NCBI GenBank assembly: GCA_020444515.1
Contig: JAHLKX010000003.1
Coordinates: 124,001-188,000 of the forward strand
Direction: 5' to 3'
Length of the DNA stretch: 64,000 bases
Source: Bacteroidota bacterium
GTDB lineage: Bacteria; Bacteroidota; Bacteroidia; Bacteroidales; JAADJA01
Of the stretch, positions 1 through 64,000 are shown in pieces. The translations under genes were made by a program, and so were the position numbers. How positions within the stretch are numbered: position 1 is the stretch's first letter; every line of letters begins with the position of its first letter. Under the pieces are notes generated by a model, which did no database searches, had not been told where the DNA came from, and saw only the letters and a program-made list of their open reading frames with translations.

Positions 1-2466
1 CTCCAGTTTGGCTACTTCCACTTCAATATCCAACGATTCGCCCAGTGGGACATAAAACTCGGTGGACCTTACAATGAAGGATGCCGCATTGGGAACCTTT
101 TCTTTCACATAGCTGATCTCACAAACATTGCACAGTTTCATAATCACACTGTCGAAGGTACGATCCGGCTTTTCATCATTGTTTTTTCGGATAAACAAGT
201 CGATGGCCTGCTTATTGGGAATATTTTTATCAGCTCTCAGTTTACGTATGGCAACTACAACCTCTTCTTCCTTAGCAAATCGTTCTAAAAGTGATGCATT
301 ATAAGATTTTGGTTGCGGCAAATCAGCTACCATGATGGATTCCTTTTCGCCGCGTACATTCAAATGATGCCATATCTCTTCAGAAATGAAAGGAATGAAA
401 GGATGCACCAGTTTCATCAGGTTTTCGAACAATCCAATGGTGGTTTCAAACGTCTTCCGGTCAATGGGTTTTTTATAGGCCGGTTTGATCATTTCGAGGT
501 ACCATGAGCAAAAGTCATCCCAAACAAGTTTATATACCGCCATCAGCGCATCCGAGATCCGGTATTTATCATATTGATCATTGATAACTTCTATGGAGGC
601 ATTCATTTGCGATTCGAACCACTTTACTGAAATAACTGCATAGGAAGGTTGCTCAATCTCATCATCCACTTCCCAGCCTTTTACGAGCCGTAATGCATTC
701 CAAATTTTATTGCTAAAGTTTCTACCCTGTTCACAAAGTACCTCATCAAATGGCAGGTCGTTACCGGCCGGTGAAGTCAGCAACATACCAACCCGCACAC
801 CATCAGCCCCGTACTTTTCAATCAATTCGATGGGATCAGGTGAATTACCCAGTGACTTTGACATTTTACGACCCAGCTTATCACGAACCATCCCGGTGAG
901 GTACACATTCTTAAAGGGAATATCATTCCTGTACTCCAATCCTGCCATGATCATGCGGGCTACCCAAAAAAACAGGATATCAGGTGCCGTGATCAAGTCA
1001 TTGGTCGGATAATAATATTTAATGTCATCATTATCAGAATAACGGATTCCGTCGAATACAGAGATTGGCCAAAGCCATGAAGAGAACCAGGTATCAAGCA
1101 CGTCTTCATCCTGTTTCATATCTTCAATTTTAAGATCCGGAAGATCGAACTTTTTTCGGGCCAATTCCAATGCAGCTTCTTCTGTTTCGGCAACCACATG
1201 TTCTCCGTTGGGCAGATACCATGCCGGAATCCTTTGTCCCCACCAAAGCTGACGGGATATACACCAGTCACGCACATTCTCCATCCAATGCTGATAGGTA
1301 TTCTTGAACTTAGCCGGATGGAACTTAACGGTGTCGTTCATCACGGCATCAAGTGCAGGCTTGGCCATTTCTTTCATTTTCATGAACCATTGCATGGAGA
1401 GCTTTGGCTCGATCACCTCATCGGTTCGCTGCGAATAACCTACTTTATTGACATAATCTTCAATCTTAACAAGATTACTGTAGGCTTCCAGATCTTTGAC
1501 CACCTTATCCCGAGCTTCAAAACGATCGACCCCGATGTATAATTCTGCTTTCTCGCTAAGTGTACCATTATCATTAAAAATATCAATTGATTCCAGGTTA
1601 TGTCTGATCCCGATCTCATAGTCATTGATATCGTGTGCAGGCGTTATCTTCAGGCAACCTGTTCCAAATTCCATATCGACATAATCATCTTCAATGATGG
1701 GTACGGATCTGTTCACCAGCGGCACCAGCACCCGTTTTCCACGGAGGTCTTTAAAACGTTCATCGACCGGATTTATGCAAACAGCGGTATCTCCAAGAAT
1801 TGTTTCGGGTCGGGTGGTAGCAATGGTTACCCATTCATCTTCAGCTCCATCTACTTTATATCTTACATAATAAAGCTTTGACTGAACCTCTTTATAGATC
1901 ACCTCCTCATCAGAAAGTGCCGTTAACGCTTTTGGATCCCAGTTTACCATGCGCACACCACGGTAAATAAGGCCTTTGTTATAAAGATCAACAAACACCT
2001 TTATTACAGAATCATACAAAGCATCTTCCATGGTGAATCTGGTCCTGTCCCAATCACAGGAAGCGCCCAGTTTTTTCAGTTGTTCCAGGATGATGCCACC
2101 ATGTTTTTCTTTCCATTCCCAGGCATGTTTCATGAATTCTTCCCTACCAATGTCTGATTTCTTAATTCCCTCCTCTTTTAACTTAGCCACAACCTTAGCT
2201 TCGGTTGCAATGGAGGCATGGTCTGTCCCGGGCAACCAGAGAGCATTTTTACCCTGCATCCTGGCCCTTCTGACCAAAACATCCTGGATGGTATTGTTAA
2301 GCATGTGCCCCATGTGAAGCACACCTGTCACATTGGGCGGAGGGATCACAATGCAATAGGGTTCACGATCATCAGGAACACTTCTAAAAAGGCCCTGTTC
2401 CATCCAGAATGAATACCATTTTTCTTCAGCTTCTGTGGGATTGTATTTACTCGGAATATCCATCAT
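1..2466 (-). CDS. valS: Valyl-tRNA synthetase (3' end cut by window edge)
   Basis: Charges tRNA-Val with valine in the cytoplasm. The reading frame is open from two adjacent ATG codons (2466 and 2463) to base 1, so 822 codons are visible and the C-terminal end lies outside the window. The class I signatures are present: a HIGH-type HMGHML motif near residue 47 and KMSKS in [13 protein letters not shown] near residue 525. Between them lies the editing domain, with [10 protein letters not shown]. The anticodon-binding helical domain follows, and the visible end (roughly residue 780 onward) is where the C-terminal coiled coil of ValS would lie. The family usually has about 870-950 residues, so perhaps 50-100 are missing. 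A TAnnTTTG promoter lies about 35 bases upstream. Assignment is secure; only the choice between the two ATGs is open. Confidence 0.97.
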
Positions 2467-2498
2467 TTATAGAGATTCAATGCATTAAAATCAAGGCG

Positions 2499-2506
2499 CA
2501 AAAGTA
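2499..2506 (-). promoter_or_regulatory. Predicted -7 promoter element for valS
   Basis: On the minus strand these bases read TACTTTTG, an exact match to the Bacteroidota -7 consensus TAnnTTTG, about 33 bases before the valS start. No convincing -33 element was identified. Confidence 0.55.
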
Positions 2507-2526
2507 GTAAAAAAGTAGACGAATAT

Positions 2527-3159
2527 CTATGAATTACTTAATCCATAAAGGTAACTGGAAGTTTCGGGCCCCAGGTTAAGCAACACATCCAGGATGCTCA
2601 GGTCCTGCTGAAATTCATGGCGCTCGGCAAAAACCTGGATGTAGGGTGGTAATTCTTTTTGCAATGGAACTTTGGGAGAAAAGGCATCTCGCAAATCTTT
2701 TATCCCATCCGGAACATTTTTATAATAATCATTGGTTAGTTTAATCTCTTTTTCGATCCCGATCAGATCCAAAATTGTTTTGGTAAGTTCCAGGTTAAAT
2801 GCCAACAAACTTTTAAAATGATTTGTATAAAACGGTTTCAATGCGTCCTCATAAAACATAAAATAGGGTGAATGCTGATAAGCTGCAGTGATAGCTCTCC
2901 AGTGAAGTTGTTGCCATTTTTCGTGATAGGATATCTCAATATTTCGGATACTGGTATGATTCCCATTGACCTTAATAACCGGGATCGTCAGATTTAACAC
3001 CCCATTGGCTGTCATGATCCGGCAACGGTTCCGATATGTTTGTTTGATATAATGTTCTTTCGATTCGATTAACACATGCTCGGCTCTGGCCAAACAGGCA
3101 AAATAGCTGGCTGGTCCCAGGTATGCGCATGAAAAGAGGATGGCATCAGCAGTGTCCAT
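2527..3159 (-). CDS. WbqC-like family protein
   Basis: A 210-residue protein resembling the WbqC family. The family is common in Bacteroidota, and some members occur in polysaccharide (O-antigen) loci. The N-terminus has the family pattern YLGPASYFACL (residues 13-23), followed by conserved basic and aromatic stretches such as YIKQTYRNRCRI and HWRAITAAYQHSPYF, the latter probably part of the core. There is no signal peptide or membrane segment, so it should be cytoplasmic. No biochemical reaction can be assigned from sequence alone. It has its own promoter-like element very close to the ATG and is not in an operon with valS, which starts about 60 bases downstream. The family call is fairly sure, the function unknown. 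Confidence 0.8.
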   Translation of the reverse strand: MDTADAILFSCAYLGPASYFACLARAEHVLIESKEHYIKQTYRNRCRIMTANGVLNLTIPVIKVNGNHTSIRNIEISYHEKWQQLHWRAITAAYQHSPYFMFYEDALKPFYTNHFKSLLAFNLELTKTILDLIGIEKEIKLTNDYYKNVPDGIKDLRDAFSPKVPLQKELPPYIQVFAERHEFQQDLSILDVLLNLGPETSSYLYGLSNS

Positions 3160-3165
3160 AGATCA

Positions 3166-3173
3166 CAAAAATA
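3166..3173 (-). promoter_or_regulatory. Predicted -7 element for the WbqC-like gene
   Basis: The minus strand reads TATTTTTG here, matching TAnnTTTG. It ends only 6 bases before the ATG at 3159, so the transcript would have almost no 5' leader. Confidence 0.45.
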
Positions 3174-3180
3174 GCAATAA

Positions 3181-3217
3181 AAAAAGGGCAGAATCCCATA
3201 AGGATCCTCCCCTTTTC
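3181..3217 (-). terminator. Probable terminator of the thioredoxin operon
   Basis: Downstream of the last thioredoxin gene the minus strand shows AAAAGGG pairing with CCCTTTT around an imperfect inner stem (GGATCC with GGATTC-type bases), ending in a run of T. Confidence 0.6.
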
Positions 3218-3234
3218 ATGAAAACCTGATAATA

Positions 3235-3603
3235 TTAATTTGCTTCTTTGGGAGCGTTCAGTAATACATCATTGATCACCTGCTTGAAGGTCTCTTTTGG
3301 AAGGGCACCCATCGCCATCTGTGGCTGCGCATCCTTCGGACAGAATAACAGTGAGGGAATACTGCGGATTCCAAAAGCCGCTGCCAGCTCCTGCTCTGCT
3401 TCTGTATCTACTTTATAAATATTGATCTGACCGTCGTATTCTTCGGATAATTCTTCCAGAATCGGGGCTACCATTTTACAGGGTTGACACCAATCAGCAT
3501 AAAAATCGATGATGCAAGGCTTGTCGCCTTCAAATTTCCACTCTTTGTTTTTTTCGTAATTGAATACCTTATCAAAAAAGGTTTGTTTTGTTAAATGTTC
3601 CAT
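3235..3603 (-). CDS. Thioredoxin, cytoplasmic member of a tandem triplet
   Basis: A 122-residue thioredoxin-fold protein. The redox-active motif is WCQPCK (residues 38-43) and the cis-proline loop is RSIPS. No signal peptide precedes the domain, so it should act in the cytoplasm as a dithiol reductant. It is the third gene of a minus-strand operon of paralogues and starts 3 bases after the stop of the lipoprotein copy. A third cysteine sits nine residues before the first active-site cysteine (DKPC...DWC) and is conserved in all three copies. The centre of the dipeptide is Gln-Pro rather than the Lys-Pro of its two paralogues. Family assignment is secure; the physiological partner is unknown. 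Confidence 0.92.
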   Translation of the reverse strand: MEHLTKQTFFDKVFNYEKNKEWKFEGDKPCIIDFYADWCQPCKMVAPILEELSEEYDGQINIYKVDTEAEQELAAAFGIRSIPSLLFCPKDAQPQMAMGALPKETFKQVINDVLLNAPKEAN

Positions 3604-3606
3604 TGT

Positions 3607-4149
3607 TTATGATTCAGATTTATCGTTATCACTTACGTTTAATTTCAATACATATTCGTCAATTATGCGGATATAATCCTCCTTTGTCATCGCACCTGCC
3701 TGCATAGCGGGTTTACCATCCTGGGGTGCAAATAATATAGAAGGAATACTCCGTACCTGGAATACGGTGGCCAGTTCACGTTCATTATCGGTATTCACCT
3801 TATAGATTTGAACACGACCATCATAATAGTCGGCCAGGTCATCCATGATGGGTGCTACCATTTTACAGGGCTTGCACCAATCAGCATAAAAATCTACTAC
3901 ACAAGGGATATCCCCTTTAAAAACCCACTGCTCGGGATTGGCTTCATAATCCCAAACCAGTTCTTTAAATTCATCAGTGGTCAGGTAAATCGGCTTGATA
4001 TCGCCCGCCACAGATTGTTCATGCTTGTTTTGGTCCTGCTCAATGGATGATTCCATCGTGTTGTTTTCTCCTGATTGGTTGCAAGCTACCATGAATGTAA
4101 GCAGCCCCAACGCCATTATTTGAAATATTTTTTTCATTGATATTGTCAT
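3607..4149 (-). CDS. Thioredoxin-domain lipoprotein
   Basis: A 180-residue protein with a lipoprotein signal peptide: a hydrophobic stretch (residues 9-20) ends in the lipobox FMVAC, with the acylated cysteine near residue 23. A polar linker of about 35 residues leads to a thioredoxin domain with WCKPCK at residues 91-96 and cis-Pro RSIPS. It is probably membrane anchored and faces the periplasm. The ATG overlaps the stop of the upstream paralogue by one base (TAATG), which suggests translational coupling. An internal Met at residue 5 would also give a normal lipoprotein signal. Within the triplet it differs by lipid anchoring and by the added linker. Confidence 0.9.
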   Translation of the reverse strand: MTISMKKIFQIMALGLLTFMVACNQSGENNTMESSIEQDQNKHEQSVAGDIKPIYLTTDEFKELVWDYEANPEQWVFKGDIPCVVDFYADWCKPCKMVAPIMDDLADYYDGRVQIYKVNTDNERELATVFQVRSIPSILFAPQDGKPAMQAGAMTKEDYIRIIDEYVLKLNVSDNDKSES

Positions 4150-4601
4150 TATTCGTCTACTTTTTTACCCAGTAAAAACTCATCGATCACTTGTTTGAAG
4201 GTTTCTTTTGGGAGCGCGCCTTGCGTCATTTGTGGTTTACCCTCCATAGGAATGAATAGCACAGAAGGAATGCTCCGAATACCAAAGACCCTCGAAAGTT
4301 CGCGTTGCTCCTCTGTATTCACCTTATAAATATTGACCTGCCCTTTATATTCTTCGGCCAGTTCCTCCATGATGGGAGCAATGAGTTTACAAGGTTTACA
4401 CCAATCGGCATAAAAATCGACAATACAAGGTTTGTCGCCTTCAAATACCCACTGATCAGAGTTGGTCTCATAATCAAATACCTTTTCTTTGAACGTTTCA
4501 ACAGTCAGGTGTTCGGGTTTTACTTTTTCTTCATCCTGTGCTATAATGAACTGCGATGAGAACAGCAAAGCCAGGGATATAGTTGCAATGAGTTTTTTCA
4601 T
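4149..4601 (-). CDS. Thioredoxin, exported (periplasmic) member of the triplet
   Basis: A 150-residue thioredoxin with a classical signal peptide (MKK followed by a hydrophobic core, probable cleavage after IIAQ near residue 22) and no lipobox cysteine. The active site is WCKPC at residues 67-71, preceded by the extra conserved cysteine in GDKPC. It is the first gene of the three-gene minus-strand operon, with a TAnnTTTG promoter about 40 bases upstream. Export implies a role in periplasmic thiol chemistry, for example keeping cysteines reduced before haem ligation. That would fit the c-type cytochrome genes elsewhere in the window but is only inference. Confidence 0.92.
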   Translation of the reverse strand: MKKLIATISLALLFSSQFIIAQDEEKVKPEHLTVETFKEKVFDYETNSDQWVFEGDKPCIVDFYADWCKPCKLIAPIMEELAEEYKGQVNIYKVNTEEQRELSRVFGIRSIPSVLFIPMEGKPQMTQGALPKETFKQVIDEFLLGKKVDE

Positions 4602-4639
4602 ATTGATATTATTAAATGTCTTGATCTTTTAAAACGGTG

Positions 4640-4647
4640 CAAAAATA
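4640..4647 (-). promoter_or_regulatory. Predicted -7 element of the thioredoxin operon
   Basis: The minus strand reads TATTTTTG, matching TAnnTTTG, about 38 bases before the first thioredoxin ATG. It is back to back with a plus-strand element at 4690-4697. Confidence 0.5.
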
Positions 4648-4689
4648 AAAAAAATTTTAAAATTATATCGCTTAAATATCACTTTTTAA

Positions 4690-4697
4690 TAACTTTG
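4690..4697 (+). promoter_or_regulatory. Predicted -7 element of the zinc-ribbon gene
   Basis: TAACTTTG matches TAnnTTTG and lies about 55 bases upstream of the ATG at 4752. A CTGTTCCAATTGACAG-like imperfect inverted repeat follows near 4707-4735 and could be an operator, though it is short. Confidence 0.5.
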
Positions 4698-4751
4698 TCG
4701 TCAAATACTGTTCCAATTGACAGCTTGTCAGTTGAATGACAGTTTCAAAAA

Positions 4752-5183
4752 ATGGAATCAATTTTAAAAAACATCGGTATCCTTGAGTTTAACAAGCATT
4801 TCGACACGGAAGAGAAATGCCTGGAATACCTGGCAGAGGAAAAATGGAAGGCAGGATTTATCTGCCGAAAATGCGGTCATACTAATTTTTGTCGTGGAAA
4901 AAAACCTTATGCTCGTCGCTGTACCCGATGTAAAACAGAAGAATCGGCTACTGCACACACCATTTTTCATAAGTGCAAATTCCCGCTAACCGAAGCTTTT
5001 AAGATTACTTATCTGGTTTGTCATAATCCTAACATTCCGACGTCACGAATATCGAACGAATTAGACCTGCGTCAAATGACATGTTGGAAATTCAAAAAGA
5101 AGATCATGGAATGCATTGACTCGCGGGGTGATATAAATTTGTTTGAGAAAGCCGACCTCAAGAAAAACCTGCTGGGTGAATAA
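4752..5183 (+). CDS. Stand-alone transposase-type zinc-ribbon / HTH protein
   Basis: A 143-residue protein resembling the N-terminal part of IS1595/ISXO2-type transposases. It has a zinc ribbon with CRKCG (residues 38-42) and CTRCK (57-61), then a helical region with PTSRISNELDLRQMTCWKFK that looks like a helix-turn-helix. The catalytic DDE/DDN domain of the full-length transposases (about 300 residues) is absent. No terminal inverted repeats, target duplications or catalytic remnants were seen nearby. The frame is intact and has its own promoter and terminator, which argues for a retained DNA-binding protein rather than a decayed insertion. The role is unknown; autoregulation or control of the divergent thioredoxin operon is possible. 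Confidence 0.65.
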   Translation: MESILKNIGILEFNKHFDTEEKCLEYLAEEKWKAGFICRKCGHTNFCRGKKPYARRCTRCKTEESATAHTIFHKCKFPLTEAFKITYLVCHNPNIPTSRISNELDLRQMTCWKFKKKIMECIDSRGDINLFEKADLKKNLLGE

Positions 5184-5184
5184 A

Positions 5185-5222
5185 CCAAAAAGCGCCGTTC
5201 AGTGAAGTACGACGCTTTTTGG
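5185..5222 (+). terminator. Strong hairpin terminator after the zinc-ribbon gene
   Basis: CCAAAAAGCG (5185-5194) pairs perfectly with CGCTTTTTGG (5213-5222). It begins directly after the stop codon, and the T-run lies in the 3' arm. Confidence 0.8.
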
Positions 5223-5328
5223 ATGAAAAAAATTACCAATTTATCCTGTTTAAGAAACGACCGTATTTTCTGTGATATTGCACAGGATTAATCTTTTTCA
5301 TGAAATATTTTTATTTGCAGATTGCTTT

Positions 5329-5862
5329 TTAAATCTCACCTTCTGACTTGGTCTTTTCCTCAAACTCACGGATCAGTTCTTCAGGTGATTTACCAAGGTT
5401 TTGAATGGATATTTTAGCATCATCTGCAAATTCATCATCCGGATATTTTTCCAGGAATTCTTCGTATATCTTTTTGGCCGTATTTAGATCATTCAGGTCA
5501 TTCTCATAAATATATCCTTTGAGAAACAAACACTGGGGTGTTTTTTCATAATCAGGATACTGATCCATGATCCGATCGAAGATCTGAATGGCCTGGCGAG
5601 CCTGGTTCAGATTCATGGCCATATCTCCGGCTTTGAACAAAGTAGCCGGTGTTTCTGGATCAGTCGGATAATTATCCGCATAGGTAACATACATGGTGAT
5701 CAGTTCTTTTGCTTTTACACGATCTACCATCTTGGTTTCGTCAGAAAATAAGCTGTCCTCCATTGATTTAATATCAGCTTTGCTTTTTTCCTGGGGAGAG
5801 GTGCAGGCGACAAAGATTAGAATTCCTGTTGCGATTGTTAAAAATGATCGAATTGATTTCAT
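5329..5862 (-). CDS. TPR lipoprotein
   Basis: A 177-residue protein with a lipoprotein signal (ILIFVAC, cysteine near residue 20) followed by TPR-like helical repeats (about residues 50-155), including NYPTDPETPATLFKAGD, QAIQIFDRIMDQYPDYEKTP and AKKIYEEFLEKYPDDEFAD. The spacing resembles the BamD/YbgF group of envelope proteins, but the protein is shorter than BamD. It is the last gene of a minus-strand run, 21 bases after def, with ruvX upstream. It probably provides a scaffold at the inner face of the outer membrane or in the periplasm. No specific partner can be named. Confidence 0.75.
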   Translation of the reverse strand: MKSIRSFLTIATGILIFVACTSPQEKSKADIKSMEDSLFSDETKMVDRVKAKELITMYVTYADNYPTDPETPATLFKAGDMAMNLNQARQAIQIFDRIMDQYPDYEKTPQCLFLKGYIYENDLNDLNTAKKIYEEFLEKYPDDEFADDAKISIQNLGKSPEELIREFEEKTKSEGEI

Positions 5863-5883
5863 GGGTTAAAACTATATAAAAAT

Positions 5884-6456
5884 TTATTTCCGACCCTTTT
5901 TTTTATTGGGGAATATCATCTTATAATCAACATCAATATTCCCTTTCGAAATATCCTGAAGACGCCTCTTGAGCAACATTTTTCGGATACTGCTCACTTT
6001 ATCCACAAATAAAATTCCTTCCAGGTGATCATACTCATGCTGTATGATACGAGCCATCACCGATTCATAGGTTTCATCATGAAACTCCCAGTTCTCATCA
6101 TAATATTGGATTCGGAGTTTGGGTTTGCGCTCCACATCTTCACGAATATCAGGGATGCTTAAACAGCCTTCATTAAATGCCCACTCGTCACCCGACTCTT
6201 CAATGATCTGGGGATTGATAAACACCCGTTTGAAATCTTTTGCCTCTGGAGTTTCTTCGGCATAGGGCGTTGCATCAATGACAATCAATCGAATGGATAA
6301 ATTCACCTGTGGTGCAGCCAGACCAACTCCTCCGGAGGAGTACATGGTTTCAAACATATTTTCAATAAGTTCTTTCAAACCCGGATAATCTTTATCAATT
6401 TCCCGGGCCACTTTGCGCAATACTGGGTGCCCGTAAGCTGTAATCGGTAAAATCAT
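5884..6456 (-). CDS. def: Peptide deformylase
   Basis: Removes the N-formyl group from nascent proteins and uses a bound divalent metal (usually iron). All three family motifs are present: GVGLAAPQ (residues 43-50), EGCLS (96-100, metal-ligand Cys98) and HEYDH (140-144, ligands His140 and His144, catalytic Glu141). The length of 190 residues is normal. The gene lies 4 bases after ruvX and 21 before the TPR lipoprotein, in one minus-strand operon. A basic tail (NKKKGRK) ends the protein. Confidence 0.97.
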   Translation of the reverse strand: MILPITAYGHPVLRKVAREIDKDYPGLKELIENMFETMYSSGGVGLAAPQVNLSIRLIVIDATPYAEETPEAKDFKRVFINPQIIEESGDEWAFNEGCLSIPDIREDVERKPKLRIQYYDENWEFHDETYESVMARIIQHEYDHLEGILFVDKVSSIRKMLLKRRLQDISKGNIDVDYKMIFPNKKKGRK

Positions 6457-6460
6457 GTTT

Positions 6461-6883
6461 TTAACTATTTCTTCTTTTTGATGCCATATACGATTGAAGG
6501 ATCAGCACAGCACTGATCTTATCAATGTTTTCCTTGTTTCTTCTTTCTTTTTTCCTGACCCCTGACTCAATCATCGTTTGCATTGCAATCTTCGAAGTAA
6601 ACCGCTCATCAAAACGGTCGATCAGGATATCAGGAAATTCTTTTTTTAATCGTTTTACAAACGGATCGATGTATTTAACTGATTCCGAGGCCTGATTGTT
6701 CATTTGTCGGGGCTCTCCCACAACAATACAATGAACAGTTTCGGACCTGACATAATTCCTGATGTAATCAAGGACATCCTTTACATGCACTGTACCAAGG
6801 GCAGTAGCAATGATCTGATTATCATCTGTAACTGCCAGGCCTACCCGTTTTCTCCCATAATCGATGGCCATGATTCTGCTCAT
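6461..6883 (-). CDS. ruvX: Holliday junction resolvase-like protein RuvX/YqgF
   Basis: An RNase H-fold nuclease of the YqgF family, linked to processing of the 5' end of pre-16S rRNA and described as a putative Holliday junction resolvase. The first catalytic aspartate is in AIDYGRKRVGLA near the N-terminus. Later acidic motifs are VGEPR and DERFTS. At 140 residues it is the usual length. The ATG at 6883 (MSRIMAID) was chosen because family members start just before this motif; an in-frame ATG at 6892 adds three residues. It heads the ruvX-def-TPR operon and has a promoter element about 40 bases upstream. Confidence 0.93.
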   Translation of the reverse strand: MSRIMAIDYGRKRVGLAVTDDNQIIATALGTVHVKDVLDYIRNYVRSETVHCIVVGEPRQMNNQASESVKYIDPFVKRLKKEFPDILIDRFDERFTSKIAMQTMIESGVRKKERRNKENIDKISAVLILQSYMASKRRNS

Positions 6884-6923
6884 ATAAAACAATTGATGCT
6901 GTGAAATGATTCAAAGCAGTGCA

Positions 6924-6931
6924 CAAAATTA
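6924..6931 (-). promoter_or_regulatory. Predicted -7 element of the ruvX-def operon
   Basis: The minus strand reads TAATTTTG, an exact TAnnTTTG match in the divergent ruvX/dapD spacer. Confidence 0.55.
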
Positions 6932-6961
6932 ATAAGAAGATGTTTACAGTGAAAAAATATC

Positions 6962-6969
6962 TAACTTTG
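6962..6969 (+). promoter_or_regulatory. Predicted -7 element of dapD
   Basis: TAACTTTG, 18 bases before the dapD ATG. A TGTTTAC sequence about 21 bases upstream (6941-6947) could serve as the -33 element. Confidence 0.55.
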
Positions 6970-6987
6970 AATAATTAAACAAGATGT

Positions 6988-7806
6988 ATGCACGAAGAAC
7001 TGAAAGCAAAAATCGAACAGGCCTGGATTGACAGAAAGCTGCTGGAAAAGAAGGATTATAAAGATGCCATTCGCGAAACCATATCAATGTTGGATAAGGG
7101 GACTATTCGGGTTTCGGAACCGTTAAAAACAGGATGGAAATTGAATGAATGGATTAAAAAAGCCGTTATCCTCTATTTCCCCATCCAACCGATGGTAAAA
7201 ACGTCAGCCGGGCCCCTTGAATTTCATGATAAAATCGACCTGAAAAAAAATTACAACAAATTGGGTATCCGTGTCGTCCCTCATGCCATTGCCCGGTATG
7301 GCGCATATGTGGCAAAAGGGGTCATCATGATGCCATCCTATGTGAACATCGGAGCCTATGTGGATAGCGGAACCATGGTAGACACCTGGGCAACTGTTGG
7401 TTCCTGTGCCCAAATCGGAAAAAATGTCCATCTCAGCGGGGGCGTTGGAATTGGCGGCGTACTGGAGCCTGTGCAGGCTTCTCCGGTCATTATTGAAGAT
7501 GGGTGCTTCATCGGTTCTCGATGCATTGTTGTCGAAGGTGCCCATATCGAGAAAGAAGCAGTATTGGGGGCCAATGTCGTGATTACAAAATCAACCCGGA
7601 TCATTGATGTAACCGGAAAAGATCCGGTGGAAATCAAAGGAAAGATCCCGGCACGCAGTGTTGTAATACCAGGGTCCTATTCCAAAAATTTTCCTGCCGG
7701 CAAATTTAATGTTTCATGCGCCCTGATCATTGGGAAGCGGAAACCCTCAACCGACCTTAAGACGTCATTGAATGACGCCCTGAGGGATTACAATGTCGAT
7801 GCCTGA
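6988..7806 (+). CDS. dapD: 2,3,4,5-tetrahydropyridine-2,6-dicarboxylate N-succinyltransferase
   Basis: Transfers a succinyl group from succinyl-CoA to tetrahydrodipicolinate in the succinylase branch of lysine and meso-diaminopimelate synthesis. The 272-residue protein has the normal length. The N-terminal helical domain is followed by a left-handed beta-helix of hexapeptide repeats (about residues 105-240), with the hallmark stretches GAYVDSGTMVDTWATVGSCAQ and SGGVGIGGVLEPVQ. It is transcribed divergently from ruvX with its own promoter. The next plus-strand gene is 400 bases away, so it is probably monocistronic. Confidence 0.97.
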   Translation: MHEELKAKIEQAWIDRKLLEKKDYKDAIRETISMLDKGTIRVSEPLKTGWKLNEWIKKAVILYFPIQPMVKTSAGPLEFHDKIDLKKNYNKLGIRVVPHAIARYGAYVAKGVIMMPSYVNIGAYVDSGTMVDTWATVGSCAQIGKNVHLSGGVGIGGVLEPVQASPVIIEDGCFIGSRCIVVEGAHIEKEAVLGANVVITKSTRIIDVTGKDPVEIKGKIPARSVVIPGSYSKNFPAGKFNVSCALIIGKRKPSTDLKTSLNDALRDYNVDA

Positions 7807-8208
7807 GAAACTTAAGCCACTCAGTAGAATTATTAACAGGAATCTCAGAGGCTGTAAATGTTCAATCCTTTCTTACAAACTGATGATCAACACGGATTTA
7901 ATGTTGATAAATCACGTTGATTGGCAAAACCATTCACGCGGAATACAGATGGTTTGCAATTTAATATCCGAATAAAAACGGCTTCGATTTTGTTAAAAAA
8001 TTGATCCAGGAACCCGATTTTCTTTTTCAGATTACAAAAAAGATTATGATCTTTGTAGTGAGATCATGAAGTTATGGGTGATCATTGTGAACCCTGCACA
8101 ATTTAATTTCCGCTTTTTCGACCAGCACGGAATCATGGCCAGGGAAAATTGTCTTTATAATTATATTGAGATATGATCATCATGAAATGCTAATGCAAAT
8201 ACTATTCA
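7807..8208 (+). other. 401-base intergenic region, no gene recognised
   Basis: Between dapD and the Sua5-like gene. No plausible coding frame is visible on either strand; a 60-codon frame overlapping the end of dapD has a composition unlike a protein. No strong hairpin or tRNA fold was found. It may hold a long leader, a decayed gene or a small RNA. Confidence 0.4.
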
Positions 8209-8772
8209 ATGGAGGAAGATATAAATAAAGCGGTTGAAGTATTGAAATCAGGAGGTACGATTATTTATCCCAGCGATACAATTTGGGGTATAGGCTGCGA
8301 TGCAAGTAATTTTAAGGCCACCCAAAAAATTCATGAGATCAAAAACAGGAGGTCTAATTTGAGTTTTATTGTACTGCTCGAAACGGAAAAAAAAATCCCC
8401 AATTACGTTTCAAAAGTACCTGATATTCTATGGGACTTGCTGGATAGCATAGATTTCCCAACCACGGTCATTTATCCCAAGGCGAAAAACCTGGCTAAAA
8501 ATGTGATTGCCTCGGACGGAAGCATTGCCATTCGCATCATCAAGTCGGGATTTTGTCATGAACTCATCAAAGCATTTGGTAAACCTATTGTCTCTTCGTC
8601 TGCAAATTTCTCCGGAGAACCATCACCCCTGATGTTCAAGGATATTTCGAAAGACTTGCTGGAAATGGTGGATTATGTGACCATTACAGGTCGTAATTTA
8701 CTTAAAGAGACCAAACCCTCTACCATCATCCGTTTAAAATCCAATGGTGAATTTGAAGTTATTCGCGATTAA
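8209..8772 (+). CDS. L-threonylcarbamoyladenylate synthase family protein (Sua5/TsaC/YciO type)
   Basis: A 187-residue YrdC-domain protein. Family members condense L-threonine, bicarbonate and ATP to threonylcarbamoyl-AMP for the t6A modification of ANN-decoding tRNAs. The visible motifs are GGTIIYPSDTIWGIGCDA, KNRRSN in the nucleotide-binding loop, and SSSANFSGEPSP near residue 130. It lacks the extra C-terminal Sua5 domain, so it resembles short TsaC. YciO-type paralogues have the same length and an uncertain role, so the exact subfamily is open. It is 11 bases before the nitrilase gene and probably co-transcribed with it. Confidence 0.85.
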   Translation: MEEDINKAVEVLKSGGTIIYPSDTIWGIGCDASNFKATQKIHEIKNRRSNLSFIVLLETEKKIPNYVSKVPDILWDLLDSIDFPTTVIYPKAKNLAKNVIASDGSIAIRIIKSGFCHELIKAFGKPIVSSSANFSGEPSPLMFKDISKDLLEMVDYVTITGRNLLKETKPSTIIRLKSNGEFEVIRD

Positions 8773-8783
8773 TACACATCATC

Positions 8784-9602
8784 ATGTCCTCTTCTTTGAA
8801 AGCCGGTTTTATTCAGTTTGCTCCCATATTGGGTGAGCCTGAGACAAATCGAAAAAAATCAATTGAATTGCTCTCCAGAGCTTCGGAAGCTGATGTTATT
8901 GTTTTGCCTGAATTGGCAAACTCGGGATACAATTTTAAAGACAAAGCACAAGCTTATGCTTTATCTGAGAATATTTCGGAAAGTCCATTTATTGAAACGC
9001 TTAAAGAAATGGCAGGAATAAATAACCAGTTTATTGTTACTGGCATAAACGAGCGCGATGGAGGCAAGCTTTTCAATACATCGGTTTTAATTGGCCCGGA
9101 GGGCATTCTGGGTAAATATCGAAAAGTGCATCTCTTTCTCAATGAATTTGACTTTTTTGAAAAGGGGAACATGGGTTTCCCGGTTTTTGAAATCAATGGC
9201 TTTAAACTGGGTATGTTAATCTGCTTCGACTGGATTTTCCCGGAGGCATGGCGGATCATGGCCATGAAAGGAGCTGATCTGATCTGTCATCCCTCAAACC
9301 TCGTCCTTCCCTATGCCCAGCAGGCTGTTCCGGTTCATTGTATGGTCAACCGGATTTTTGCCATTACAGCAAATCGATATGGAACAGAAAGAAAGGTAAC
9401 TTTTAGTGGTCGATCTTTTATGAGTGATCCTTTGGGGCAAACATTGTGCTCTGCACCGGAAAACAGGGATGATGTGCAAATCCTTGACCTCAACTTAAAC
9501 CTTGCCAGACAAAAAATGATCACCCCCCGCAATCATGCCCTAAATGATCGACGACCAGATCAATACCATTTTATGAACCAGTCAATTGACCTCCCGGAAT
9601 AA
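8784..9602 (+). CDS. Carbon-nitrogen hydrolase (nitrilase superfamily)
   Basis: A 272-residue cytoplasmic amidase-type enzyme with the full Glu-Lys-Cys triad: Glu in LPELANSGY (near residue 43), Lys in YRKVHLF (near 112) and the nucleophile Cys in LICFDWIFPE (near 146). These enzymes hydrolyse amides, N-carbamoyl amino acids or nitriles. The CFDW context and length fit the amidase and beta-ureidopropionase-like branches better than true nitrilases. The substrate cannot be read from the sequence. It follows the Sua5-like gene by 11 bases. A second, fused nitrilase domain occurs at 34168-35691 but is only distantly similar. Confidence 0.88.
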   Translation: MSSSLKAGFIQFAPILGEPETNRKKSIELLSRASEADVIVLPELANSGYNFKDKAQAYALSENISESPFIETLKEMAGINNQFIVTGINERDGGKLFNTSVLIGPEGILGKYRKVHLFLNEFDFFEKGNMGFPVFEINGFKLGMLICFDWIFPEAWRIMAMKGADLICHPSNLVLPYAQQAVPVHCMVNRIFAITANRYGTERKVTFSGRSFMSDPLGQTLCSAPENRDDVQILDLNLNLARQKMITPRNHALNDRRPDQYHFMNQSIDLPE

Positions 9603-9699
9603 ATTTCCTAAACATTTTGACTTAGGCCGTGTTGTATGCCAACAGCACATCAATGGACAATTTCTTATTTAGAAAGCGTTTAGATAGTTAAAAAAGTGT

Positions 9700-9707
9700 T
9701 AATTTTG
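9700..9707 (+). promoter_or_regulatory. Predicted -7 element of the E1 dehydrogenase gene
   Basis: TAATTTTG matches TAnnTTTG exactly, 38 bases before the ATG at 9746. A GTTTAG about 20 bases upstream may act as the -33 element. Confidence 0.55.
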
Positions 9708-9745
9708 CAGCGAATTTTAGAGTGTGGAAATTATAAGCAATCATC

Positions 9746-11788
9746 ATGTCAGTAAATAAAAAGTACACCATTGAAAAGACACCCAAAGCAACGCTTAAAA
9801 AATGGTATCATCTGATGTCCATGGGGCGTATGCTCGACGATAAAGCACCCAATTATTTAAAACAGGCATTGGGCTGGTCATACCATGCACCCTATGCGGG
9901 TCATGATGCGATCCAATTAGCCATCGGACAGGTATTCGATCGAAAAACCGATCATCTTTTTCCTTATTACAGGGATATGCTCACGAATATATCCGCCGGA
10001 TTAACAGCAGAAGAGATCATACTCAATGGGATTTCAAAGGCCGACGATGTTGCCAGTGGTGGACGTCATATGTCGAATCACTTTGCCAAACCTGAATGGA
10101 ACATTCACAATGTTTCCTCATGTACCGGGAATCATACCCTTCATGCTGTTGGAGCTGCAAGGGGTATCAAGAAATATAAGGCCAAAGGGGTAGCCATCAG
10201 TTCACAGGGTGAGTCCTCCACTTCAGAGGGTTATGTTTACGAGGCAATCAACGGCGCAAGCAATGAAAAACTACCCGTTATTTTTGTTTTTCAGGATAAC
10301 CGCTATGGTATTTCGGTACCCAAAAAGGATCAGACAGCCAACCTTCGGGCTGCAGATAACTTCCGTGGATTTAAGAACCTCAAGATCATGCGGTGCGATG
10401 GAAAGGATGTATTCCAATCCATGAATACAATGGCAGAGGCTAAAAAATATGCAGAAGAACATCAAATACCTGTTATTGTCCATGCCAGTGTTGTTAGGAT
10501 GCGTTCGCACTCTAATTCGGATGATCACGCCCTTTATCGTGATGAAAATGAACGGCATTGTGTCAATGCAGCAGATCCCTTGCTGCGTTATCGAAAAATA
10601 TTGGTAGCCGCCAAAAGGTTTACTGAAAAGGAATTGGATTCACTTGATGAAGAAGCCAAAAAAGAAGTTTCTGCAGCCCATAAAGTAGGGCTTAAAGCAC
10701 CTAATCCAACACCGGAATCCATTTTTGATTTTGTGCTGCCTGAACCCTATAAAGCTGAAAAATATCCGGATGGCACACATCAGGAAGAAGGTGAAAAAAT
10801 AAAATTAATTACCGCCCTCAATGAAACGTTGAAAGCAGAATTCAGACGCAATCAGGACACATATATCTGGGGGCAGGATGTTGCCTATAAAGAAAAAGGA
10901 GGCATCTTCAATGTGACCAAAGGGATGCAGCAGGAATTTGGCATTGAACGGGTTTTCAATGCACCCATTGCAGAAGATTTCATAGTGGGGACAGCCAATG
11001 GCATGAGCCGATTTAATAAGGACATCCGCATCGTGGTTGAAGGTGCTGAATTTGCTGATTATTTCTGGCCTGCCATGGAACAATTTGTAGAAATGACCCA
11101 TGAATACTGGCGAACCAATGGAAAATTCGCACCCAATGTGACCATTCGCCTTGCATCCGGGGGATATATTGGAGGAGGATTATACCATAGTCAGACCACC
11201 GAGGGTGCATTAACAACTTTCCCGGGGATCCGTGTGGTTTATCCTTCCTTTGCAGATGATGCAGCCGGATTGCTCCGCACCAGCATACGCTCTGAAGGGC
11301 CAACCCTTTTCCTGGAACCAAAAGCACTGTACAACGATCCCAAAGCAATGGCAGTTGTACCGGATGATTTTGAGGTTCCCTTTGGAAAAGCTCGTATCCG
11401 CCGGGAAGGATCGGATATGACCATCATTACCTATGGAAATACAACCCCCATGTGTTTGGAAGTGGCCGATAAGCTGGAAAAAGAATCGGATGTAAACATT
11501 GAAGTGATCGATCTGCGGTCACTTATTCCACTGGACAAAGAAACAGTCCTGAAATCGGTTCAGAAAACCAGCCGCGCATTGGTGGTTCATGAGGACAAAG
11601 TATTTGGTGGATTCGGAGGTGAAGTCGCAGCCATGATCATGGAAGAAGGTTTTGAATTCCTTGATGCCCCAGTTAGAAGGGTTGGGTCAACCTTTACGCC
11701 GGTAGGATTTAACAGAATACTGGAGGAAGCCATTCTACCCAATAGTGACAAAATCAAACAAGCTGCTGAAGAGATGTTGGCTTACTGA
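9746..11788 (+). CDS. 2-oxoacid dehydrogenase E1, fused alpha and beta subunits
   Basis: The thiamine-diphosphate-dependent E1 component that decarboxylates a 2-oxoacid and passes the acyl group to lipoyl-E2. Residues about 1-340 form the alpha subunit, with the cofactor motif QGESSTSEG...QDNRYGIS, a variant of the usual GDG...NN. Residues about 350-680 form the beta subunit, with VEGAEFADYFWPAMEQ, YHSQTTEGALTTFPG and a transketolase C-terminal domain with VVHEDKVFGGFGGE. The alpha-beta fusion is common in Bacteroidota and is often annotated as branched-chain (2-oxoisovalerate) dehydrogenase. Pyruvate cannot be excluded. No E2 or E3 gene is in the window. It has its own promoter and a hairpin terminator. 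Confidence 0.92.
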   Translation: MSVNKKYTIEKTPKATLKKWYHLMSMGRMLDDKAPNYLKQALGWSYHAPYAGHDAIQLAIGQVFDRKTDHLFPYYRDMLTNISAGLTAEEIILNGISKADDVASGGRHMSNHFAKPEWNIHNVSSCTGNHTLHAVGAARGIKKYKAKGVAISSQGESSTSEGYVYEAINGASNEKLPVIFVFQDNRYGISVPKKDQTANLRAADNFRGFKNLKIMRCDGKDVFQSMNTMAEAKKYAEEHQIPVIVHASVVRMRSHSNSDDHALYRDENERHCVNAADPLLRYRKILVAAKRFTEKELDSLDEEAKKEVSAAHKVGLKAPNPTPESIFDFVLPEPYKAEKYPDGTHQEEGEKIKLITALNETLKAEFRRNQDTYIWGQDVAYKEKGGIFNVTKGMQQEFGIERVFNAPIAEDFIVGTANGMSRFNKDIRIVVEGAEFADYFWPAMEQFVEMTHEYWRTNGKFAPNVTIRLASGGYIGGGLYHSQTTEGALTTFPGIRVVYPSFADDAAGLLRTSIRSEGPTLFLEPKALYNDPKAMAVVPDDFEVPFGKARIRREGSDMTIITYGNTTPMCLEVADKLEKESDVNIEVIDLRSLIPLDKETVLKSVQKTSRALVVHEDKVFGGFGGEVAAMIMEEGFEFLDAPVRRVGSTFTPVGFNRILEEAILPNSDKIKQAAEEMLAY

Positions 11789-11811
11789 TCAAAACTTATA
11801 AAATGGATAAA

Positions 11812-11847
11812 TGCCTTTCACAGTTTAAACTGATGAAAGGCTTTTTT
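11812..11847 (+). terminator. Terminator of the E1 gene, overlapping the convergent GNAT 3' end
   Basis: GCCTTTCA (11813-11820) pairs with TGAAAGGC (11834-11841), followed by six T. The 3' arm lies inside the last codons of the minus-strand GNAT gene. Confidence 0.8.
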
Positions 11848-12322
11848 GCATCCAGACGACATCAAAGTTTTTACCGAATTTTTTACCAATTTGTCTAAAT
11901 CGGCCGACTTCATTAAATCCAAATTTTAAATGAAAATTTAAGCTGGCCAGATTCAATGATGAAATATTGGCGAGGATATGTTTAATCCCAATTTTCTTTC
12001 CTTCGGATTCAAGGATATCCAGCAACTCTTTTCCAATCCCTTTTTGAATGAAGTCGGGAAGTATGAAATATGTTATTTCTGCTGTCTCGTCAAATGTTGG
12101 AAGTATACTATATGGACGTAACAGTCCAAACCCAGCAAAACGATCACCGACCCTGACCACGTAGAATGGATACCGTCCGGGATTTTCAAATAGTTTCTCA
12201 AAATGCTCATTTCCCTCTTCAGCAGCTGCATAGGAAGCCATACTATATCGGGAATAATGCATCAGAACATTCAGGATATCGTCTCTATCAGCAGGTTTGA
12301 ACTTATGTATCACATATTTCAT
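11825..12322 (-). CDS. GNAT family N-acetyltransferase
   Basis: A 165-residue acetyltransferase. Strands and helices of the GNAT fold are visible: FAGFGLLRPY (beta 2-4 hairpin), AEITYFILPDFIQKGIGKELLD (acetyl-CoA binding motif A, with QKGIGKE as the Q/RxxGxG/A loop near residues 105-111), and NLASLNFHLKFGFNEVGRF (motif B). It most resembles the phosphinothricin acetyltransferase-like group, but the substrate is unknown. It is convergent with the E1 gene and its stop lies within that gene's terminator hairpin. It is divergent from the SGNH gene. Confidence 0.85.
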   Translation of the reverse strand: MKYVIHKFKPADRDDILNVLMHYSRYSMASYAAAEEGNEHFEKLFENPGRYPFYVVRVGDRFAGFGLLRPYSILPTFDETAEITYFILPDFIQKGIGKELLDILESEGKKIGIKHILANISSLNLASLNFHLKFGFNEVGRFRQIGKKFGKNFDVVWMQKSLSSV

Positions 12323-12462
12323 GGCAGGTTTAATAGTGAATCAAAGATACATTTTTCAAATACTTTAAGGAACCTATTTGAAACCGATTTATAAAACTTT
12401 TACCTGAATTTATTTTCTGACTTCAAATAAACCTTTACTTTTATTTTGAAAATATTCGATCA

Positions 12463-13728
12463 ATGGGTCAATTCAAAAAACAAATAAGCAGCATATTCAT
12501 CGTTTTGCTTATCATTCTTGTAATCCTTGAACTATCTCCCTTTCTTATGGGCAGGTATTTCCTGGGAGAAGGGTTTTCGCGATCAGAAATTCAGAAAGCG
12601 CTTTTAAATCAAACAGATGCGGTTGAAGATTCTACCGTAAAACTGGGAACGGATGATGGCGGCTACCTGGGTGAACACCTGCTCCATCCCTATCTTGGGT
12701 TTGTTAGTATTCCAAGAGCTGGCTACAATCAGTATGGCTTTCCGGGTCCGGATCCCATCACCCAGAAAGATGATCAAACATTAAATATATGCATAACAGG
12801 AGGATCTGTTGCCAAACAACTTTACCAGTTTACAAAAGACCGGATTAAAACCAATCTGCAGAACCATCCGGCCTTTAAAAATAAAAAGATCCACATTGTT
12901 TTGCTTGCCCTGGGTGGATTTAAACAGCCACAGCAATTGTTATCCGTCAATTATTTCATGACCCTCGGTGCCCAATATGATATAGTCATCAACCTGGATG
13001 GTTTTAATGAGATTGTATTGCCGTATAGCGACAACCTCCCTTTTGGGGTATTTCCATCCTATCCCAGACATTGGAATATTTATTCCCGCAAAAGAATGGA
13101 TCAAAAGGTAATTCTACAACTGGGCAAGCAGGCTGAACTGAAAGACCGGCAGGAGCATGCCAGGCAGCGACTCGCCGGATCCTTTTTAAGACACAGCAAT
13201 TTCATACTGCTGCTTTGGAAAATATCCGATATGAATAAACATAATCAGGTGTTGGTTTCAGAGGCGAAACTTAGAGAAATCATAGAAAAGCAGGGAACAG
13301 ATTACCAGAGCACGGGTCCGGAATTTACCGTTAGGGATACCTCCAACTTTTTTAAGCAGCAAGCTCTATTTTGGGCACAATCATCCCAACAAATTGCTGC
13401 ATTATCTCAAACAGGAAACTTTCAATATTTTCATTTTCTTCAGCCCAATCAATACGACGAGGGATCCAAACCCCTAACCCCAGAAGAATTGGAAGTTGCA
13501 TATGAACAGGGTCCATTCAGTTATAAGGATGCGGCCAGGCAAGGTTACCCCATGTTGAGAACCGAAGGACAAAAATTACAAGAATCCGGAATAAACTTTA
13601 CAGACCTGTCCCTTCTTTTCAAAAATGAAACCAGAACTGTTTACAGTGATAAATGTTGCCATTTCAATCAGTTGGGATACAATTCCCTGGCTGACCAAAT
13701 CGCCCGTAAAATTCTGGAGGTTCAATGA
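12463..13728 (+). CDS. Membrane-anchored SGNH-like (GDSL-type) protein
   Basis: A 421-residue protein with one N-terminal membrane segment (residues 10-30) and a large exported domain. SGNH-type blocks can be recognised: ITGGSVA near residue 112 (block I, with Gly-Gly-Ser instead of Gly-Asp-Ser), NLDGFNE near 177 (block III, Asn), and YSDKCCHFNQLGY near 393 (block V, Asp-x-x-x-His). A serine hydrolase or O-acyl transferase role outside the cytoplasm is plausible; the substrate is unknown. The next gene, a polytopic membrane protein, follows closely but has a promoter-like element of its own. Confidence 0.65.
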   Translation: MGQFKKQISSIFIVLLIILVILELSPFLMGRYFLGEGFSRSEIQKALLNQTDAVEDSTVKLGTDDGGYLGEHLLHPYLGFVSIPRAGYNQYGFPGPDPITQKDDQTLNICITGGSVAKQLYQFTKDRIKTNLQNHPAFKNKKIHIVLLALGGFKQPQQLLSVNYFMTLGAQYDIVINLDGFNEIVLPYSDNLPFGVFPSYPRHWNIYSRKRMDQKVILQLGKQAELKDRQEHARQRLAGSFLRHSNFILLLWKISDMNKHNQVLVSEAKLREIIEKQGTDYQSTGPEFTVRDTSNFFKQQALFWAQSSQQIAALSQTGNFQYFHFLQPNQYDEGSKPLTPEELEVAYEQGPFSYKDAARQGYPMLRTEGQKLQESGINFTDLSLLFKNETRTVYSDKCCHFNQLGYNSLADQIARKILEVQ

Positions 13729-13742
13729 TCCGGAGATTTTCG

Positions 13743-13750
13743 TAATTTTG
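13743..13750 (+). promoter_or_regulatory. Predicted -7 element before the polytopic membrane gene
   Basis: TAATTTTG, 26 bases upstream of the TTG start at 13777. Confidence 0.5.
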
Positions 13751-13776
13751 ACCAGTAATCAAGGTATAAAGTAAAA

Positions 13777-15072
13777 TTGAAAAAAATCACCATCAGACAG
13801 GCCATTGTTTCCGGCATCCTCTTCATTATTGTTGTTTCATTTTTTACGTATGTAAAATATCACCGTTATAACCAGGGCCTTTCGGTCGTAGTTTCATCCG
13901 ATGCGGAGGGCTATCATCAATACCTGACAGCCCTTTTTATTCATCAGGATATATTTAATCAACCCTATAGTTATCTTCTGGAAGACGGCAAAATGTTCAA
14001 TAAATACAATTATGGAGTTGCTTTGCTTCAGCTCCCATTTTTCCTTGTTGCTCACCTGGTTACCGTGGTATTTGACCTACCTGTATCCGGAAACTTAACG
14101 GCTTATGTGATCAGCGTGATCATTGCCGGGATCTTTTACACCTATTTGGGATTGCTATTGCTATTTAAACTTTTGCGAAGGAAATATGACCTAAAAACAA
14201 CCTGGATTACTGTGGTTCTTGTTTTTCTGGGAACAAATCTGGTTTTTTATGCTTACCGTGACCCCGGAATGTCGCATGCATATGCCTTTTTTCTAATGGC
14301 TTTGTTTATTTACGGTGTACACCGATATTATGATGATCCTGGAATTCAATCAGGACTTTTGATCGCTGGTTCAGTTGGATTAATAGGGCTGATCAGGCTA
14401 CCTCACCTCATTGTTATAGTTTATTTGGTGCTGATCAGGGTAACGACATGGAAAGATTTGAGAAAAAACATCCATTTTCTTCGCAATTACTGGCAACCGC
14501 TTTTGCTCATACCCTTATTCCTGGTTGCACTCTATATTCCGCAATCACTTTACTGGCATGCCCTTACTGGTCATTATTTCGTGAATCCCTATGATTACAG
14601 CATAGCAAATGAAGGCTTTTTCAACTGGAATAAACCCAGGATAGGACTGGTTCTATTCGGACCTGTCGGAGGTTGGCTCATCATCACACCCATTATGCTT
14701 TTTGCATTAACTGGCCTCATAATGCAACTGTTTAGTTCCAGAGGCTCCCCATGGGCGATCCTGATCATTTTATTGACCACCTTATACCTCTATGGTAGCT
14801 GGTGGCATCCTACCCTGGCCGGATCATATGGACATAGGGGGTTCATCGATATTTATCCATTTATGGCATTGCCGCTGGCATTCATCGTCCATGCTATTTT
14901 AAAATCAGCTAAACCATTGCAGTTTGTGGTGATGGGAATTTGGATGCTGCTTATTTATATCAATCTTCAATTCTCATTCATGTATAAATACTGGTGGTGG
15001 GATGTTGATTGGGGCTGGCAGGGGTATTTAAATACCCTGGCAAAAGCCTTCTTTATACCAGCGGGAGGATGA
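13777..15072 (+). CDS. Polytopic membrane protein, glycosyltransferase (GT-C)-like
   Basis: A 431-residue protein with about ten hydrophobic segments. A large first loop holds SSDAEGYHQYLTALFIHQD and KYNYGVALLQLPFFLVAH, an arrangement seen in GT39/GT-C membrane glycosyltransferases that use polyprenyl-phosphate sugars, where an acidic residue in the first loop is catalytic. A later segment has SWWHPTLAGSYGHRGFID. The start is a TTG at 13777; no in-frame ATG fits the first membrane segment. Its neighbour is the SGNH-like gene, so a joint role in decorating an envelope glycan is possible. The family call is tentative. Confidence 0.55.
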   Translation: MKKITIRQAIVSGILFIIVVSFFTYVKYHRYNQGLSVVVSSDAEGYHQYLTALFIHQDIFNQPYSYLLEDGKMFNKYNYGVALLQLPFFLVAHLVTVVFDLPVSGNLTAYVISVIIAGIFYTYLGLLLLFKLLRRKYDLKTTWITVVLVFLGTNLVFYAYRDPGMSHAYAFFLMALFIYGVHRYYDDPGIQSGLLIAGSVGLIGLIRLPHLIVIVYLVLIRVTTWKDLRKNIHFLRNYWQPLLLIPLFLVALYIPQSLYWHALTGHYFVNPYDYSIANEGFFNWNKPRIGLVLFGPVGGWLIITPIMLFALTGLIMQLFSSRGSPWAILIILLTTLYLYGSWWHPTLAGSYGHRGFIDIYPFMALPLAFIVHAILKSAKPLQFVVMGIWMLLIYINLQFSFMYKYWWWDVDWGWQGYLNTLAKAFFIPAGG

Positions 15073-15250
15073 TCCTTCAACAACGGATATCATTCTTACT
15101 CAGATGAATTTTGATATTCGTTCATGGAACACAATGCCAATAGAAATTCAAAAGGCCAAAATGAGTCGATTCCCATTATTATTTTTTAACAGTTTAATTA
15201 TTTATTATCAGTTATTTATCAAATTAAAAATACTGAATCAAAAATAAACT

Positions 15251-15258
15251 TACCTTTG
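15251..15258 (+). promoter_or_regulatory. Predicted -7 element of the DEAD-box helicase gene
   Basis: TACCTTTG in a 249-base AT-rich spacer. It gives a leader of about 60 bases, and long leaders are common for RNA helicase genes. Confidence 0.5.
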
Positions 15259-15321
15259 CCGCCTCAATAATTTACTTCCGGATAGTACCCCTTTTCCCGA
15301 AGCAATAAACACAACAATAAC

Positions 15322-17010
15322 ATGAATCCATTTGAAGCATTGGGATTGGGTCCAGAACTTATTCGGGCAGTCACTGATCTCGGGTTTGAAAAGCCCACGC
15401 CCATCCAGGAAGAAACCATACCTGCTGTTCTAGCGACCAATGATGATCTGATTGCGCTGGCACAAACCGGTACCGGGAAAACAGCCGCCTTTGGTTTACC
15501 TATTCAGGAACAACTCGACATTTTATTATCCGAAGTTCAGGCCCTGATCCTCAGTCCTACCCGCGAACTTTGTATCCAAATCCATAAAGATCTTGAATCC
15601 TATTCCAAATATCTGCCCGATCTGAAGCAAACAGCCATTTACGGTGGCTCAGACATAGTAAAACAGATCAAAGCGCTAAAGAACAAACCGCAAATAGTGG
15701 TAGGCACTCCCGGACGGGTCCTTGATTTGATCGGGAGGAAAGTTTTAAAAGTTGGAAATATTAAATGGCTGGTGCTGGATGAAGCGGATGAAATGCTCAA
15801 CATGGGTTTCAAAGACGAACTGGACAGCATTCTGGAAACCACACCCAAAGAAAAAAGAACACTACTTTTCTCCGCCACAATGCCTGATGCGGTTTTAAAA
15901 ATTGCTAAGAAATACATGCATGAACCGCGCGAAATTACGTCAGGCCAGCGCAATGTTGGAGCTGAGAATGTTCGCCACCAGTTTTATATGGTACACGCCC
16001 GTGACCGGTATGAAGCATTGAAAAGGATCGCCGATATCAATCCTTCCATATATGGCATTGTTTTTTGCCGTACACGACAGGAAACGAAAGATGTTGCCGA
16101 TAAATTAAAAAATGATGGCTACAATGCAGATGCCTTGCATGGTGATCTATCGCAGGCACAGCGTGAGTATGTGATGAAAGGCTTCCGCAGTAAACACCTT
16201 CAGATGCTTGTTGCTACCGATGTCGCCGCCCGTGGTCTTGATGTAAATGATCTGACGCATATCATTAATTACAACCTTCCGGATGAACTGGAAATTTACA
16301 TTCACCGCAGTGGAAGAACGGGGAGGGCTGGTAAAAGCGGGATTTCAATTTCAATAATCCATACCCGTGAATCAAACAAGATCCGCAATTTGGAAAAGAT
16401 CACAGGAAAGAAATTTGAGAAAAAACTGGTGCCAACAGGTCGAGAAATTTGTGAGAAGCAACTTTTCAACCTGGTTGATCGAATGGAAAAAACTGAAGTG
16501 GATGAAGCCCAAATTGGCGAGTACATGGATGTAATCTATAAAAAGTTGGAATGGCTGAGTCGGGAAGATCTGATCAAACGGTTTGTTTCCGTCGAGTTTA
16601 ACCGTTTTCTGGATTATTACAAAAATGCCTCCGATCTGAATGTTAGAGAAGAGAAGGAACGAAGAAAACGACCGGATGTAGAAATAAAACAAGCCCGTTC
16701 CTTTTCCAGGTTTTTTATTAACCTCGGATCAAAAAACAAAATCACCCCTCCAAAGGTCATCGGATTGATCAACGATTACACCAAGCGTCGCGACCTGGCC
16801 ATCGGAAAGATCGATATCATGAAGAATTTTTCATTCTTTGAGGTAGATCAACAATTTGAAAAAGATGTTTTGAGGGGATTCAAGAAAGCCACTTTTGAAG
16901 GCATCCCCGTTTCTGTTGAAATATCAAAACCTGATACCAAACAAGGAAGGGCCGAAGGAAAACGGGAGAGATTAAAGGAAAAGAAAAAAGGGAAAAAGAA
17001 ACGCAGATAA
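15322..17010 (+). CDS. DEAD-box ATP-dependent RNA helicase
   Basis: A 562-residue helicase that unwinds RNA using ATP, of the CsdA/DeaD type active in ribosome assembly and cold adaptation. In order: Q motif with PTPIQ, Walker A AQTGTGKTA (near residue 52), PTRELC, DEADEML (Walker B, near 153), SATMP, and in the second RecA domain VATDVAARGLDV and HRSGRTGRAG. A linker of about 90 residues leads to a DbpA-type RNA-binding domain (about 465-540) and a strongly basic tail (KKKGKKKRR). The tail and C-terminal domain suggest rRNA binding. It is convergent with typA. Confidence 0.95.
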   Translation: MNPFEALGLGPELIRAVTDLGFEKPTPIQEETIPAVLATNDDLIALAQTGTGKTAAFGLPIQEQLDILLSEVQALILSPTRELCIQIHKDLESYSKYLPDLKQTAIYGGSDIVKQIKALKNKPQIVVGTPGRVLDLIGRKVLKVGNIKWLVLDEADEMLNMGFKDELDSILETTPKEKRTLLFSATMPDAVLKIAKKYMHEPREITSGQRNVGAENVRHQFYMVHARDRYEALKRIADINPSIYGIVFCRTRQETKDVADKLKNDGYNADALHGDLSQAQREYVMKGFRSKHLQMLVATDVAARGLDVNDLTHIINYNLPDELEIYIHRSGRTGRAGKSGISISIIHTRESNKIRNLEKITGKKFEKKLVPTGREICEKQLFNLVDRMEKTEVDEAQIGEYMDVIYKKLEWLSREDLIKRFVSVEFNRFLDYYKNASDLNVREEKERRKRPDVEIKQARSFSRFFINLGSKNKITPPKVIGLINDYTKRRDLAIGKIDIMKNFSFFEVDQQFEKDVLRGFKKATFEGIPVSVEISKPDTKQGRAEGKRERLKEKKKGKKKRR

Positions 17011-17043
17011 AATCTTCTTTTCCCGTATTATCATTGATTCGAC

Positions 17044-18846
17044 TTAACTTTTACTGGCCCTTTTTCGGTCATTTTCATCCAACAGAATTTTGCGCATCCG
17101 ATACGCTTTGGGTGTCACCTCAAGGTATTCATCCTCCTTGATGTATTCAAGTGCCTCTTCCAGGCTGAAACGAATGGGTGGTGCAATTCTCACCTTCTCA
17201 TCAGCACCGCTGGCCCGCATATTGGTGAGTTTTTTGGTTTTTGTCACTTTCACCGTCAAATCATCCTCTTTGTTATTTTCTCCTACCACCATACCGGTAT
17301 AAACATCCTCACCAGGTGCAACAAAAAATCGGCCCCGGTCCTGCAGTTTATCAAGGGCATAAGCTACTGCCATGCCGGATTCCATACTGATCAATGATCC
17401 ATTTTTACGGGTTGGCAATTCTCCTTTCCAGGGCATATATGCTTTGAATCGGTGCGCCATAATGGCCTCACCCTCGGTCGCTGTGAGGACTTTATTTCTC
17501 AAACCAATCAGGCCCCTTGCCGGGATATGGAATTCCAGGTTAACCCGATCGGATTTGGTTTCCACGTTTAAAAATTCTCCTTTCCTGGCAGTCACAAGTT
17601 CAATTACTTTACCACTCAGGTGCTCAGGAACATTCACCGTGAGCAATTCCACCGGTTCATGTTTTTTCCCATCAATTTCCTTCACGATCACCCGGGGTTG
17701 TCCCAACTGAAGCTCATATCCTTCGCGTCGCATGGTTTCAATCAAAATTGAAAGATGAAGAATACCCCTTCCATAAACAGTAAAAGCTTCGGCAGAATCA
17801 GTTTCTTCAACACGCATGGCCAGATTTTTTTCTGTTTCTCGTAAGAGCCTTTCTTTTAAATGTCGCGATGTCACAAATTGTCCCTCCTTACCAAAAAAAG
17901 GAGAGTTGTTGATGGTGAACATCATGCTCATGGTTGGTTCATCAATGGCTATGCTTTTGAGTCCTTCAGGGTTCTCGAAATCAGCAATGGTATCACCGAT
18001 ATCAAAACCGTCAATTCCCAGTACAGCAACGATTTCACCACTTGTTACCGGTGTTTTTTTCTTCTCTTTGCCCAACCCTTCGAATACATATAATTCTTTG
18101 ACTTTTGACTTTACAATCTTACCATCTTTTTTTACCATGGATACATTTTGGCCCCAGGTGATGGATCCCCGATGGATTCTGCCAACAGCAATCCTACCCA
18201 CATAAGATGAATAATCAATGGAAGATATTTGCAACTGAAGTGTTCCTTCTCGCTTTTTAACCGGTGGGATATGTTCCAGGATCATATCCAGCAAATAACT
18301 CACATCATGGGCAGGTTCCGACCAGTCAGGTCCCATCCAGCCGGCCTTGGCCGAACCAAAAACCGTGGGAAAATCGAGCTGATCTTCACTGGCATCCAGG
18401 TTAAACATCAGTTCCATAACGGCATCCTGTGCCCATATTGGGTCGCAGTTGGGCTTATCCACTTTGTTGATTACCACAATGGGTTTTAGATCAAGCTCAA
18501 CGGCTTTTTGAAGTACAAACCGGGTCTGAGGCATGGGCCCCTCAAAAGCATCAACGACCAATAACACGCCATCAGCCATGTTCAATACCCGCTCCACTTC
18601 CCCACCAAAATCTGCGTGCCCGGGAGTATCAATGATATTGATCTTGGAATCCTTATATCGAACAGAAACATTTTTTGAAAGTATGGTAATCCCGCGTTCT
18701 CTTTCAAGATCATTGCTGTCGAGTATCAGGTCGCCCATGTCCTGGTTATCCCTGAACAGGCTTACCTGGTGCAGGATACGGTCGACCAGTGTTGTTTTTC
18801 CATGATCGACGTGGGCGATGATGGCAATATTTCGTATTTCAGTCAT
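17044..18846 (-). CDS. typA: Ribosome-associated GTPase TypA/BipA
   Basis: A translational GTPase of the EF-G superfamily that assists 50S assembly and stress adaptation. From the chosen ATG it has 600 residues, the normal length. The G1 motif AHVDHGKTT starts near residue 9, followed by RERGITI (G2), DTPGHADFGGEVERVL (G3) and NKVDKP (G4). The elongation-factor domains and a TypA-specific C-terminal domain follow, with GRGILHLSILIETMRREG near residue 380. A longer frame starting at 18891 adds 15 residues that are absent from the family and overlap the predicted promoter, so the ATG at 18846 is preferred. Confidence 0.97.
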   Translation of the reverse strand: MTEIRNIAIIAHVDHGKTTLVDRILHQVSLFRDNQDMGDLILDSNDLERERGITILSKNVSVRYKDSKINIIDTPGHADFGGEVERVLNMADGVLLVVDAFEGPMPQTRFVLQKAVELDLKPIVVINKVDKPNCDPIWAQDAVMELMFNLDASEDQLDFPTVFGSAKAGWMGPDWSEPAHDVSYLLDMILEHIPPVKKREGTLQLQISSIDYSSYVGRIAVGRIHRGSITWGQNVSMVKKDGKIVKSKVKELYVFEGLGKEKKKTPVTSGEIVAVLGIDGFDIGDTIADFENPEGLKSIAIDEPTMSMMFTINNSPFFGKEGQFVTSRHLKERLLRETEKNLAMRVEETDSAEAFTVYGRGILHLSILIETMRREGYELQLGQPRVIVKEIDGKKHEPVELLTVNVPEHLSGKVIELVTARKGEFLNVETKSDRVNLEFHIPARGLIGLRNKVLTATEGEAIMAHRFKAYMPWKGELPTRKNGSLISMESGMAVAYALDKLQDRGRFFVAPGEDVYTGMVVGENNKEDDLTVKVTKTKKLTNMRASGADEKVRIAPPIRFSLEEALEYIKEDEYLEVTPKAYRMRKILLDENDRKRASKS

Positions 18847-18870
18847 AAAAGTCGTTTCAAAAATGGGCGC

Positions 18871-18878
18871 AAAGGTAC
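18871..18878 (-). promoter_or_regulatory. Predicted -7 element of typA
   Basis: The minus strand reads TACCTTTG (TAnnTTTG), 24 bases before the ATG at 18846. It rules against the upstream start. Confidence 0.55.
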
Positions 18879-18965
18879 GGCAAAGAATCAAGTGAATTAC
18901 AAAAAGGTATAATTGACTGAAAGGCTAAAATACTTTTCAGGTATGAAATAATGGTTCGAAAAAGA

Positions 18966-18993
18966 AAAGGCACAGCCAGGAAGCTGTGCCTTT
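18966..18993 (-). terminator. Terminator of the ccsBA gene
   Basis: AAAGGCACAGC (18966-18976) pairs perfectly with GCTGTGCCTTT (18983-18993) around a 6-base loop. On the minus strand it is followed by a T-rich stretch. Confidence 0.8.
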
Positions 18994-19009
18994 AAATCTT
19001 GTTTCAAAA

Positions 19010-22000
19010 TTATTTGGATTGTAAACTGCGGTGCTTCCGATCAATAAAGTAAGCCAAACTGCTTAAGATAGCTACAATGACCAATGAATAGTATACAAAA
19101 GTCGGAACCGGGACAGGATCACCGGCAGCATAGCTATGGAGTCCCGACAGGTAATAATTCACACCAAAATATGTCATCAAAACGGAACTGTAGGCTATGA
19201 GTCCAGCAAAACTCAATGCGAAATTACCTCTGAAACCAGGAATAAACCGCATGTGAACGATGAATGAATAAACAAGCACAGTTACGAGTGCCCAGGTTTC
19301 TTTCGGGTCCCAGCCCCAATATCGGCCCCACGACTCATTGGCCCAAACACCGCCCAGGAATGTCCCGATCGTCAGCATAAATAACCCTATGATCATGGTC
19401 ATCTCCAGAATATAAGAAAGTTCGGTGATGGTCGCATCCAATCGTTTAACATTGCTACGAGTTTTCATGATCATCAGCAACAGGTTGAATAGACCCAGAA
19501 GTGAAGCCAGGGCCAAAAATCCATAACTTGCTGTGATGATGGCAACGTGTATGATCAGCCAGTACGATTTCAGAACGGGAACCAGGGTAGTGATCTCCGG
19601 GTCCATCCAACTCATGCCGGCCACTGTCAGAATCAGGGACGAAAGCATGGCTGTTACCGAGAGGGTAACTTCTGATCGGCGGACAAAAATGATTCCGGCC
19701 AAACTGGTAGCCCATGCAATGTAGATCAACGATTCATAACCATTACTCCAGGGCGCATGACCTGATATGTTCCAACGCAGAATAAGGCCGGCTGTGTGCA
19801 TCAAAAATAGCAATACAACAATAACAGAGGCTATTCTGATGACAAGCCTCAGGTTGATCTTTGGTTTCAGAATATTGATAAAATGCAGGATCAATAAAAC
19901 AAAGCCCACATAAAGATAATAGTGTGCCAGTCGCTTAAAAATATTCACCTCATTATAAAAAATCTCTACGTTGATCTTCGCTTCCGAGGGCATGACTTCC
20001 GAACCATATTTTTCCTGGAAATCCCGTATATAGTTAAAATGTTCATTGGCTCCCTGCCAGTTACCACTTTGAACAGCATTGGCAATTTCGTTGAAATACA
20101 TACCCAGAATTCCCTTTACGAAAAGGGCTTCATCGGCATTTGAAAATTTTTCCGACTCCGCTGAAGTAACCCATTTGTGATTGGGGTCATTGGGAAGCGG
20201 GAAAGCACGCAGAAAAGTTCCGGTATAAACCAGGTAAAATATGTTAACCCGTTCGTCAACTTTCATAATTTCTTTATCGAACTTGCTCTGCATGGCTGGT
20301 TTTTTAGCATATGCCCGTTCCACGTATTCACCGATCTTATACCCTCCCCCACTGTGAACATCTACAATTTGTCGGAAGGTGGCCAGTTTCCCATCAACAC
20401 CCAGCAGTTCTGCAACTTCCGGATGACCAATTTTAATGATTGGAACATTCTCCCAGTATTCCGGATAGACCATGATTCCCAGAAAAACCTGTTCCGGATT
20501 TTGTCCATGGAAAGAGGTCTTGCGTGCCAGTTTTCGCAACACTTCCGATGCAAGTGTATTTACTGGTTTGATGCGTCCGTCCTGATCCTGAACCAGCAAT
20601 CTGCCAAATTCGGCCGCATGTTTTTTATCAATCACCGGAATCTGTTCCGGAGAATACTGAGCCTGTGCACCATTTGAAAGTGAACTGGCAATTAAAATTC
20701 CGATTACTAAAAATGCTGAAACAGTTGTCTTTCTGCTTTCCCTTAATTTGGAAGATAGCTTGATCAGGGATTTAAACCTGCTACCAGGTACAAAAATGGC
20801 GGCAATCATCCCCAGGGTCATCAGTAAATAACCGATATAGGTTACGATGGTACCAGCCGCATCATGATTGACCGATAAAATGGTACCGCCCTCATCCCGG
20901 TCATAAGATGACTGAAAAAAACGGTATCCGCGATAATTGAGAATGTGATTCATATAAATACGATAAGGCATTTCCACGCCGCGCTCCTGGTCATAAACCA
21001 CCACATCACTGGCATAGGAAGATGGACTGTTTGAACCGGGATACCGCTCCAGTTCAAAGTCGATCAACTTAATAGAAAAGGGCAATTGTATCGTTTTCGA
21101 TCCATATCTCATGGCGATTTTTATACCTCCCACTTCGGTTTCAGCCAAATCTCCGGTATAACCTTTTCCACCGAAAACAGGCATTTCCTGGGTTTCACCG
21201 TTCACGGTGATTCTTGCCAGTAAAGCATCCATGGCACTCATCCCGTTTTTTCCATCGGTACTCACCAACTGGCGCCTTGCACTTTCATAATAGGCTTTCA
21301 TGACAATACTCAGATCTTCAACCTTATACAAATTCATGGGTTGAAATGGGTAGGTACTATCAGCAGAAAGGGTTTGCGTGGTTCCAGCCATCATGTTTAC
21401 ATGAGATACAGTATCAGAATATTGGAAATAAAGGGCTCCATCCTGCTCAACAAAACGCATCCCCTGTCCCGTAAAGTCATCGCCATATTGAAAACTCACA
21501 CCACCCATCTGTTTGACTTGACCGGGGCGCAAATACATATTTTGCCGTCCGGAATTCCCGGATGAAATTACCAGCCATATCAAAGGTTCCCCGCCGGGTC
21601 CTTCCTCAAAAGTCTCAGCTGCATTGGTATAATAATCAATAATTTTTACGCTTACCTTCTCTCCTCCAACATGAAGGGAGTTTTTCACCCCTTTGGCAGA
21701 TACCGGTGAAGCCAACACTTCATCTTCCACATAGGATTGCATGGTACCATCATCAGCCCAAATGCGGATGTAGGTTTCATCGGAAATAAATTCGCTTGAC
21801 GCCTTCCCTTCCCGGATGCTCATCATTCCTTCGTATCCCACAAACCGGGTAAGTGCCGCACCAACAAAAATAACGAGGAAGGCAACATGAAACAAGAACA
21901 CAGGCCATTTGTGTTTGAGATACATCTTGTTTTTGAAAATACTGCCTGTCATATTAACTGCCAGCAGGGTCAGCATAACCTCAAACCAGGTAGCATTGTA

Positions 22001-22132
22001 TACTTTTGCTTTGGCGGTAATGGTTCCAAAATCATTTTCAATAAATGTAGCAAAGCCGATGGCGATGGCAAACATCATCAGGAGGATGCCTGTTAGTTCC
22101 ATCGAAAAGAGCATATTTTTTATTTTCTTCAT
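19010..22132 (-). CDS. Fused cytochrome c biogenesis protein CcsB-CcsA (ResB-ResC)
   Basis: A 1040-residue membrane protein of the System II pathway that moves haem across the inner membrane and attaches it to CxxCH motifs. The N-terminal CcsB/ResB part has several membrane helices (residues about 10-100) and a large periplasmic domain to about 430. A second hydrophobic pair (about 440-500) is followed by an added periplasmic segment of about 240 residues. The CcsA part begins near 745 and has about eight helices, the WWD haem-handling motif WGRYWGWDPKETWA (near 950), and periplasmic histidine candidates in GHAPWSNGYES and SGLHSYAAG. The single-chain form is known in Bacteroidota and Epsilonproteobacteria. 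The octahaem cytochrome operon at 26.7-30.8 kb is an obvious client. Confidence 0.93.
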   Translation of the reverse strand: MKKIKNMLFSMELTGILLMMFAIAIGFATFIENDFGTITAKAKVYNATWFEVMLTLLAVNMTGSIFKNKMYLKHKWPVFLFHVAFLVIFVGAALTRFVGYEGMMSIREGKASSEFISDETYIRIWADDGTMQSYVEDEVLASPVSAKGVKNSLHVGGEKVSVKIIDYYTNAAETFEEGPGGEPLIWLVISSGNSGRQNMYLRPGQVKQMGGVSFQYGDDFTGQGMRFVEQDGALYFQYSDTVSHVNMMAGTTQTLSADSTYPFQPMNLYKVEDLSIVMKAYYESARRQLVSTDGKNGMSAMDALLARITVNGETQEMPVFGGKGYTGDLAETEVGGIKIAMRYGSKTIQLPFSIKLIDFELERYPGSNSPSSYASDVVVYDQERGVEMPYRIYMNHILNYRGYRFFQSSYDRDEGGTILSVNHDAAGTIVTYIGYLLMTLGMIAAIFVPGSRFKSLIKLSSKLRESRKTTVSAFLVIGILIASSLSNGAQAQYSPEQIPVIDKKHAAEFGRLLVQDQDGRIKPVNTLASEVLRKLARKTSFHGQNPEQVFLGIMVYPEYWENVPIIKIGHPEVAELLGVDGKLATFRQIVDVHSGGGYKIGEYVERAYAKKPAMQSKFDKEIMKVDERVNIFYLVYTGTFLRAFPLPNDPNHKWVTSAESEKFSNADEALFVKGILGMYFNEIANAVQSGNWQGANEHFNYIRDFQEKYGSEVMPSEAKINVEIFYNEVNIFKRLAHYYLYVGFVLLILHFINILKPKINLRLVIRIASVIVVLLFLMHTAGLILRWNISGHAPWSNGYESLIYIAWATSLAGIIFVRRSEVTLSVTAMLSSLILTVAGMSWMDPEITTLVPVLKSYWLIIHVAIITASYGFLALASLLGLFNLLLMIMKTRSNVKRLDATITELSYILEMTMIIGLFMLTIGTFLGGVWANESWGRYWGWDPKETWALVTVLVYSFIVHMRFIPGFRGNFALSFAGLIAYSSVLMTYFGVNYYLSGLHSYAAGDPVPVPTFVYYSLVIVAILSSLAYFIDRKHRSLQSK

Positions 22133-22157
22133 AAAACAGTTTAATTATAGTCAGGGA

Positions 22158-22165
22158 CAAAAATA
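22158..22165 (-). promoter_or_regulatory. Predicted -7 element of ccsBA
   Basis: The minus strand reads TATTTTTG, 25 bases before the ATG at 22132. The rest of the 281-base divergent spacer is AT-rich and shows no gene. Confidence 0.5.
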
Positions 22166-22413
22166 TGATATATAACTATATATATTTAAAATTATTAGTG
22201 TAAAATCAAATAGAAATTTGATTTCATCTAAATATCAGAATGATAAATTAAACGCTATCAAAATTTTAACATTTTTAACAATCGGGAAAACTTTTACCAG
22301 AATTAGTTGTTGGTATAGATGAATATTATAGTTGTTTTATATATTAAAATATTTAGTAATAAGCATTTAACCGCTGAACCTAATTTCACTCAGATATTAA
22401 ATTATCAAGTCAC

Positions 22414-23451
22414 ATGAAAACATATTTTTTATTAGCAATTATCATATTCTTCATCACCTATTCAGCAAAAACGCAAACAGACTCCCTGGTATTTTACAAT
22501 GGTAATTACGTTGTGGGTGAGGTTAAAAACATGACCAGGGGGACATTAACGATGGAAACCGATTACAGTGATTCCGATTTTAAAATTGAATGGGAGAAGA
22601 TTAAGGAAATATACACAGTCACTTATTTTTTAATTACCACTTCAGATGGGGGTCGGTACAACGGCCATGTCAATACAATAAAACCAGGCACAATCATGAT
22701 CATTACAGATGATGGTAAACAAATAGAAGCACTTCATGATGAAATTGTTTGGTTAGATGATGTAGATAAAGGTTTCTGGAGTCAATTGTATGCCTCCATT
22801 GATGTTGGTCTTGATGTAACCAAAGCAAATAACTTCAGGCAGTTGTCGACCCGTGCTACACTTGGATACCTTGCTAAACGATGGAAGCTCAATGGTTACT
22901 ATAATACTTTGTTTTCAAAACAGGATGAAGTACCTGATATCAACAGGACAGATGGTGGTGTGGGGTTCAATTATTTCCTTCCAGGAGACTGGTATCCTTT
23001 AGCCTCTGTTGACTTTCTTTCGAATACCGAACAAAAACTTGATCTACGAACGACAGGAAAGGCAGGTTTTGGAAAATATGTGATTCATACAAACTATACT
23101 TATTGGGGTTTTTCTTTGGGAGCCAACTACAACTATGAACGATATTTTCCAACCAATGATACAATTCCTCCAACACCAGATCGACAAAGTTGGGAAGGAT
23201 TCCTGAGTACCGAATTAAATATGTTCGATATCGGGGATTTGAGTTTGCTCACTAAATTAACGGCTTATCCCAGCTTTACTGAAGCAGGCAGATGGCGTTC
23301 CGACTTTAATTTTGATACCCGATATGAAATGCCTTTTGATGATGACTTTTATATTAAACTTGGAATCACAGTAAACTACGATAACCAACCTACCAAAGGC
23401 GGCTCAGAAACCGACTATGTATTGCATACCGGATTTGGTTGGGAATGGTAA
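22414..23451 (+). CDS. DUF481-type outer-membrane protein
   Basis: A 345-residue exported protein with a signal peptide (cleavage after about residue 20, SAKTQ). The first mature part (residues 22-115) contains beta-rich repeats such as VVGEVKNMTRGTLTME and YNGHVNTIKPGTIMI, typical of the domain preceding DUF481. The rest (about 120-345) has alternating aromatic beta strands and ends in GFGWEW, a terminal aromatic as in outer-membrane barrels. It precedes the sulfatase gene by about 30 bases and is likely co-transcribed with it. Transport activity is unproven. Confidence 0.8.
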   Translation: MKTYFLLAIIIFFITYSAKTQTDSLVFYNGNYVVGEVKNMTRGTLTMETDYSDSDFKIEWEKIKEIYTVTYFLITTSDGGRYNGHVNTIKPGTIMIITDDGKQIEALHDEIVWLDDVDKGFWSQLYASIDVGLDVTKANNFRQLSTRATLGYLAKRWKLNGYYNTLFSKQDEVPDINRTDGGVGFNYFLPGDWYPLASVDFLSNTEQKLDLRTTGKAGFGKYVIHTNYTYWGFSLGANYNYERYFPTNDTIPPTPDRQSWEGFLSTELNMFDIGDLSLLTKLTAYPSFTEAGRWRSDFNFDTRYEMPFDDDFYIKLGITVNYDNQPTKGGSETDYVLHTGFGWEW

Positions 23452-23482
23452 TATTTTTTAATAAATTAATATTCAAAATTAC

Positions 23483-25057
23483 ATGAGAAATTTTAAGAAC
23501 ATTTTTACAGCGATTGTGGTGATTTTTTTCCTTGGATTATTGTCAGGGAATATTTCAGCACAAGAGAAACCTACCTCATTGGCAGACAAGCCCAACATCC
23601 TTGTCATCTGGGGTGATGATATTGGACAATCCAACATCAGTGCCTATACGATGGGCCTGGTAGGATACCACACACCCAACATTGATCGCATTGCCGACGA
23701 AGGAATGATCTTTACCGATTATTATTCGGAACAGAGTTGTACAGCCGGCAGATCCTCTTTTATTCTTGGTCAAAGTGTATTTCGGACCGGCCTAAGCAAA
23801 GTAGGATTACCGGGTGCCAAAGAGGGCATTTCAGAAGAAGATCCTACCATTGCGGAACTTTTAAAACCCCTTGGTTATCGGACCGGCCAATTCGGAAAAA
23901 ATCATTTGGGTGATCGCGATGAGCACCTGCCAACAAACCATGGTTTTGATGAATTTTATGGTAATCTTTACCATTTGAATGCTGAAGAAGAACCCGAACT
24001 ACTTGATTACCCGGACCCTGAAGAGTATCCCAATTTCCGGGAGAAGTATGGACCCCGAGGTGTGATTCATTCTTATTCGGATGGCAGAATTGAAGACACC
24101 GGACCATTAACCAAAAAGAGAATGGAAACCATCGATGATGAATCCATAGAAGCAGCCAAAAAGTTTATTCGCGAAGCCGTTGATTCAGGTGAGCCTTTTT
24201 TCGTTTGGTGGAACGGAACCCGTATGCATTTTCGGACACACGTAAAAGAAGAGTTAAGGGGAATTTCCGGGCAGGATGAATATGCGGATGGTATGGTAGA
24301 ACATGATATGCATGTTGGGCAGCTATTGGATCTTTTGGATGAACTCGGGATTGCGGATAATACATTTGTTCAATATGGAACCGATAATGGACCCCATAAG
24401 AACTCATGGCCTGATGCAGCGGTGAGCCCTTTCAGGGGAGAAAAAAACACCAACTGGGAAGGAGGATGGAGAACACCCGCTATGGTGCGCTGGCCAAATC
24501 ATATAGAAGCCGGTACGATTTGTAATGAAATTGTTTCGGGCATGGACTGGATGCCAACTTTCCTGGCAGCAGCAGGCGATGATAATATTAAAGAAAAATT
24601 GCTGGATGGTTACACGGTAAATGGTAAAACCTTTAAAGTTCATTTAGACGGTTATAATATACTACCCATGCTTAAAGGTGAAACTAAAGAAAGTCCGCGT
24701 CGCGAAATCTTTTACTTTTCAGATGATGGCGACCTGACAGCACTTAGATATGACGATTGGAAACTGATCTTTATGGAGCAACGCGCAACAGGCACCCTGC
24801 AAGTTTGGTCCGAACCTTTTATACCACTGCGTATACCACTAATTTTCAATCTGAAAAGAGATCCTTATGAATTTGCCAATATTACATCGAATACTTATTA
24901 CGATTGGGTCTTAGACCATGCTTTTCTTTTGGTTCCCGCCCAGGATATTGTAGGACAGTTTTTAATGACATTCCAGGATTATCCTCCCAGGATGGAAGCC
25001 GCCAGTTTCAGTCTTGACAAAGTAATGGAAAAGCTTCAAACGAGTGGAGCTCGTTAA
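23483..25057 (+). CDS. Exported sulfatase (arylsulfatase-like)
   Basis: A 524-residue sulfatase that would hydrolyse sulfate esters. The signal peptide ends near residue 26 (NISAQ). The metal-binding start is VIWGDD (Asp45, Asp46). The active-site core is SCTAGRSSF with Cys86, the C-x-A-x-R variant of the C-x-P/A-x-R motif whose cysteine is converted to formylglycine. Further expected residues are GKNHLGD (near 139), ending in a conserved His, and QYGTDNGPHKNSWPD (near 297). No formylglycine-generating enzyme or anaerobic maturase is encoded in the window, so maturation must come from elsewhere. It lies between the DUF481 barrel gene and a Spy-like gene. The substrate class cannot be told. 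Confidence 0.93.
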   Translation: MRNFKNIFTAIVVIFFLGLLSGNISAQEKPTSLADKPNILVIWGDDIGQSNISAYTMGLVGYHTPNIDRIADEGMIFTDYYSEQSCTAGRSSFILGQSVFRTGLSKVGLPGAKEGISEEDPTIAELLKPLGYRTGQFGKNHLGDRDEHLPTNHGFDEFYGNLYHLNAEEEPELLDYPDPEEYPNFREKYGPRGVIHSYSDGRIEDTGPLTKKRMETIDDESIEAAKKFIREAVDSGEPFFVWWNGTRMHFRTHVKEELRGISGQDEYADGMVEHDMHVGQLLDLLDELGIADNTFVQYGTDNGPHKNSWPDAAVSPFRGEKNTNWEGGWRTPAMVRWPNHIEAGTICNEIVSGMDWMPTFLAAAGDDNIKEKLLDGYTVNGKTFKVHLDGYNILPMLKGETKESPRREIFYFSDDGDLTALRYDDWKLIFMEQRATGTLQVWSEPFIPLRIPLIFNLKRDPYEFANITSNTYYDWVLDHAFLLVPAQDIVGQFLMTFQDYPPRMEAASFSLDKVMEKLQTSGAR

Positions 25058-25113
25058 TTTACACTGGTATTAACTATTTAATAATTCGAACCAATACAAA
25101 ACAAAATAATAAT

Positions 25114-25605
25114 ATGAAAAAATCAATTATTGCAGTGCTACTGCTTTTTGCCGGCACCATGGTGATGTCGCAAACCACTGATGACTATCTCGAGATCATG
25201 AGGAGTGTCTTGAAAACCGAGAAAAAAGCTGCCATTGCAGAAGTGATGGCATTCAATGATCAGGAAGCTGAAGTTTTCTGGCCATTGTACAATGAATTCA
25301 ACGAAAAGATGTACACCATTCAGAGCAAACGTGTTAAAATCATCAAAGACTATGCTGCCAATTACAGCAATATGACAGATGAAAAAGCGGATGAATTATG
25401 GACTGCTGCGCTGAACTTTAAACAGGAATCATTGAACCTGACCAAACAGTATTATAAAAAGTTCAAAAAGATTCTACCTGCTTCAAAAGCAGCAAAATAT
25501 TTCCAGGCTGAGAACAAAATTGCGACAATGATTGATTATGAGCTGGCCGCTGAGATACCAATGATTGAAACTGAGCAACATAGGGATCATGAAATTATTT
25601 ATTAA
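25114..25605 (+). CDS. Small exported helical protein, Spy/CpxP-like
   Basis: A 163-residue protein with a signal peptide (MKK plus hydrophobic core, cleavage near MVMSQ, residue 20). The mature part is almost entirely charged, amphipathic helix, including FWPLYNEFNEKMYTIQSKRVK and LTKQYYKKFKKILPASKAAKYFQAENK. Size, location and helical character resemble periplasmic Spy/CpxP-type chaperones, although a clear LTxxQ motif is missing. It lies 56 bases after the sulfatase gene, and its 3' end overlaps the start of the HAD lipoprotein gene. Confidence 0.6.
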   Translation: MKKSIIAVLLLFAGTMVMSQTTDDYLEIMRSVLKTEKKAAIAEVMAFNDQEAEVFWPLYNEFNEKMYTIQSKRVKIIKDYAANYSNMTDEKADELWTAALNFKQESLNLTKQYYKKFKKILPASKAAKYFQAENKIATMIDYELAAEIPMIETEQHRDHEIIY

Positions 25606-26626
25606 TAATAGCATATTCAACAATCCGGTGAAAATCATCGGATTGTTGTTTTTTTACGCCACTATTTCTTGTTCTTCTCCTGAACCTGATCAGCAAGTAA
25701 ATACTCCTCAGCAAGACCCCCTCCCCTCCTGGAATGAGGGAGTGACAAAAAATGCAATCATCGATTTTGTTGTCAGTACAACAGATCCCAACAGCAAATC
25801 TTTTATACCTGAAAACAAAAGAATTGTAGTTTTCGACAACGACGGAACTTTGTGGAGCGAACAGCCCTTGTATTTTCAGTTCTTATTTGTGATCGACAGA
25901 ATTAAAAAAATGGCACCCGAACATCCTGAATGGAGAGAAAAACAACCATTTAAAGCTGTGCTTGAGGATGATTTGGAAACAGTTAAAAAATCAGGTGTGC
26001 CGGGTCTTTTAACACTAACCATGGCTTCGCATTCCGGTATGACAACCGATGAATTCAAACAGATAGTCAATGATTGGATCAACACAGCCAAACACCCAAA
26101 AACCGGAAAATTATATAAAGAGATGGTTTATCAGCCCATGCTTGAAGTATTGGAATACCTTCGAGCCAATGGATATAAAACTTTCATCGTCTCCGGAGGA
26201 GGTATCGATTTTATGCGGCCATGGACTGAAGAGGTGTATGGCATTCCACCAGAGCAGGTCATAGGAAGTTCAGGAAAATACGAATTCAGGATGAGCAACC
26301 ATAATCCTGAGATTGTTAAACTTCCTGAAATTGATTTCATCGACGACAAAGAAGGAAAACCAATCGGTATTCAAAAATTCATCGGCAGAAAACCGGTGGC
26401 AGCCTTTGGCAACTCCGATGGCGATCTGCAAATGTTGCAATGGACAGCTTCCGGAGAAGGTAAACGGCTGATGGTTTACATTCATCACACGGACGCTGAG
26501 CGCGAATGGGCTTATGATCGTGATTCACACATCGGTCATTTAGACAAAGGACTGGATGAAGCTCAGGAAAAGGGATGGATTATTGTGGATATGAAAAACG
26601 ATTGGAATCGGATTTATCCGCAATAA
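25589..26626 (+). CDS. HAD-superfamily phosphatase-like lipoprotein
   Basis: A 345-residue protein with a lipoprotein-like signal (hydrophobic stretch then ATISC, cysteine near residue 28). The HAD motifs are complete: FDNDGTLW (DxDGT nucleophile, near residue 85), FIVSGGG (motif II, near 200), a lysine in the following region, and FGNSDGDLQML (motif III, near 272). This fits class-IB phosphoserine phosphatase-like enzymes, here acting outside the cytoplasm. An earlier ATG at 25565 gives eight more residues, but the later one places the signal peptide normally. Either start overlaps the preceding gene, which implies coupling. It is followed by a strong hairpin. Confidence 0.8.
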   Translation: MKLFINNSIFNNPVKIIGLLFFYATISCSSPEPDQQVNTPQQDPLPSWNEGVTKNAIIDFVVSTTDPNSKSFIPENKRIVVFDNDGTLWSEQPLYFQFLFVIDRIKKMAPEHPEWREKQPFKAVLEDDLETVKKSGVPGLLTLTMASHSGMTTDEFKQIVNDWINTAKHPKTGKLYKEMVYQPMLEVLEYLRANGYKTFIVSGGGIDFMRPWTEEVYGIPPEQVIGSSGKYEFRMSNHNPEIVKLPEIDFIDDKEGKPIGIQKFIGRKPVAAFGNSDGDLQMLQWTASGEGKRLMVYIHHTDAEREWAYDRDSHIGHLDKGLDEAQEKGWIIVDMKNDWNRIYPQ

Positions 26627-26651
26627 GTCTGATAAACTTTATTATTTTAGC

Positions 26652-26694
26652 ACCTCAAAGGCACATCTATAAAACTGTACCTTTGAGGTTTTTT
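26652..26694 (+). terminator. Hairpin terminator abutting the cytochrome b start
   Basis: ACCTCAAAGG (26652-26661) pairs perfectly with CCTTTGAGGT (26680-26689) over an 18-base loop, and is followed by T to 26694. The cytochrome b ATG is at 26696. The 3' arm also contains TACCTTTG (26678-26685), which matches TAnnTTTG. Confidence 0.75.
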
Positions 26695-26695
26695 A

Positions 26696-27979
26696 ATGAA
26701 AAAAGATCGGGTCTCCTCCTCATACCGTGGATTTATATTCCACCTTCACCCACCGAAGGTGGCGGCTGCATCAATAAAATTCAACCGTACTTTTGGCATG
26801 GGCGGAATGGCATTGTTGCTTTTCACTTTACAACTGATCACCGGTCTATTATTGCGCTTTGCATATGTTCCCACCCCTGCTGAGGCTTATGATTCCATAC
26901 TTTTCATCGACCAGGAAATATTATTTGGGGGATTTATCCGGAACATCCACTATTGGAGCGGAATATTTTTTGTAATCGTTACTTTTCTGCATTTCATCCG
27001 GGTATTTTATTCGCAGGCGATCTTTGTTCCGCGCAGAATAAACTGGATCATCGGAATGGGATTGTTGATCCTGGCAATCCTATCCAATTTCACAGGCTAC
27101 CTCCTCCCCTGGGATCAGCTATCTTATTGGGCGGTGACTGTGGCTACCAATATGCTCACGTATATTCCACTGGCTGGTGAATGGATGTTATCGGTGATCC
27201 GTGGTGGGGATGATGTGGGTTCGGCAACATTGCTTAATTTTTACAATTTCCATACAGGCATATTACCCATTGCAATGGTTTTGCTGATGGTTTGGCATTT
27301 TTGGAAAGTTCGGAAGGCCAAAGGTGTGGCAATTGCTTTGAATGAGGAAGAGGAGCGGGTTTCAACCAATCCCCATCTTTTACTCAAAGAGCTCACCATT
27401 GGGCTGATGCTGCTTGCCCTTATTTTTATAATATCAGCCCTATTCAATGCTCCTTTGCAGGAAAGGGCCAATCCGGCATTCAGTCCAAACCCGGCCAAAG
27501 CACCCTGGTATTTTATGGGGATACAGGAACTGCTCTTGCACATTCATCCATTTTTTGCTTTTATCGTATTGCCGCTGATCTTTTTTACCGGATTGATCTG
27601 GATGCCGTATGCCATCAAAGAAGGGAATCAGGGTACCTGGTTCCACTCTGAAAAAGGAAAAAAGCTGGCCATTCAGGCAGCATGGCTTTCCCTTCTGATA
27701 ACACCCCTGATCGTATTACTTGAAGAATATGTCCTTCACTTTGAAGTCTGGCTGCCTTCCATACCAAAGTTCGTCAGCGAGGGATTGGTCCCAATGGCGC
27801 TGCTGCTGACATCATTTGGGATTTATTTAGGAATTTTGAAAAAAAGATATAAACCCACAATCACCGAACTGATCATTGCCCTGTTCACAGTGTTTGTGGT
27901 TTCATATATTGTATTGACCATCATCGGAATATGGTTCCGCGGTGAAAGTATGAAATTGTTTTGGCCATGGCAAATATAG
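26696..27979 (+). CDS. Cytochrome b (b6-type, N- and C-terminal parts in one chain)
   Basis: A 427-residue membrane protein that would carry two b haems and the quinol site of a Rieske/cytochrome b complex. Haem-ligand histidines are His85 and His99 in one helix and His186 and His201 in another. The 14- and 15-residue spacings match cytochrome b6 rather than mitochondrial-type cytochrome b. The quinol-site motif appears as KAPWYFMG (residues 268-275) in place of PEWY; APWY variants are known in menaquinol-using complexes. About eight membrane helices are visible, and the subunit IV-like half is fused. The gene overlaps the Rieske gene and begins right after a hairpin. Menaquinol as the donor is inferred. 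Confidence 0.92.
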   Translation: MKKDRVSSSYRGFIFHLHPPKVAAASIKFNRTFGMGGMALLLFTLQLITGLLLRFAYVPTPAEAYDSILFIDQEILFGGFIRNIHYWSGIFFVIVTFLHFIRVFYSQAIFVPRRINWIIGMGLLILAILSNFTGYLLPWDQLSYWAVTVATNMLTYIPLAGEWMLSVIRGGDDVGSATLLNFYNFHTGILPIAMVLLMVWHFWKVRKAKGVAIALNEEEERVSTNPHLLLKELTIGLMLLALIFIISALFNAPLQERANPAFSPNPAKAPWYFMGIQELLLHIHPFFAFIVLPLIFFTGLIWMPYAIKEGNQGTWFHSEKGKKLAIQAAWLSLLITPLIVLLEEYVLHFEVWLPSIPKFVSEGLVPMALLLTSFGIYLGILKKRYKPTITELIIALFTVFVVSYIVLTIIGIWFRGESMKLFWPWQI

Positions 27980-28446
27980 GTAGACGCAACTTTGTAAAAA
28001 GATTATGGGCAGCCCTTGGGATCATTGCAGGGGCCGAATTGCTGATTGCTTTCTCGGGTTTTTTCAGTGCCAAAAGAAAGCCATTGACATCCGATTCTCA
28101 AAAATTAGTTGAAGCAGGAAAGGTTAGTGATTTTCAAATGAATTCTGTTTTCCCTTTTCGAAGCGGGAAATTTTTCCTGGTGCGATTGAGCGATGGTGGT
28201 TTTATGGCTGTTTCCCTAAAATGCACCCACCTGGGCTGTTCGGTGATATGGAATGATGAGAAGAAAACATTTGTATGTCCATGCCATGCCTCGTCCTTTG
28301 ATCAGGTTGGTCAGGTTATCAGTCCCCCGGCTCCACGGGCACTGGATACCTATCCAGTCATCATAGGGGAAGGTAAAGTAATGGTGGATATTACAAAATC
28401 GGTTCGACGGAAACAATTCGAATCTTCGCAGGTAACTTACGCATAA
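27967..28446 (+). CDS. Rieske [2Fe-2S] protein
   Basis: A 159-residue iron-sulfur subunit that takes electrons from quinol. The N-terminus (RRNFVKRLWAALGI) has a twin arginine before a single membrane anchor, consistent with Tat-dependent insertion. The cluster ligands are in CTHLGC (Cys86, His88, with Cys91 for the disulfide) and CPCH (Cys104, Cys106, His107). SFDQVGQVISPPAPRALDTYPV continues the fold. The ATG at 27967 is preferred over a TTG six bases upstream. It overlaps the cytochrome b gene by 13 bases and ends 1 base before the octahaem gene. Confidence 0.93.
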   Translation: MANIGRRNFVKRLWAALGIIAGAELLIAFSGFFSAKRKPLTSDSQKLVEAGKVSDFQMNSVFPFRSGKFFLVRLSDGGFMAVSLKCTHLGCSVIWNDEKKTFVCPCHASSFDQVGQVISPPAPRALDTYPVIIGEGKVMVDITKSVRRKQFESSQVTYA

Positions 28447-28447
28447 T

Positions 28448-30754
28448 ATGAAACAAAAAGATACATGGATCAAAACCGGAATAATCGCAACGATTTTTAT
28501 CGTATTGTCGATGCCACTGTATCTTCTGAAAAAAAACCTAAGTAATCCAGAAAACATAAACCTAAATAATGGGCCCACCTATGTTGGCAAAAAAATCTGT
28601 ATTGACTGTCATAAGGTTCAGTATGAACTCTGGGAGGGCTCCGACCATGACCTCGCCATGGACTATGCCACGGATTCCAGCGTGCTTGGAAATTTTAAAA
28701 ATGTCGAATTAACTGCACAGGGCAAACTTCACAAATTCTATAAAAAGGACGATAAGTTTTATGTATATACCGACGGAGCTGATGGCACCATGCAGGAGTT
28801 TGAAATCAAATACACCTTCGGTTACCATCCCTTACAACAATACCTGGTTGAATTTCCGGGTGGCCGACTTCAAACCCTACCCCTAACCTGGGATACCATA
28901 ACAAAAACATGGTATCATATGGCCGATTCCGTATACGCTGATGAAGATGTGAATGCTATGAACTGGCTACACTGGACCAACCAGGCACAAAACTGGAATG
29001 GTATGTGCGCCGACTGCCACTCCACCAATTTGCAGAAAAACTTCGACCTCAATACCAATACGTACAGCACAACCTGGTCGGAAATTGATGTGAGCTGTGA
29101 AGCCTGCCATGGGCCTGCATCGGAACATATCAAATGGGCCAACCTGCCTGAGATGGCCCGTCCACAAAACACCAATACCGGTTTGATCGTTCAAACAAGC
29201 AATATTGATAATCGCCGGTATGTCGATTTATGTGCCCGCTGTCACACCCGGCGCAGTGCATTGCGCGATTACGATTTTGACTGGAGCGACCTGCTTGATC
29301 AAATGATCCCTGAACTGGTGCGCGAACCACTCTATTTCCCGGACGGACAAATTTTGGAAGAGGATTATGTTTTCGGCTCTTTCACTCAAAGCCGCATGTA
29401 CATGGAAGGTGTGCAATGCAATGATTGCCATGATGTGCACAGCGGTAAGCGCCATCAGGAAGGAAATATCCTCTGTGTGCAATGCCATCGATCGGATGTG
29501 TACGATACTTATGAACATCACTTTCACCAATATTCCGGGAAAAGCAACCTTGACGTTGTAGATGAATTTGGTGTAAAGCAACCAGTTGGGTCCGGTGCTC
29601 AATGCATCAATTGTCATATGCCAGGCCGGTATTACATGGGTGTGGATTACCGCCGCGATCACAGCTTCCGTGTACCCCGACCCGACCTTTCGGATAAACT
29701 GGGAACTCCAAATGCTTGCACACAATGCCATGCCAATAAATCCAATCAATGGGCAGCGGGTTTTATGAAAAAATGGTATGGGGAAAGCATCCGGCCCCAT
29801 TATGGTCTCGCACTGGCGGCAGGTGCAAGAATGGAGCTCGATGCATTTGAAAAACTGAGAAGGCTCATCAATGACGATCTCTATCCCATAATCGTAAGAG
29901 CTACGGCACTGTCTATCCTCGGCGAAAACTACCCTGATAGCAGTGCGTCCATTTTAAAAAACAATATGAAGGATGTGGAATCATTGATCCGATACACAGC
30001 TGTTCATCATTTTCAAATCACCAGCCTTGAAGGCCTGGATGCCGTTATACCCCTTTTGAATGATCCTGTCAGGGCTGTCCGTTATGAAGCCGCCATCAGG
30101 CTTTCGATCATTCCAGCCGACCAATTCCCGGCAAAAAGCAAACATTCACTGGAGGAGGCGCTTGATGAATACAAGGAGGCTATGGAATATTCCGCTGATT
30201 TTGCCGCCAGTCGACACAATCTCGGAAATTATTATCGAAGCAGAAACAATCCAACAAAAGCGGTGGAAAACTATAAGGCCGCCATCAACATCGATAACCT
30301 GTTTTACCCAGCCAAGGTAAACCTGGCAATGATCTATAACCAACAAGGCCAAAACGACAAAGCTGAACAATTATTCAGGGAGGTAATCAGTGAACAACCA
30401 GATAATGGGGAGATCTATTATTCGCTTGGGTTGTTGCTGGCAGAACAACAAAAATTCGCAGAAGCTGCAAACATGCTGGAAGAGGCGATCAAAAAAATGC
30501 CTGAACGCATCCGGATCCGGTATAACTTAGGTTTGATCTACCAGTATCTGAATGAACCTCAAAAGGCTGAAAAGGTTCTGCTTCAAGGCCTTCAAGTCAG
30601 TCCGGAAAATTTTGACCTTTTATTTGCGATTGCTGATCTTTACATGAAACAAGGAAAACGGGAAAAAGCACTTCAGTATGCCAGCCTTTTAAATGATTTG
30701 TATCCGGAGAATGAGGCTGGTCGAAATATTTTAAATGTTATTGAAAACCAGTAA
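28448..30754 (+). CDS. Membrane-anchored octahaem cytochrome c with HEAT/TPR tail
   Basis: A 768-residue protein with one N-terminal membrane segment (residues 10-28) and eight CxxCH haem sites at residues 51, 187, 217, 262, 324, 343, 386 and 424. A HEAT-like stretch (about 470-560, with RAVRYEAAIRLSI) follows. Then come about five TPR units (about 575-765), for example ASRHNLGNYYRSRNNPTKAVENY and GEIYYSLGLLLAEQQKFAEAANML. It starts one codon-space after the Rieske gene, so the three genes form one operon. It probably takes the place of cytochrome c1/f as the electron exit, with the TPR tail docking a partner. An enzymatic role, as in other multihaem cytochromes of nitrogen or sulfur metabolism, cannot be excluded. 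Confidence 0.9.
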   Translation: MKQKDTWIKTGIIATIFIVLSMPLYLLKKNLSNPENINLNNGPTYVGKKICIDCHKVQYELWEGSDHDLAMDYATDSSVLGNFKNVELTAQGKLHKFYKKDDKFYVYTDGADGTMQEFEIKYTFGYHPLQQYLVEFPGGRLQTLPLTWDTITKTWYHMADSVYADEDVNAMNWLHWTNQAQNWNGMCADCHSTNLQKNFDLNTNTYSTTWSEIDVSCEACHGPASEHIKWANLPEMARPQNTNTGLIVQTSNIDNRRYVDLCARCHTRRSALRDYDFDWSDLLDQMIPELVREPLYFPDGQILEEDYVFGSFTQSRMYMEGVQCNDCHDVHSGKRHQEGNILCVQCHRSDVYDTYEHHFHQYSGKSNLDVVDEFGVKQPVGSGAQCINCHMPGRYYMGVDYRRDHSFRVPRPDLSDKLGTPNACTQCHANKSNQWAAGFMKKWYGESIRPHYGLALAAGARMELDAFEKLRRLINDDLYPIIVRATALSILGENYPDSSASILKNNMKDVESLIRYTAVHHFQITSLEGLDAVIPLLNDPVRAVRYEAAIRLSIIPADQFPAKSKHSLEEALDEYKEAMEYSADFAASRHNLGNYYRSRNNPTKAVENYKAAINIDNLFYPAKVNLAMIYNQQGQNDKAEQLFREVISEQPDNGEIYYSLGLLLAEQQKFAEAANMLEEAIKKMPERIRIRYNLGLIYQYLNEPQKAEKVLLQGLQVSPENFDLLFAIADLYMKQGKREKALQYASLLNDLYPENEAGRNILNVIENQ

Positions 30755-30807
30755 ATCATCCATCGTTAAGGATCAAAATATTCAATACATGACGTATTAG
30801 AAAAGTG

Positions 30808-30815
30808 TAATTTTG
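30808..30815 (+). promoter_or_regulatory. Predicted -7 element of the DUF748/AsmA-like gene
   Basis: TAATTTTG, 28 bases before the ATG at 30844. It separates this gene from the cytochrome operon. Confidence 0.55.
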
Positions 30816-30843
30816 TCGGCGGAAATCACCAAAGCAAATTTAC

Positions 30844-33051
30844 ATGCTGAAGAAAACTTTATTGATCGGTATTGTTTCAATACTCGTCATTCTATTACTG
30901 GCGATGTTGCTGGCCCCGAGAATCGCCAAACGATATATCATCAATCATAGCCAGGAATTAGTAGGCAGGCAAATTGATCTGGGAAAGATAAAAATCAATT
31001 ACTTCACAGCCACCATCCGGTTGATTGATTTTAAAATGTTTGAAGCCAATGAAAAAGAGGTGTTCGTATCCTTCGACACATTGCGCATTAATGCGGAACC
31101 ATTGCACCTTTTCAAAGATGAACTTGTAGTCGAAGAATTCTATTTGAAAGGCCTGCAAGCCCGGATCATTCAGAATGATTCCATTTTCAACTTTGATGAT
31201 CTCGTCACTTTTTTCGAGGCTGCTGGAGATACAACTAATCATGAAACAGAAGTTGATTCAACCGTTTCAGATTTTAAATTTGAATTTTCGAATATAGCCA
31301 TCAGAGAGGCAATATTCACATATCAGGATATTCCGCTCGAGAAAACCCTGTCCACCAAAAACCTGAATCTTGAAGTTCCATTCATCAGCTGGGATCAGCA
31401 ACATTCAAGTGAGGCAGGCTTGAAATTTTATTTTGAAAACGGTGGATTTTTCCAATCGAAGATTGAGGTGGATCCAAAATCCAAAAACTTCAATGCACAA
31501 ATCAATATTAACCGACTTGAACTACAACCATTTTATGAATACACCCTTGATTATGCAAATTTAGGTTCACTGGAAGGTTCTTTGAATACAAATCTGGTTT
31601 TGACCGGAAACATCGATTATCCGGAAGAAATTTTGGTGAGTGGTCCTTTTGATTTATACAATTTTAAAACCACCGACCAGCGACAATTGCCTTTTATTTC
31701 AGTACCCCGCATTCATGGTCGTCTTAAAAAAATAGACTATGCTCATGAGTATTATGCCTTTGATACACTTGCACTTTACGATCCCCATTTTTATGTAGAA
31801 ATTTATGATTCAACCATCAATGTTTACGAGGCCACTGATTATTATGCCTATTTCCCTCCTGAAGAAGATGATGATGAAATCGAAGGCTCTGATAATACCT
31901 TGGCTGGTTCTGTTGATTCAACAACTTCCGTTCTTTACTATGGATTTGACCATTTGGAGATTAATAACGGAACGATGGACCTGGTCGACAAAACAACACC
32001 GGATCCATTCCAATATAACCTGAGCAATATAGAGTTGAATGCCGATAGCATATTCAGCAATGCTGACTGGGTGACACTCTATGCAGATATGTTGCTCAAT
32101 AAACGTGGGAAATTAGCATCTGAAATAGGGTTTTTCCCTGAGGACCCTATGGATCTGAGTTTAAATTATGTCATTACTGATTTCCTGCTGAGTGACTTAA
32201 ATATATATTCCCGCCATTATATGGGTTTCCCAATCCTTTATGGTGATATGTATTACAAATCGAATACCCAGATCCTTAAAGGTCAGCTTACCAGCGATAA
32301 CAAACTGGTTATAACCAATGCAGAAATTGGAGATAAGCGAGGCGGACTTTACAATTTACCACTCAAGTTTGCGCTTTTTCTTCTCAAGGATCGAGATGGC
32401 GTGATCGACCTGGATATTCCCGTTAGGGGCGACCTGAATGACCCAAAGGTAAGCATCGGTAAAATTGTATGGCAGACCTTTAAAAATCTGATCATAAAAG
32501 TGGCTGCTGCACCTTTTGATTTCCTGGCCAGTGTTATCAGTGTGGATCCCAAAGATATTAAGTCCATTGAATACGCCTACCTTGATACAGCTTTTACCGA
32601 ACAGCGAAAGCGGCAGGTTGACTTACTGCTTGAACTGGAGCAAAAAAAACAAGATCTTGAAATTGAGTTGGTATATTTTAATGATGTGGATAAAGAAAAG
32701 CGTCAAATAGCAGTGTATGAGGCCGGAAAGATGTTTTCAGCAGAGACAGGTAAGGATTACCGTTCTGACGAGCCGGATTTCATTGAATTCCTAAAACTCA
32801 AAACCGAAACAGACTCGATTGATATAGGTGATGCCGCTCTGGAGATCATTCCTGCCTCAATAGTTGACTCCCTCAGTGCTCAATTCAGACAATTCCGACG
32901 CAACTCTATCGAAAACTACCTGGACAGGGTGGGTGATTCCACCGAGATTAAGGTGTTCATACCCGATCCAAAATCGCCAAAGAACTTGGGAAGCGAGCCG
33001 AAATTTGAAGTTAAATATTCGATCAAAGGAACATCCCCTGATGAAGAATAA
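30844..33051 (+). CDS. DUF748/AsmA-like envelope protein
   Basis: A 735-residue protein with one N-terminal membrane segment (residues 5-25) and a long, beta-rich periplasmic part. The pattern RIAKRYIINHSQELVGRQIDLGKIKINYFTATIRL, taken piecewise, is the AsmA-type start. The end shows a DUF748-like region (LPLKFALFLLKDRDGVIDLDIPV near residue 510, then KIVWQTFKNLIIK). AsmA-like proteins are bridge-shaped and several move phospholipid between membranes; that role is inferred here. A charged acidic loop (PPEEDDDEIEG) sits near residue 340. The last 150 residues contain a coiled-coil-like stretch. It has its own promoter and is followed by a small membrane protein. Confidence 0.8.
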   Translation: MLKKTLLIGIVSILVILLLAMLLAPRIAKRYIINHSQELVGRQIDLGKIKINYFTATIRLIDFKMFEANEKEVFVSFDTLRINAEPLHLFKDELVVEEFYLKGLQARIIQNDSIFNFDDLVTFFEAAGDTTNHETEVDSTVSDFKFEFSNIAIREAIFTYQDIPLEKTLSTKNLNLEVPFISWDQQHSSEAGLKFYFENGGFFQSKIEVDPKSKNFNAQININRLELQPFYEYTLDYANLGSLEGSLNTNLVLTGNIDYPEEILVSGPFDLYNFKTTDQRQLPFISVPRIHGRLKKIDYAHEYYAFDTLALYDPHFYVEIYDSTINVYEATDYYAYFPPEEDDDEIEGSDNTLAGSVDSTTSVLYYGFDHLEINNGTMDLVDKTTPDPFQYNLSNIELNADSIFSNADWVTLYADMLLNKRGKLASEIGFFPEDPMDLSLNYVITDFLLSDLNIYSRHYMGFPILYGDMYYKSNTQILKGQLTSDNKLVITNAEIGDKRGGLYNLPLKFALFLLKDRDGVIDLDIPVRGDLNDPKVSIGKIVWQTFKNLIIKVAAAPFDFLASVISVDPKDIKSIEYAYLDTAFTEQRKRQVDLLLELEQKKQDLEIELVYFNDVDKEKRQIAVYEAGKMFSAETGKDYRSDEPDFIEFLKLKTETDSIDIGDAALEIIPASIVDSLSAQFRQFRRNSIENYLDRVGDSTEIKVFIPDPKSPKNLGSEPKFEVKYSIKGTSPDEE

Positions 33052-33095
33052 TTTAAATTGCTTATATTTGATCCTAAATTAAAAAATTACCAACT

Positions 33096-33299
33096 ATGAA
33101 TCTGAGTATGTTAAGCAAATATGTAGGGCTCATCTCCGGTATTATTGGAGGCCTTTTTCTACTGGCCGGCATCATCGGTTATTTTACCGATGAATTCCTG
33201 AATGTAAGAAATTTTACCTGGTTTTTCTGGGCTGCCAACACATTTATTATGTTTGGCATCTTTGGTATGGTAAGTTATATTGCTTTGCGGGATAAATAA
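33096..33299 (+). CDS. Small two-helix membrane protein
   Basis: A 67-residue protein with two clear membrane helices (about residues 8-29 and 41-62) joined by a short loop, FTDEFLNVRNF. Hydrophobicity and an adjacent terminator support a real gene. It is 44 bases after the AsmA-like gene and probably co-transcribed. The family is not recognised and no function can be given. Confidence 0.6.
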   Translation: MNLSMLSKYVGLISGIIGGLFLLAGIIGYFTDEFLNVRNFTWFFWAANTFIMFGIFGMVSYIALRDK

Positions 33300-33326
33300 G
33301 AATAAGCAATAGTGCCATAAAAAATC

Positions 33327-33365
33327 AAACCACCTCTTTGCGGATGAAAAGATGGTGGTTTTTTT
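33327..33365 (+). terminator. Terminator after the small membrane protein
   Basis: AAACCACC (33327-33334) pairs with GGTGGTTT (33354-33361), followed by T. It ends the AsmA-like/small protein transcript. Confidence 0.75.
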
Positions 33366-33409
33366 AATGCACTGATATTAAATTTTATAAATCCAAGAGT
33401 ACAAATCCT

Positions 33410-33417
33410 TAGATTTG
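33410..33417 (+). promoter_or_regulatory. Predicted -7 element of the barrel protein gene
   Basis: TAGATTTG matches TAnnTTTG. An ATG at 33419 would lie before or at the transcription start, which supports the ATG at 33437 as the real start. Confidence 0.5.
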
Positions 33418-33436
33418 CATGGAAGAATCAGAGTGT

Positions 33437-34030
33437 ATGAAAAAACTATTTTTTATTTTTCTGATGATTTTTGCGGTTTCGCAATCTCGAGCCCAGATGA
33501 CCGGAGGATTAAAGGGAGGCATGAATATCAATGACCTTATTATCACCAATAAACATGGAAGATTTACCGAAGAAGAATTTAAAACCCGACTTTCTTTCCA
33601 TGCCGGTAGTTATGTTCAGAATACTTTTTCGGATCATTTTGGATGGCGGATTGAAATGTTATTTTCCAATAAAGGGGTCCAAATCGATCATGATGGAGTC
33701 ACCACTGAAGTAAGTCTGAATTACCTCAACTGGCCTGTTTTACTCGTTTACACTACCAGTCACCATCTCGACCTGGAAGCAGGTTTGGAACTAGGATATA
33801 TGATTTCCGGTGAAGAGCAGTATCAATCCTTTGATATGGGAATGGATATCGGGGCACGATACCACTTTTCGGACAAGCTGAACATTGGGCTGCGGTATAA
33901 CCTGGGTTTTCCTTTTGATTTTCAATTGGATGATCCTGAGCTCTCTGCCAATCCGCCTGCTTATCAAAACAGTGTCTTGCAATTTTCTCTGGGATTTAAT
34001 CTGATCCAGGAGCCGGCTTTAACAGATTAA
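33437..34030 (+). CDS. Outer-membrane beta-barrel protein (porin-like)
   Basis: A 197-residue exported protein with a signal peptide (MKKLFFIFLMIFAVSQSRAQ, cleavage after about residue 20). The mature part has alternating strands, e.g. GGLKGGMNIND and GWRIEMLFSNKGVQI, and LNIGLRYNLGFPF, ending in LQFSLGFNLI before a short tail. This is the Bacteroidota PorT/OmpA-barrel-like 'outer membrane beta-barrel' type of about eight strands. An upstream ATG at 33419 is rejected because it precedes the signal peptide and overlaps the promoter. It is monocistronic. Confidence 0.8.
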   Translation: MKKLFFIFLMIFAVSQSRAQMTGGLKGGMNINDLIITNKHGRFTEEEFKTRLSFHAGSYVQNTFSDHFGWRIEMLFSNKGVQIDHDGVTTEVSLNYLNWPVLLVYTTSHHLDLEAGLELGYMISGEEQYQSFDMGMDIGARYHFSDKLNIGLRYNLGFPFDFQLDDPELSANPPAYQNSVLQFSLGFNLIQEPALTD

Positions 34031-34130
34031 GATATTTTTTATAAAATTGATGGGGCTGTAAAATATCACTAAAACCGGTATCGTTGATTAAATGAATGAT
34101 AAATTTTTCATGGTTTTTAGTTAATAATTC

Positions 34131-34161
34131 AAAACCCACCTGTCCTTACCAGGTGGGTTTT
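34131..34161. terminator. Bidirectional terminator between barrel gene and GNAT-nitrilase
   Basis: AAAACCCACCTG (34131-34142) and CAGGTGGGTTTT (34150-34161) form a perfect 12-base stem with a 7-base loop between two convergent genes. It is 6 bases beyond the GNAT-nitrilase stop. Confidence 0.8.
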
Positions 34162-34167
34162 GTAATA

Positions 34168-35691
34168 TTACTTTGAGCGATTTAATTGCTTAAGCTCATA
34201 CAGATCCTTGCGCCGGTCCTTTTTATTTCGAACACTACCGTAATTGTGTAATTCCTTAAGTAGGTCCAGGTCAACATCAACAATCAGTGTCATTTCGGTA
34301 TTGGGAGTAGCCTCAGCTTTGATACCATTGGTCGGGAATGCAAAGTCCGAAGGAGTAAATACAGCAGACTGGGCAAATTGAATATCCATATTGTTAACCT
34401 TAGGCAAATTCCCCACAGAGCCGGCAATGGCAACATAACATTCATTTTCGATGCCACGGGCCTGAGCACAGTTACGCACCCTGGAGTATCCGTTCTGGGT
34501 ATCGGTCAGGAAAGGGACAAAAAGGATCTGAACGCCCTGATCGGCTAATAAACGCGACAACTCCGGGAATTCAATATCATAACATACCATGATTCCGATT
34601 CTCCCTGCATCGGTTTTATAAGTGCGAATGTTGTCTCCACCCGACATTCCCCAATAAAAAACCTCATTGGGAGTAATATGAATTTTATCAAATTGTTCGA
34701 AACTTCCGTCCCGTCTGCAAAGAAATCCCGAATTATAGAGCTTGCCATCCATCACATGAGGCATACTTCCTGTGATGATATTGATGTTATAGGATACAGC
34801 AAATTCCATGAACTTATCCCTCAGCGGAATGGTATACTGTGCCAATTTACGCATGGCCTCAGCTTCAGTAAGGTGATTGAACTCAGCCATCAGGGGTGCA
34901 TTAAATAGTTCAGGAAAAAGAACAAAATCACTTTTATAACCCGATACGGCATCCACAAAAAATTCGATTTGCTCACACAACTGATCCATATTTGCAAATG
35001 GACGCATTTGCCATTGAACAAGGCCCAAACGTACGATTGATTTAACAGTATTGATCAGCTTTTGAGATTTCGAATAATAAATATTATTCCACTCAAGCAG
35101 TGATGCAAAAGCCATTGATTCCTCGTCGCCCGGCATGTATCCTTTGAGTACTTTTCGAACATGAAAATCATTGGCGAGCTGAAAAGAAAGTACAGGATCA
35201 TGGATCTCTTTCATTCTTACTTTTTCGATATACTCTCGTGGTTTGAGTGTATCCGCATATTCATTATAGTTGGGTAAACGCCCACCCGCCATGATTGAAC
35301 GCAAGTTCAATTGCTCGCACAATTCCTTACGGGCTTCATAAAGCCTTCGGCCAAGGCGCAATCCACGGTACTCAGGATGAATAAATACATCAATCCCATA
35401 GAGCACATCTCCATCTGCATCGTGGGTTTCAAAAGTAAAATTGCCTGTTACCTGCCGGTAAGTATGATCATCCCCAAAATCATCATAATTTATGATTAAT
35501 GACAATGCACTTCCCACAATTTTATCATCTACCAATACGCAAATCTGCCCCTCCGGAAATTTTTCAAGCAAGGCTTGTATATGGTGTTCTTTCCAATGGG
35601 AGTTTTCCCAGTTTTTATAAGCTTCGATCATCGATTTTTTCAATTCCATGTAATCGGTGATCTTCAAATTCCTGACTTCTATCTTTGACAT
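34168..35691 (-). CDS. Bifunctional GNAT acetyltransferase / carbon-nitrogen hydrolase
   Basis: A 507-residue fusion. Residues 1-200 carry a GNAT fold with HPEYRGLRLGRRLYEARKEL as acetyl-CoA motif A (near 107-126). Residues about 225-505 form a nitrilase-superfamily amidohydrolase with the triad Glu in LFPELFNAP (near 260), Lys in FDKIHITP (near 336) and Cys in VCYDIEFPE (near 371). This two-domain protein is a recognised family, but its substrates are not established. One domain might remove and the other add an acyl group on the same amine. It has no signal peptide. It is adjacent to the GH20 gene, 70 bases away, with no clear promoter between them. Confidence 0.9.
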   Translation of the reverse strand: MSKIEVRNLKITDYMELKKSMIEAYKNWENSHWKEHHIQALLEKFPEGQICVLVDDKIVGSALSLIINYDDFGDDHTYRQVTGNFTFETHDADGDVLYGIDVFIHPEYRGLRLGRRLYEARKELCEQLNLRSIMAGGRLPNYNEYADTLKPREYIEKVRMKEIHDPVLSFQLANDFHVRKVLKGYMPGDEESMAFASLLEWNNIYYSKSQKLINTVKSIVRLGLVQWQMRPFANMDQLCEQIEFFVDAVSGYKSDFVLFPELFNAPLMAEFNHLTEAEAMRKLAQYTIPLRDKFMEFAVSYNINIITGSMPHVMDGKLYNSGFLCRRDGSFEQFDKIHITPNEVFYWGMSGGDNIRTYKTDAGRIGIMVCYDIEFPELSRLLADQGVQILFVPFLTDTQNGYSRVRNCAQARGIENECYVAIAGSVGNLPKVNNMDIQFAQSAVFTPSDFAFPTNGIKAEATPNTEMTLIVDVDLDLLKELHNYGSVRNKKDRRKDLYELKQLNRSK

Positions 35692-35761
35692 ATCATCTGA
35701 TTATTTAATAAAAACAACTTCACCCACCTTAGGCTTGTTCAAATATTTTTTAAAGCGTTGT

Positions 35762-38095
35762 TCAATTAACCACAACCTCATCAACGAAGATCCATGCTTC
35801 ATTACCGGCATAGGCGTGCCAATCGGGTAGTCGACCATAGTTTTTTGCAAGAATATGGATTATATTTCCCTGGATGTTATCAAAATCAATGGCAACATCT
35901 TCTATCCATGTGCCCACAACTTCGGGTTGATATTCGGGTTGGATTACAACTTTTGCCATCACCTGCATTTCAGAGTCCAGTATTTCAATTTTCACTTCTT
36001 TGGGCATGATTATCCAGGCACCTTCATTTTGCAAAAATGATATTGAAACTTGCTGTATATTAACAGGTTTTTCCAAATCCACTGTGAAATCCAGATCATC
36101 ACCCTGAAAACCCAGCCAGTATCCATCCCTGAAATTGTCAGAACCTTTTAATCCATCCGTAAGTGACAAGGATCCCTTGGCCATATAATTCTGGTTGGGT
36201 TCCATCCGCAGTATTCCCCTTAAACCGAAGGCTTTATGAAAAATGATTTCCTTCTTTGAGATGGCTTCCTTTAACTGATCATCCTTAAATATTCCCGCTT
36301 TGATGATGACCGACGAATCTATGGAAAAAGGTTGTTTGTATATTGGAGAAGCCAGTGATGGATCACTTCCATCCAATGTAAAATGAACCAAAGGATTGAT
36401 TTGTTCTGTTTCAAGGGCAATCTGATATGCTCCTTTTTCCCATGTAGGTTCAATGGTTACCTTCCAGGAGCCCCGGGAATAATTTACATCCATTTGGTCA
36501 AAACGATTGAACTGCTCTTGCAACCGCAAGAGAAAGTCAGACCAATCCCTATTTGCAACAGGACTCCAAACCACCTCGGCCAGGGCTGTCATCCTGGGCA
36601 AAGCCATGTATTCAGCATGCTCGGGTGTTTGGATAAACTCCGTCCATAAATTGCCTTGCGCACCAAGAATGTGTTTGGATTGTTCAACATTTAAATCGGC
36701 AGGAATCGGCTCGAAAGCATATACTTTTTTGAGCGTGGTCAACCCACCAATGGCTTCCGGTTCAAAATCGGGATCGGCCTGATAATAATCGAAATAACAA
36801 TAGGCAGTCGGACACATCACCACATCATGACCTTGACGAGCCGCATCTATCCCGCCATGAAAGCCTCGCCAGGACATCACTGTAGCTTCCGGAGCCAATC
36901 CACCCTCCAGTATCTCATCCCAGCCAATGAGTTTTTTACCATGCGCATTGAGGAATTTTTCAACCCTTTTGATAAACCAACTTTGCAATTCATGCTCATT
37001 GGACAGCCCTTCTTCTTTCATCCGTTTTTGACAAAGCGGACAGGCTTCCCATCGGTCTTTAGTGGCCTCATCACCTCCAATATGAACATACTCCGATGGA
37101 AATAATTCCATCACTTCGGTCAGTACATTTTCAATAAAGGTAAAAGTTTCTTCTTTTCCCGCGCAGAAGATATCTACATTGGGCCAGTAGGACCCGGGTT
37201 GCACATATAATTCTTCACCAGCACAGGAGAGTTCGGGATACGCAGCAAATACTTCGCTTGTGTGACCGGGCATTTCAATTTCAGGGATTATTTCCACATG
37301 TCGCTTAGCGGCATAAGCTACCACCTCTCTAATTTCATCCTGTGTATAATAACCACCATAAGTCGCTTTTTCACCCGGTTTGGGAGGAGTTACCTCTCGC
37401 CAGGGTTCACTGGTGCGATCGACCCGCCAGGCCGCTACATCGGTAAGTTTAGGATATTTTTTAATCTCGATCCGCCAGCCATTGTCATCGGTAAGGTGCC
37501 AGTGAAATTTATTCATTTTATGCATGGCGATCAAATCAATGTACTTTTTTACAAACGAAACCGGAAAGAAATGACGGGATACATCCAGGTGCATGCCTCT
37601 CCACGAAAAACGGGGATGGTCTTCGATCTGACATTGAGGAATTTTCCAATTGCGGTCAACAATGGTATCACCAAATACTTCTGAAGGCAATATTTGTAAT
37701 AAAGTTTGAATACCATAAAAAAATCCTGCATCTGCAGCGGATCGAATAATGACTTGATCATCATTTACCTCCAGTTCATAACCTTCAGTCCCCATAACAT
37801 CCCCTCCTACAGACTTGAACAAAATTGCATTTTCAATTCCATCATCAGTTGTTATATCACATGTAAAACCAGTGACTTTCGCCAAAACATCCTGAAGGAT
37901 TCCAGCCTCATTTAAGGAATTTACATTGGGTGGTAATACAATTTTGGTCTCCGCATTGAGTTCGAAGAATCCAGGGATTATTTTGCAAGTAGTGGGTTGA
38001 GGAATAATTTCAACAATTCCTTTTTCTTTGGGCTTTGGATTACAGGAAATAAGAACCTGCGCCAATAAGATCAATAAAATGTATGTTTTCTTCAT
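35762..38095 (-). CDS. GH20 beta-N-acetylhexosaminidase lipoprotein
   Basis: A 777-residue exo-enzyme that removes terminal GlcNAc/GalNAc from glycans such as chitin oligomers. The signal has a lipobox (QVLISC, Cys18), so it is membrane anchored outside the cytoplasm. An N-terminal GH20b domain (about 30-150) precedes the GH20 barrel, with RGMHLDVSRHFF, HWHLTDDNGWRIEI and the catalytic Asp-Glu pair in HIGGDEATKD (near 330). The C-terminus has a chitobiase-like and a discoidin-like beta domain (about 545-777). It has a divergent promoter with the lipocalin gene. Confidence 0.94.
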   Translation of the reverse strand: MKKTYILLILLAQVLISCNPKPKEKGIVEIIPQPTTCKIIPGFFELNAETKIVLPPNVNSLNEAGILQDVLAKVTGFTCDITTDDGIENAILFKSVGGDVMGTEGYELEVNDDQVIIRSAADAGFFYGIQTLLQILPSEVFGDTIVDRNWKIPQCQIEDHPRFSWRGMHLDVSRHFFPVSFVKKYIDLIAMHKMNKFHWHLTDDNGWRIEIKKYPKLTDVAAWRVDRTSEPWREVTPPKPGEKATYGGYYTQDEIREVVAYAAKRHVEIIPEIEMPGHTSEVFAAYPELSCAGEELYVQPGSYWPNVDIFCAGKEETFTFIENVLTEVMELFPSEYVHIGGDEATKDRWEACPLCQKRMKEEGLSNEHELQSWFIKRVEKFLNAHGKKLIGWDEILEGGLAPEATVMSWRGFHGGIDAARQGHDVVMCPTAYCYFDYYQADPDFEPEAIGGLTTLKKVYAFEPIPADLNVEQSKHILGAQGNLWTEFIQTPEHAEYMALPRMTALAEVVWSPVANRDWSDFLLRLQEQFNRFDQMDVNYSRGSWKVTIEPTWEKGAYQIALETEQINPLVHFTLDGSDPSLASPIYKQPFSIDSSVIIKAGIFKDDQLKEAISKKEIIFHKAFGLRGILRMEPNQNYMAKGSLSLTDGLKGSDNFRDGYWLGFQGDDLDFTVDLEKPVNIQQVSISFLQNEGAWIIMPKEVKIEILDSEMQVMAKVVIQPEYQPEVVGTWIEDVAIDFDNIQGNIIHILAKNYGRLPDWHAYAGNEAWIFVDEVVVN

Positions 38096-38117
38096 CTGTT
38101 ATCGGTTGTATGACGCA

Positions 38118-38125
38118 CAAAATTA
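38118..38125 (-). promoter_or_regulatory. Predicted -7 element of the GH20 gene
   Basis: The minus strand reads TAATTTTG, 22 bases before the ATG at 38095. Confidence 0.5.
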
Positions 38126-38159
38126 GCACAATTAAAGTCCTCAATTTGAAAAAGCTTAT

Positions 38160-38167
38160 TAACTTTA
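38160..38167 (+). promoter_or_regulatory. Possible -7 element of the lipocalin gene
   Basis: TAACTTTA differs from TAnnTTTG only in the last base and lies 4 bases before the ATG at 38172. If used, the mRNA would be almost leaderless. Confidence 0.3.
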
Positions 38168-38171
38168 GAAA

Positions 38172-38717
38172 ATGAAAATGTTGAAAAAAACAGGACTCGT
38201 CCTCATGTTGAGTATCATTTTGGTATCCTGTGGGGTGAGCGATCAAGAATTAAAAGAAATGAACCTCGTTAAAAATGTTGACCTCGAGCGTTATGCGGGA
38301 ACCTGGTATGAAATTGCCCGATTCCCCAATTCATTTGAAAAAGGTCTGGTTGGTGTAACAGCTACCTACACCCTCAGAGATAACGGTAAAATAGGCGTTT
38401 TGAACCAGGGTTATAAAAACAGCCTGGATGGCAAGCTAAAGAAGGCCAAAGGTTTTGCCAGGGTTCCGGACAAATCGCAACCCGGTCGTTTAAAAGTTTA
38501 TTTTTTCTGGCCTTTTGGTGGTGATTACCTGATCCTCGAGCTCGATCAGGAAAATTATCAATATGTGTTGGTTGGTAGCCCTGGAAAAGACTATTTATGG
38601 ATACTAAGCCGCACGCCACAAATGGATCAGGATATTTATGACATGTTTGTTTCGAAGGCCCAGGAAAGGGGCTATGATGTATCAAAGATTGAGAAGGTGC
38701 CGCAGGTCAAAGATTAG
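38172..38717 (+). CDS. Lipocalin family lipoprotein (Blc-like)
   Basis: A 181-residue lipoprotein with lipobox ILVSC (Cys20). The bacterial lipocalin signature GTWYEIARFPNSFEKGL (near residues 42-58) and the later DYLWILSRTP (near 137) place it with Blc, an outer-membrane lipocalin that binds lysophospholipids or fatty acids and is usually stress-induced. Length is normal. It is transcribed divergently from the GH20 gene and convergently with the GH2 gene. Confidence 0.93.
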   Translation: MKMLKKTGLVLMLSIILVSCGVSDQELKEMNLVKNVDLERYAGTWYEIARFPNSFEKGLVGVTATYTLRDNGKIGVLNQGYKNSLDGKLKKAKGFARVPDKSQPGRLKVYFFWPFGGDYLILELDQENYQYVLVGSPGKDYLWILSRTPQMDQDIYDMFVSKAQERGYDVSKIEKVPQVKD

Positions 38718-38775
38718 CTCATATCAGCAAATGAACAAGATATATGTACCGTCAATGTCACGGTAAGAATCTGCA

Positions 38776-42573
<3,798 letters not shown>

Positions 42574-42659
42574 TTAAGGAATCATACTTAAATTGAAAGT
42601 AAAAATACACCTATTTTGCTATTTTGAAATAGGATAATTGGGATAAGTTGGTCAGAGGA

Positions 42660-43412
42660 TTAGATCTCGAAATTATAGGCAATCCCTATACCCAATTGAA
42701 TATTTTTAAAAGGCATGCTGATTTCGGTAGTTTCTTCCTGTATATTTCCGGAAGCATCCAGGTCGACCGATTCAATGACATCAAAGGTTGGTTTGCAATT
42801 TGAATATTCAGCAATAAAGCGAATCACATAACCACTTTTCAGGGCATAACGGATACCACCGCCAACAGTGTATCCCAGTGTTGGTGTTGCTTTGGAGGTA
42901 ATTTTCCGCGAGAAGGTTTCTTCCTCATTCACTTTAATTTGAAGCAGATGACCCGGAGGCCAGGCCAGGCTTAATCCGGCCAGGGCCCTCAAATCAAAAT
43001 TGAAGGGACCGGCATTGAATGTCACATTGGGTCCAACATGAAAATTCAGGTAGCGCCACACACCATAATCAAAGTAAATATCATCCTTATATTCAACCAA
43101 ATCGGGATAGCGGGTCAGGATATCATCAATCAGATCCACTTTATATTGTTCCTTATCCGGGTTGTTGCTGGCATAGGTTACGGTGGCTCCAAACCCCAGA
43201 TAGTCATCCGGAAAGAGTGCACCATCAAACGTAAATAAAAACCCTGTATTGGCATAGCCGGATTCCTCATTCGCATAATCCTTTTCGGCAAAGGAACCCT
43301 GAGGAAGAGCCCCTCCAAGCGTTAAACCCAGAAAGCTTTCATTCTGTGCATGAACCTGACTTACCAATCCAATAAACATAGCTGAAAAGAGAATTGTTCT
43401 GATGGATACCAT
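42660..43412 (-). CDS. Outer-membrane beta-barrel protein
   Basis: A 250-residue protein with a signal peptide (cleavage near VHAQ, residue 23) and alternating beta strands such as FLGLTLGGALPQGSF, LGYTVGGGIRYALKSGY and NIQLGIGIAYNFEI, ending with a near-terminal aromatic as in outer-membrane barrels. It has a conserved-looking hydrophilic loop with several acidic residues (YPDLVEYKDDIYFD). The ligand is unknown. It precedes the GH2 gene by about 95 bases on the same strand and could be co-transcribed, possibly supporting glycan uptake, but there is no SusC/SusD pair. Confidence 0.75.
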   Translation of the reverse strand: MVSIRTILFSAMFIGLVSQVHAQNESFLGLTLGGALPQGSFAEKDYANEESGYANTGFLFTFDGALFPDDYLGFGATVTYASNNPDKEQYKVDLIDDILTRYPDLVEYKDDIYFDYGVWRYLNFHVGPNVTFNAGPFNFDLRALAGLSLAWPPGHLLQIKVNEEETFSRKITSKATPTLGYTVGGGIRYALKSGYVIRFIAEYSNCKPTFDVIESVDLDASGNIQEETTEISMPFKNIQLGIGIAYNFEI

Positions 43413-43515
43413 AGTTTAAGGTTTAATTTTCAATGGCGGTAAAGATAATAAAAATCAATAGCTGTGAGCCATCTGCGGTTTTTTTTATCGTTGAGATCAA
43501 AAATATTTTTATGCT

Positions 43516-43523
43516 TATTTTTG
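43516..43523 (+). promoter_or_regulatory. Predicted -7 element of the ABC transporter operon
   Basis: TATTTTTG, about 55 bases before the preferred ATG at 43579. Confidence 0.5.
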
Positions 43524-43578
43524 TCAATCAAACTAATTTGATTTGATAACCCAGTATAACAAACCACAATTATCATAT

Positions 43579-44103
43579 ATGAAGGCGGGTAAGCTCCTGC
43601 ATATCATAACCCTGATTGAATTATTTGCAGGGTATTTTATCTTTATGTGGATATATGAGTTTCAGGTTGACAACTTGTTACAGGCAGGTTTCAGACTTTA
43701 TGGCCTTTTCTTTATTGCCTCTCTTCCGGTGTTTGCCCAATTGGATGCACGATCACGTTATCAAAACTACAAACAATTGCGTGATCAGTTTATTCAGTAT
43801 GGATATGATACGCGAATATTAAATCCTGTCCTAAAAAGTCGATGTCAACGTGATGCGGCCATACTCGCCGCCAAAAGCACCGGTTATCAACATTTATGTT
43901 CTGACTATTTCCGGACTTCAGGATACCGCTGGTATCATCTTTTTCCCGATTTCGTTTTTACTCATCCGCAATTTCTGATCACAAAATATTTTTGGAAAAC
44001 GACTTTTTTTTGTCCTACTTACCGCTCGAAACTAAACCTTAAACCTTCTCAGTTGTTGTTTGACAGAAATAACATGATCCCGACATTGATCGAAAATGGG
44101 TAA
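43579..44103 (+). CDS. Unknown membrane protein, first gene of an ABC operon
   Basis: A 174-residue protein with two membrane helices near the N-terminus (about residues 5-25 and 35-55) and a soluble C-terminal part rich in Arg, Tyr and Cys (YGYDTRILNPVLKSRCQRDAA, HLCSDYFRTSGYRWYHLFPD). The family is not recognised. A longer frame starts at a TTG at 43543 but has no supporting signal. Its stop overlaps the ABC ATPase start by 8 bases, so it is translationally coupled to the transporter and is probably an accessory subunit. Confidence 0.6.
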   Translation: MKAGKLLHIITLIELFAGYFIFMWIYEFQVDNLLQAGFRLYGLFFIASLPVFAQLDARSRYQNYKQLRDQFIQYGYDTRILNPVLKSRCQRDAAILAAKSTGYQHLCSDYFRTSGYRWYHLFPDFVFTHPQFLITKYFWKTTFFCPTYRSKLNLKPSQLLFDRNNMIPTLIENG

Positions 44104-45001
44104 ACCCATCACACAAATAACTGGTCTTTCCAAATCTTTCAAAGACATTCAGGCCGTAGATAATTTATCCCTGACTGTTTTTGAGAATGATGTATATGGA
44201 TTCCTGGGGCCTAATGGATCCGGAAAAAGCACGTCAATCAGGATGCTTTTGTCGCTGATAAGACCGGATAGGGGCGATATTCAGGTTTTCGGATTAAACC
44301 TCCGCAACAATCGAATGGAGATCTTGCGGCAGATTGGGGCCTTTGTGGAAAAGGCAGATTTTTATGAATACCTGAGTGCCCGCAAAAACCTCGAAATTCT
44401 GGCCCGTTATTCCGGTTATACCAACAGCGCTCAAAGGATTATGGAAGTACTGGAATTGGTAGGTCTCCTGAAACGATCCGAAAGTAAGGTTAAAACCTTT
44501 TCCAAAGGCATGAAGCAGCGACTTGGGATTGCTCAGGCATTGCTTCACAAACCCCGTTTACTGGTTTTGGATGAACCGGCCAGCGGACTTGACCCCTCCG
44601 GAATGCGGGATATCAGACAATTAATTCGATTTCTGAATGAAGATCAAAATATTACGATTATTCTGTCGTCACATAATCTCCAGGAAATAGAACATATCGC
44701 CAATCGAATGATCATTATCAACAACGGCAAAAAAATGGTCGAGGGTGAAGTCAAATCGCTATTATTGGAGCATAAATATTACACCTCTATTCACCTAAAC
44801 GATGCTCGCAACGGTCTTGAGCTGCTGAAAAAATCAACAATCCCATTTGAAGAAGCCGATATTGAAGGACAATCTATCCGTATTTTTTGTCAGCGCAGTG
44901 AAATACCTGCTATAAACAAGCTGATGGTTGATCACGGCCTTCAAGTGGATGGAATCAAAGTAGAACAAAATCTGGAAGATTATTTTTTAACCCTAACCTA
45001 A
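44096..45001 (+). CDS. ABC transporter ATP-binding protein
   Basis: A 301-residue ATPase with Walker A GPNGSGKST (near residue 39), signature FSKGMKQRL (near 138), Walker B LLVLDEPASGLDP (near 157) and a switch His in SSHNLQ. The C-terminal extension of about 80 residues matches the DrrA/CcmA-like group that pairs with ABC-2 permeases. The stop overlaps the permease ATG (TAATG). The substrate is unknown; the family includes exporters of drugs, lipids and polysaccharides. Confidence 0.93.
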   Translation: MGKPITQITGLSKSFKDIQAVDNLSLTVFENDVYGFLGPNGSGKSTSIRMLLSLIRPDRGDIQVFGLNLRNNRMEILRQIGAFVEKADFYEYLSARKNLEILARYSGYTNSAQRIMEVLELVGLLKRSESKVKTFSKGMKQRLGIAQALLHKPRLLVLDEPASGLDPSGMRDIRQLIRFLNEDQNITIILSSHNLQEIEHIANRMIIINNGKKMVEGEVKSLLLEHKYYTSIHLNDARNGLELLKKSTIPFEEADIEGQSIRIFCQRSEIPAINKLMVDHGLQVDGIKVEQNLEDYFLTLT

Positions 45002-45837
45002 TGTTAACATTGATCAATATAGAGCTATTTAAGATCTTTACCCGTATGAGAAGTTATATCGGGCTGGCAGCTATATTGGTGATTATTCTGGTAGCTCAGG
45101 GCGCAATGCTTTGGGAAGGTCAGACCATGCATGAGTTTATTACCAAAAACCTAAGTGAAGCCTTTTATATGCAAGGTAATTTGGTAAACGGTTATCTCGT
45201 TTCATTCCTGGTTTTGAACTTTTTATGGGTTCATGTTCCTTTGCTGGTCGTGATCGTTACCGGTGATCTTTTCAGTGGAGAAGCGCAGGGAGGCACCTTC
45301 CGGTTGTTACTTTCAAGGCCAGTCAGTCGATCCCAACTGGTCACTGCCAAGTTCATTGCCGGAATATTCTATACCCTGGTGCTCATGATCTTTTTTGCGG
45401 TAGTAAGTCTTGGATTGGGTTTATGGTGGTTTGGCAAAGGCGATCTGATGGTGATATTTAATTCAGTGAGTATACTGCCTGAGAGCCACCTCCTGTGGCG
45501 TTTTATTGTGGCCTACATTTATGGATTTTTTGGAATGACTGCTGTGGCGGCCCTGTCCATGTTGTTCTCAGCCATGGCCAATAATTCATTGGGACCGATA
45601 CTGACAACAATGGCCATCATTATCCTGTTCACAATGATTTCATCATTCAACCTGTCTATTTTCTCAGCTATACAGCCATTCCTTTTAACAAGTTATCTCG
45701 ATTCCTGGCAATTGGTATTCAGTTTTGACGTCGATATCCGGCAAATCATAACAGATGCTGTTATACTGGTGTTGCACATTGTTATATTCTACCTGGTAAC
45801 ACTGGTCTATTTTAACCGAAAAGATATTTTGACTTAG
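45001..45837 (+). CDS. ABC-2 type permease
   Basis: A 278-residue permease with about six membrane helices (roughly residues 20, 65-90, 110-140, 165-190, 200-222 and 245-270). The motif SGEAQGGTFRLLLSRPVSRSQ between helices is typical of the ABC-2 family coupling region. It overlaps the ATPase gene by one base and leaves one base before the LolA-like gene, so the four genes form one operon. Confidence 0.88.
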   Translation: MLTLINIELFKIFTRMRSYIGLAAILVIILVAQGAMLWEGQTMHEFITKNLSEAFYMQGNLVNGYLVSFLVLNFLWVHVPLLVVIVTGDLFSGEAQGGTFRLLLSRPVSRSQLVTAKFIAGIFYTLVLMIFFAVVSLGLGLWWFGKGDLMVIFNSVSILPESHLLWRFIVAYIYGFFGMTAVAALSMLFSAMANNSLGPILTTMAIIILFTMISSFNLSIFSAIQPFLLTSYLDSWQLVFSFDVDIRQIITDAVILVLHIVIFYLVTLVYFNRKDILT

Positions 45838-45838
45838 C

Positions 45839-46537
45839 ATGAAAATTTATTTAACAACAATCATCGGTGTTTTATATTTCATGGGAGTTATGGCCCAGGA
45901 ACCCGATCCCTATGCCCTCATCGACTCTTTGAAATCGAGAATTTATTCCATCCAGGATTATGCTGCCGATATTGAAATTGAAGTTGATGTCGATTTTATC
46001 AACATGCCCATTAAACATGCAAAGATATTTTACAAACAACCCGACAAGATTAAATTTAAGTCGGACGAATTCATCATGTTACCCAAAAAAGGTTTTGATA
46101 ATCAGTTACGAAAGCTCCTTAATGAACCCTACACGGCCATATATTCCGGATCAGAAAAAATAAACGGACAGGATAATTATGTCATTAAAATAATCCCCAT
46201 GGGGAAAAAACCCGATATTATATTGGCTACATGGTGGATCAACGCGGATAATTTTCTCATCAGTCGATCTGAAAGCAATACCAGGGATGAAGGAACCTTT
46301 ACCATCGATTTTAATTATGAAGATTCTGACCTGCTGCTCCCTGCTTCCATGGTTGTCAGTTTCAAAATTGAGAAACTTTCAATTCCCCTGAAATTTATTG
46401 GTAAAACTGCCGGAATGGAGATTGACAAGACAAAAATGGGTGAAGAACAGGAAGGCAAAGTATACATCCGTTTTTCAAATTACATCATCAATCAGTCGCT
46501 TGATGATTCGGTTTTTGTTGAAGAATCCGGAAATTGA
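45839..46537 (+). CDS. LolA-like exported protein
   Basis: A 232-residue protein with a signal peptide (cleavage near GVMAQ, residue 20). The mature part has the alternating beta pattern of LolA/outer-membrane lipoprotein-sorting folds, for example IKHAKIFYKQPDKIKFKSDEF, YVIKIIPMGKKPDIILATWWINADNF and FTIDFNYEDSDLLLPASMVV. Such proteins carry lipid moieties across the periplasm. It is the last gene of the operon with the unknown membrane protein and ABC transporter, suggesting that the transporter supplies its cargo. It is convergent with yccF at a 5-base gap. Confidence 0.75.
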   Translation: MKIYLTTIIGVLYFMGVMAQEPDPYALIDSLKSRIYSIQDYAADIEIEVDVDFINMPIKHAKIFYKQPDKIKFKSDEFIMLPKKGFDNQLRKLLNEPYTAIYSGSEKINGQDNYVIKIIPMGKKPDIILATWWINADNFLISRSESNTRDEGTFTIDFNYEDSDLLLPASMVVSFKIEKLSIPLKFIGKTAGMEIDKTKMGEEQEGKVYIRFSNYIINQSLDDSVFVEESGN

Positions 46538-46542
46538 TGCCA

Positions 46543-46920
46543 TTAAGCGATTGGGGATATTCTCCGTCCAAATGGAGTCAGGGCTACTGACGCCAGCTTG
46601 AAATGCTGTTTACCAAAAGGAATACCAATGATGGTTAGAAAAAAGATAAAGCCGATCAGCGCATGAGAAAGCGCGATCCATATTCCACCCAGCAACAACC
46701 ATAAAACATTCATGATCGTTGCAAGGGTACCACTGGCATGATCCATATAAACCGTTGATCTCCCAAATGGCCACAGGGCAAGCGATCCAAGCTTCAGAGT
46801 CTGGAGTCCGAAGGGTATACCAATGATGGTGATCATTAATAACAAACTGCTGATGAAATATTCGAGGGCAATAAAAATACCTCCAAATACAAGCCATATT
46901 AGGTTTCCTATAAAGGTCAT
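46543..46920 (-). CDS. YccF-domain inner membrane protein
   Basis: A 125-residue protein with two copies of the YccF repeat, each a membrane segment followed by ITIIGIPFG or LTIIGIPFG and then a TLKLGSLALWPFGR or FKLASVALTPFGR stretch. The duplicated pattern (about residues 1-55 and 63-120) is the hallmark. The function is unknown. The gene begins within the last codons of the methyltransferase gene (ATGA overlap), so it is coupled to it. Confidence 0.92.
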   Translation of the reverse strand: MTFIGNLIWLVFGGIFIALEYFISSLLLMITIIGIPFGLQTLKLGSLALWPFGRSTVYMDHASGTLATIMNVLWLLLGGIWIALSHALIGFIFFLTIIGIPFGKQHFKLASVALTPFGRRISPIA

Positions 46921-47666
46921 AATTCAGATTTTTTCATGATGTAAAAAAAATAGCCATAATGATCGGCGTATATTTCCCTGAAATGGATCTCTTTCTGCAC
47001 ATATTCAATCATTTCCAGAGCTTCAGTGTTGCCACTATATTTTTCTCGTAACTTCTTCAAACGAGCATTGAGCGGGTGGTATAAATGTGTCCACCAATCT
47101 TCTTCTGGCAAAGGAAAATAATGTACCAATTCAAAGCCTGATTCCCGTATTATTTTTAAACTTTCCTGAATGCTTTTCATGCCGGGGTATTCCTTATTCC
47201 AAAATTCCTTCAATTCCGAAGGCCGATTCACGCTGTCTGTCCAGGATATTTCGCTCACAACCAGATAACCATTCTTTTTAAGTAACGGCTTACAGCTCAT
47301 GATCCCTTTTTTAAATCCGGCAATATAAATGGCCCCTTCTGACCAAATCAGATCAAAAGACTGATCCGGAAAATCCAAAAATAATAAATCACCACGAACC
47401 GGCTTGATAACATTTGATAGATGCTCTTTCTGTGCCTGCTGACTCAAAACATCAAGATAGGGTTGATGCTTATCCAGGGCAATAATATGGCCTCCCAATA
47501 GTTTTGCAAGGGCAATCGTTTGAGAACCAGTCCCACATCCCAAATCAAGTATGTGAGGAACATCCGGTAAATTTGTTACCATGGAAACAGCTTTGCTGGT
47601 AGATGCATGGCTACCGGGTCCCTGCCTTGGTAGATCATTGAATATTTCAAAAAATAATTGGTCCAA
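46917..47666 (-). CDS. Class I SAM-dependent methyltransferase
   Basis: A 249-residue methyltransferase with the SAM-binding motif I ILDLGCGTGSQT (near residue 39), an acidic motif II (IIALDKHQPY), and PDQSFDLIWSEGAIY. The closing half resembles SAM methyltransferases acting on small molecules, with a long helical linker before DHYGYFFYIMKK. The substrate is unknown. The start is a TTG at 47666; no upstream ATG fits. It is co-transcribed with yccF. Confidence 0.82.
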   Translation of the reverse strand: MDQLFFEIFNDLPRQGPGSHASTSKAVSMVTNLPDVPHILDLGCGTGSQTIALAKLLGGHIIALDKHQPYLDVLSQQAQKEHLSNVIKPVRGDLLFLDFPDQSFDLIWSEGAIYIAGFKKGIMSCKPLLKKNGYLVVSEISWTDSVNRPSELKEFWNKEYPGMKSIQESLKIIRESGFELVHYFPLPEEDWWTHLYHPLNARLKKLREKYSGNTEALEMIEYVQKEIHFREIYADHYGYFFYIMKKSEL

Positions 47667-47717
47667 AATTTCTAAATTATCATATTTAGCAGTAAATATA
47701 ATTCTGTTAATTTCATT

Positions 47718-48524
47718 CTATCTGTATTGAATATCGTCAGGATCAATGTGATATTGATCATACCTGGTCAAATTATTAACCCGAATGATTTCAGCAAGTT
47801 GATGGGTATATTCTCCGCTCATTTCAGAATATCGATCCAAAAGTGGGATCAGTTTAAATACATTGGCTGTATTCATCCGATACTTTCTGAATTCAGTATA
47901 CGGCCCCGTGGCGATTATCTTAAAATAACCCTCAATGGATTCAAAAATATTATCATATTTCCTAAGGTATACAGGGGTACCATCACGCAAACCATTGGCT
48001 GCTAATCTTGGTTCTTCCTTATCAAAAGACCAGACCCCGAACAAATTACAAGCTTCAGTATAAAATCGTGAAGTGCCCCACGCACTTTCAACAGCTGCTT
48101 GAGCCAGAACAATACTTGTTGGATGTGGAAACAATTTTTCCTGGAGTTCTTTCAAATTATCGGTCTGATATTGAATAAAAAGACTATCAATGAGAACCCG
48201 TTCACGGTTTTTCAATTCAGAGCTGTCTTTCAGCGCAATCAACTCAACCTTTTCCAGTGTTTGCATCAAATTGTAACGAACAATCAGGATGGAGGGTAAG
48301 ACCATGTTTACAAAAGTTTCTTTGCGCTGTTCAATATCCAGAACACCCAAAGGTACAGGTTGTGTATAAACAATTGCATCTACCAGGGTATCATCAATTG
48401 ACCTGATATCTTCAGGGATCGCTGCATCAACATACTGAATTTTTAATGTAGGTTCCTTATGATGGCAAGCTGATAAAAAAGTAAAAAACAGCAGGATGGA
48501 AAAATATTTCACCGTTTTTCCCAT
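47718..48524 (-). CDS. Bax-like glucosaminidase-domain lipoprotein
   Basis: A 268-residue protein with a lipobox (FLSAC, Cys20 from the chosen ATG). The C-terminal half resembles the E. coli Bax protein and the GH73-type glucosaminidase domain: SIVLAQAAVESAWGTSRFYTEACNLFGVW (catalytic Glu in AVESAWG, near residue 150), then YDNIFESIEGYFK. It would cleave the glycan chain of peptidoglycan from the outer membrane. In-frame ATGs at 48551 and 48548 give a longer N-terminus, but the later start yields a standard signal. It is 51 bases upstream of the methyltransferase on the same strand. Confidence 0.85.
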   Translation of the reverse strand: MGKTVKYFSILLFFTFLSACHHKEPTLKIQYVDAAIPEDIRSIDDTLVDAIVYTQPVPLGVLDIEQRKETFVNMVLPSILIVRYNLMQTLEKVELIALKDSSELKNRERVLIDSLFIQYQTDNLKELQEKLFPHPTSIVLAQAAVESAWGTSRFYTEACNLFGVWSFDKEEPRLAANGLRDGTPVYLRKYDNIFESIEGYFKIIATGPYTEFRKYRMNTANVFKLIPLLDRYSEMSGEYTHQLAEIIRVNNLTRYDQYHIDPDDIQYR

Positions 48525-48579
48525 AAATGATAATTGATCGTTTAACATCATTTTAGAAGCTTGAGCCAGATAAGAATAA

Positions 48580-49104
48580 TTATTTCAATTTTTTGAAATC
48601 GTCCCATTCATTGTTTTCGATTTTGGCATTGAGATAGGACTGTGGATCATCCACATTGCTGCGGTTACCACATTGATACATTTCCGTTAAAGGTTCTGCC
48701 TCCACCACCATTTCCATCAGTTCAGCACTGTTGGGTGCCGACGACAATTTACTGTACTCATCATAGGTCAGCTTCAGGAAAGCCACATTTTCATTTATTC
48801 CCCTGTTGTCAAGTAAAAAGTCATTGCTTAGGTGGGTGGGATAGGTATAATTCCCACCAATTACCAGGTCTCTGGGATCGGGATAACTCACCACTGCCGT
48901 ATGATCTTCATTCAATATTACAGGAACATTAAAAAAATAGTCACCATTTGTTCGATAGATGATAAGGGGTGGGCCAGGTTGGCCAATTGAATTTGAGCCC
49001 ATCATTTGTGATCCTTCCGATTGGTTAGATTTCTTAGTACCGGAACAATTTATCATCATAAATGCAAGGAATATCCCGGTAAATAAAATCTTTATTTTTT
49101 GCAT
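48580..49104 (-). CDS. Hypothetical lipoprotein
   Basis: A 174-residue protein with a lipoprotein signal (hydrophobic FTGIFLAFMMINC, Cys near residue 20). A Ser/Met-rich linker (GSQMMGSNSIGQPGPPL) leads to a beta-rich domain with IIYRTNGDYFFNVPVILNEDHTAVVSYP and MYQCGNRSNVDDP. The pattern is a conserved Bacteroidota type, but no function is known to me. The longer frame to 49140 is rejected because the extra residues precede the signal peptide. Confidence 0.7.
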   Translation of the reverse strand: MQKIKILFTGIFLAFMMINCSGTKKSNQSEGSQMMGSNSIGQPGPPLIIYRTNGDYFFNVPVILNEDHTAVVSYPDPRDLVIGGNYTYPTHLSNDFLLDNRGINENVAFLKLTYDEYSKLSSAPNSAELMEMVVEAEPLTEMYQCGNRSNVDDPQSYLNAKIENNEWDDFKKLK

Positions 49105-49239
49105 ATTATTCAAATTTGAATCGGCGGTAAATTTATACATTTAAATAGACTTTTGGAAATGGGTGTTCGATTGCTGATTTACGTTCCATTTACAATTGTA
49201 AAAAAATGTTAAAGGCATTAATCCGGCTATCATAATTGA

Positions 49240-49247
49240 TACATTTG
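49240..49247 (+). promoter_or_regulatory. Predicted -7 element of the DUF1573 gene
   Basis: TACATTTG, 37 bases before the ATG at 49285. Confidence 0.5.
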
Positions 49248-49284
49248 TTCACTCAACAAATTGAAACACTTAAATTTCTTAGAT

Positions 49285-49815
49285 ATGAAAAAATCCTTGT
49301 TTACCATAGTAATTGCCTTATTTGCTGTATTTTCATTGAGTGCACAGGTTTCATCTGAAAAAAGTCAACAGGAACGTAAACCGACACCAGCAGAAAAAAT
49401 CAAGATGGACCAGGAAAGACAACAAAGTGGCAATCCTGATCCCAATGCACCTGAAATTAATTTTGATAAGCTGGTTCATAATTATGGTGAAATTGAACAA
49501 AACGGCGATGGAAAATGTGAATTCAAATTTACCAACAATGGAAAAGAGCCCCTGATCCTAAGTAATGTTCGTTCATCTTGCGGCTGCACGGTACCACAAT
49601 GGCCGCGTCAGCCCATTCTCCCGGGTGAGTCGGAAACCATAAAGGTGAAGTATGACACCAAAAGGATTGGCATCATCAACAAAAGCATTCATGTATATTC
49701 CAATGCCAAAACATCACCGGTAACCTTAAAGATCAAGGGTAAAGTACTGGCAGAGGGAGAATCAAAACTACCCGAAAAAAATATGGATACTGACGGATCT
49801 CCAACGAACAAATAA
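49285..49815 (+). CDS. DUF1573 exported protein
   Basis: A 176-residue protein with a signal peptide (MKKSLFTIVIALFAVFSLSAQ). After a charged linker, the mature part has a DUF1573 immunoglobulin-like fold: FDKLVHNYGEIEQNGDGKCEFKFTNNG, then SNVRSSCGCTVPQWP with paired cysteines (near residue 102). It then has LPGESETIKVKYDTKRIG. The family is common in Bacteroidota and is exported; the role is unknown. A TTG at 49261 gives 8 extra residues that break the signal. A hairpin terminator follows. Confidence 0.88.
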   Translation: MKKSLFTIVIALFAVFSLSAQVSSEKSQQERKPTPAEKIKMDQERQQSGNPDPNAPEINFDKLVHNYGEIEQNGDGKCEFKFTNNGKEPLILSNVRSSCGCTVPQWPRQPILPGESETIKVKYDTKRIGIINKSIHVYSNAKTSPVTLKIKGKVLAEGESKLPEKNMDTDGSPTNK

Positions 49816-49835
49816 AGGACTTAATATAAAAGTAA

Positions 49836-49868
49836 AAAATCCCGACTGAAACTCAGCCGGGATTTTTT
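49836..49868 (+). terminator. Terminator after the DUF1573 gene
   Basis: AAATCCCG pairs with CGGGATTT around a second short stem (CTGA/TCAG), followed by a T-run. Confidence 0.75.
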
Positions 49869-49906
49869 ATTTAATCAATAGGGCAAGGAAATACTAAAGA
49901 TTTATA

Positions 49907-49914
49907 TAAATTTG
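49907..49914 (+). promoter_or_regulatory. Predicted -7 element of the aminotransferase gene
   Basis: TAAATTTG, 37 bases before the ATG at 49952. Confidence 0.5.
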
Positions 49915-49951
49915 CCACAATCTGTTAATCTTATAACAAAACATAAAGAAG

Positions 49952-51151
49952 ATGCCATCAATATCAGAAAAAGGCCGGATGATGCCGGCATCACCTATCC
50001 GAAAACTGGTACCTTATGCCGAAGCAGCAAAAGGTCGCGGAATGAAGGTCTATCACCTCAACATTGGTCAACCCGATATTGAAACACCGGAAGTCGCATT
50101 GAATGCAATCCGTAATTTTGATCAAAAAGTAGTAGCATACAGCCATTCGGCTGGGATTTTGACCTACCGTAAAAAACTGGTTGACTATTATAAAAAATAT
50201 GATATCCATATCACACCCGACGACATCATCATCGGAGCCGGTGCTTCAGAGGCCATTTTATTTGCCATGAACTCGTGTATGGATCCCGGTGATGAAGTGA
50301 TCATACCCGAACCATTTTATGCCAATTATAACGGGTTTGCCATTAATTCCGGTGTAAAAGTTGTTCCCATTCCGTCCAGTATTGAAACCGGTTTTGCATT
50401 GCCTCCCATCCATGAGTTTGAAAAAGCGATTACCCCGAAAACCAAAGCGATCATAATTTGCAATCCCAACAATCCAACAGGATATCTTTATTCAAAAGAG
50501 GAATTAGAAGTTCTTCGGGAAATTGTTTTGAAATATGATCTTTTTCTCTTCGCAGATGAAGTATACCGTGAATTCTGCTATGATGGTAAAAAACACCACT
50601 CGGTGATGCATCTGAGCGGATTGGATCAGCATGTAGTCCTCATCGATTCCGTATCGAAACGATACAGTGCATGTGGAGTCCGCATCGGTGCAATGATCTC
50701 AAAAAATAAAGAGCTGATGGCCACTGCCATCAAATTTGCACAGGCCAGGTTAAGCCCACCAAGTTTTGGACAGGTTGCTGCCGAAGCTGCCATTGACACC
50801 CCGGATTCCTATTTCGACAAGGTAATGAAAGAATACCTTACGCGAAGGAATGTGGTAGTGGAATCCATCAATCAAATGGATGGGGCATACTGTCCCAATC
50901 CTTCTGGCGCCTTTTACGTCGTTGCTAAATTACCCATTGATGATTCGGATAAATTTTGTCAATGGTTACTGGAAGATTTTAATTTCGAAAAAGAAACGGT
51001 CATGCTGGCTCCTGCAACCGGTTTTTATGCTACCAAAGGCAAAGGATTGAACGAGGTAAGGATCAGTTATGTGCTGAATGTGGAAGATTTGAAACGAGCC
51101 ATGCAATGCCTTGATGAGGCTTTAAAGGTCTATCCTGGAAGGCAGATTTAA
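49952..51151 (+). CDS. Pyridoxal-phosphate aminotransferase, class I/II
   Basis: A 399-residue fold-type I aminotransferase, probably acting on aspartate or related amino acids. The N-terminal loop has LNIGQPDIETPEVALNA. The cofactor-binding region has GASEAI, ICNPNNPTGYLYS (near residue 170) and DEVYREF. The Schiff-base lysine is in SVSKRYSACGVRIG (near 234). Length is normal for the AspC/AspB family. The family has broad specificity, so the exact substrate is open. It has its own promoter and a bidirectional terminator. Confidence 0.9.
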   Translation: MPSISEKGRMMPASPIRKLVPYAEAAKGRGMKVYHLNIGQPDIETPEVALNAIRNFDQKVVAYSHSAGILTYRKKLVDYYKKYDIHITPDDIIIGAGASEAILFAMNSCMDPGDEVIIPEPFYANYNGFAINSGVKVVPIPSSIETGFALPPIHEFEKAITPKTKAIIICNPNNPTGYLYSKEELEVLREIVLKYDLFLFADEVYREFCYDGKKHHSVMHLSGLDQHVVLIDSVSKRYSACGVRIGAMISKNKELMATAIKFAQARLSPPSFGQVAAEAAIDTPDSYFDKVMKEYLTRRNVVVESINQMDGAYCPNPSGAFYVVAKLPIDDSDKFCQWLLEDFNFEKETVMLAPATGFYATKGKGLNEVRISYVLNVEDLKRAMQCLDEALKVYPGRQI

Positions 51152-51163
51152 ATTAGCAGAAAC

Positions 51164-51194
51164 AAAAAAGCTGGTCTGATGGACCAGCTTTTTT
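51164..51194. terminator. Bidirectional terminator between aminotransferase and RRM genes
   Basis: AAAAAAGCTGGTC (51164-51176) pairs with GACCAGCTTTTTT (51182-51194), a 13-base perfect stem between convergent genes. Confidence 0.85.
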
Positions 51195-51216
51195 ATTGGA
51201 TTTTTGTATGCTTCTA

Positions 51217-51510
51217 TTAATATTGTTGATTTCGTCTACCTCCAAAACTGGATTTTCTTTTATCATCACCTTTTGGTTGTGATTTTTTAACAACAATGCG
51301 ACTGTTCTCAAACTCACAATCATTAAGTTCACTGATTGCTTTGTATCCTTCCTCGTCGTTTTTCATTTCAACGAAGCCATAGCGTTTGGATTCACCGGTT
51401 TCCCGGTCCATGATTACTTTAGCGGAAATTACTTCACCGTAATCACTAAATAATGTGTGTAAGTCATCCCCTGAGGTAGATGGACTTAACTTTGCAACAA
51501 AAATGTTCAT
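51217..51510 (-). CDS. RRM-domain RNA-binding protein
   Basis: A 97-residue protein with a single RNA-recognition motif. RNP2 is NIFVAKL (residues 2-8) and RNP1 is KRYGFVEM (near residue 42). The rest of the fold follows, with a C-terminal basic, Gly-rich tail (KSSFGGRRNQQY). Such single-RRM proteins are abundant in Bacteroidota and bind AU-rich RNA. A leader of about 85 bases precedes the ATG. Confidence 0.92.
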   Translation of the reverse strand: MNIFVAKLSPSTSGDDLHTLFSDYGEVISAKVIMDRETGESKRYGFVEMKNDEEGYKAISELNDCEFENSRIVVKKSQPKGDDKRKSSFGGRRNQQY

Positions 51511-51598
51511 AGAAAAAAATTTAAAAATTAATGATAATTAACGGATAAACTGGCCAGCATAACAACAATAGGTGATATGCACGGAGCCTATTCATATA

Positions 51599-51606
51599 CA
51601 AAAGTA
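51599..51606 (-). promoter_or_regulatory. Predicted -7 element of the RRM gene
   Basis: The minus strand reads TACTTTTG. It implies a leader of about 80-85 bases before the ATG at 51510, in which no strong hairpin was seen. Confidence 0.45.
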
Positions 51607-51793
51607 AAACTTTTTCTTTTCAATTCAGAATTATTTTAAATAATAATTACCCGAAAATGATTCATTATTAAAAGCTTAGGCAATTGCATTTAGATGTTTA
51701 TAAGAAATAAACTTCAGCATTCGGAAAAATTTGTGATCTATAAAAGCTGAAAAACAGGCAGGAAAAAAAGCTTTCGGATGGGTTGAATTAAAT

Positions 51794-52555
51794 TTATGAA
51801 ACATTGAAGGGATTGACATACTTCCCCCTTTTTTGTTTTAATATGAGTGCAAAAAAGGGCATATCCTCAACAATATACCTGCGCCATAATCGACGGGGCT
51901 CTTTAACCAAACGATAAAGCCATTCGATAGCCAGTTTTTGCATAATCACAGGAGCCCGTTTTACCTTTTCAGCTTCAAAATCAATGGTAGCCCCAATGGC
52001 CAGGTATATCTTAATATTTTCCAGTTTTTGTTTGTATTTATAAATCCATTTCTCCTGTTTGGGTGCACCGACCCCTACCACCAACACATTGGCAGGGGAA
52101 TTATTGAGCATATTAATGATCTTTTGGCACTCCTCCTCATTCTTTTCAAATCCAAAACTCGGCGAATAGGCGCCAACAACTATATCCCTTCCTACCTTTT
52201 CGTTGATTTTTTGCATGGCTATATCAGCAACCCCCGGAGCAGCACCCAAAAGGAATATGCGCATATCCGGATTATCCTTATGATAAGTGTAAAATGATGG
52301 CAGAAATCCCGATCCGGTTATAACTTCTTTCACTGGTGTTCCCAGAAATTTCATTGCCATCTTAACAATCTGGCTATCAACCGTTACATAGTCAGCCTTC
52401 TGATAGATTTGATAAAACTCTTTATCTCGCTGAAGTTTCATCAGGTGATCAACGTTGGGTGTGATCAACACGCCCTCGGTAAATTGTTCCAGCAATTCTT
52501 GTTTGGTTATATTATCAACCAGTATATTGAGTATCCTCAGTCGTTCTTTCTCCAT
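51794..52555 (-). CDS. WecG/TagA/CpsF-family glycosyltransferase
   Basis: A 253-residue GT26-type enzyme that would add a sugar (typically N-acetylmannosamine(uronic acid)) to a lipid-linked intermediate of a surface polymer. The family motifs are present: TPNVDHLMKLQ (near residue 32), TVDSQIVKMA (near 58), TGSGFLP and VGVGAPKQEKWI (near 155). A basic amphipathic C-terminus (EWLYRLVKEPRRLWRRY) is where related enzymes bind the membrane. The ATG at 52555 is preferred over a TTG at 52591, which lies within the promoter. No other polymer synthesis genes are adjacent. Confidence 0.9.
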   Translation of the reverse strand: MEKERLRILNILVDNITKQELLEQFTEGVLITPNVDHLMKLQRDKEFYQIYQKADYVTVDSQIVKMAMKFLGTPVKEVITGSGFLPSFYTYHKDNPDMRIFLLGAAPGVADIAMQKINEKVGRDIVVGAYSPSFGFEKNEEECQKIINMLNNSPANVLVVGVGAPKQEKWIYKYKQKLENIKIYLAIGATIDFEAEKVKRAPVIMQKLAIEWLYRLVKEPRRLWRRYIVEDMPFFALILKQKRGKYVNPFNVS

Positions 52556-52588
52556 GATTATTTCCGAATATTCTTGCTTACAAATTAA

Positions 52589-52596
52589 CAAAAATA
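52589..52596 (-). promoter_or_regulatory. Predicted -7 element of the WecG-like gene
   Basis: The minus strand reads TATTTTTG, 33 bases before the ATG at 52555, and overlaps the alternative TTG start. Confidence 0.5.
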
Positions 52597-52653
52597 TCTA
52601 TCTTAATTATTATGTGAAATTTATTAATTTTCATTCGTTTTATCTTTAATTTC

Positions 52654-52661
52654 TATTTTTG
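52654..52661 (+). promoter_or_regulatory. Predicted -7 element of the methyltransferase/EamA operon
   Basis: TATTTTTG, 27 bases before the ATG at 52689. Confidence 0.5.
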
Positions 52662-52688
52662 TTTCAGATTTAATTTGAATTCATCCAG

Positions 52689-53432
52689 ATGGCACTTCTT
52701 CACTCATTTGAAAAAAGCGGTAATACCCTATTCAAATACCGCGGTCAAATACCGGTCTTCCTATTCATATTGGTTGTTCCGGTACTCTATTTTACGGATA
52801 CATCCTGGATGAACCAAAATGCTTATAATACCCTGGTGCTGTTGTCAATTGCGATCAGCCTGACTGGATTCATCATCCGCTCCATCGCAATCGGAACAAC
52901 ACCCAAAGGTACGTCTGGCAGAAATACCGAAGAACAGGTGGCGGAGGTATTGAACCAAACCGGTATTTATTCCATGATAAGGCATCCGCTCTACCTTGGC
53001 AATTACCTGATGTGGATCGGTATCGTTGTATTCACTTTTAATATTTATTTCGTCATTATTGTATCCCTGGCATTCTGGCTGTATTATGAAAGAATCATGT
53101 TTGCCGAAGAACGATTTCTCGAACGCAAGTTTGGCCAGGATTACATGGACTGGTCATTAAAAGTACCGGCATTTATTCCCTCTACTAAAAATCATATCAA
53201 AGGTAAAATACCTTTTTCCATCATTACGGTGCTCAGGAGAGAATATTCAGGTGTCCTGGCAACCGTTTTTAGTTTTGCCTTTGTGGATCACCTGCGTTAT
53301 TTTTTTCACACCCATGAATTTGACCCCTACCGCATTAGTTCCTATGCATTGCTTGCCGCCCTCATTATCACATTGATCCTAAGAACTCTGAAACATCACA
53401 CAAAACTGTTGAGTGAATCAGGTCGATCATAA
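52689..53432 (+). CDS. Isoprenylcysteine-type membrane methyltransferase
   Basis: A 247-residue membrane protein with about five helices. The SAM-binding signature of the ICMT/PEMT superfamily is present: GIYSMIRHPLYLGNYLMWIG (near residue 100), then YYERIMFAEERFLERKFGQDYMDW (near 140). Members methylate lipids or modified proteins. The related Leptospira LmtA methylates lipid A 1-phosphate, and KGTSGRNTEEQV looks compatible, but that substrate is only a possibility. It is followed after 17 bases by an EamA transporter and then the saccharopine dehydrogenase-like gene. Confidence 0.75.
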   Translation: MALLHSFEKSGNTLFKYRGQIPVFLFILVVPVLYFTDTSWMNQNAYNTLVLLSIAISLTGFIIRSIAIGTTPKGTSGRNTEEQVAEVLNQTGIYSMIRHPLYLGNYLMWIGIVVFTFNIYFVIIVSLAFWLYYERIMFAEERFLERKFGQDYMDWSLKVPAFIPSTKNHIKGKIPFSIITVLRREYSGVLATVFSFAFVDHLRYFFHTHEFDPYRISSYALLAALIITLILRTLKHHTKLLSESGRS

Positions 53433-53449
53433 ATTAAAAATAAGCCTCC

Positions 53450-54352
53450 TTGAAATCACATCCCCTCTATCCATATCTAGCCGCCGTTTTATCGATGCTG
53501 TTGTGGGGCATGTCATTTGTCTGGACCGCGGTATTACTTGAATACTATGCACCTGTCACCATTATTTTTCTCCGGCTGAGCATTTCTACCTTGTTTATGT
53601 TTATCATTCTGAAAATAACAGGGAGTTTCCAACAAATTAAGCCCAGGGATTATAGGCTTTTTTTGCTATCAGCGCTATTCAATCCCTTTTTTTATTTTTT
53701 GGGAGAAAACTACGGTGTTAAACTTACTACTCCTACGATCAGTGCAGTTTTGATAGCAACCATTCCACTATTTGCACCCATTGCTGCATGGATTGTTTTA
53801 AAGGAACGGCTGAGTAGGTTAAACATCATTGGCTTTGTCATTTCATTTGCAGGGATATTGATCATGCTGTTGAATCGAGACCTGCATTTTGAATCCAGCC
53901 CACTCGGTTCAGCAGCATTGATGTTTGCTGTATTCAGTGCCGTTATTTATTCCATTATGCTCAAAAAACTGAGTGATCGTTATGCACCCTTTTTTATCAT
54001 TGCGGTTCAAAATTTACTGGGAATGATTTACTTCTTACCGTTGTTTTTAATATTCGAATTTCAGCATTTCATATCCATCGCACCCACCATAGAGGTGATA
54101 TCATCCTTTTTTGCCCTTGCCATTTTGTGTTCATCGCTGGCATTTGTATTTTTCACCATCGCCATGCGTGAGATCGGTGTGGCCAAGGCCAATGTCTTTA
54201 CAAATCTCATTCCGGTATTTACAGGAATTTTCTCTTATTTTGTAATTGATGAGCGACTGGGAAAACAAAAGATATTTGGCATCATCATCGTAGTGGCCGG
54301 ATTGTTTTTTGCCCAATTAGGAAGATACAGATCATTAAAAAAATTAAAATAA
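53450..54352 (+). CDS. EamA/DMT-superfamily transporter
   Basis: A 300-residue membrane protein with ten helices in two EamA repeats (about residues 10-140 and 150-290). The usual motifs are present: LLWGMSFVWTAVLLEY near the start and PVFTGIFSYFVIDERLGKQKIFGIIIV near the end. Such carriers export amino acids or other metabolites. The start is a TTG at 53450; no ATG fits before the first helix. It is followed after 7 bases by the saccharopine dehydrogenase-like gene. Confidence 0.85.
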   Translation: MKSHPLYPYLAAVLSMLLWGMSFVWTAVLLEYYAPVTIIFLRLSISTLFMFIILKITGSFQQIKPRDYRLFLLSALFNPFFYFLGENYGVKLTTPTISAVLIATIPLFAPIAAWIVLKERLSRLNIIGFVISFAGILIMLLNRDLHFESSPLGSAALMFAVFSAVIYSIMLKKLSDRYAPFFIIAVQNLLGMIYFLPLFLIFEFQHFISIAPTIEVISSFFALAILCSSLAFVFFTIAMREIGVAKANVFTNLIPVFTGIFSYFVIDERLGKQKIFGIIIVVAGLFFAQLGRYRSLKKLK

Positions 54353-54359
54353 CGATCCT

Positions 54360-55526
54360 ATGAAAATCATTGTTTTAGGAGGTGGGCTCGTTGGCGGCCC
54401 CATGGCCCTTGACCTTGCCAAAGATCCCGATAAAAATGTGACGGTGGCCGACAGGAACCTAAAAGTGCTTTCCAAATTCAAATTGGCTTCAGGCATTCAG
54501 ACTGTCGAAGCAGATTTGAACGATCATCAAACCCTTCAAAAACTCATAAGCGATTTTGATATGGTATTGAGCGCTGTGCCTGGATTTATGGGTTATAAAA
54601 CATTGAAAACCGTGATTGAAACTGGTAAGAATGTGATCGATATTGCTTTTTTCCCTGAAGATCTCTTTACCCTTGATGCCCTGGCAAAAGAAAATGGGGT
54701 AATTGCTATATCCGATATGGGAGTAGCTCCCGGTATGAGCAATGTTTTGATTGGATATGCTGATCATCAACTGGATGAAACCGACAAAGCCATCATTTAT
54801 GTAGGGGGATTGCCAAAAATCAGACAATGGCCCTATGAATACAAAGCTGTTTTTTCACCAGCAGATGTCATTGAAGAATACACCCGGCCAGCCCGCTATA
54901 TTAAAGATGGAAAAGAGGTAGTAATGCCGGCCCTATCGGAACCGGAGTTGATGAATTTTGAAGGCATCGGTACGCTTGAGGCTTTTAATAGTGATGGTTT
55001 ACGAAGTTTGGCAAAAACCATTAAAGGGAAATATATGATCGAGAAAACCCTGCGTTATCCTGGTCACATTGAGTTAATGAGAATACTAAGAGAAACCGGT
55101 TTTTTTGATACAAAAAAAATTGAGATCGATGGCAAGGCTATCAGCCCCCTTGACTTTACGTCTCAATTATTGTTTCCAAAATGGCAGTTGGAAGAGGGAG
55201 ATGAAGACATCACGATCATGAAAGTTATTATTGAAGGTAGAAAAGGAAGTGGTATTAAACGATATGAATACGATTTGCTGGATCACTATGATCAACATAC
55301 CGGCATTCATTCTATGGCAAGAACTACGGGATATACGGCAACAATGGCATTGAGGATGGTTGCAGAAGGATTGTATACCGTTAAAGGTGTCTCTGCTCCG
55401 GAAATGATCGGGCGGGATCAAAAGTGCGTCGACTTCTTATTAAATGGCCTTCGTCAAAGAGGAGTAATATACCACGAAAATATCAAAAATATCAGCAACA
55501 ATAATAACATGAAACCGTTAACTTAA
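54360..55526 (+). CDS. Saccharopine dehydrogenase-like NAD(P)-binding protein
   Basis: A 388-residue cytoplasmic enzyme. It begins with a Rossmann dinucleotide motif VLGGGLVGGPMALDLA (residues 5-20, GxGxxGxxxA-like), followed by the saccharopine dehydrogenase fold with GVAPGMSNVLIGYAD (near 125). A second domain with TTGYTATMALRM (near 330) completes it. The family acts in lysine catabolism and related reactions, but no partner lysine genes are adjacent, so the reaction is not assigned. It shares an operon with the EamA transporter. Confidence 0.85.
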   Translation: MKIIVLGGGLVGGPMALDLAKDPDKNVTVADRNLKVLSKFKLASGIQTVEADLNDHQTLQKLISDFDMVLSAVPGFMGYKTLKTVIETGKNVIDIAFFPEDLFTLDALAKENGVIAISDMGVAPGMSNVLIGYADHQLDETDKAIIYVGGLPKIRQWPYEYKAVFSPADVIEEYTRPARYIKDGKEVVMPALSEPELMNFEGIGTLEAFNSDGLRSLAKTIKGKYMIEKTLRYPGHIELMRILRETGFFDTKKIEIDGKAISPLDFTSQLLFPKWQLEEGDEDITIMKVIIEGRKGSGIKRYEYDLLDHYDQHTGIHSMARTTGYTATMALRMVAEGLYTVKGVSAPEMIGRDQKCVDFLLNGLRQRGVIYHENIKNISNNNNMKPLT

Positions 55527-55576
55527 TTATACCGACCGGATACTGATTGTACCTTGACACCATTGAAAAATTGGAT

Positions 55577-55584
55577 TAACTTTG
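55577..55584 (+). promoter_or_regulatory. Predicted -7 element of the GWxTD gene
   Basis: TAACTTTG, 8 bases before a possible ATG at 55592 and about 59 before the preferred ATG at 55643. Confidence 0.5.
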
Positions 55585-55642
55585 TTTACTTATGAATCTG
55601 AATATGCACATGTTAAACAACAACAACATAATACCATTGATA

Positions 55643-57139
55643 ATGCTACGAAACCATATCTACCGATCGATTACCTTCATCTCAGTTGGAGTTCTGATCA
55701 TTTTCCTTTTACTTCCGTCGATGACCTATGCGAAACGTCTGAATGCATATTTATCTTATACCACATTTTATACCCAGGAAGCCGGACCATATGTTGAAAC
55801 CTATATAGCTGTTGATGGATCATCTCTTGATTTTACTTTGAATGAGAATAATAAGTACCAGGCATCCATTCAGGTTTTGGTCCTTTTTAAGAAAAATGAT
55901 GAGATCGCAAATTATGATAAATATGAATTGTTCAGCCCTGAACTGGATGACACCCTGGACCTTCGTTTTAATTTTCTCGATCAGCAAAGATATTCCTTAC
56001 CAAATGGTGCCTATGATTTTGAAATTCAAATTTGGGATAAAAACAATGAAACCACCCCTTTCGTGCGAATGCAGCCATTGGTGCTTGATTATCCCAGGGA
56101 GAAAATGTCCGTGTCGGGTATCCAGTTGATTGACTCCTACAAACCCAATAGTGAAAATTCTATTCTGACTAAAAGTGGATACGAGTTGATTCCCTATCCG
56201 GATAACTTCTATCCGGAAAATGCCAATAAAATTATTTTTTATGCCGAAGTTTATAATGCTGAAAGCCAATTGGGTGAAAATGAAAAATTCCTGATCACCT
56301 CTTATATTACCGAAGCAAACCGGGATGTCCCCTTAAGTCAGTTTGTAACCTACAAAAAAGCAACAACAGCACCGGTCAATATTGTATTCAATGAATTTGA
56401 CATTTCAGATTTAAAATCAGGTAATTATTTTCTGGTTATTGAATCAAGGGACAGGGAAAATACCCTCGTGGCAAAAAACCGGACCTTCATTCAGCGCAGC
56501 AATCCCAGAATCCAATTAAAACCGGAGGATCTTGCAGGAATCAATACAGGGAATACCTTCGCGTCAAAGATACAAGATGCTGATACACTCAAGGAATATA
56601 TCAGATGCCTCGAACCCATTTCGGATGAACAGGAAAAGAACTTTGCTGCTGTTCATATGATAAATGCTGACATTGAAACCCTTCAAAAATATTTCTACCG
56701 TTTTTGGAGCGAGCGCGATCCCCTGGATCCTGAGCATGCCTGGTTGAGTTACCTGAATGAAGTAAATAAGGTTAACCTGGCTTATTCTACCATGATCCAG
56801 CGGGGCTACGAAACCGATCGCGGACGAATTTACCTGAAATACGGCCCCCCCAATGCCATCAGTGAGAGTTATAATGAACCTGCAACCTATCCCTATGAAA
56901 TCTGGCACTATTACGTGTTGGAAAACGGACAACGAAATAAGCGGTTTGTATTTTATACCAAGGATCTGGTGACCAATGATTTCATGTTATTGCACTCAGA
57001 TGTTTCGGGTGAATTGTCCAATTATCGATGGCAATACGTTTTGCACGATCGGGTTGATCCCGGATTTAATATTGATGCAAGTGAAGTTCCTTCCTCATGG
57101 GGCGGTAATTCAAAAAGATACTTTGATTTACCCAGGTAA
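55643..57139 (+). CDS. GWxTD-domain exported protein
   Basis: A 498-residue protein with a signal peptide (MLRNHIYRSITFISVGVLII, cleavage near MTYA). The N-terminal two thirds are beta-rich repeats (about 30-300). The C-terminal GWxTD domain contains LQKYFYRFWSERDP and RGYETDRGRIYLKYGPP, where the Trp of GWxTD is a Tyr. It then has YPYEIWHYY. The domain is common in Bacteroidota and some other phyla, with an unknown exported role. In-frame ATGs from 55592 give up to 17 extra residues; the chosen one places a normal signal peptide. A hairpin terminator follows. Confidence 0.85.
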   Translation: MLRNHIYRSITFISVGVLIIFLLLPSMTYAKRLNAYLSYTTFYTQEAGPYVETYIAVDGSSLDFTLNENNKYQASIQVLVLFKKNDEIANYDKYELFSPELDDTLDLRFNFLDQQRYSLPNGAYDFEIQIWDKNNETTPFVRMQPLVLDYPREKMSVSGIQLIDSYKPNSENSILTKSGYELIPYPDNFYPENANKIIFYAEVYNAESQLGENEKFLITSYITEANRDVPLSQFVTYKKATTAPVNIVFNEFDISDLKSGNYFLVIESRDRENTLVAKNRTFIQRSNPRIQLKPEDLAGINTGNTFASKIQDADTLKEYIRCLEPISDEQEKNFAAVHMINADIETLQKYFYRFWSERDPLDPEHAWLSYLNEVNKVNLAYSTMIQRGYETDRGRIYLKYGPPNAISESYNEPATYPYEIWHYYVLENGQRNKRFVFYTKDLVTNDFMLLHSDVSGELSNYRWQYVLHDRVDPGFNIDASEVPSSWGGNSKRYFDLPR

Positions 57140-57174
57140 GATTGGATTTTAAATAATTTAACTTTTCAATTAGG

Positions 57175-57205
57175 AGCTCCGGTACAATGGTACCGGAGCT
57201 TTTTA
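57175..57205 (+). terminator. Terminator after the GWxTD gene
   Basis: AGCTCCGGTAC (57175-57185) pairs perfectly with GTACCGGAGCT (57190-57200), loop AATG, then T-run. Confidence 0.85.
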
Positions 57206-57254
57206 TATTATGGATAATATAATATCGAAAAGCCGAATCTGTTTTTAATTTCAC

Positions 57255-57262
57255 TATTTTTG
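57255..57262 (+). promoter_or_regulatory. Predicted -7 element of the MBOAT operon
   Basis: TATTTTTG, 21 bases before the GTG at 57284. Confidence 0.5.
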
Positions 57263-57283
57263 CGCGCCTAAATAAGCTAAAGC

Positions 57284-58705
57284 GTGGTATTTAGTAGCAT
57301 CGTATTCATATTATTTTTTTTCCCGCTTTTCCTGATAACATATTACCTGAGCCCAAGAATGATCAGGAATTATGTACTTCTGGTCTTCAGCCTTGTTTTT
57401 TATGCCTGGGGAGCACCGGAGTTCGTATTCTTTTTGATTGGCTCGGTATTTTCTAATTTCTATATCGTTAAGGAGATGTATTATGCGAAATCCCGTATCA
57501 ATCGCAAATTACTGGCGGGATTATCGGTGGCCATCAATCTTGGATTGCTGATCTATTTTAAATATGCGAACTTCTTTGTTGAAAATTTCAATTTCATCCT
57601 GAATGTAATGGGAGCAAAAGAAGTTTACTGGACCAATATTGTGCTACCCATTGGCATCTCCTTTTTTACCTTTCAATCTCTTACCTACACCGTTGATGTT
57701 TACCGAAATGTGCATCCTCCATTAAAAAATCCCTTCAATTTCCTGTTGTACATCATCATGTTTCCGCAAATGATCGCTGGACCAATAGTCCGGTTCCAGA
57801 CCATAGCTGATCAAATTACGGGTCGCCGGGAAACGAATGAAGACCGGCTCCTTGGATTTTACCGGTTTGTTATCGGTTTGGCTAAAAAAGTGCTGATTGC
57901 CGATGTATTGGGATTCCAGGTCGATAAGATCATGGCACTTGATTATGCAGGGATGGACTCAGCTACGGCCTGGATCGGGATCGTCGGATTTACATTTCAG
58001 ATCTATTTCGATTTTTCGGGATATTCCGACATGGCCATTGGAATTGGCCGAATGATTGGATTTAAATTCCCCGAAAACTTCAACAATCCCTACATCGCAC
58101 GCAGTGTAACTGAATTCTGGCGGCGATGGCACATCACCTTCAGTACCTTTATGCGGAATTACCTTTATTATCCCATTGGGGGTAGTCGGGTCGATACCAA
58201 ACGAAGGCTTTACTTCAACCTGTGGTTTGTCTTCCTTGTCTCCGGATTATGGCACGGGGCTTCCTGGAATTTTGTTATATATGGAGCTTTTCATGGCACC
58301 TTCCTGGTGATGGAAAGATTGTTCCTGATCAGGGTTCTTGATAAAATAGGGAAATGGCCAAGCATTCTGTTTACATTCATGGTAATCGTTGTGGCCAGGG
58401 TATTTTTCAGGGTGGAAGGATTAGACAATGCCATGATCTACCTCGACCGTTTATTCGCTTTTGATTTCTCCAACCGAACCTTTCCGACGGATACCTACTT
58501 CAATACCATGATGATCGTGGCCACCGTGCTGTCATTTATCACTGCATTCAAAATTGGAATTAAACTGGAAACGATCATCTATGAGACACAGCTCAGCGCG
58601 AAAAAGCATCTGATATACTTCTGCATTTCTATTTGCGTTCTGATACTGATCATCGCATCTTTGTCTGGTTCCGGTTTCAGTCCATTTATCTATTTCAGGT
58701 TTTAA
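57284..58705 (+). CDS. MBOAT O-acyltransferase (AlgI-like)
   Basis: A 473-residue membrane protein with about ten helices. AlgI-type enzymes carry an acetyl group across the inner membrane for polysaccharide O-acetylation. The family motifs are PIGISFFTFQSLTYTVDVYR (near residue 125), SVTEFWRRWHITFSTFMRNYLYYPIGG (near 270) and SGLWHGASWNF (near 322), with the conserved catalytic His. Length is normal. The start is a GTG at 57284. It is followed by two AlgJ/AlgX-like genes, spaced by 6 and 55 bases. Confidence 0.94.
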   Translation: MVFSSIVFILFFFPLFLITYYLSPRMIRNYVLLVFSLVFYAWGAPEFVFFLIGSVFSNFYIVKEMYYAKSRINRKLLAGLSVAINLGLLIYFKYANFFVENFNFILNVMGAKEVYWTNIVLPIGISFFTFQSLTYTVDVYRNVHPPLKNPFNFLLYIIMFPQMIAGPIVRFQTIADQITGRRETNEDRLLGFYRFVIGLAKKVLIADVLGFQVDKIMALDYAGMDSATAWIGIVGFTFQIYFDFSGYSDMAIGIGRMIGFKFPENFNNPYIARSVTEFWRRWHITFSTFMRNYLYYPIGGSRVDTKRRLYFNLWFVFLVSGLWHGASWNFVIYGAFHGTFLVMERLFLIRVLDKIGKWPSILFTFMVIVVARVFFRVEGLDNAMIYLDRLFAFDFSNRTFPTDTYFNTMMIVATVLSFITAFKIGIKLETIIYETQLSAKKHLIYFCISICVLILIIASLSGSGFSPFIYFRF

Positions 58706-58711
58706 TAAACA

Positions 58712-60043
58712 ATGGAAAAATACTATAAAATACTGGTCATATTTTTAATCTCTCTCCTGAGCCTGCCGGCACTTCAATACACATCCCGGCTTTTCCCTGA
58801 AAAGCCTTTACAAGGAGTGACCATTGAAGAAGCGGTTCCTGCTTTGAGTTTTGCAAGCTATTACAATTTTGAATTCCAGATGGGCCTCATGAAATATATT
58901 GACCAGAATTTTGGATTTCGACCCTTTTTTATTCGATTATTCAATCAATTGCAATACAGCCTTTTTAATATTCCCCATGGACATGGGGTCGTTATCGGCA
59001 AAGACAACTATCTTTATGAGGATTGGTATATCAGGGATTACCTGGGAGATTATTTTATCGGAAAGGATAGTATCCGAAAAAATGTGGAAAAACTTGAACT
59101 GATACAAAACTATTTACATCGACACAATACAGAACTCCTGGTTATACTGGCCCCGGGGAAAGCTTATTATTATCCGGAGTATATTCCTGATGGTTATAAA
59201 AAATTAAAGACTCCCTCAAATTACAGCGTTTACAGATCGGCACTGGACACCTCCACCATTCCAACTTTTGACGCAAACGGATGGTTTATGCAATTGAAAA
59301 ATGAAAGAAAAGAACCATTGTTTACCCAGACAGGTACTCACTGGAGTGAATTCGGAGCCAAACTGGTTGCAGATTCTTTGTTACGATTAACGGCAAAGGT
59401 ATTAAACCGTCCCATCAATACCATCACCATTACCGGTGCCGAATGGACAACCAAACTCCGAAGCAGTGATGATGACCTGGCACAGCTCATGAATATATTT
59501 ACCACCATCAATCGAATGGAAGTACCCTATGCTCAATTTAAAAGGGACACCATCGTAAACGATAGTACTGAAAAGCCATCCGTAATTGTTATTTCCGACA
59601 GCTTCTTCTGGAATCTTTATGATGGGATGCTCGACCATTCATTCAGGGATATTGAATACTGGTATTACTACAGCAGCATCTTCCCCCAAAGTTTCAGAAA
59701 AAAAACATTTGTTTCAGATATTGATTTAGCCGACAGAATTGAGAAAACAGATCTGATTGTATTGATGACTTCCACAGCAGGTCTTAATAAAATGGGATTC
59801 GGGTTTATAGAAGAGGTATTTCCAATTGCCAGGAACGAACAGGATATACTATTGGATTCCCTCACACATGTTTTTCATGCTCTTATTCTGGACAATACAA
59901 AGGAGTTGGAGACTATCCGGATGAAAGCCATTCGGCGAAATCTACCTCTCGATTCGATGATACTTTTGGATGCCCGCTATTTGGCAGGGATCAAGCTAAA
60001 ACACATTCATGATTCCCTCCGACTTCAAACCCAGGAAAACTGA
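58712..60043 (+). CDS. AlgJ/AlgX-like O-acetyltransferase, first copy
   Basis: A 443-residue protein with an N-terminal membrane segment (residues 6-24) and an SGNH-type exported domain. It has GVVIGKDNYLYEDWYIRDY (near 92), QTGTHWSEFGAKLVADSL (near 209, catalytic His) and VISDSFFWNLYDG (near 291, SGNH Ser), as in AlgJ/AlgX. These enzymes receive acetyl groups from the MBOAT and pass them to sugars in the periplasm. It starts 6 bases after the MBOAT stop. A paralogue follows at 60099. Confidence 0.88.
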   Translation: MEKYYKILVIFLISLLSLPALQYTSRLFPEKPLQGVTIEEAVPALSFASYYNFEFQMGLMKYIDQNFGFRPFFIRLFNQLQYSLFNIPHGHGVVIGKDNYLYEDWYIRDYLGDYFIGKDSIRKNVEKLELIQNYLHRHNTELLVILAPGKAYYYPEYIPDGYKKLKTPSNYSVYRSALDTSTIPTFDANGWFMQLKNERKEPLFTQTGTHWSEFGAKLVADSLLRLTAKVLNRPINTITITGAEWTTKLRSSDDDLAQLMNIFTTINRMEVPYAQFKRDTIVNDSTEKPSVIVISDSFFWNLYDGMLDHSFRDIEYWYYYSSIFPQSFRKKTFVSDIDLADRIEKTDLIVLMTSTAGLNKMGFGFIEEVFPIARNEQDILLDSLTHVFHALILDNTKELETIRMKAIRRNLPLDSMILLDARYLAGIKLKHIHDSLRLQTQEN

Positions 60044-60098
60044 ACGAGAGTTTTATAATATCCTGCACTAGCAAATTAAATTATATTATTTTCGTGAG

Positions 60099-61412
60099 AT
60101 GGAGGCCAATACTTTTGAGAAATTACTTTTTTCAATCATCTGCCTAATATTCGGCATGTTTGCAATCCAACAGCAATGGCAGCCCTTTCATGAACCTCCG
60201 CTTCGGGGAGCATTTCATACAACACCACGCCCTTCGTTTCAAACAATCGACTGGATGAATGGCACTTTCCAGGACCAATACAATACATACATTGAAGAAA
60301 ATATTGGCTTCAGGAATACCCTCATCAGGATCAACAATCAGCTAAACTATGGTCTATTCAAAGTATCTACTGTAAAAAAAGTGATCATCGGCAGTAACGG
60401 AACGCTGTTCGAAAAGCCCTATTTAGAAAGTTTCAATGGGGATGATTTTATCGGCTCAACCGAGATCAATCTTCAGATGCAACAGATATTGACAACCCGT
60501 AATTTCCTGAAAAACCATCAAACAAAGCTGCTGATGATATTTGCTCCCAATAAAGCATTTCTTGACCAGGATCATCTGCCAGCACAGTATAAATCTCCTG
60601 CCGATTCATCCAACTATTCGGAATTAAAAAAAGAATTGACAAAACAAGGTATTCCGTTGCTTGACGTAAACGATTGGTTCTGTGATTTAAAAAAGCATTC
60701 CGAATATCCCCTGTTTACTCCTAAAGGAACACACTGGAGCGAATATGGCGCCGTTGTTTTTGCCGATTCCCTTTTAAAGCGCATTATGTGCGATATGGAT
60801 CGTCCGTTTGCAACCATAAAAATGGGACCTGTACACCGGTCAACGCATTCCCACGGAAGTGATGAAGATTTAAGTGACTGGATGAATTTGCTTTTCAGGA
60901 CAGTTCAATTCAACTATGCCTATTTTGACACGGTGTCAAGTATGGTGAACGATTCCGCAAATCGCCCGACAATCATTGTAGTTGGGGACAGCTTTTTCTG
61001 GAATTTGTATAAACCTTTTTTTCTTAATTGCTTTCACTCCATTGAATTCTGGTATTATAATCAAACCGTCTTTTCACCATATTTAAAAGAGCCATTTCCA
61101 GTCAAAGACCTTTTACTGCCCGACAAAATTGCCAGGGCTGACTACCTCATCATTCTAAGTGCTGAGCCAAATCTCACACAGATTGGTTTTGGATTATTTC
61201 AGGAAATCGATTCGGTTATAAATCTCAAACAGAAAAATCGCCTTCATTACCTGGAAAGTTATTATCTCCAACACATACGCCGCACCAATGAATGGATGGA
61301 TTTGATCCGGGAGAAAGCGTTGGACAGGGGAATTGGAATCGACTCCATGCTTATAATGGATGTTCGCTACATGGGGCAGCTAAAGCATGACCAATTATTT
61401 TCACACCAGTAA
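60099..61412 (+). CDS. AlgJ/AlgX-like O-acetyltransferase, second copy
   Basis: A 437-residue paralogue of the preceding gene with the same order: N-terminal membrane segment (about residues 7-24), KVIIGSNGTLFEKPYLESF (near 94), TPKGTHWSEYGAVVFADSL (near 208) and VVGDSFFWNLYKP (near 298). SGNH-type residues are kept, so it should be active. The 55-base gap shows no clear promoter, so it is likely part of the MBOAT operon. Divergence between the two copies suggests different sugar acceptors or positions. Its 3' end faces pyrI. Confidence 0.88.
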   Translation: MEANTFEKLLFSIICLIFGMFAIQQQWQPFHEPPLRGAFHTTPRPSFQTIDWMNGTFQDQYNTYIEENIGFRNTLIRINNQLNYGLFKVSTVKKVIIGSNGTLFEKPYLESFNGDDFIGSTEINLQMQQILTTRNFLKNHQTKLLMIFAPNKAFLDQDHLPAQYKSPADSSNYSELKKELTKQGIPLLDVNDWFCDLKKHSEYPLFTPKGTHWSEYGAVVFADSLLKRIMCDMDRPFATIKMGPVHRSTHSHGSDEDLSDWMNLLFRTVQFNYAYFDTVSSMVNDSANRPTIIVVGDSFFWNLYKPFFLNCFHSIEFWYYNQTVFSPYLKEPFPVKDLLLPDKIARADYLIILSAEPNLTQIGFGLFQEIDSVINLKQKNRLHYLESYYLQHIRRTNEWMDLIREKALDRGIGIDSMLIMDVRYMGQLKHDQLFSHQ

Positions 61413-61463
61413 ACGGGAATGCCGATTTTGATAGCAATAGCATTAATCAATGGAGCAGTTTGA

Positions 61464-61934
61464 TCAGATAAACCGAATGTTCTCCTTTTTGGTGTATTTT
61501 TCGCAATAATTGCAATGTAGTCGCAATTCGTCCTCTTTTTCAACCACGGTAAAATTGGTGGGAATGTTTTCTGCATTGGTGATGCAATTCGGATTGATAC
61601 ACTTAACGATTTTTCGTATCCGTTCGGGTATCTCCACCTTTGCTTTATATACCACTGTATAATCTTTTATAACAATCAGGGTAGCTGTCGGAGCCACCAG
61701 GGCAATCTTGTTGATCTCTTCACTTTCAAAATATTTCTTGCTCACCTTGATGATCCCCTTTTTGCCGTGCTTATGGCTATCAAGGTTGGTTCCAACCATA
61801 ATCTGGTTGCTGACTTTGTTTAATCCAAGAATATTGATAACCTGGAAAACCGATTGGGGAGGAATATGATCAATTACGGTTCCGTTCTCAATAGCGGAAA
61901 CCTTTAATTCTGTTCTTTTTTCTTGTTTAGCCAT
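61464..61934 (-). CDS. pyrI: Aspartate carbamoyltransferase regulatory subunit
   Basis: A 156-residue subunit that gives the ATCase holoenzyme its allosteric response to nucleotides. The N-terminal domain has KVSAIENGTVIDHIPP (near 10) and ILGLNKVSNQIMVGTNLDS. The zinc domain has CINPNC (near 111) and CNYC (near 141) as ligands. The ATG at 61934 is preferred because the longer frame to 61976 overlaps pyrB and adds 14 residues that are not in the family. It follows pyrB by 13 bases. Confidence 0.95.
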   Translation of the reverse strand: MAKQEKRTELKVSAIENGTVIDHIPPQSVFQVINILGLNKVSNQIMVGTNLDSHKHGKKGIIKVSKKYFESEEINKIALVAPTATLIVIKDYTVVYKAKVEIPERIRKIVKCINPNCITNAENIPTNFTVVEKEDELRLHCNYCEKYTKKENIRFI

Positions 61935-61947
61935 GATCCGTTCTGTT

Positions 61948-62871
61948 TTAGGATTTAACCTTTTTTTCTTCTCCAAGAATAATGGTCAGCAAAGCCTGCC
62001 TGACATACACCCCATTTTGTGCCTGTTGAAAATAATAGGCCTTTGGGTTATCATCCACATCTTCGGTAATTTCATTCACACGCGGTAGCGGATGCATTAC
62101 CCGCAGATTTTTTTTGGCATCACTCAGCATGTTTTCCCTGAGGATATAGGCTCCCTTGACCCGCTCATACTCCAGGGGATCAGCAAAGCGCTCCTGCTGA
62201 ATTCGCGTCATATACAGGATATCTACCTTGGGAATTACCTGATCCATTTCGGTATACTGGTAATATTCCAGGTTTTTGTCTTTGATAAACTGTTTGACCG
62301 AACTGGGCAACTTCAATTCCACAGGAGAGATCAGGTGAAAGGTTGTTTTGTAATTGGTGAGCGCCTGCACCAGTGAATGCACGGTGCGGCCGTATTTTAA
62401 ATCTCCGACAAAAGCAATGTGCAGGTCATCTAGTTTCTTTTGTGTTTTGCGAATTGAATACAGGTCAAGCAAACATTGTGTGGGATGCTGATTGGCGCCA
62501 TCTCCGGCATTGATAATGGGTACCGGTGATACTTCGCTGGCATAGCGCGCACTCCCTTCTCTGGGATGACGCATCACAATGATATCAGAGTAATTGCTTA
62601 CCGTCAGAATGGTATCCTTGAGGGTTTCACCTTTTTTTACGCTGGATGTAGAAGCATCGGAAAAGCCAATGACCCGGGCTCCCAGTTGAGAAGCTGCACT
62701 TTCGAAACTGAGCCGTGTACGGGTAGAAGGCTCAAAAAACAGGGTGGCCACAACCCAATTATTAAGAATATCCTGTTTGGGATTTTTCTCAAACTTTTCG
62801 GCCAGATCGAGTACTCTATCGTAGTCAACCTTGGTAATGTCGTGAATGGAAATTAAGCTTTTGTTTTTCAT
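61948..62871 (-). CDS. pyrB: Aspartate carbamoyltransferase catalytic subunit
   Basis: A 307-residue enzyme of pyrimidine synthesis that makes carbamoyl-aspartate from carbamoyl phosphate and aspartate. Carbamoyl phosphate is bound by STRTRLSFE (near residue 50) and HPTQCLLDL (near 134), and [15 protein letters not shown] (near 161) and HPLPRVNEI (near 262) contact aspartate. Length is normal. It forms an operon with pyrI, with a promoter about 95 bases upstream. Confidence 0.97.
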
Positions 62872-62963
62872 ATTTGGAGGTGGAATATTTTTCAGTTACC
62901 GGGCTGTAAAATTATCATATAAAACAGGTCAAAAAGGGCATGTTGATTAAATGTTAATAAAAA

Positions 62964-62971
62964 CAAAAATA
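62964..62971 (-). promoter_or_regulatory. Predicted -7 element of pyrBI
   Basis: The minus strand reads TATTTTTG, giving a leader of about 85-90 bases before the pyrB ATG. No leader peptide or clear attenuator was found. Confidence 0.45.
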
Positions 62972-62996
62972 CCAGTAGCTTTATTGAACAGATAAA

Positions 62997-63020
62997 AAAA
63001 GCGGCCTCTCAGCCGCTTTT
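62997..63020 (-). terminator. Terminator of the GTPase gene
   Basis: AAAAGCGGC (62997-63005) pairs perfectly with GCCGCTTTT (63012-63020). On the minus strand a long T-run follows, only 4 bases after the stop of the GTPase gene. Confidence 0.85.
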
Positions 63021-63024
63021 AAAA

Positions 63025-64000
63025 TTATTTAACCAGGTTGTGTTTTTTCACAAAATCATCAATGATCCCTTCCAGGTTTGGATAACCAATTTCCTGGAGG
63101 TCATAGTAAACCCGTGTATTGGGTTTATTGATTTTAACAACCCTGTTGAGATCAATGGGTGTTCCAATTACCACAGCATCACACTCGGTGTTATTGATCG
63201 TGGTTTCGAGATCTTTCAATTGCTGATCACTATACCCCATAGCTGGTAACAGAATACCAATATTGGGATAAATTTCGAAAGTTTCCGAAAGTTTACCCAC
63301 TGTATAAGGTCTTGGATCTACCAACTCGGCAGCACCAAATTTCTGCGCAGCTACTGTACCGGCACCCAGTTTCATTTCACCATGTGTAAGGGTTGGTCCA
63401 TCTTCAACTACCAGCACCTTCTTGCCTTTGATCACCGATGGATCATCCACCTTGATGGGAGAAGCGCCATCCACAACAATAGCATGCGGAGCCACTTTGG
63501 CAATACTTTCACGCACGGTTTGAATGCCCTCAGGAGAGGCACTGTCCATCTTGTTAATGATGGCAACATCTGCTAACCGCAGGGTCACTTCTCCAGGATA
63601 ATAGGACAGTTCATGTCCGGGTCTGTGCGGATCCACAACCGTCATGTTCAGATCGGGTTTGTAGAAAGGAAAGTCGTTATTACCACCATCCCACAAAACA
63701 ACATCACAACCATCCGGGTCATTTTCAGCAGCCCTGAGGATGGCCTCATAATCCACGCCGGCATAAATCACATTACCACGAACAACGTGGGGTTCATACT
63801 CTTCCATCTCTTCGATGGTACATTTGTGTTTGTGAAGATCTTCAACCGTAGCAAAACGCTGAACCTTTTGTGCAACAAGATCGCCATAAGGCATCGGGTG
63901 ACGGATGGCCACCACCTTTAATCCCTTTGCCATCAAATATTCGATCACTTTACGGGAGGTCTGACTTTTGCCACAACCTGTACGAACAGCACCTACAGCA
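63025..64000 (-). CDS. P-loop GTPase related to cyclic 2,3-diphosphoglycerate synthetase (5' end cut)
   Basis: At least 325 codons of a nucleotide-binding protein whose frame stays open to the right edge. An internal GTG at 63948 is not the start, because the codons beyond it encode a Walker A motif, RTGCGKSQT. Further on come VLWDGGNNDFPFYKPD (Walker B-like, near the middle), INKMDS (NKxD base recognition) and VVEDGPTLTHGEMKLGAG. The pattern matches the cyclic 2,3-diphosphoglycerate synthetase/COG2403 group, which includes the enzyme making a thermoprotectant in methanogens. In a mesophilic-looking bacterium the reaction is unknown. Members have about 440-460 residues, so roughly 120 N-terminal residues lie outside. 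Confidence 0.8.
   Translation of the reverse strand, partial: AVGAVRTGCGKSQTSRKVIEYLMAKGLKVVAIRHPMPYGDLVAQKVQRFATVEDLHKHKCTIEEMEEYEPHVVRGNVIYAGVDYEAILRAAENDPDGCDVVLWDGGNNDFPFYKPDLNMTVVDPHRPGHELSYYPGEVTLRLADVAIINKMDSASPEGIQTVRESIAKVAPHAIVVDGASPIKVDDPSVIKGKKVLVVEDGPTLTHGEMKLGAGTVAAQKFGAAELVDPRPYTVGKLSETFEIYPNIGILLPAMGYSDQQLKDLETTINNTECDAVVIGTPIDLNRVVKINKPNTRVYYDLQEIGYPNLEGIIDDFVKKHNLVK

Follow-up and report, generated by a model that had tools for sequence, protein, structure and literature searches.

The locus studied here probably encodes a menaquinol-oxidising Rieske/cytochrome b complex, one in which an octahaem cytochrome with a TPR tail would stand in for cytochrome c1 or f. Respiration depends centrally on quinol-oxidising Rieske/cytochrome b complexes, in which the third subunit, a one-haem cytochrome in the textbook examples, sets the destination of the electrons. 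The locus spans positions 26696-30754 of the window, by which we mean the whole 64,000-nt stretch of contig JAHLKX010000003.1 that was analysed (Bacteroidota bacterium, assembly GCA_020444515.1). An earlier note on this DNA had described three overlapping or abutting genes at this position, for a cytochrome b, a Rieske protein and an octahaem protein with TPR repeats, and both the open reading frame coordinates and the Pfam matches confirmed this layout (Table 1). Read from its ATG, the Rieske frame overlaps the cytochrome b gene by 13 nt, and it is followed after 1 nt by the octahaem gene. Pfam identified no cytochrome c1 or f among the three genes of the locus.

We propose that cytochrome b and the Rieske protein would oxidise menaquinol on the periplasmic side with the usual bifurcation, as family membership and conserved ligands suggest. 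The Rieske electron would then pass to the membrane-anchored octahaem protein, with its OcwA/MccA fold, instead of to a mono- or dihaem cytochrome c1 or f, and the octahaem protein would act as a haem wire. A periplasmic electron-accepting partner probably docks to its TPR tail, and there may be several final acceptors, with the haem-copper oxidases found in most carriers possibly among them. Physical assembly, operation of a Q-cycle, menaquinol as the donor and passage of electrons via all eight haems are predicted properties of the complex.

Table 1. Features of the Rieske/cytochrome b/octahaem locus, in positions of the window
Feature	Position	Strand	Basis or remark
Cytochrome b, 427 aa	26696..27979	+	Pfam, sequence motifs
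Rieske [2Fe-2S] protein	27967..28446 (ATG), or TTG 27961 as start	+	Pfam, motifs
Octahaem-TPR c-type cytochrome, 768 aa; putative c1/f replacement	28448..30754	+	Motifs, model
N-terminal membrane anchor helix of octahaem protein, aa 2-31	28451..28540	+	No Cys at lipobox position
OcwA/MccA-type octahaem domain, aa 42-480	28571..29887	+	Fold match
CxxCH codons	28598, 29006, 29096, 29231, 29417, 29474, 29603, 29717	+	Octahaem domain
TPR tail, about aa 562-768, with HEAT-like helical repeats upstream of it	30131..30751	+	Putative docking surface, inferred

Conservation of the three-gene unit

To place the locus in a wider context, we surveyed 393 genomes of the same order. An octahaem-TPR protein and a related cytochrome b were found together in 36 genomes, the octahaem-TPR protein by itself in two and the cytochrome b by itself in one (Fisher 2e-47, although the genomes share ancestry, so that Fisher values overstate independence). 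The two genes are linked in 33 of the 36, in one case (G311) by inference at a contig end. The neighbourhood comparison that the earlier note had suggested showed that the three-gene order recurs: 23 of the 33 linked copies, from 14 families, have the order cytochrome b-Rieske-octahaem, the other 10 being divergent, and one further copy of the operon lies outside the order (G747). The genes flanking the operon are mostly not conserved and differ between genomes. Sulfatase genes lie near several copies, operon and solo alike; being raw presence, this was set aside as a functional clue.

A dedicated cytochrome c1 encoded elsewhere had been named as a finding that would speak against the proposed complex. 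A search with PF02167 gave no match in 30 genomes, the window's own included, while the Caulobacter control gave a match, and this lack of a match argues against a hidden cytochrome c1 in the genomes searched.

Cytochrome b and the Rieske protein

The cytochrome b (Pfam Cytochrome_B, E 4e-45) is a single chain made up of a b6-like core, a subunit-IV-like part and additional C-terminal helices. The haem-b ligands previously assigned to it, His85/99 and His186/201, are the only candidate histidine pairs in the protein and are invariant across seven aligned relatives, confirming the assignment. In the Qo loop, KAPWYF replaces PEWY in all operon copies (KSPWYF in families f8/f15); Trp-Tyr is retained and the acidic second residue is lost. 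Whereas cytochrome b6f carries a covalent haem cn on a Cys of cytochrome b6, the window cytochrome b contains no cysteine and thus has no site for this haem.

The Rieske protein matched its Pfam family above the cut-off (E 2e-13). Consistent with its earlier description as a Tat-type protein, it has an RR motif (GRRNFVKR) and one membrane helix. Its cluster motif, CTHLGC...CPCHASSF, retains the Ser and has Phe where Tyr is usual.

Fold of the octahaem protein

The eight CxxCH motifs reported for the third protein are all present (aa 51, 187, 217, 262, 324, 343, 386 and 424) and all of the plain type. Eight haem motifs are kept in every complete homologue, that of haem 8 being CX3CH in some same-genus copies. 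As for the HEAT/TPR repeats, the TPR tail stood up to analysis, while the HEAT part gave a sub-threshold Pfam match (23.9 vs 27.7 bits), though helices are present there in the model. A contig scan of the genome with the raw single-protein query returned only two weak TPR matches, and an alignment query is preferable for this purpose.

A structure search with the full-length model returned, among the matches listed, TPR or other helical-repeat proteins, and the haem domain was therefore folded alone (pLDDT 88). This model matched OcwA (PDB 6I5B) with Z 18.9 and 3.4 A over 327 residues, MccA (PDB 4RKM) with Z 8.9 and NrfA with Z about 5-6, bearing out at the level of fold the likeness to enzymes of nitrogen and sulfur metabolism that had been suggested from the sequence. 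Further support for the relationship to OcwA is provided by a profile match (E 7e-17). Between its first and second haems the domain has a beta-rich insert.

Candidate electron acceptors

Haem-copper oxidases are present in 18 of 22 carriers of the unit and 6 of 20 non-carriers (p 0.0015, in groups unmatched for lineage). This enrichment, together with the presence of an oxidase without ActD in eight carriers (G213, G214, G216, G282, G298, G300, G359 and G370), favours a substitute for complex III, in which the octahaem protein hands electrons to an ordinary periplasmic cytochrome c and so feeds cytochrome c oxidases. However, three carriers that are at least 93% complete (G111, G147 and G226) have no haem-copper oxidase, and ten carriers also have ActD of alternative complex III. 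Among the latter is the window's own genome, where ActD is encoded near a caa3 oxidase and the operon does not adjoin oxidase genes. The oxidase-free carriers and the ActD of the window's genome indicate that a link to oxygen is not general, and we regard a complex III substitute as possible but doubtful. As acceptors, NrfA (11/22 carriers vs 7/20 non-carriers) and NosZ (4/22 vs 1/20) were rejected, neither being significantly associated with the operon.

The octahaem subunit could itself be a terminal reductase, its haem 2, without a distal His, binding a nitrogen or sulfur oxyanion, a metal or a shuttle; the unit would then be a menaquinol:substrate reductase conserving energy by a Q-cycle. 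In a comparison of 73 homologues, histidines outside the haem motifs are invariant at positions 67, 227, 357, 360 and 405, while His331 is found in 70 and His358 in 58. With six or seven well-conserved distal-His candidates for eight haems, in a model without haem coordinates, one haem of the octahaem protein may be open. Such an open site is known at haem 2 of the closest solved relatives, OcwA, MccA and c554 (PMC6703420), and the fold match is strong to OcwA and fair to MccA. Consistent with an open haem 2, His157 is found in only 35/73 homologues, while W155, W176 and N184, just N-terminal of haem 2, are invariant. On the other hand, equating this haem with haem 2 of OcwA rests on sequence order, the window protein has H157, which could occupy the site, and no substrate-specific gene is linked to the operon; the lack of association with NrfA and NosZ also argues against this reading. 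We therefore consider a terminal reductase unlikely. We would give similarly little weight to a bc-type complex that contains its own multihaem reductase, in which the open haem of an OcwA/MccA-type subunit, formerly an envelope lipoprotein and now a membrane-anchored partner, reduces the substrate and couples periplasmic reduction to the Q-cycle.

A probable anchor switch in the operon copies

The octahaem gene is indeed also found away from the cytochrome b and Rieske genes, in five genomes of the same genus and widely in the phylum, which the earlier note had held to count against its proposal; such copies are, however, mostly lipoproteins, unlike those of the operon. In all operon copies examined (25/25) the N-terminal helix is plain and contains no Cys, whereas 45/48 non-operon copies have a Cys at the lipobox position. 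The plain anchor is also seen in three solo copies, those of G111 and G133, which have a related cytochrome b elsewhere in the genome, and that of G544, for which none was found. This difference in anchoring suggests that a lipoprotein family was recruited as a complex subunit, and at the level of sequence points to the octahaem subunit as a recruited member of an envelope lipoprotein family. Overall, in genome comparison the conserved gene order, the lack of c1 and the operon-specific membrane anchor support well the claim that the octahaem protein is the third subunit, replacing c1 or f.

The widespread solo lipoproteins could also mean that the octahaem-TPR proteins are an independent envelope electron-transfer family that is only co-transcribed here, with the acceptor of Rieske/cytochrome b encoded elsewhere. 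In families f8/f15, where the operon for Rieske and cytochrome b comes with a multidomain c-type cytochrome of its own and the gene for the octahaem lipoprotein is divergent, the octahaem protein need not be a subunit. For the operon copies this explanation appears improbable, given an anchor type specific to them and a three-gene order kept over 14 families despite changing flanks. A role in extracellular electron transfer, along a route comparable to that of the Geobacter Ext cluster, is very doubtful: the haem domain is similar to OcwA and OmhA, both cell-surface reductases, and the best NCBIfam match of the cytochrome b is ExtP, but at 248.3 bits this falls under the curated equivalog cut-off of 290, no porin-cytochrome genes lie beside the operon, and its octahaem protein is membrane-tethered via the N-terminal helix.

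Relation to known systems

If the preferred reading of an octahaem protein in place of c1 or f is correct, the locus represents an uncharacterised respiratory complex of environmental bacteria, recurring over many families of one order, with an eight-haem docking subunit descended from an envelope lipoprotein family. It would also be a compact case for the idea of Dibrova 2013, in the form in which PMC5317091 cites it, that Rieske/cytochrome b complexes early on delivered their electrons to multihaem cytochromes. Related ideas are already published for the anammox R/b complexes, Geobacter Ext and Caldithrix; we found no report of a Rieske/cytochrome b/octahaem-TPR unit in Bacteroidota in the open-access papers searched, where neither the anchor switch nor a TPR subunit of the OcwA type appears to have a precedent.

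The anammox complexes Kuste4569-4574 and Kustd1480-1485 likewise combine a b6-like cytochrome b and a Rieske protein with a hexa- or octahaem cytochrome instead of cytochrome f, and the subunits of Kuste4569-4574 comigrate, an additional HAO-like octahaem protein among them (PMC12954380). Unlike the window locus, they keep the subunit-IV-like proteins separate, carry c-type haems in their membrane part and include an NAD(P) oxidoreductase subunit (PMC12954380). The window locus consists of three genes only; subunit IV is fused, the octahaem protein is of the OcwA type and bears a TPR tail, and a gene for an NAD(P) oxidoreductase subunit is not among the conserved genes of the operon, which number three between varying flanks. 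The Geobacter ext cluster also encodes a Rieske protein (ExtO) and a b6-like cytochrome b (ExtP) alongside multihaem cytochromes, but differs in its split cytochrome b, its 12-, 10- and 4-haem cytochromes, the porin ExtI and a rhodanese (ExtO/ExtP/ExtQ, ExtM, ExtN, ExtS; PMC5877670). Closer in outline is the Nap-eHao cluster of Caldithrix abyssi, with a Rieske protein and cytochrome b, no c1 nearby and an adjoining octahaem cytochrome proposed as acceptor; there the octahaem protein is eHao, in a nitrate-reduction cluster, whereas that of the window has an OcwA/MccA fold with TPR and no adjacent Nap genes (PMC5317091). OcwA of Thermincola potens (6I5B) shares the haem-domain fold, including the beta insert, but it has nine haems rather than eight, lies on the cell surface, lacks a TPR tail and is without partner genes for Rieske and cytochrome b (PMC6703420). 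The octahaem sulfite reductase MccA (4RKM) has eight haems and a related fold; it is a haem-copper enzyme, and the window protein, with its plain CxxCH motifs, is likened to it by fold.

Composition of the unit

The cytochrome b has 427 aa, and the haem-b histidines 85/99 and 186/201 proposed in the earlier note were recovered in it. Its Qo loop reads KAPWYF and no cysteine occurs anywhere in the 427 residues. Hydropathy identified at least eight membrane segments but missed helix D (His186/201), so that the b6 core is joined in one chain to subunit IV and additional helices. The Rieske protein, already thought to be of Tat type, indeed has an RR motif, together with a single membrane helix and the cluster motif CTHLGC...CPCHASSF. 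The third protein (768 aa) consists of an N-terminal helix, eight CxxCH motifs and a TPR tail; of the HEAT/TPR repeats previously ascribed to it, TPR stands and the HEAT match scores under Pfam's cut-off.

Coordinates of the unit and other loci discussed
Feature	Location	Strand	Remark
Three-gene unit	window 26696-30754	all on one strand	
Rieske start	window 27967 (ATG)		alternative TTG 27961
Sulfatase, HAD-family gene	window 23483-26626		upstream of unit
Second Rieske gene with cytochrome b fusion	L029 (G000:C4) 6397-9504	-	window's genome
Third kind of system	L033 349-6301		
Genes upstream of operon, G295	L108 3540-6292	same as operon	
NrfA remnant	G000:C11:484217-484699		four in-frame stops

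Co-occurrence and gene order

Alignment of the haem region against 393 genomes of the order identified the octahaem-TPR protein in 38 (three much weaker matches were left out of the count), and an alignment search for the cytochrome b was positive in 37. Both proteins occur together in 36 genomes (Fisher 2e-47), a value that indicates association and not independent events, since the genomes are kin; the drafts compared differ in completeness. The neighbourhood search proposed in the earlier note bore out the linkage: cytochrome b and the octahaem gene lie close together on one strand in 23 of the 36, spread over 14 families. One of the 23 (G311) was counted by inference from contig ends, another (G282) has no recognised Rieske frame between the two genes, and a third (G348) carries an extra 368-aa frame within the unit. 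Ten genomes, all from families f8 and f15, have a divergent arrangement, and the genes are unlinked in G111, G012 and G015; in the latter two a separate contig carries the cytochrome b, in a shorter version accompanied by the gene for an octahaem protein of HAO type. The three-gene set is also found in G747, outside the order. Genes flanking the unit mostly differ between genomes.

In families f1, f83 and f73 (the window, L088, L105) the operon is closely preceded by a sulfatase gene and then a HAD-family gene, and sulfatases also lie near other copies, operon or solo (L096, L158, L159, L163), which may reflect the mere abundance of sulfatases. In G295, genes for an NrfD-type membrane protein, two sulfur-transport proteins and one rhodanese lie ~200 bp upstream of the operon.

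Solo copies and the membrane anchor

Occurrence of the octahaem gene apart from cytochrome b and Rieske genes had been named as evidence against the proposed complex, and such copies do exist, in five same-genus genomes and elsewhere in the phylum. The Rieske-cytochrome b operon of f8 and f15 includes a multidomain c-type cytochrome of its own, and the octahaem gene, in a lipoprotein form, lies next to this operon in divergent orientation. A cysteine following the hydrophobic N-terminal segment is absent in 25/25 operon copies and present at the lipobox position in 45/48 non-operon copies (Fisher 1e-16, operon vs others). The host genomes of two of the three exceptions (L098, L100) also contain a cytochrome b of the operon type; none was found in G544, host of the third (L125). 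In the tree most solo and divergent copies stand apart from operon copies, several label changes are needed, and six same-order lipoproteins group on the operon side. Most likely, a lipoprotein turned membrane-anchored on joining the operon, with reversions or losses; the direction and number of conversions are inferred from a tree with no established root. In the same-genus solo lipoproteins L042-L046, haem 8 has CX3CH (CNSQCH) instead of CxxCH.

Fold and haem ligands

The nearest solved sequence is OcwA, the Thermincola potens nonahaem cytochrome (E 7e-17), followed by the Carboxydothermus undecahaem cytochrome 6QVM (3e-9; OmhA, going by the description in PMC7829351), cytochrome c554 and, marginally, the octahaem sulfite reductase MccA. 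A haem-domain model (pLDDT 88, from 50 sequences) matched OcwA with Z 18.9 (3.4 A, 327 residues) and 6QVM with Z 12.8. Consistent with the suggested likeness to nitrogen and sulfur enzymes, it also matched MccA (8.9) and NrfA (about 5-6). His67, 227, 357, 360 and 405 are invariant across 73 homologues; His331 is found in 70, His358 in 58 and His157 in 35. Haem 2 is open in OcwA, MccA and c554 (PMC6703420). If the eight haems shared seven distal ligands, one of them would be open, although the window protein retains His157; this is a lead and not a result.

Possible electron acceptors

In line with the earlier report of no c1 gene, cytochrome c1 (PF02167) had no match in 30 genomes. A haem-copper oxidase is present in 18/22 carriers vs 6/20 non-carriers (p 0.0015), and NrfA and NosZ showed no significant association with the operon. 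Eight carriers have an oxidase without ActD of alternative complex III and ten have ActD; neither was found in G111, G147 and G226. The window's genome is among the ten, with a caa3-type oxidase cluster and ActD on C2, where about 15 kb separate ActD and COX1; its cbb3-type cluster is on C10, distant from the operon. It also holds an NrfA remnant; NrfA is intact in G011, of the same genus.

Comparison with other Rieske/cytochrome b systems

The second Rieske gene of the window's genome (L029) adjoins the gene for a 907-aa protein in which cytochrome b is fused to 11 CxxCH motifs. Comparable cytochrome b frames, of about 885-970 aa, occur elsewhere in the genus and order; L036, the second to be examined, likewise carries 11 such motifs. 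Around L029 lie genes for a PhsA-like molybdoenzyme, an NrfC-like protein, NrfD, sulfur transport, rhodaneses, a type III sulfide:quinone reductase and DsrE2, and the locus possibly encodes a Rieske/cytochrome b complex linked to sulfur. Within the genus and beyond it there is a third kind (L033, L123, L124), which combines a Rieske protein with a 348-aa cytochrome b in which PEWY is retained and with an octahaem protein of HAO type (PF13447), followed in L033 by a Tat-type molybdoenzyme; its layout resembles the Caldithrix Nap-eHao cluster.

Multihaem cytochromes have been described together with Rieske/cytochrome b in anammox bacteria (PMC12954380), in the Ext cluster of Geobacter (PMC5877670) and in Caldithrix (PMC5317091, where the idea is credited to Dibrova 2013). 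The window unit was assigned to none of the types compared: it lacks the c1 of bc1 and the NAD(P) subunit of anammox R/b, and its cytochrome b lacks the b6f cysteine for haem cn and scores 248 bits where the ExtP equivalog requires 290. No account of a cytochrome b/Rieske/octahaem-TPR unit was found in the open-access papers searched. The window unit is set apart by its minimal set of three genes, by a TPR subunit of OcwA type and by the switch of anchor.
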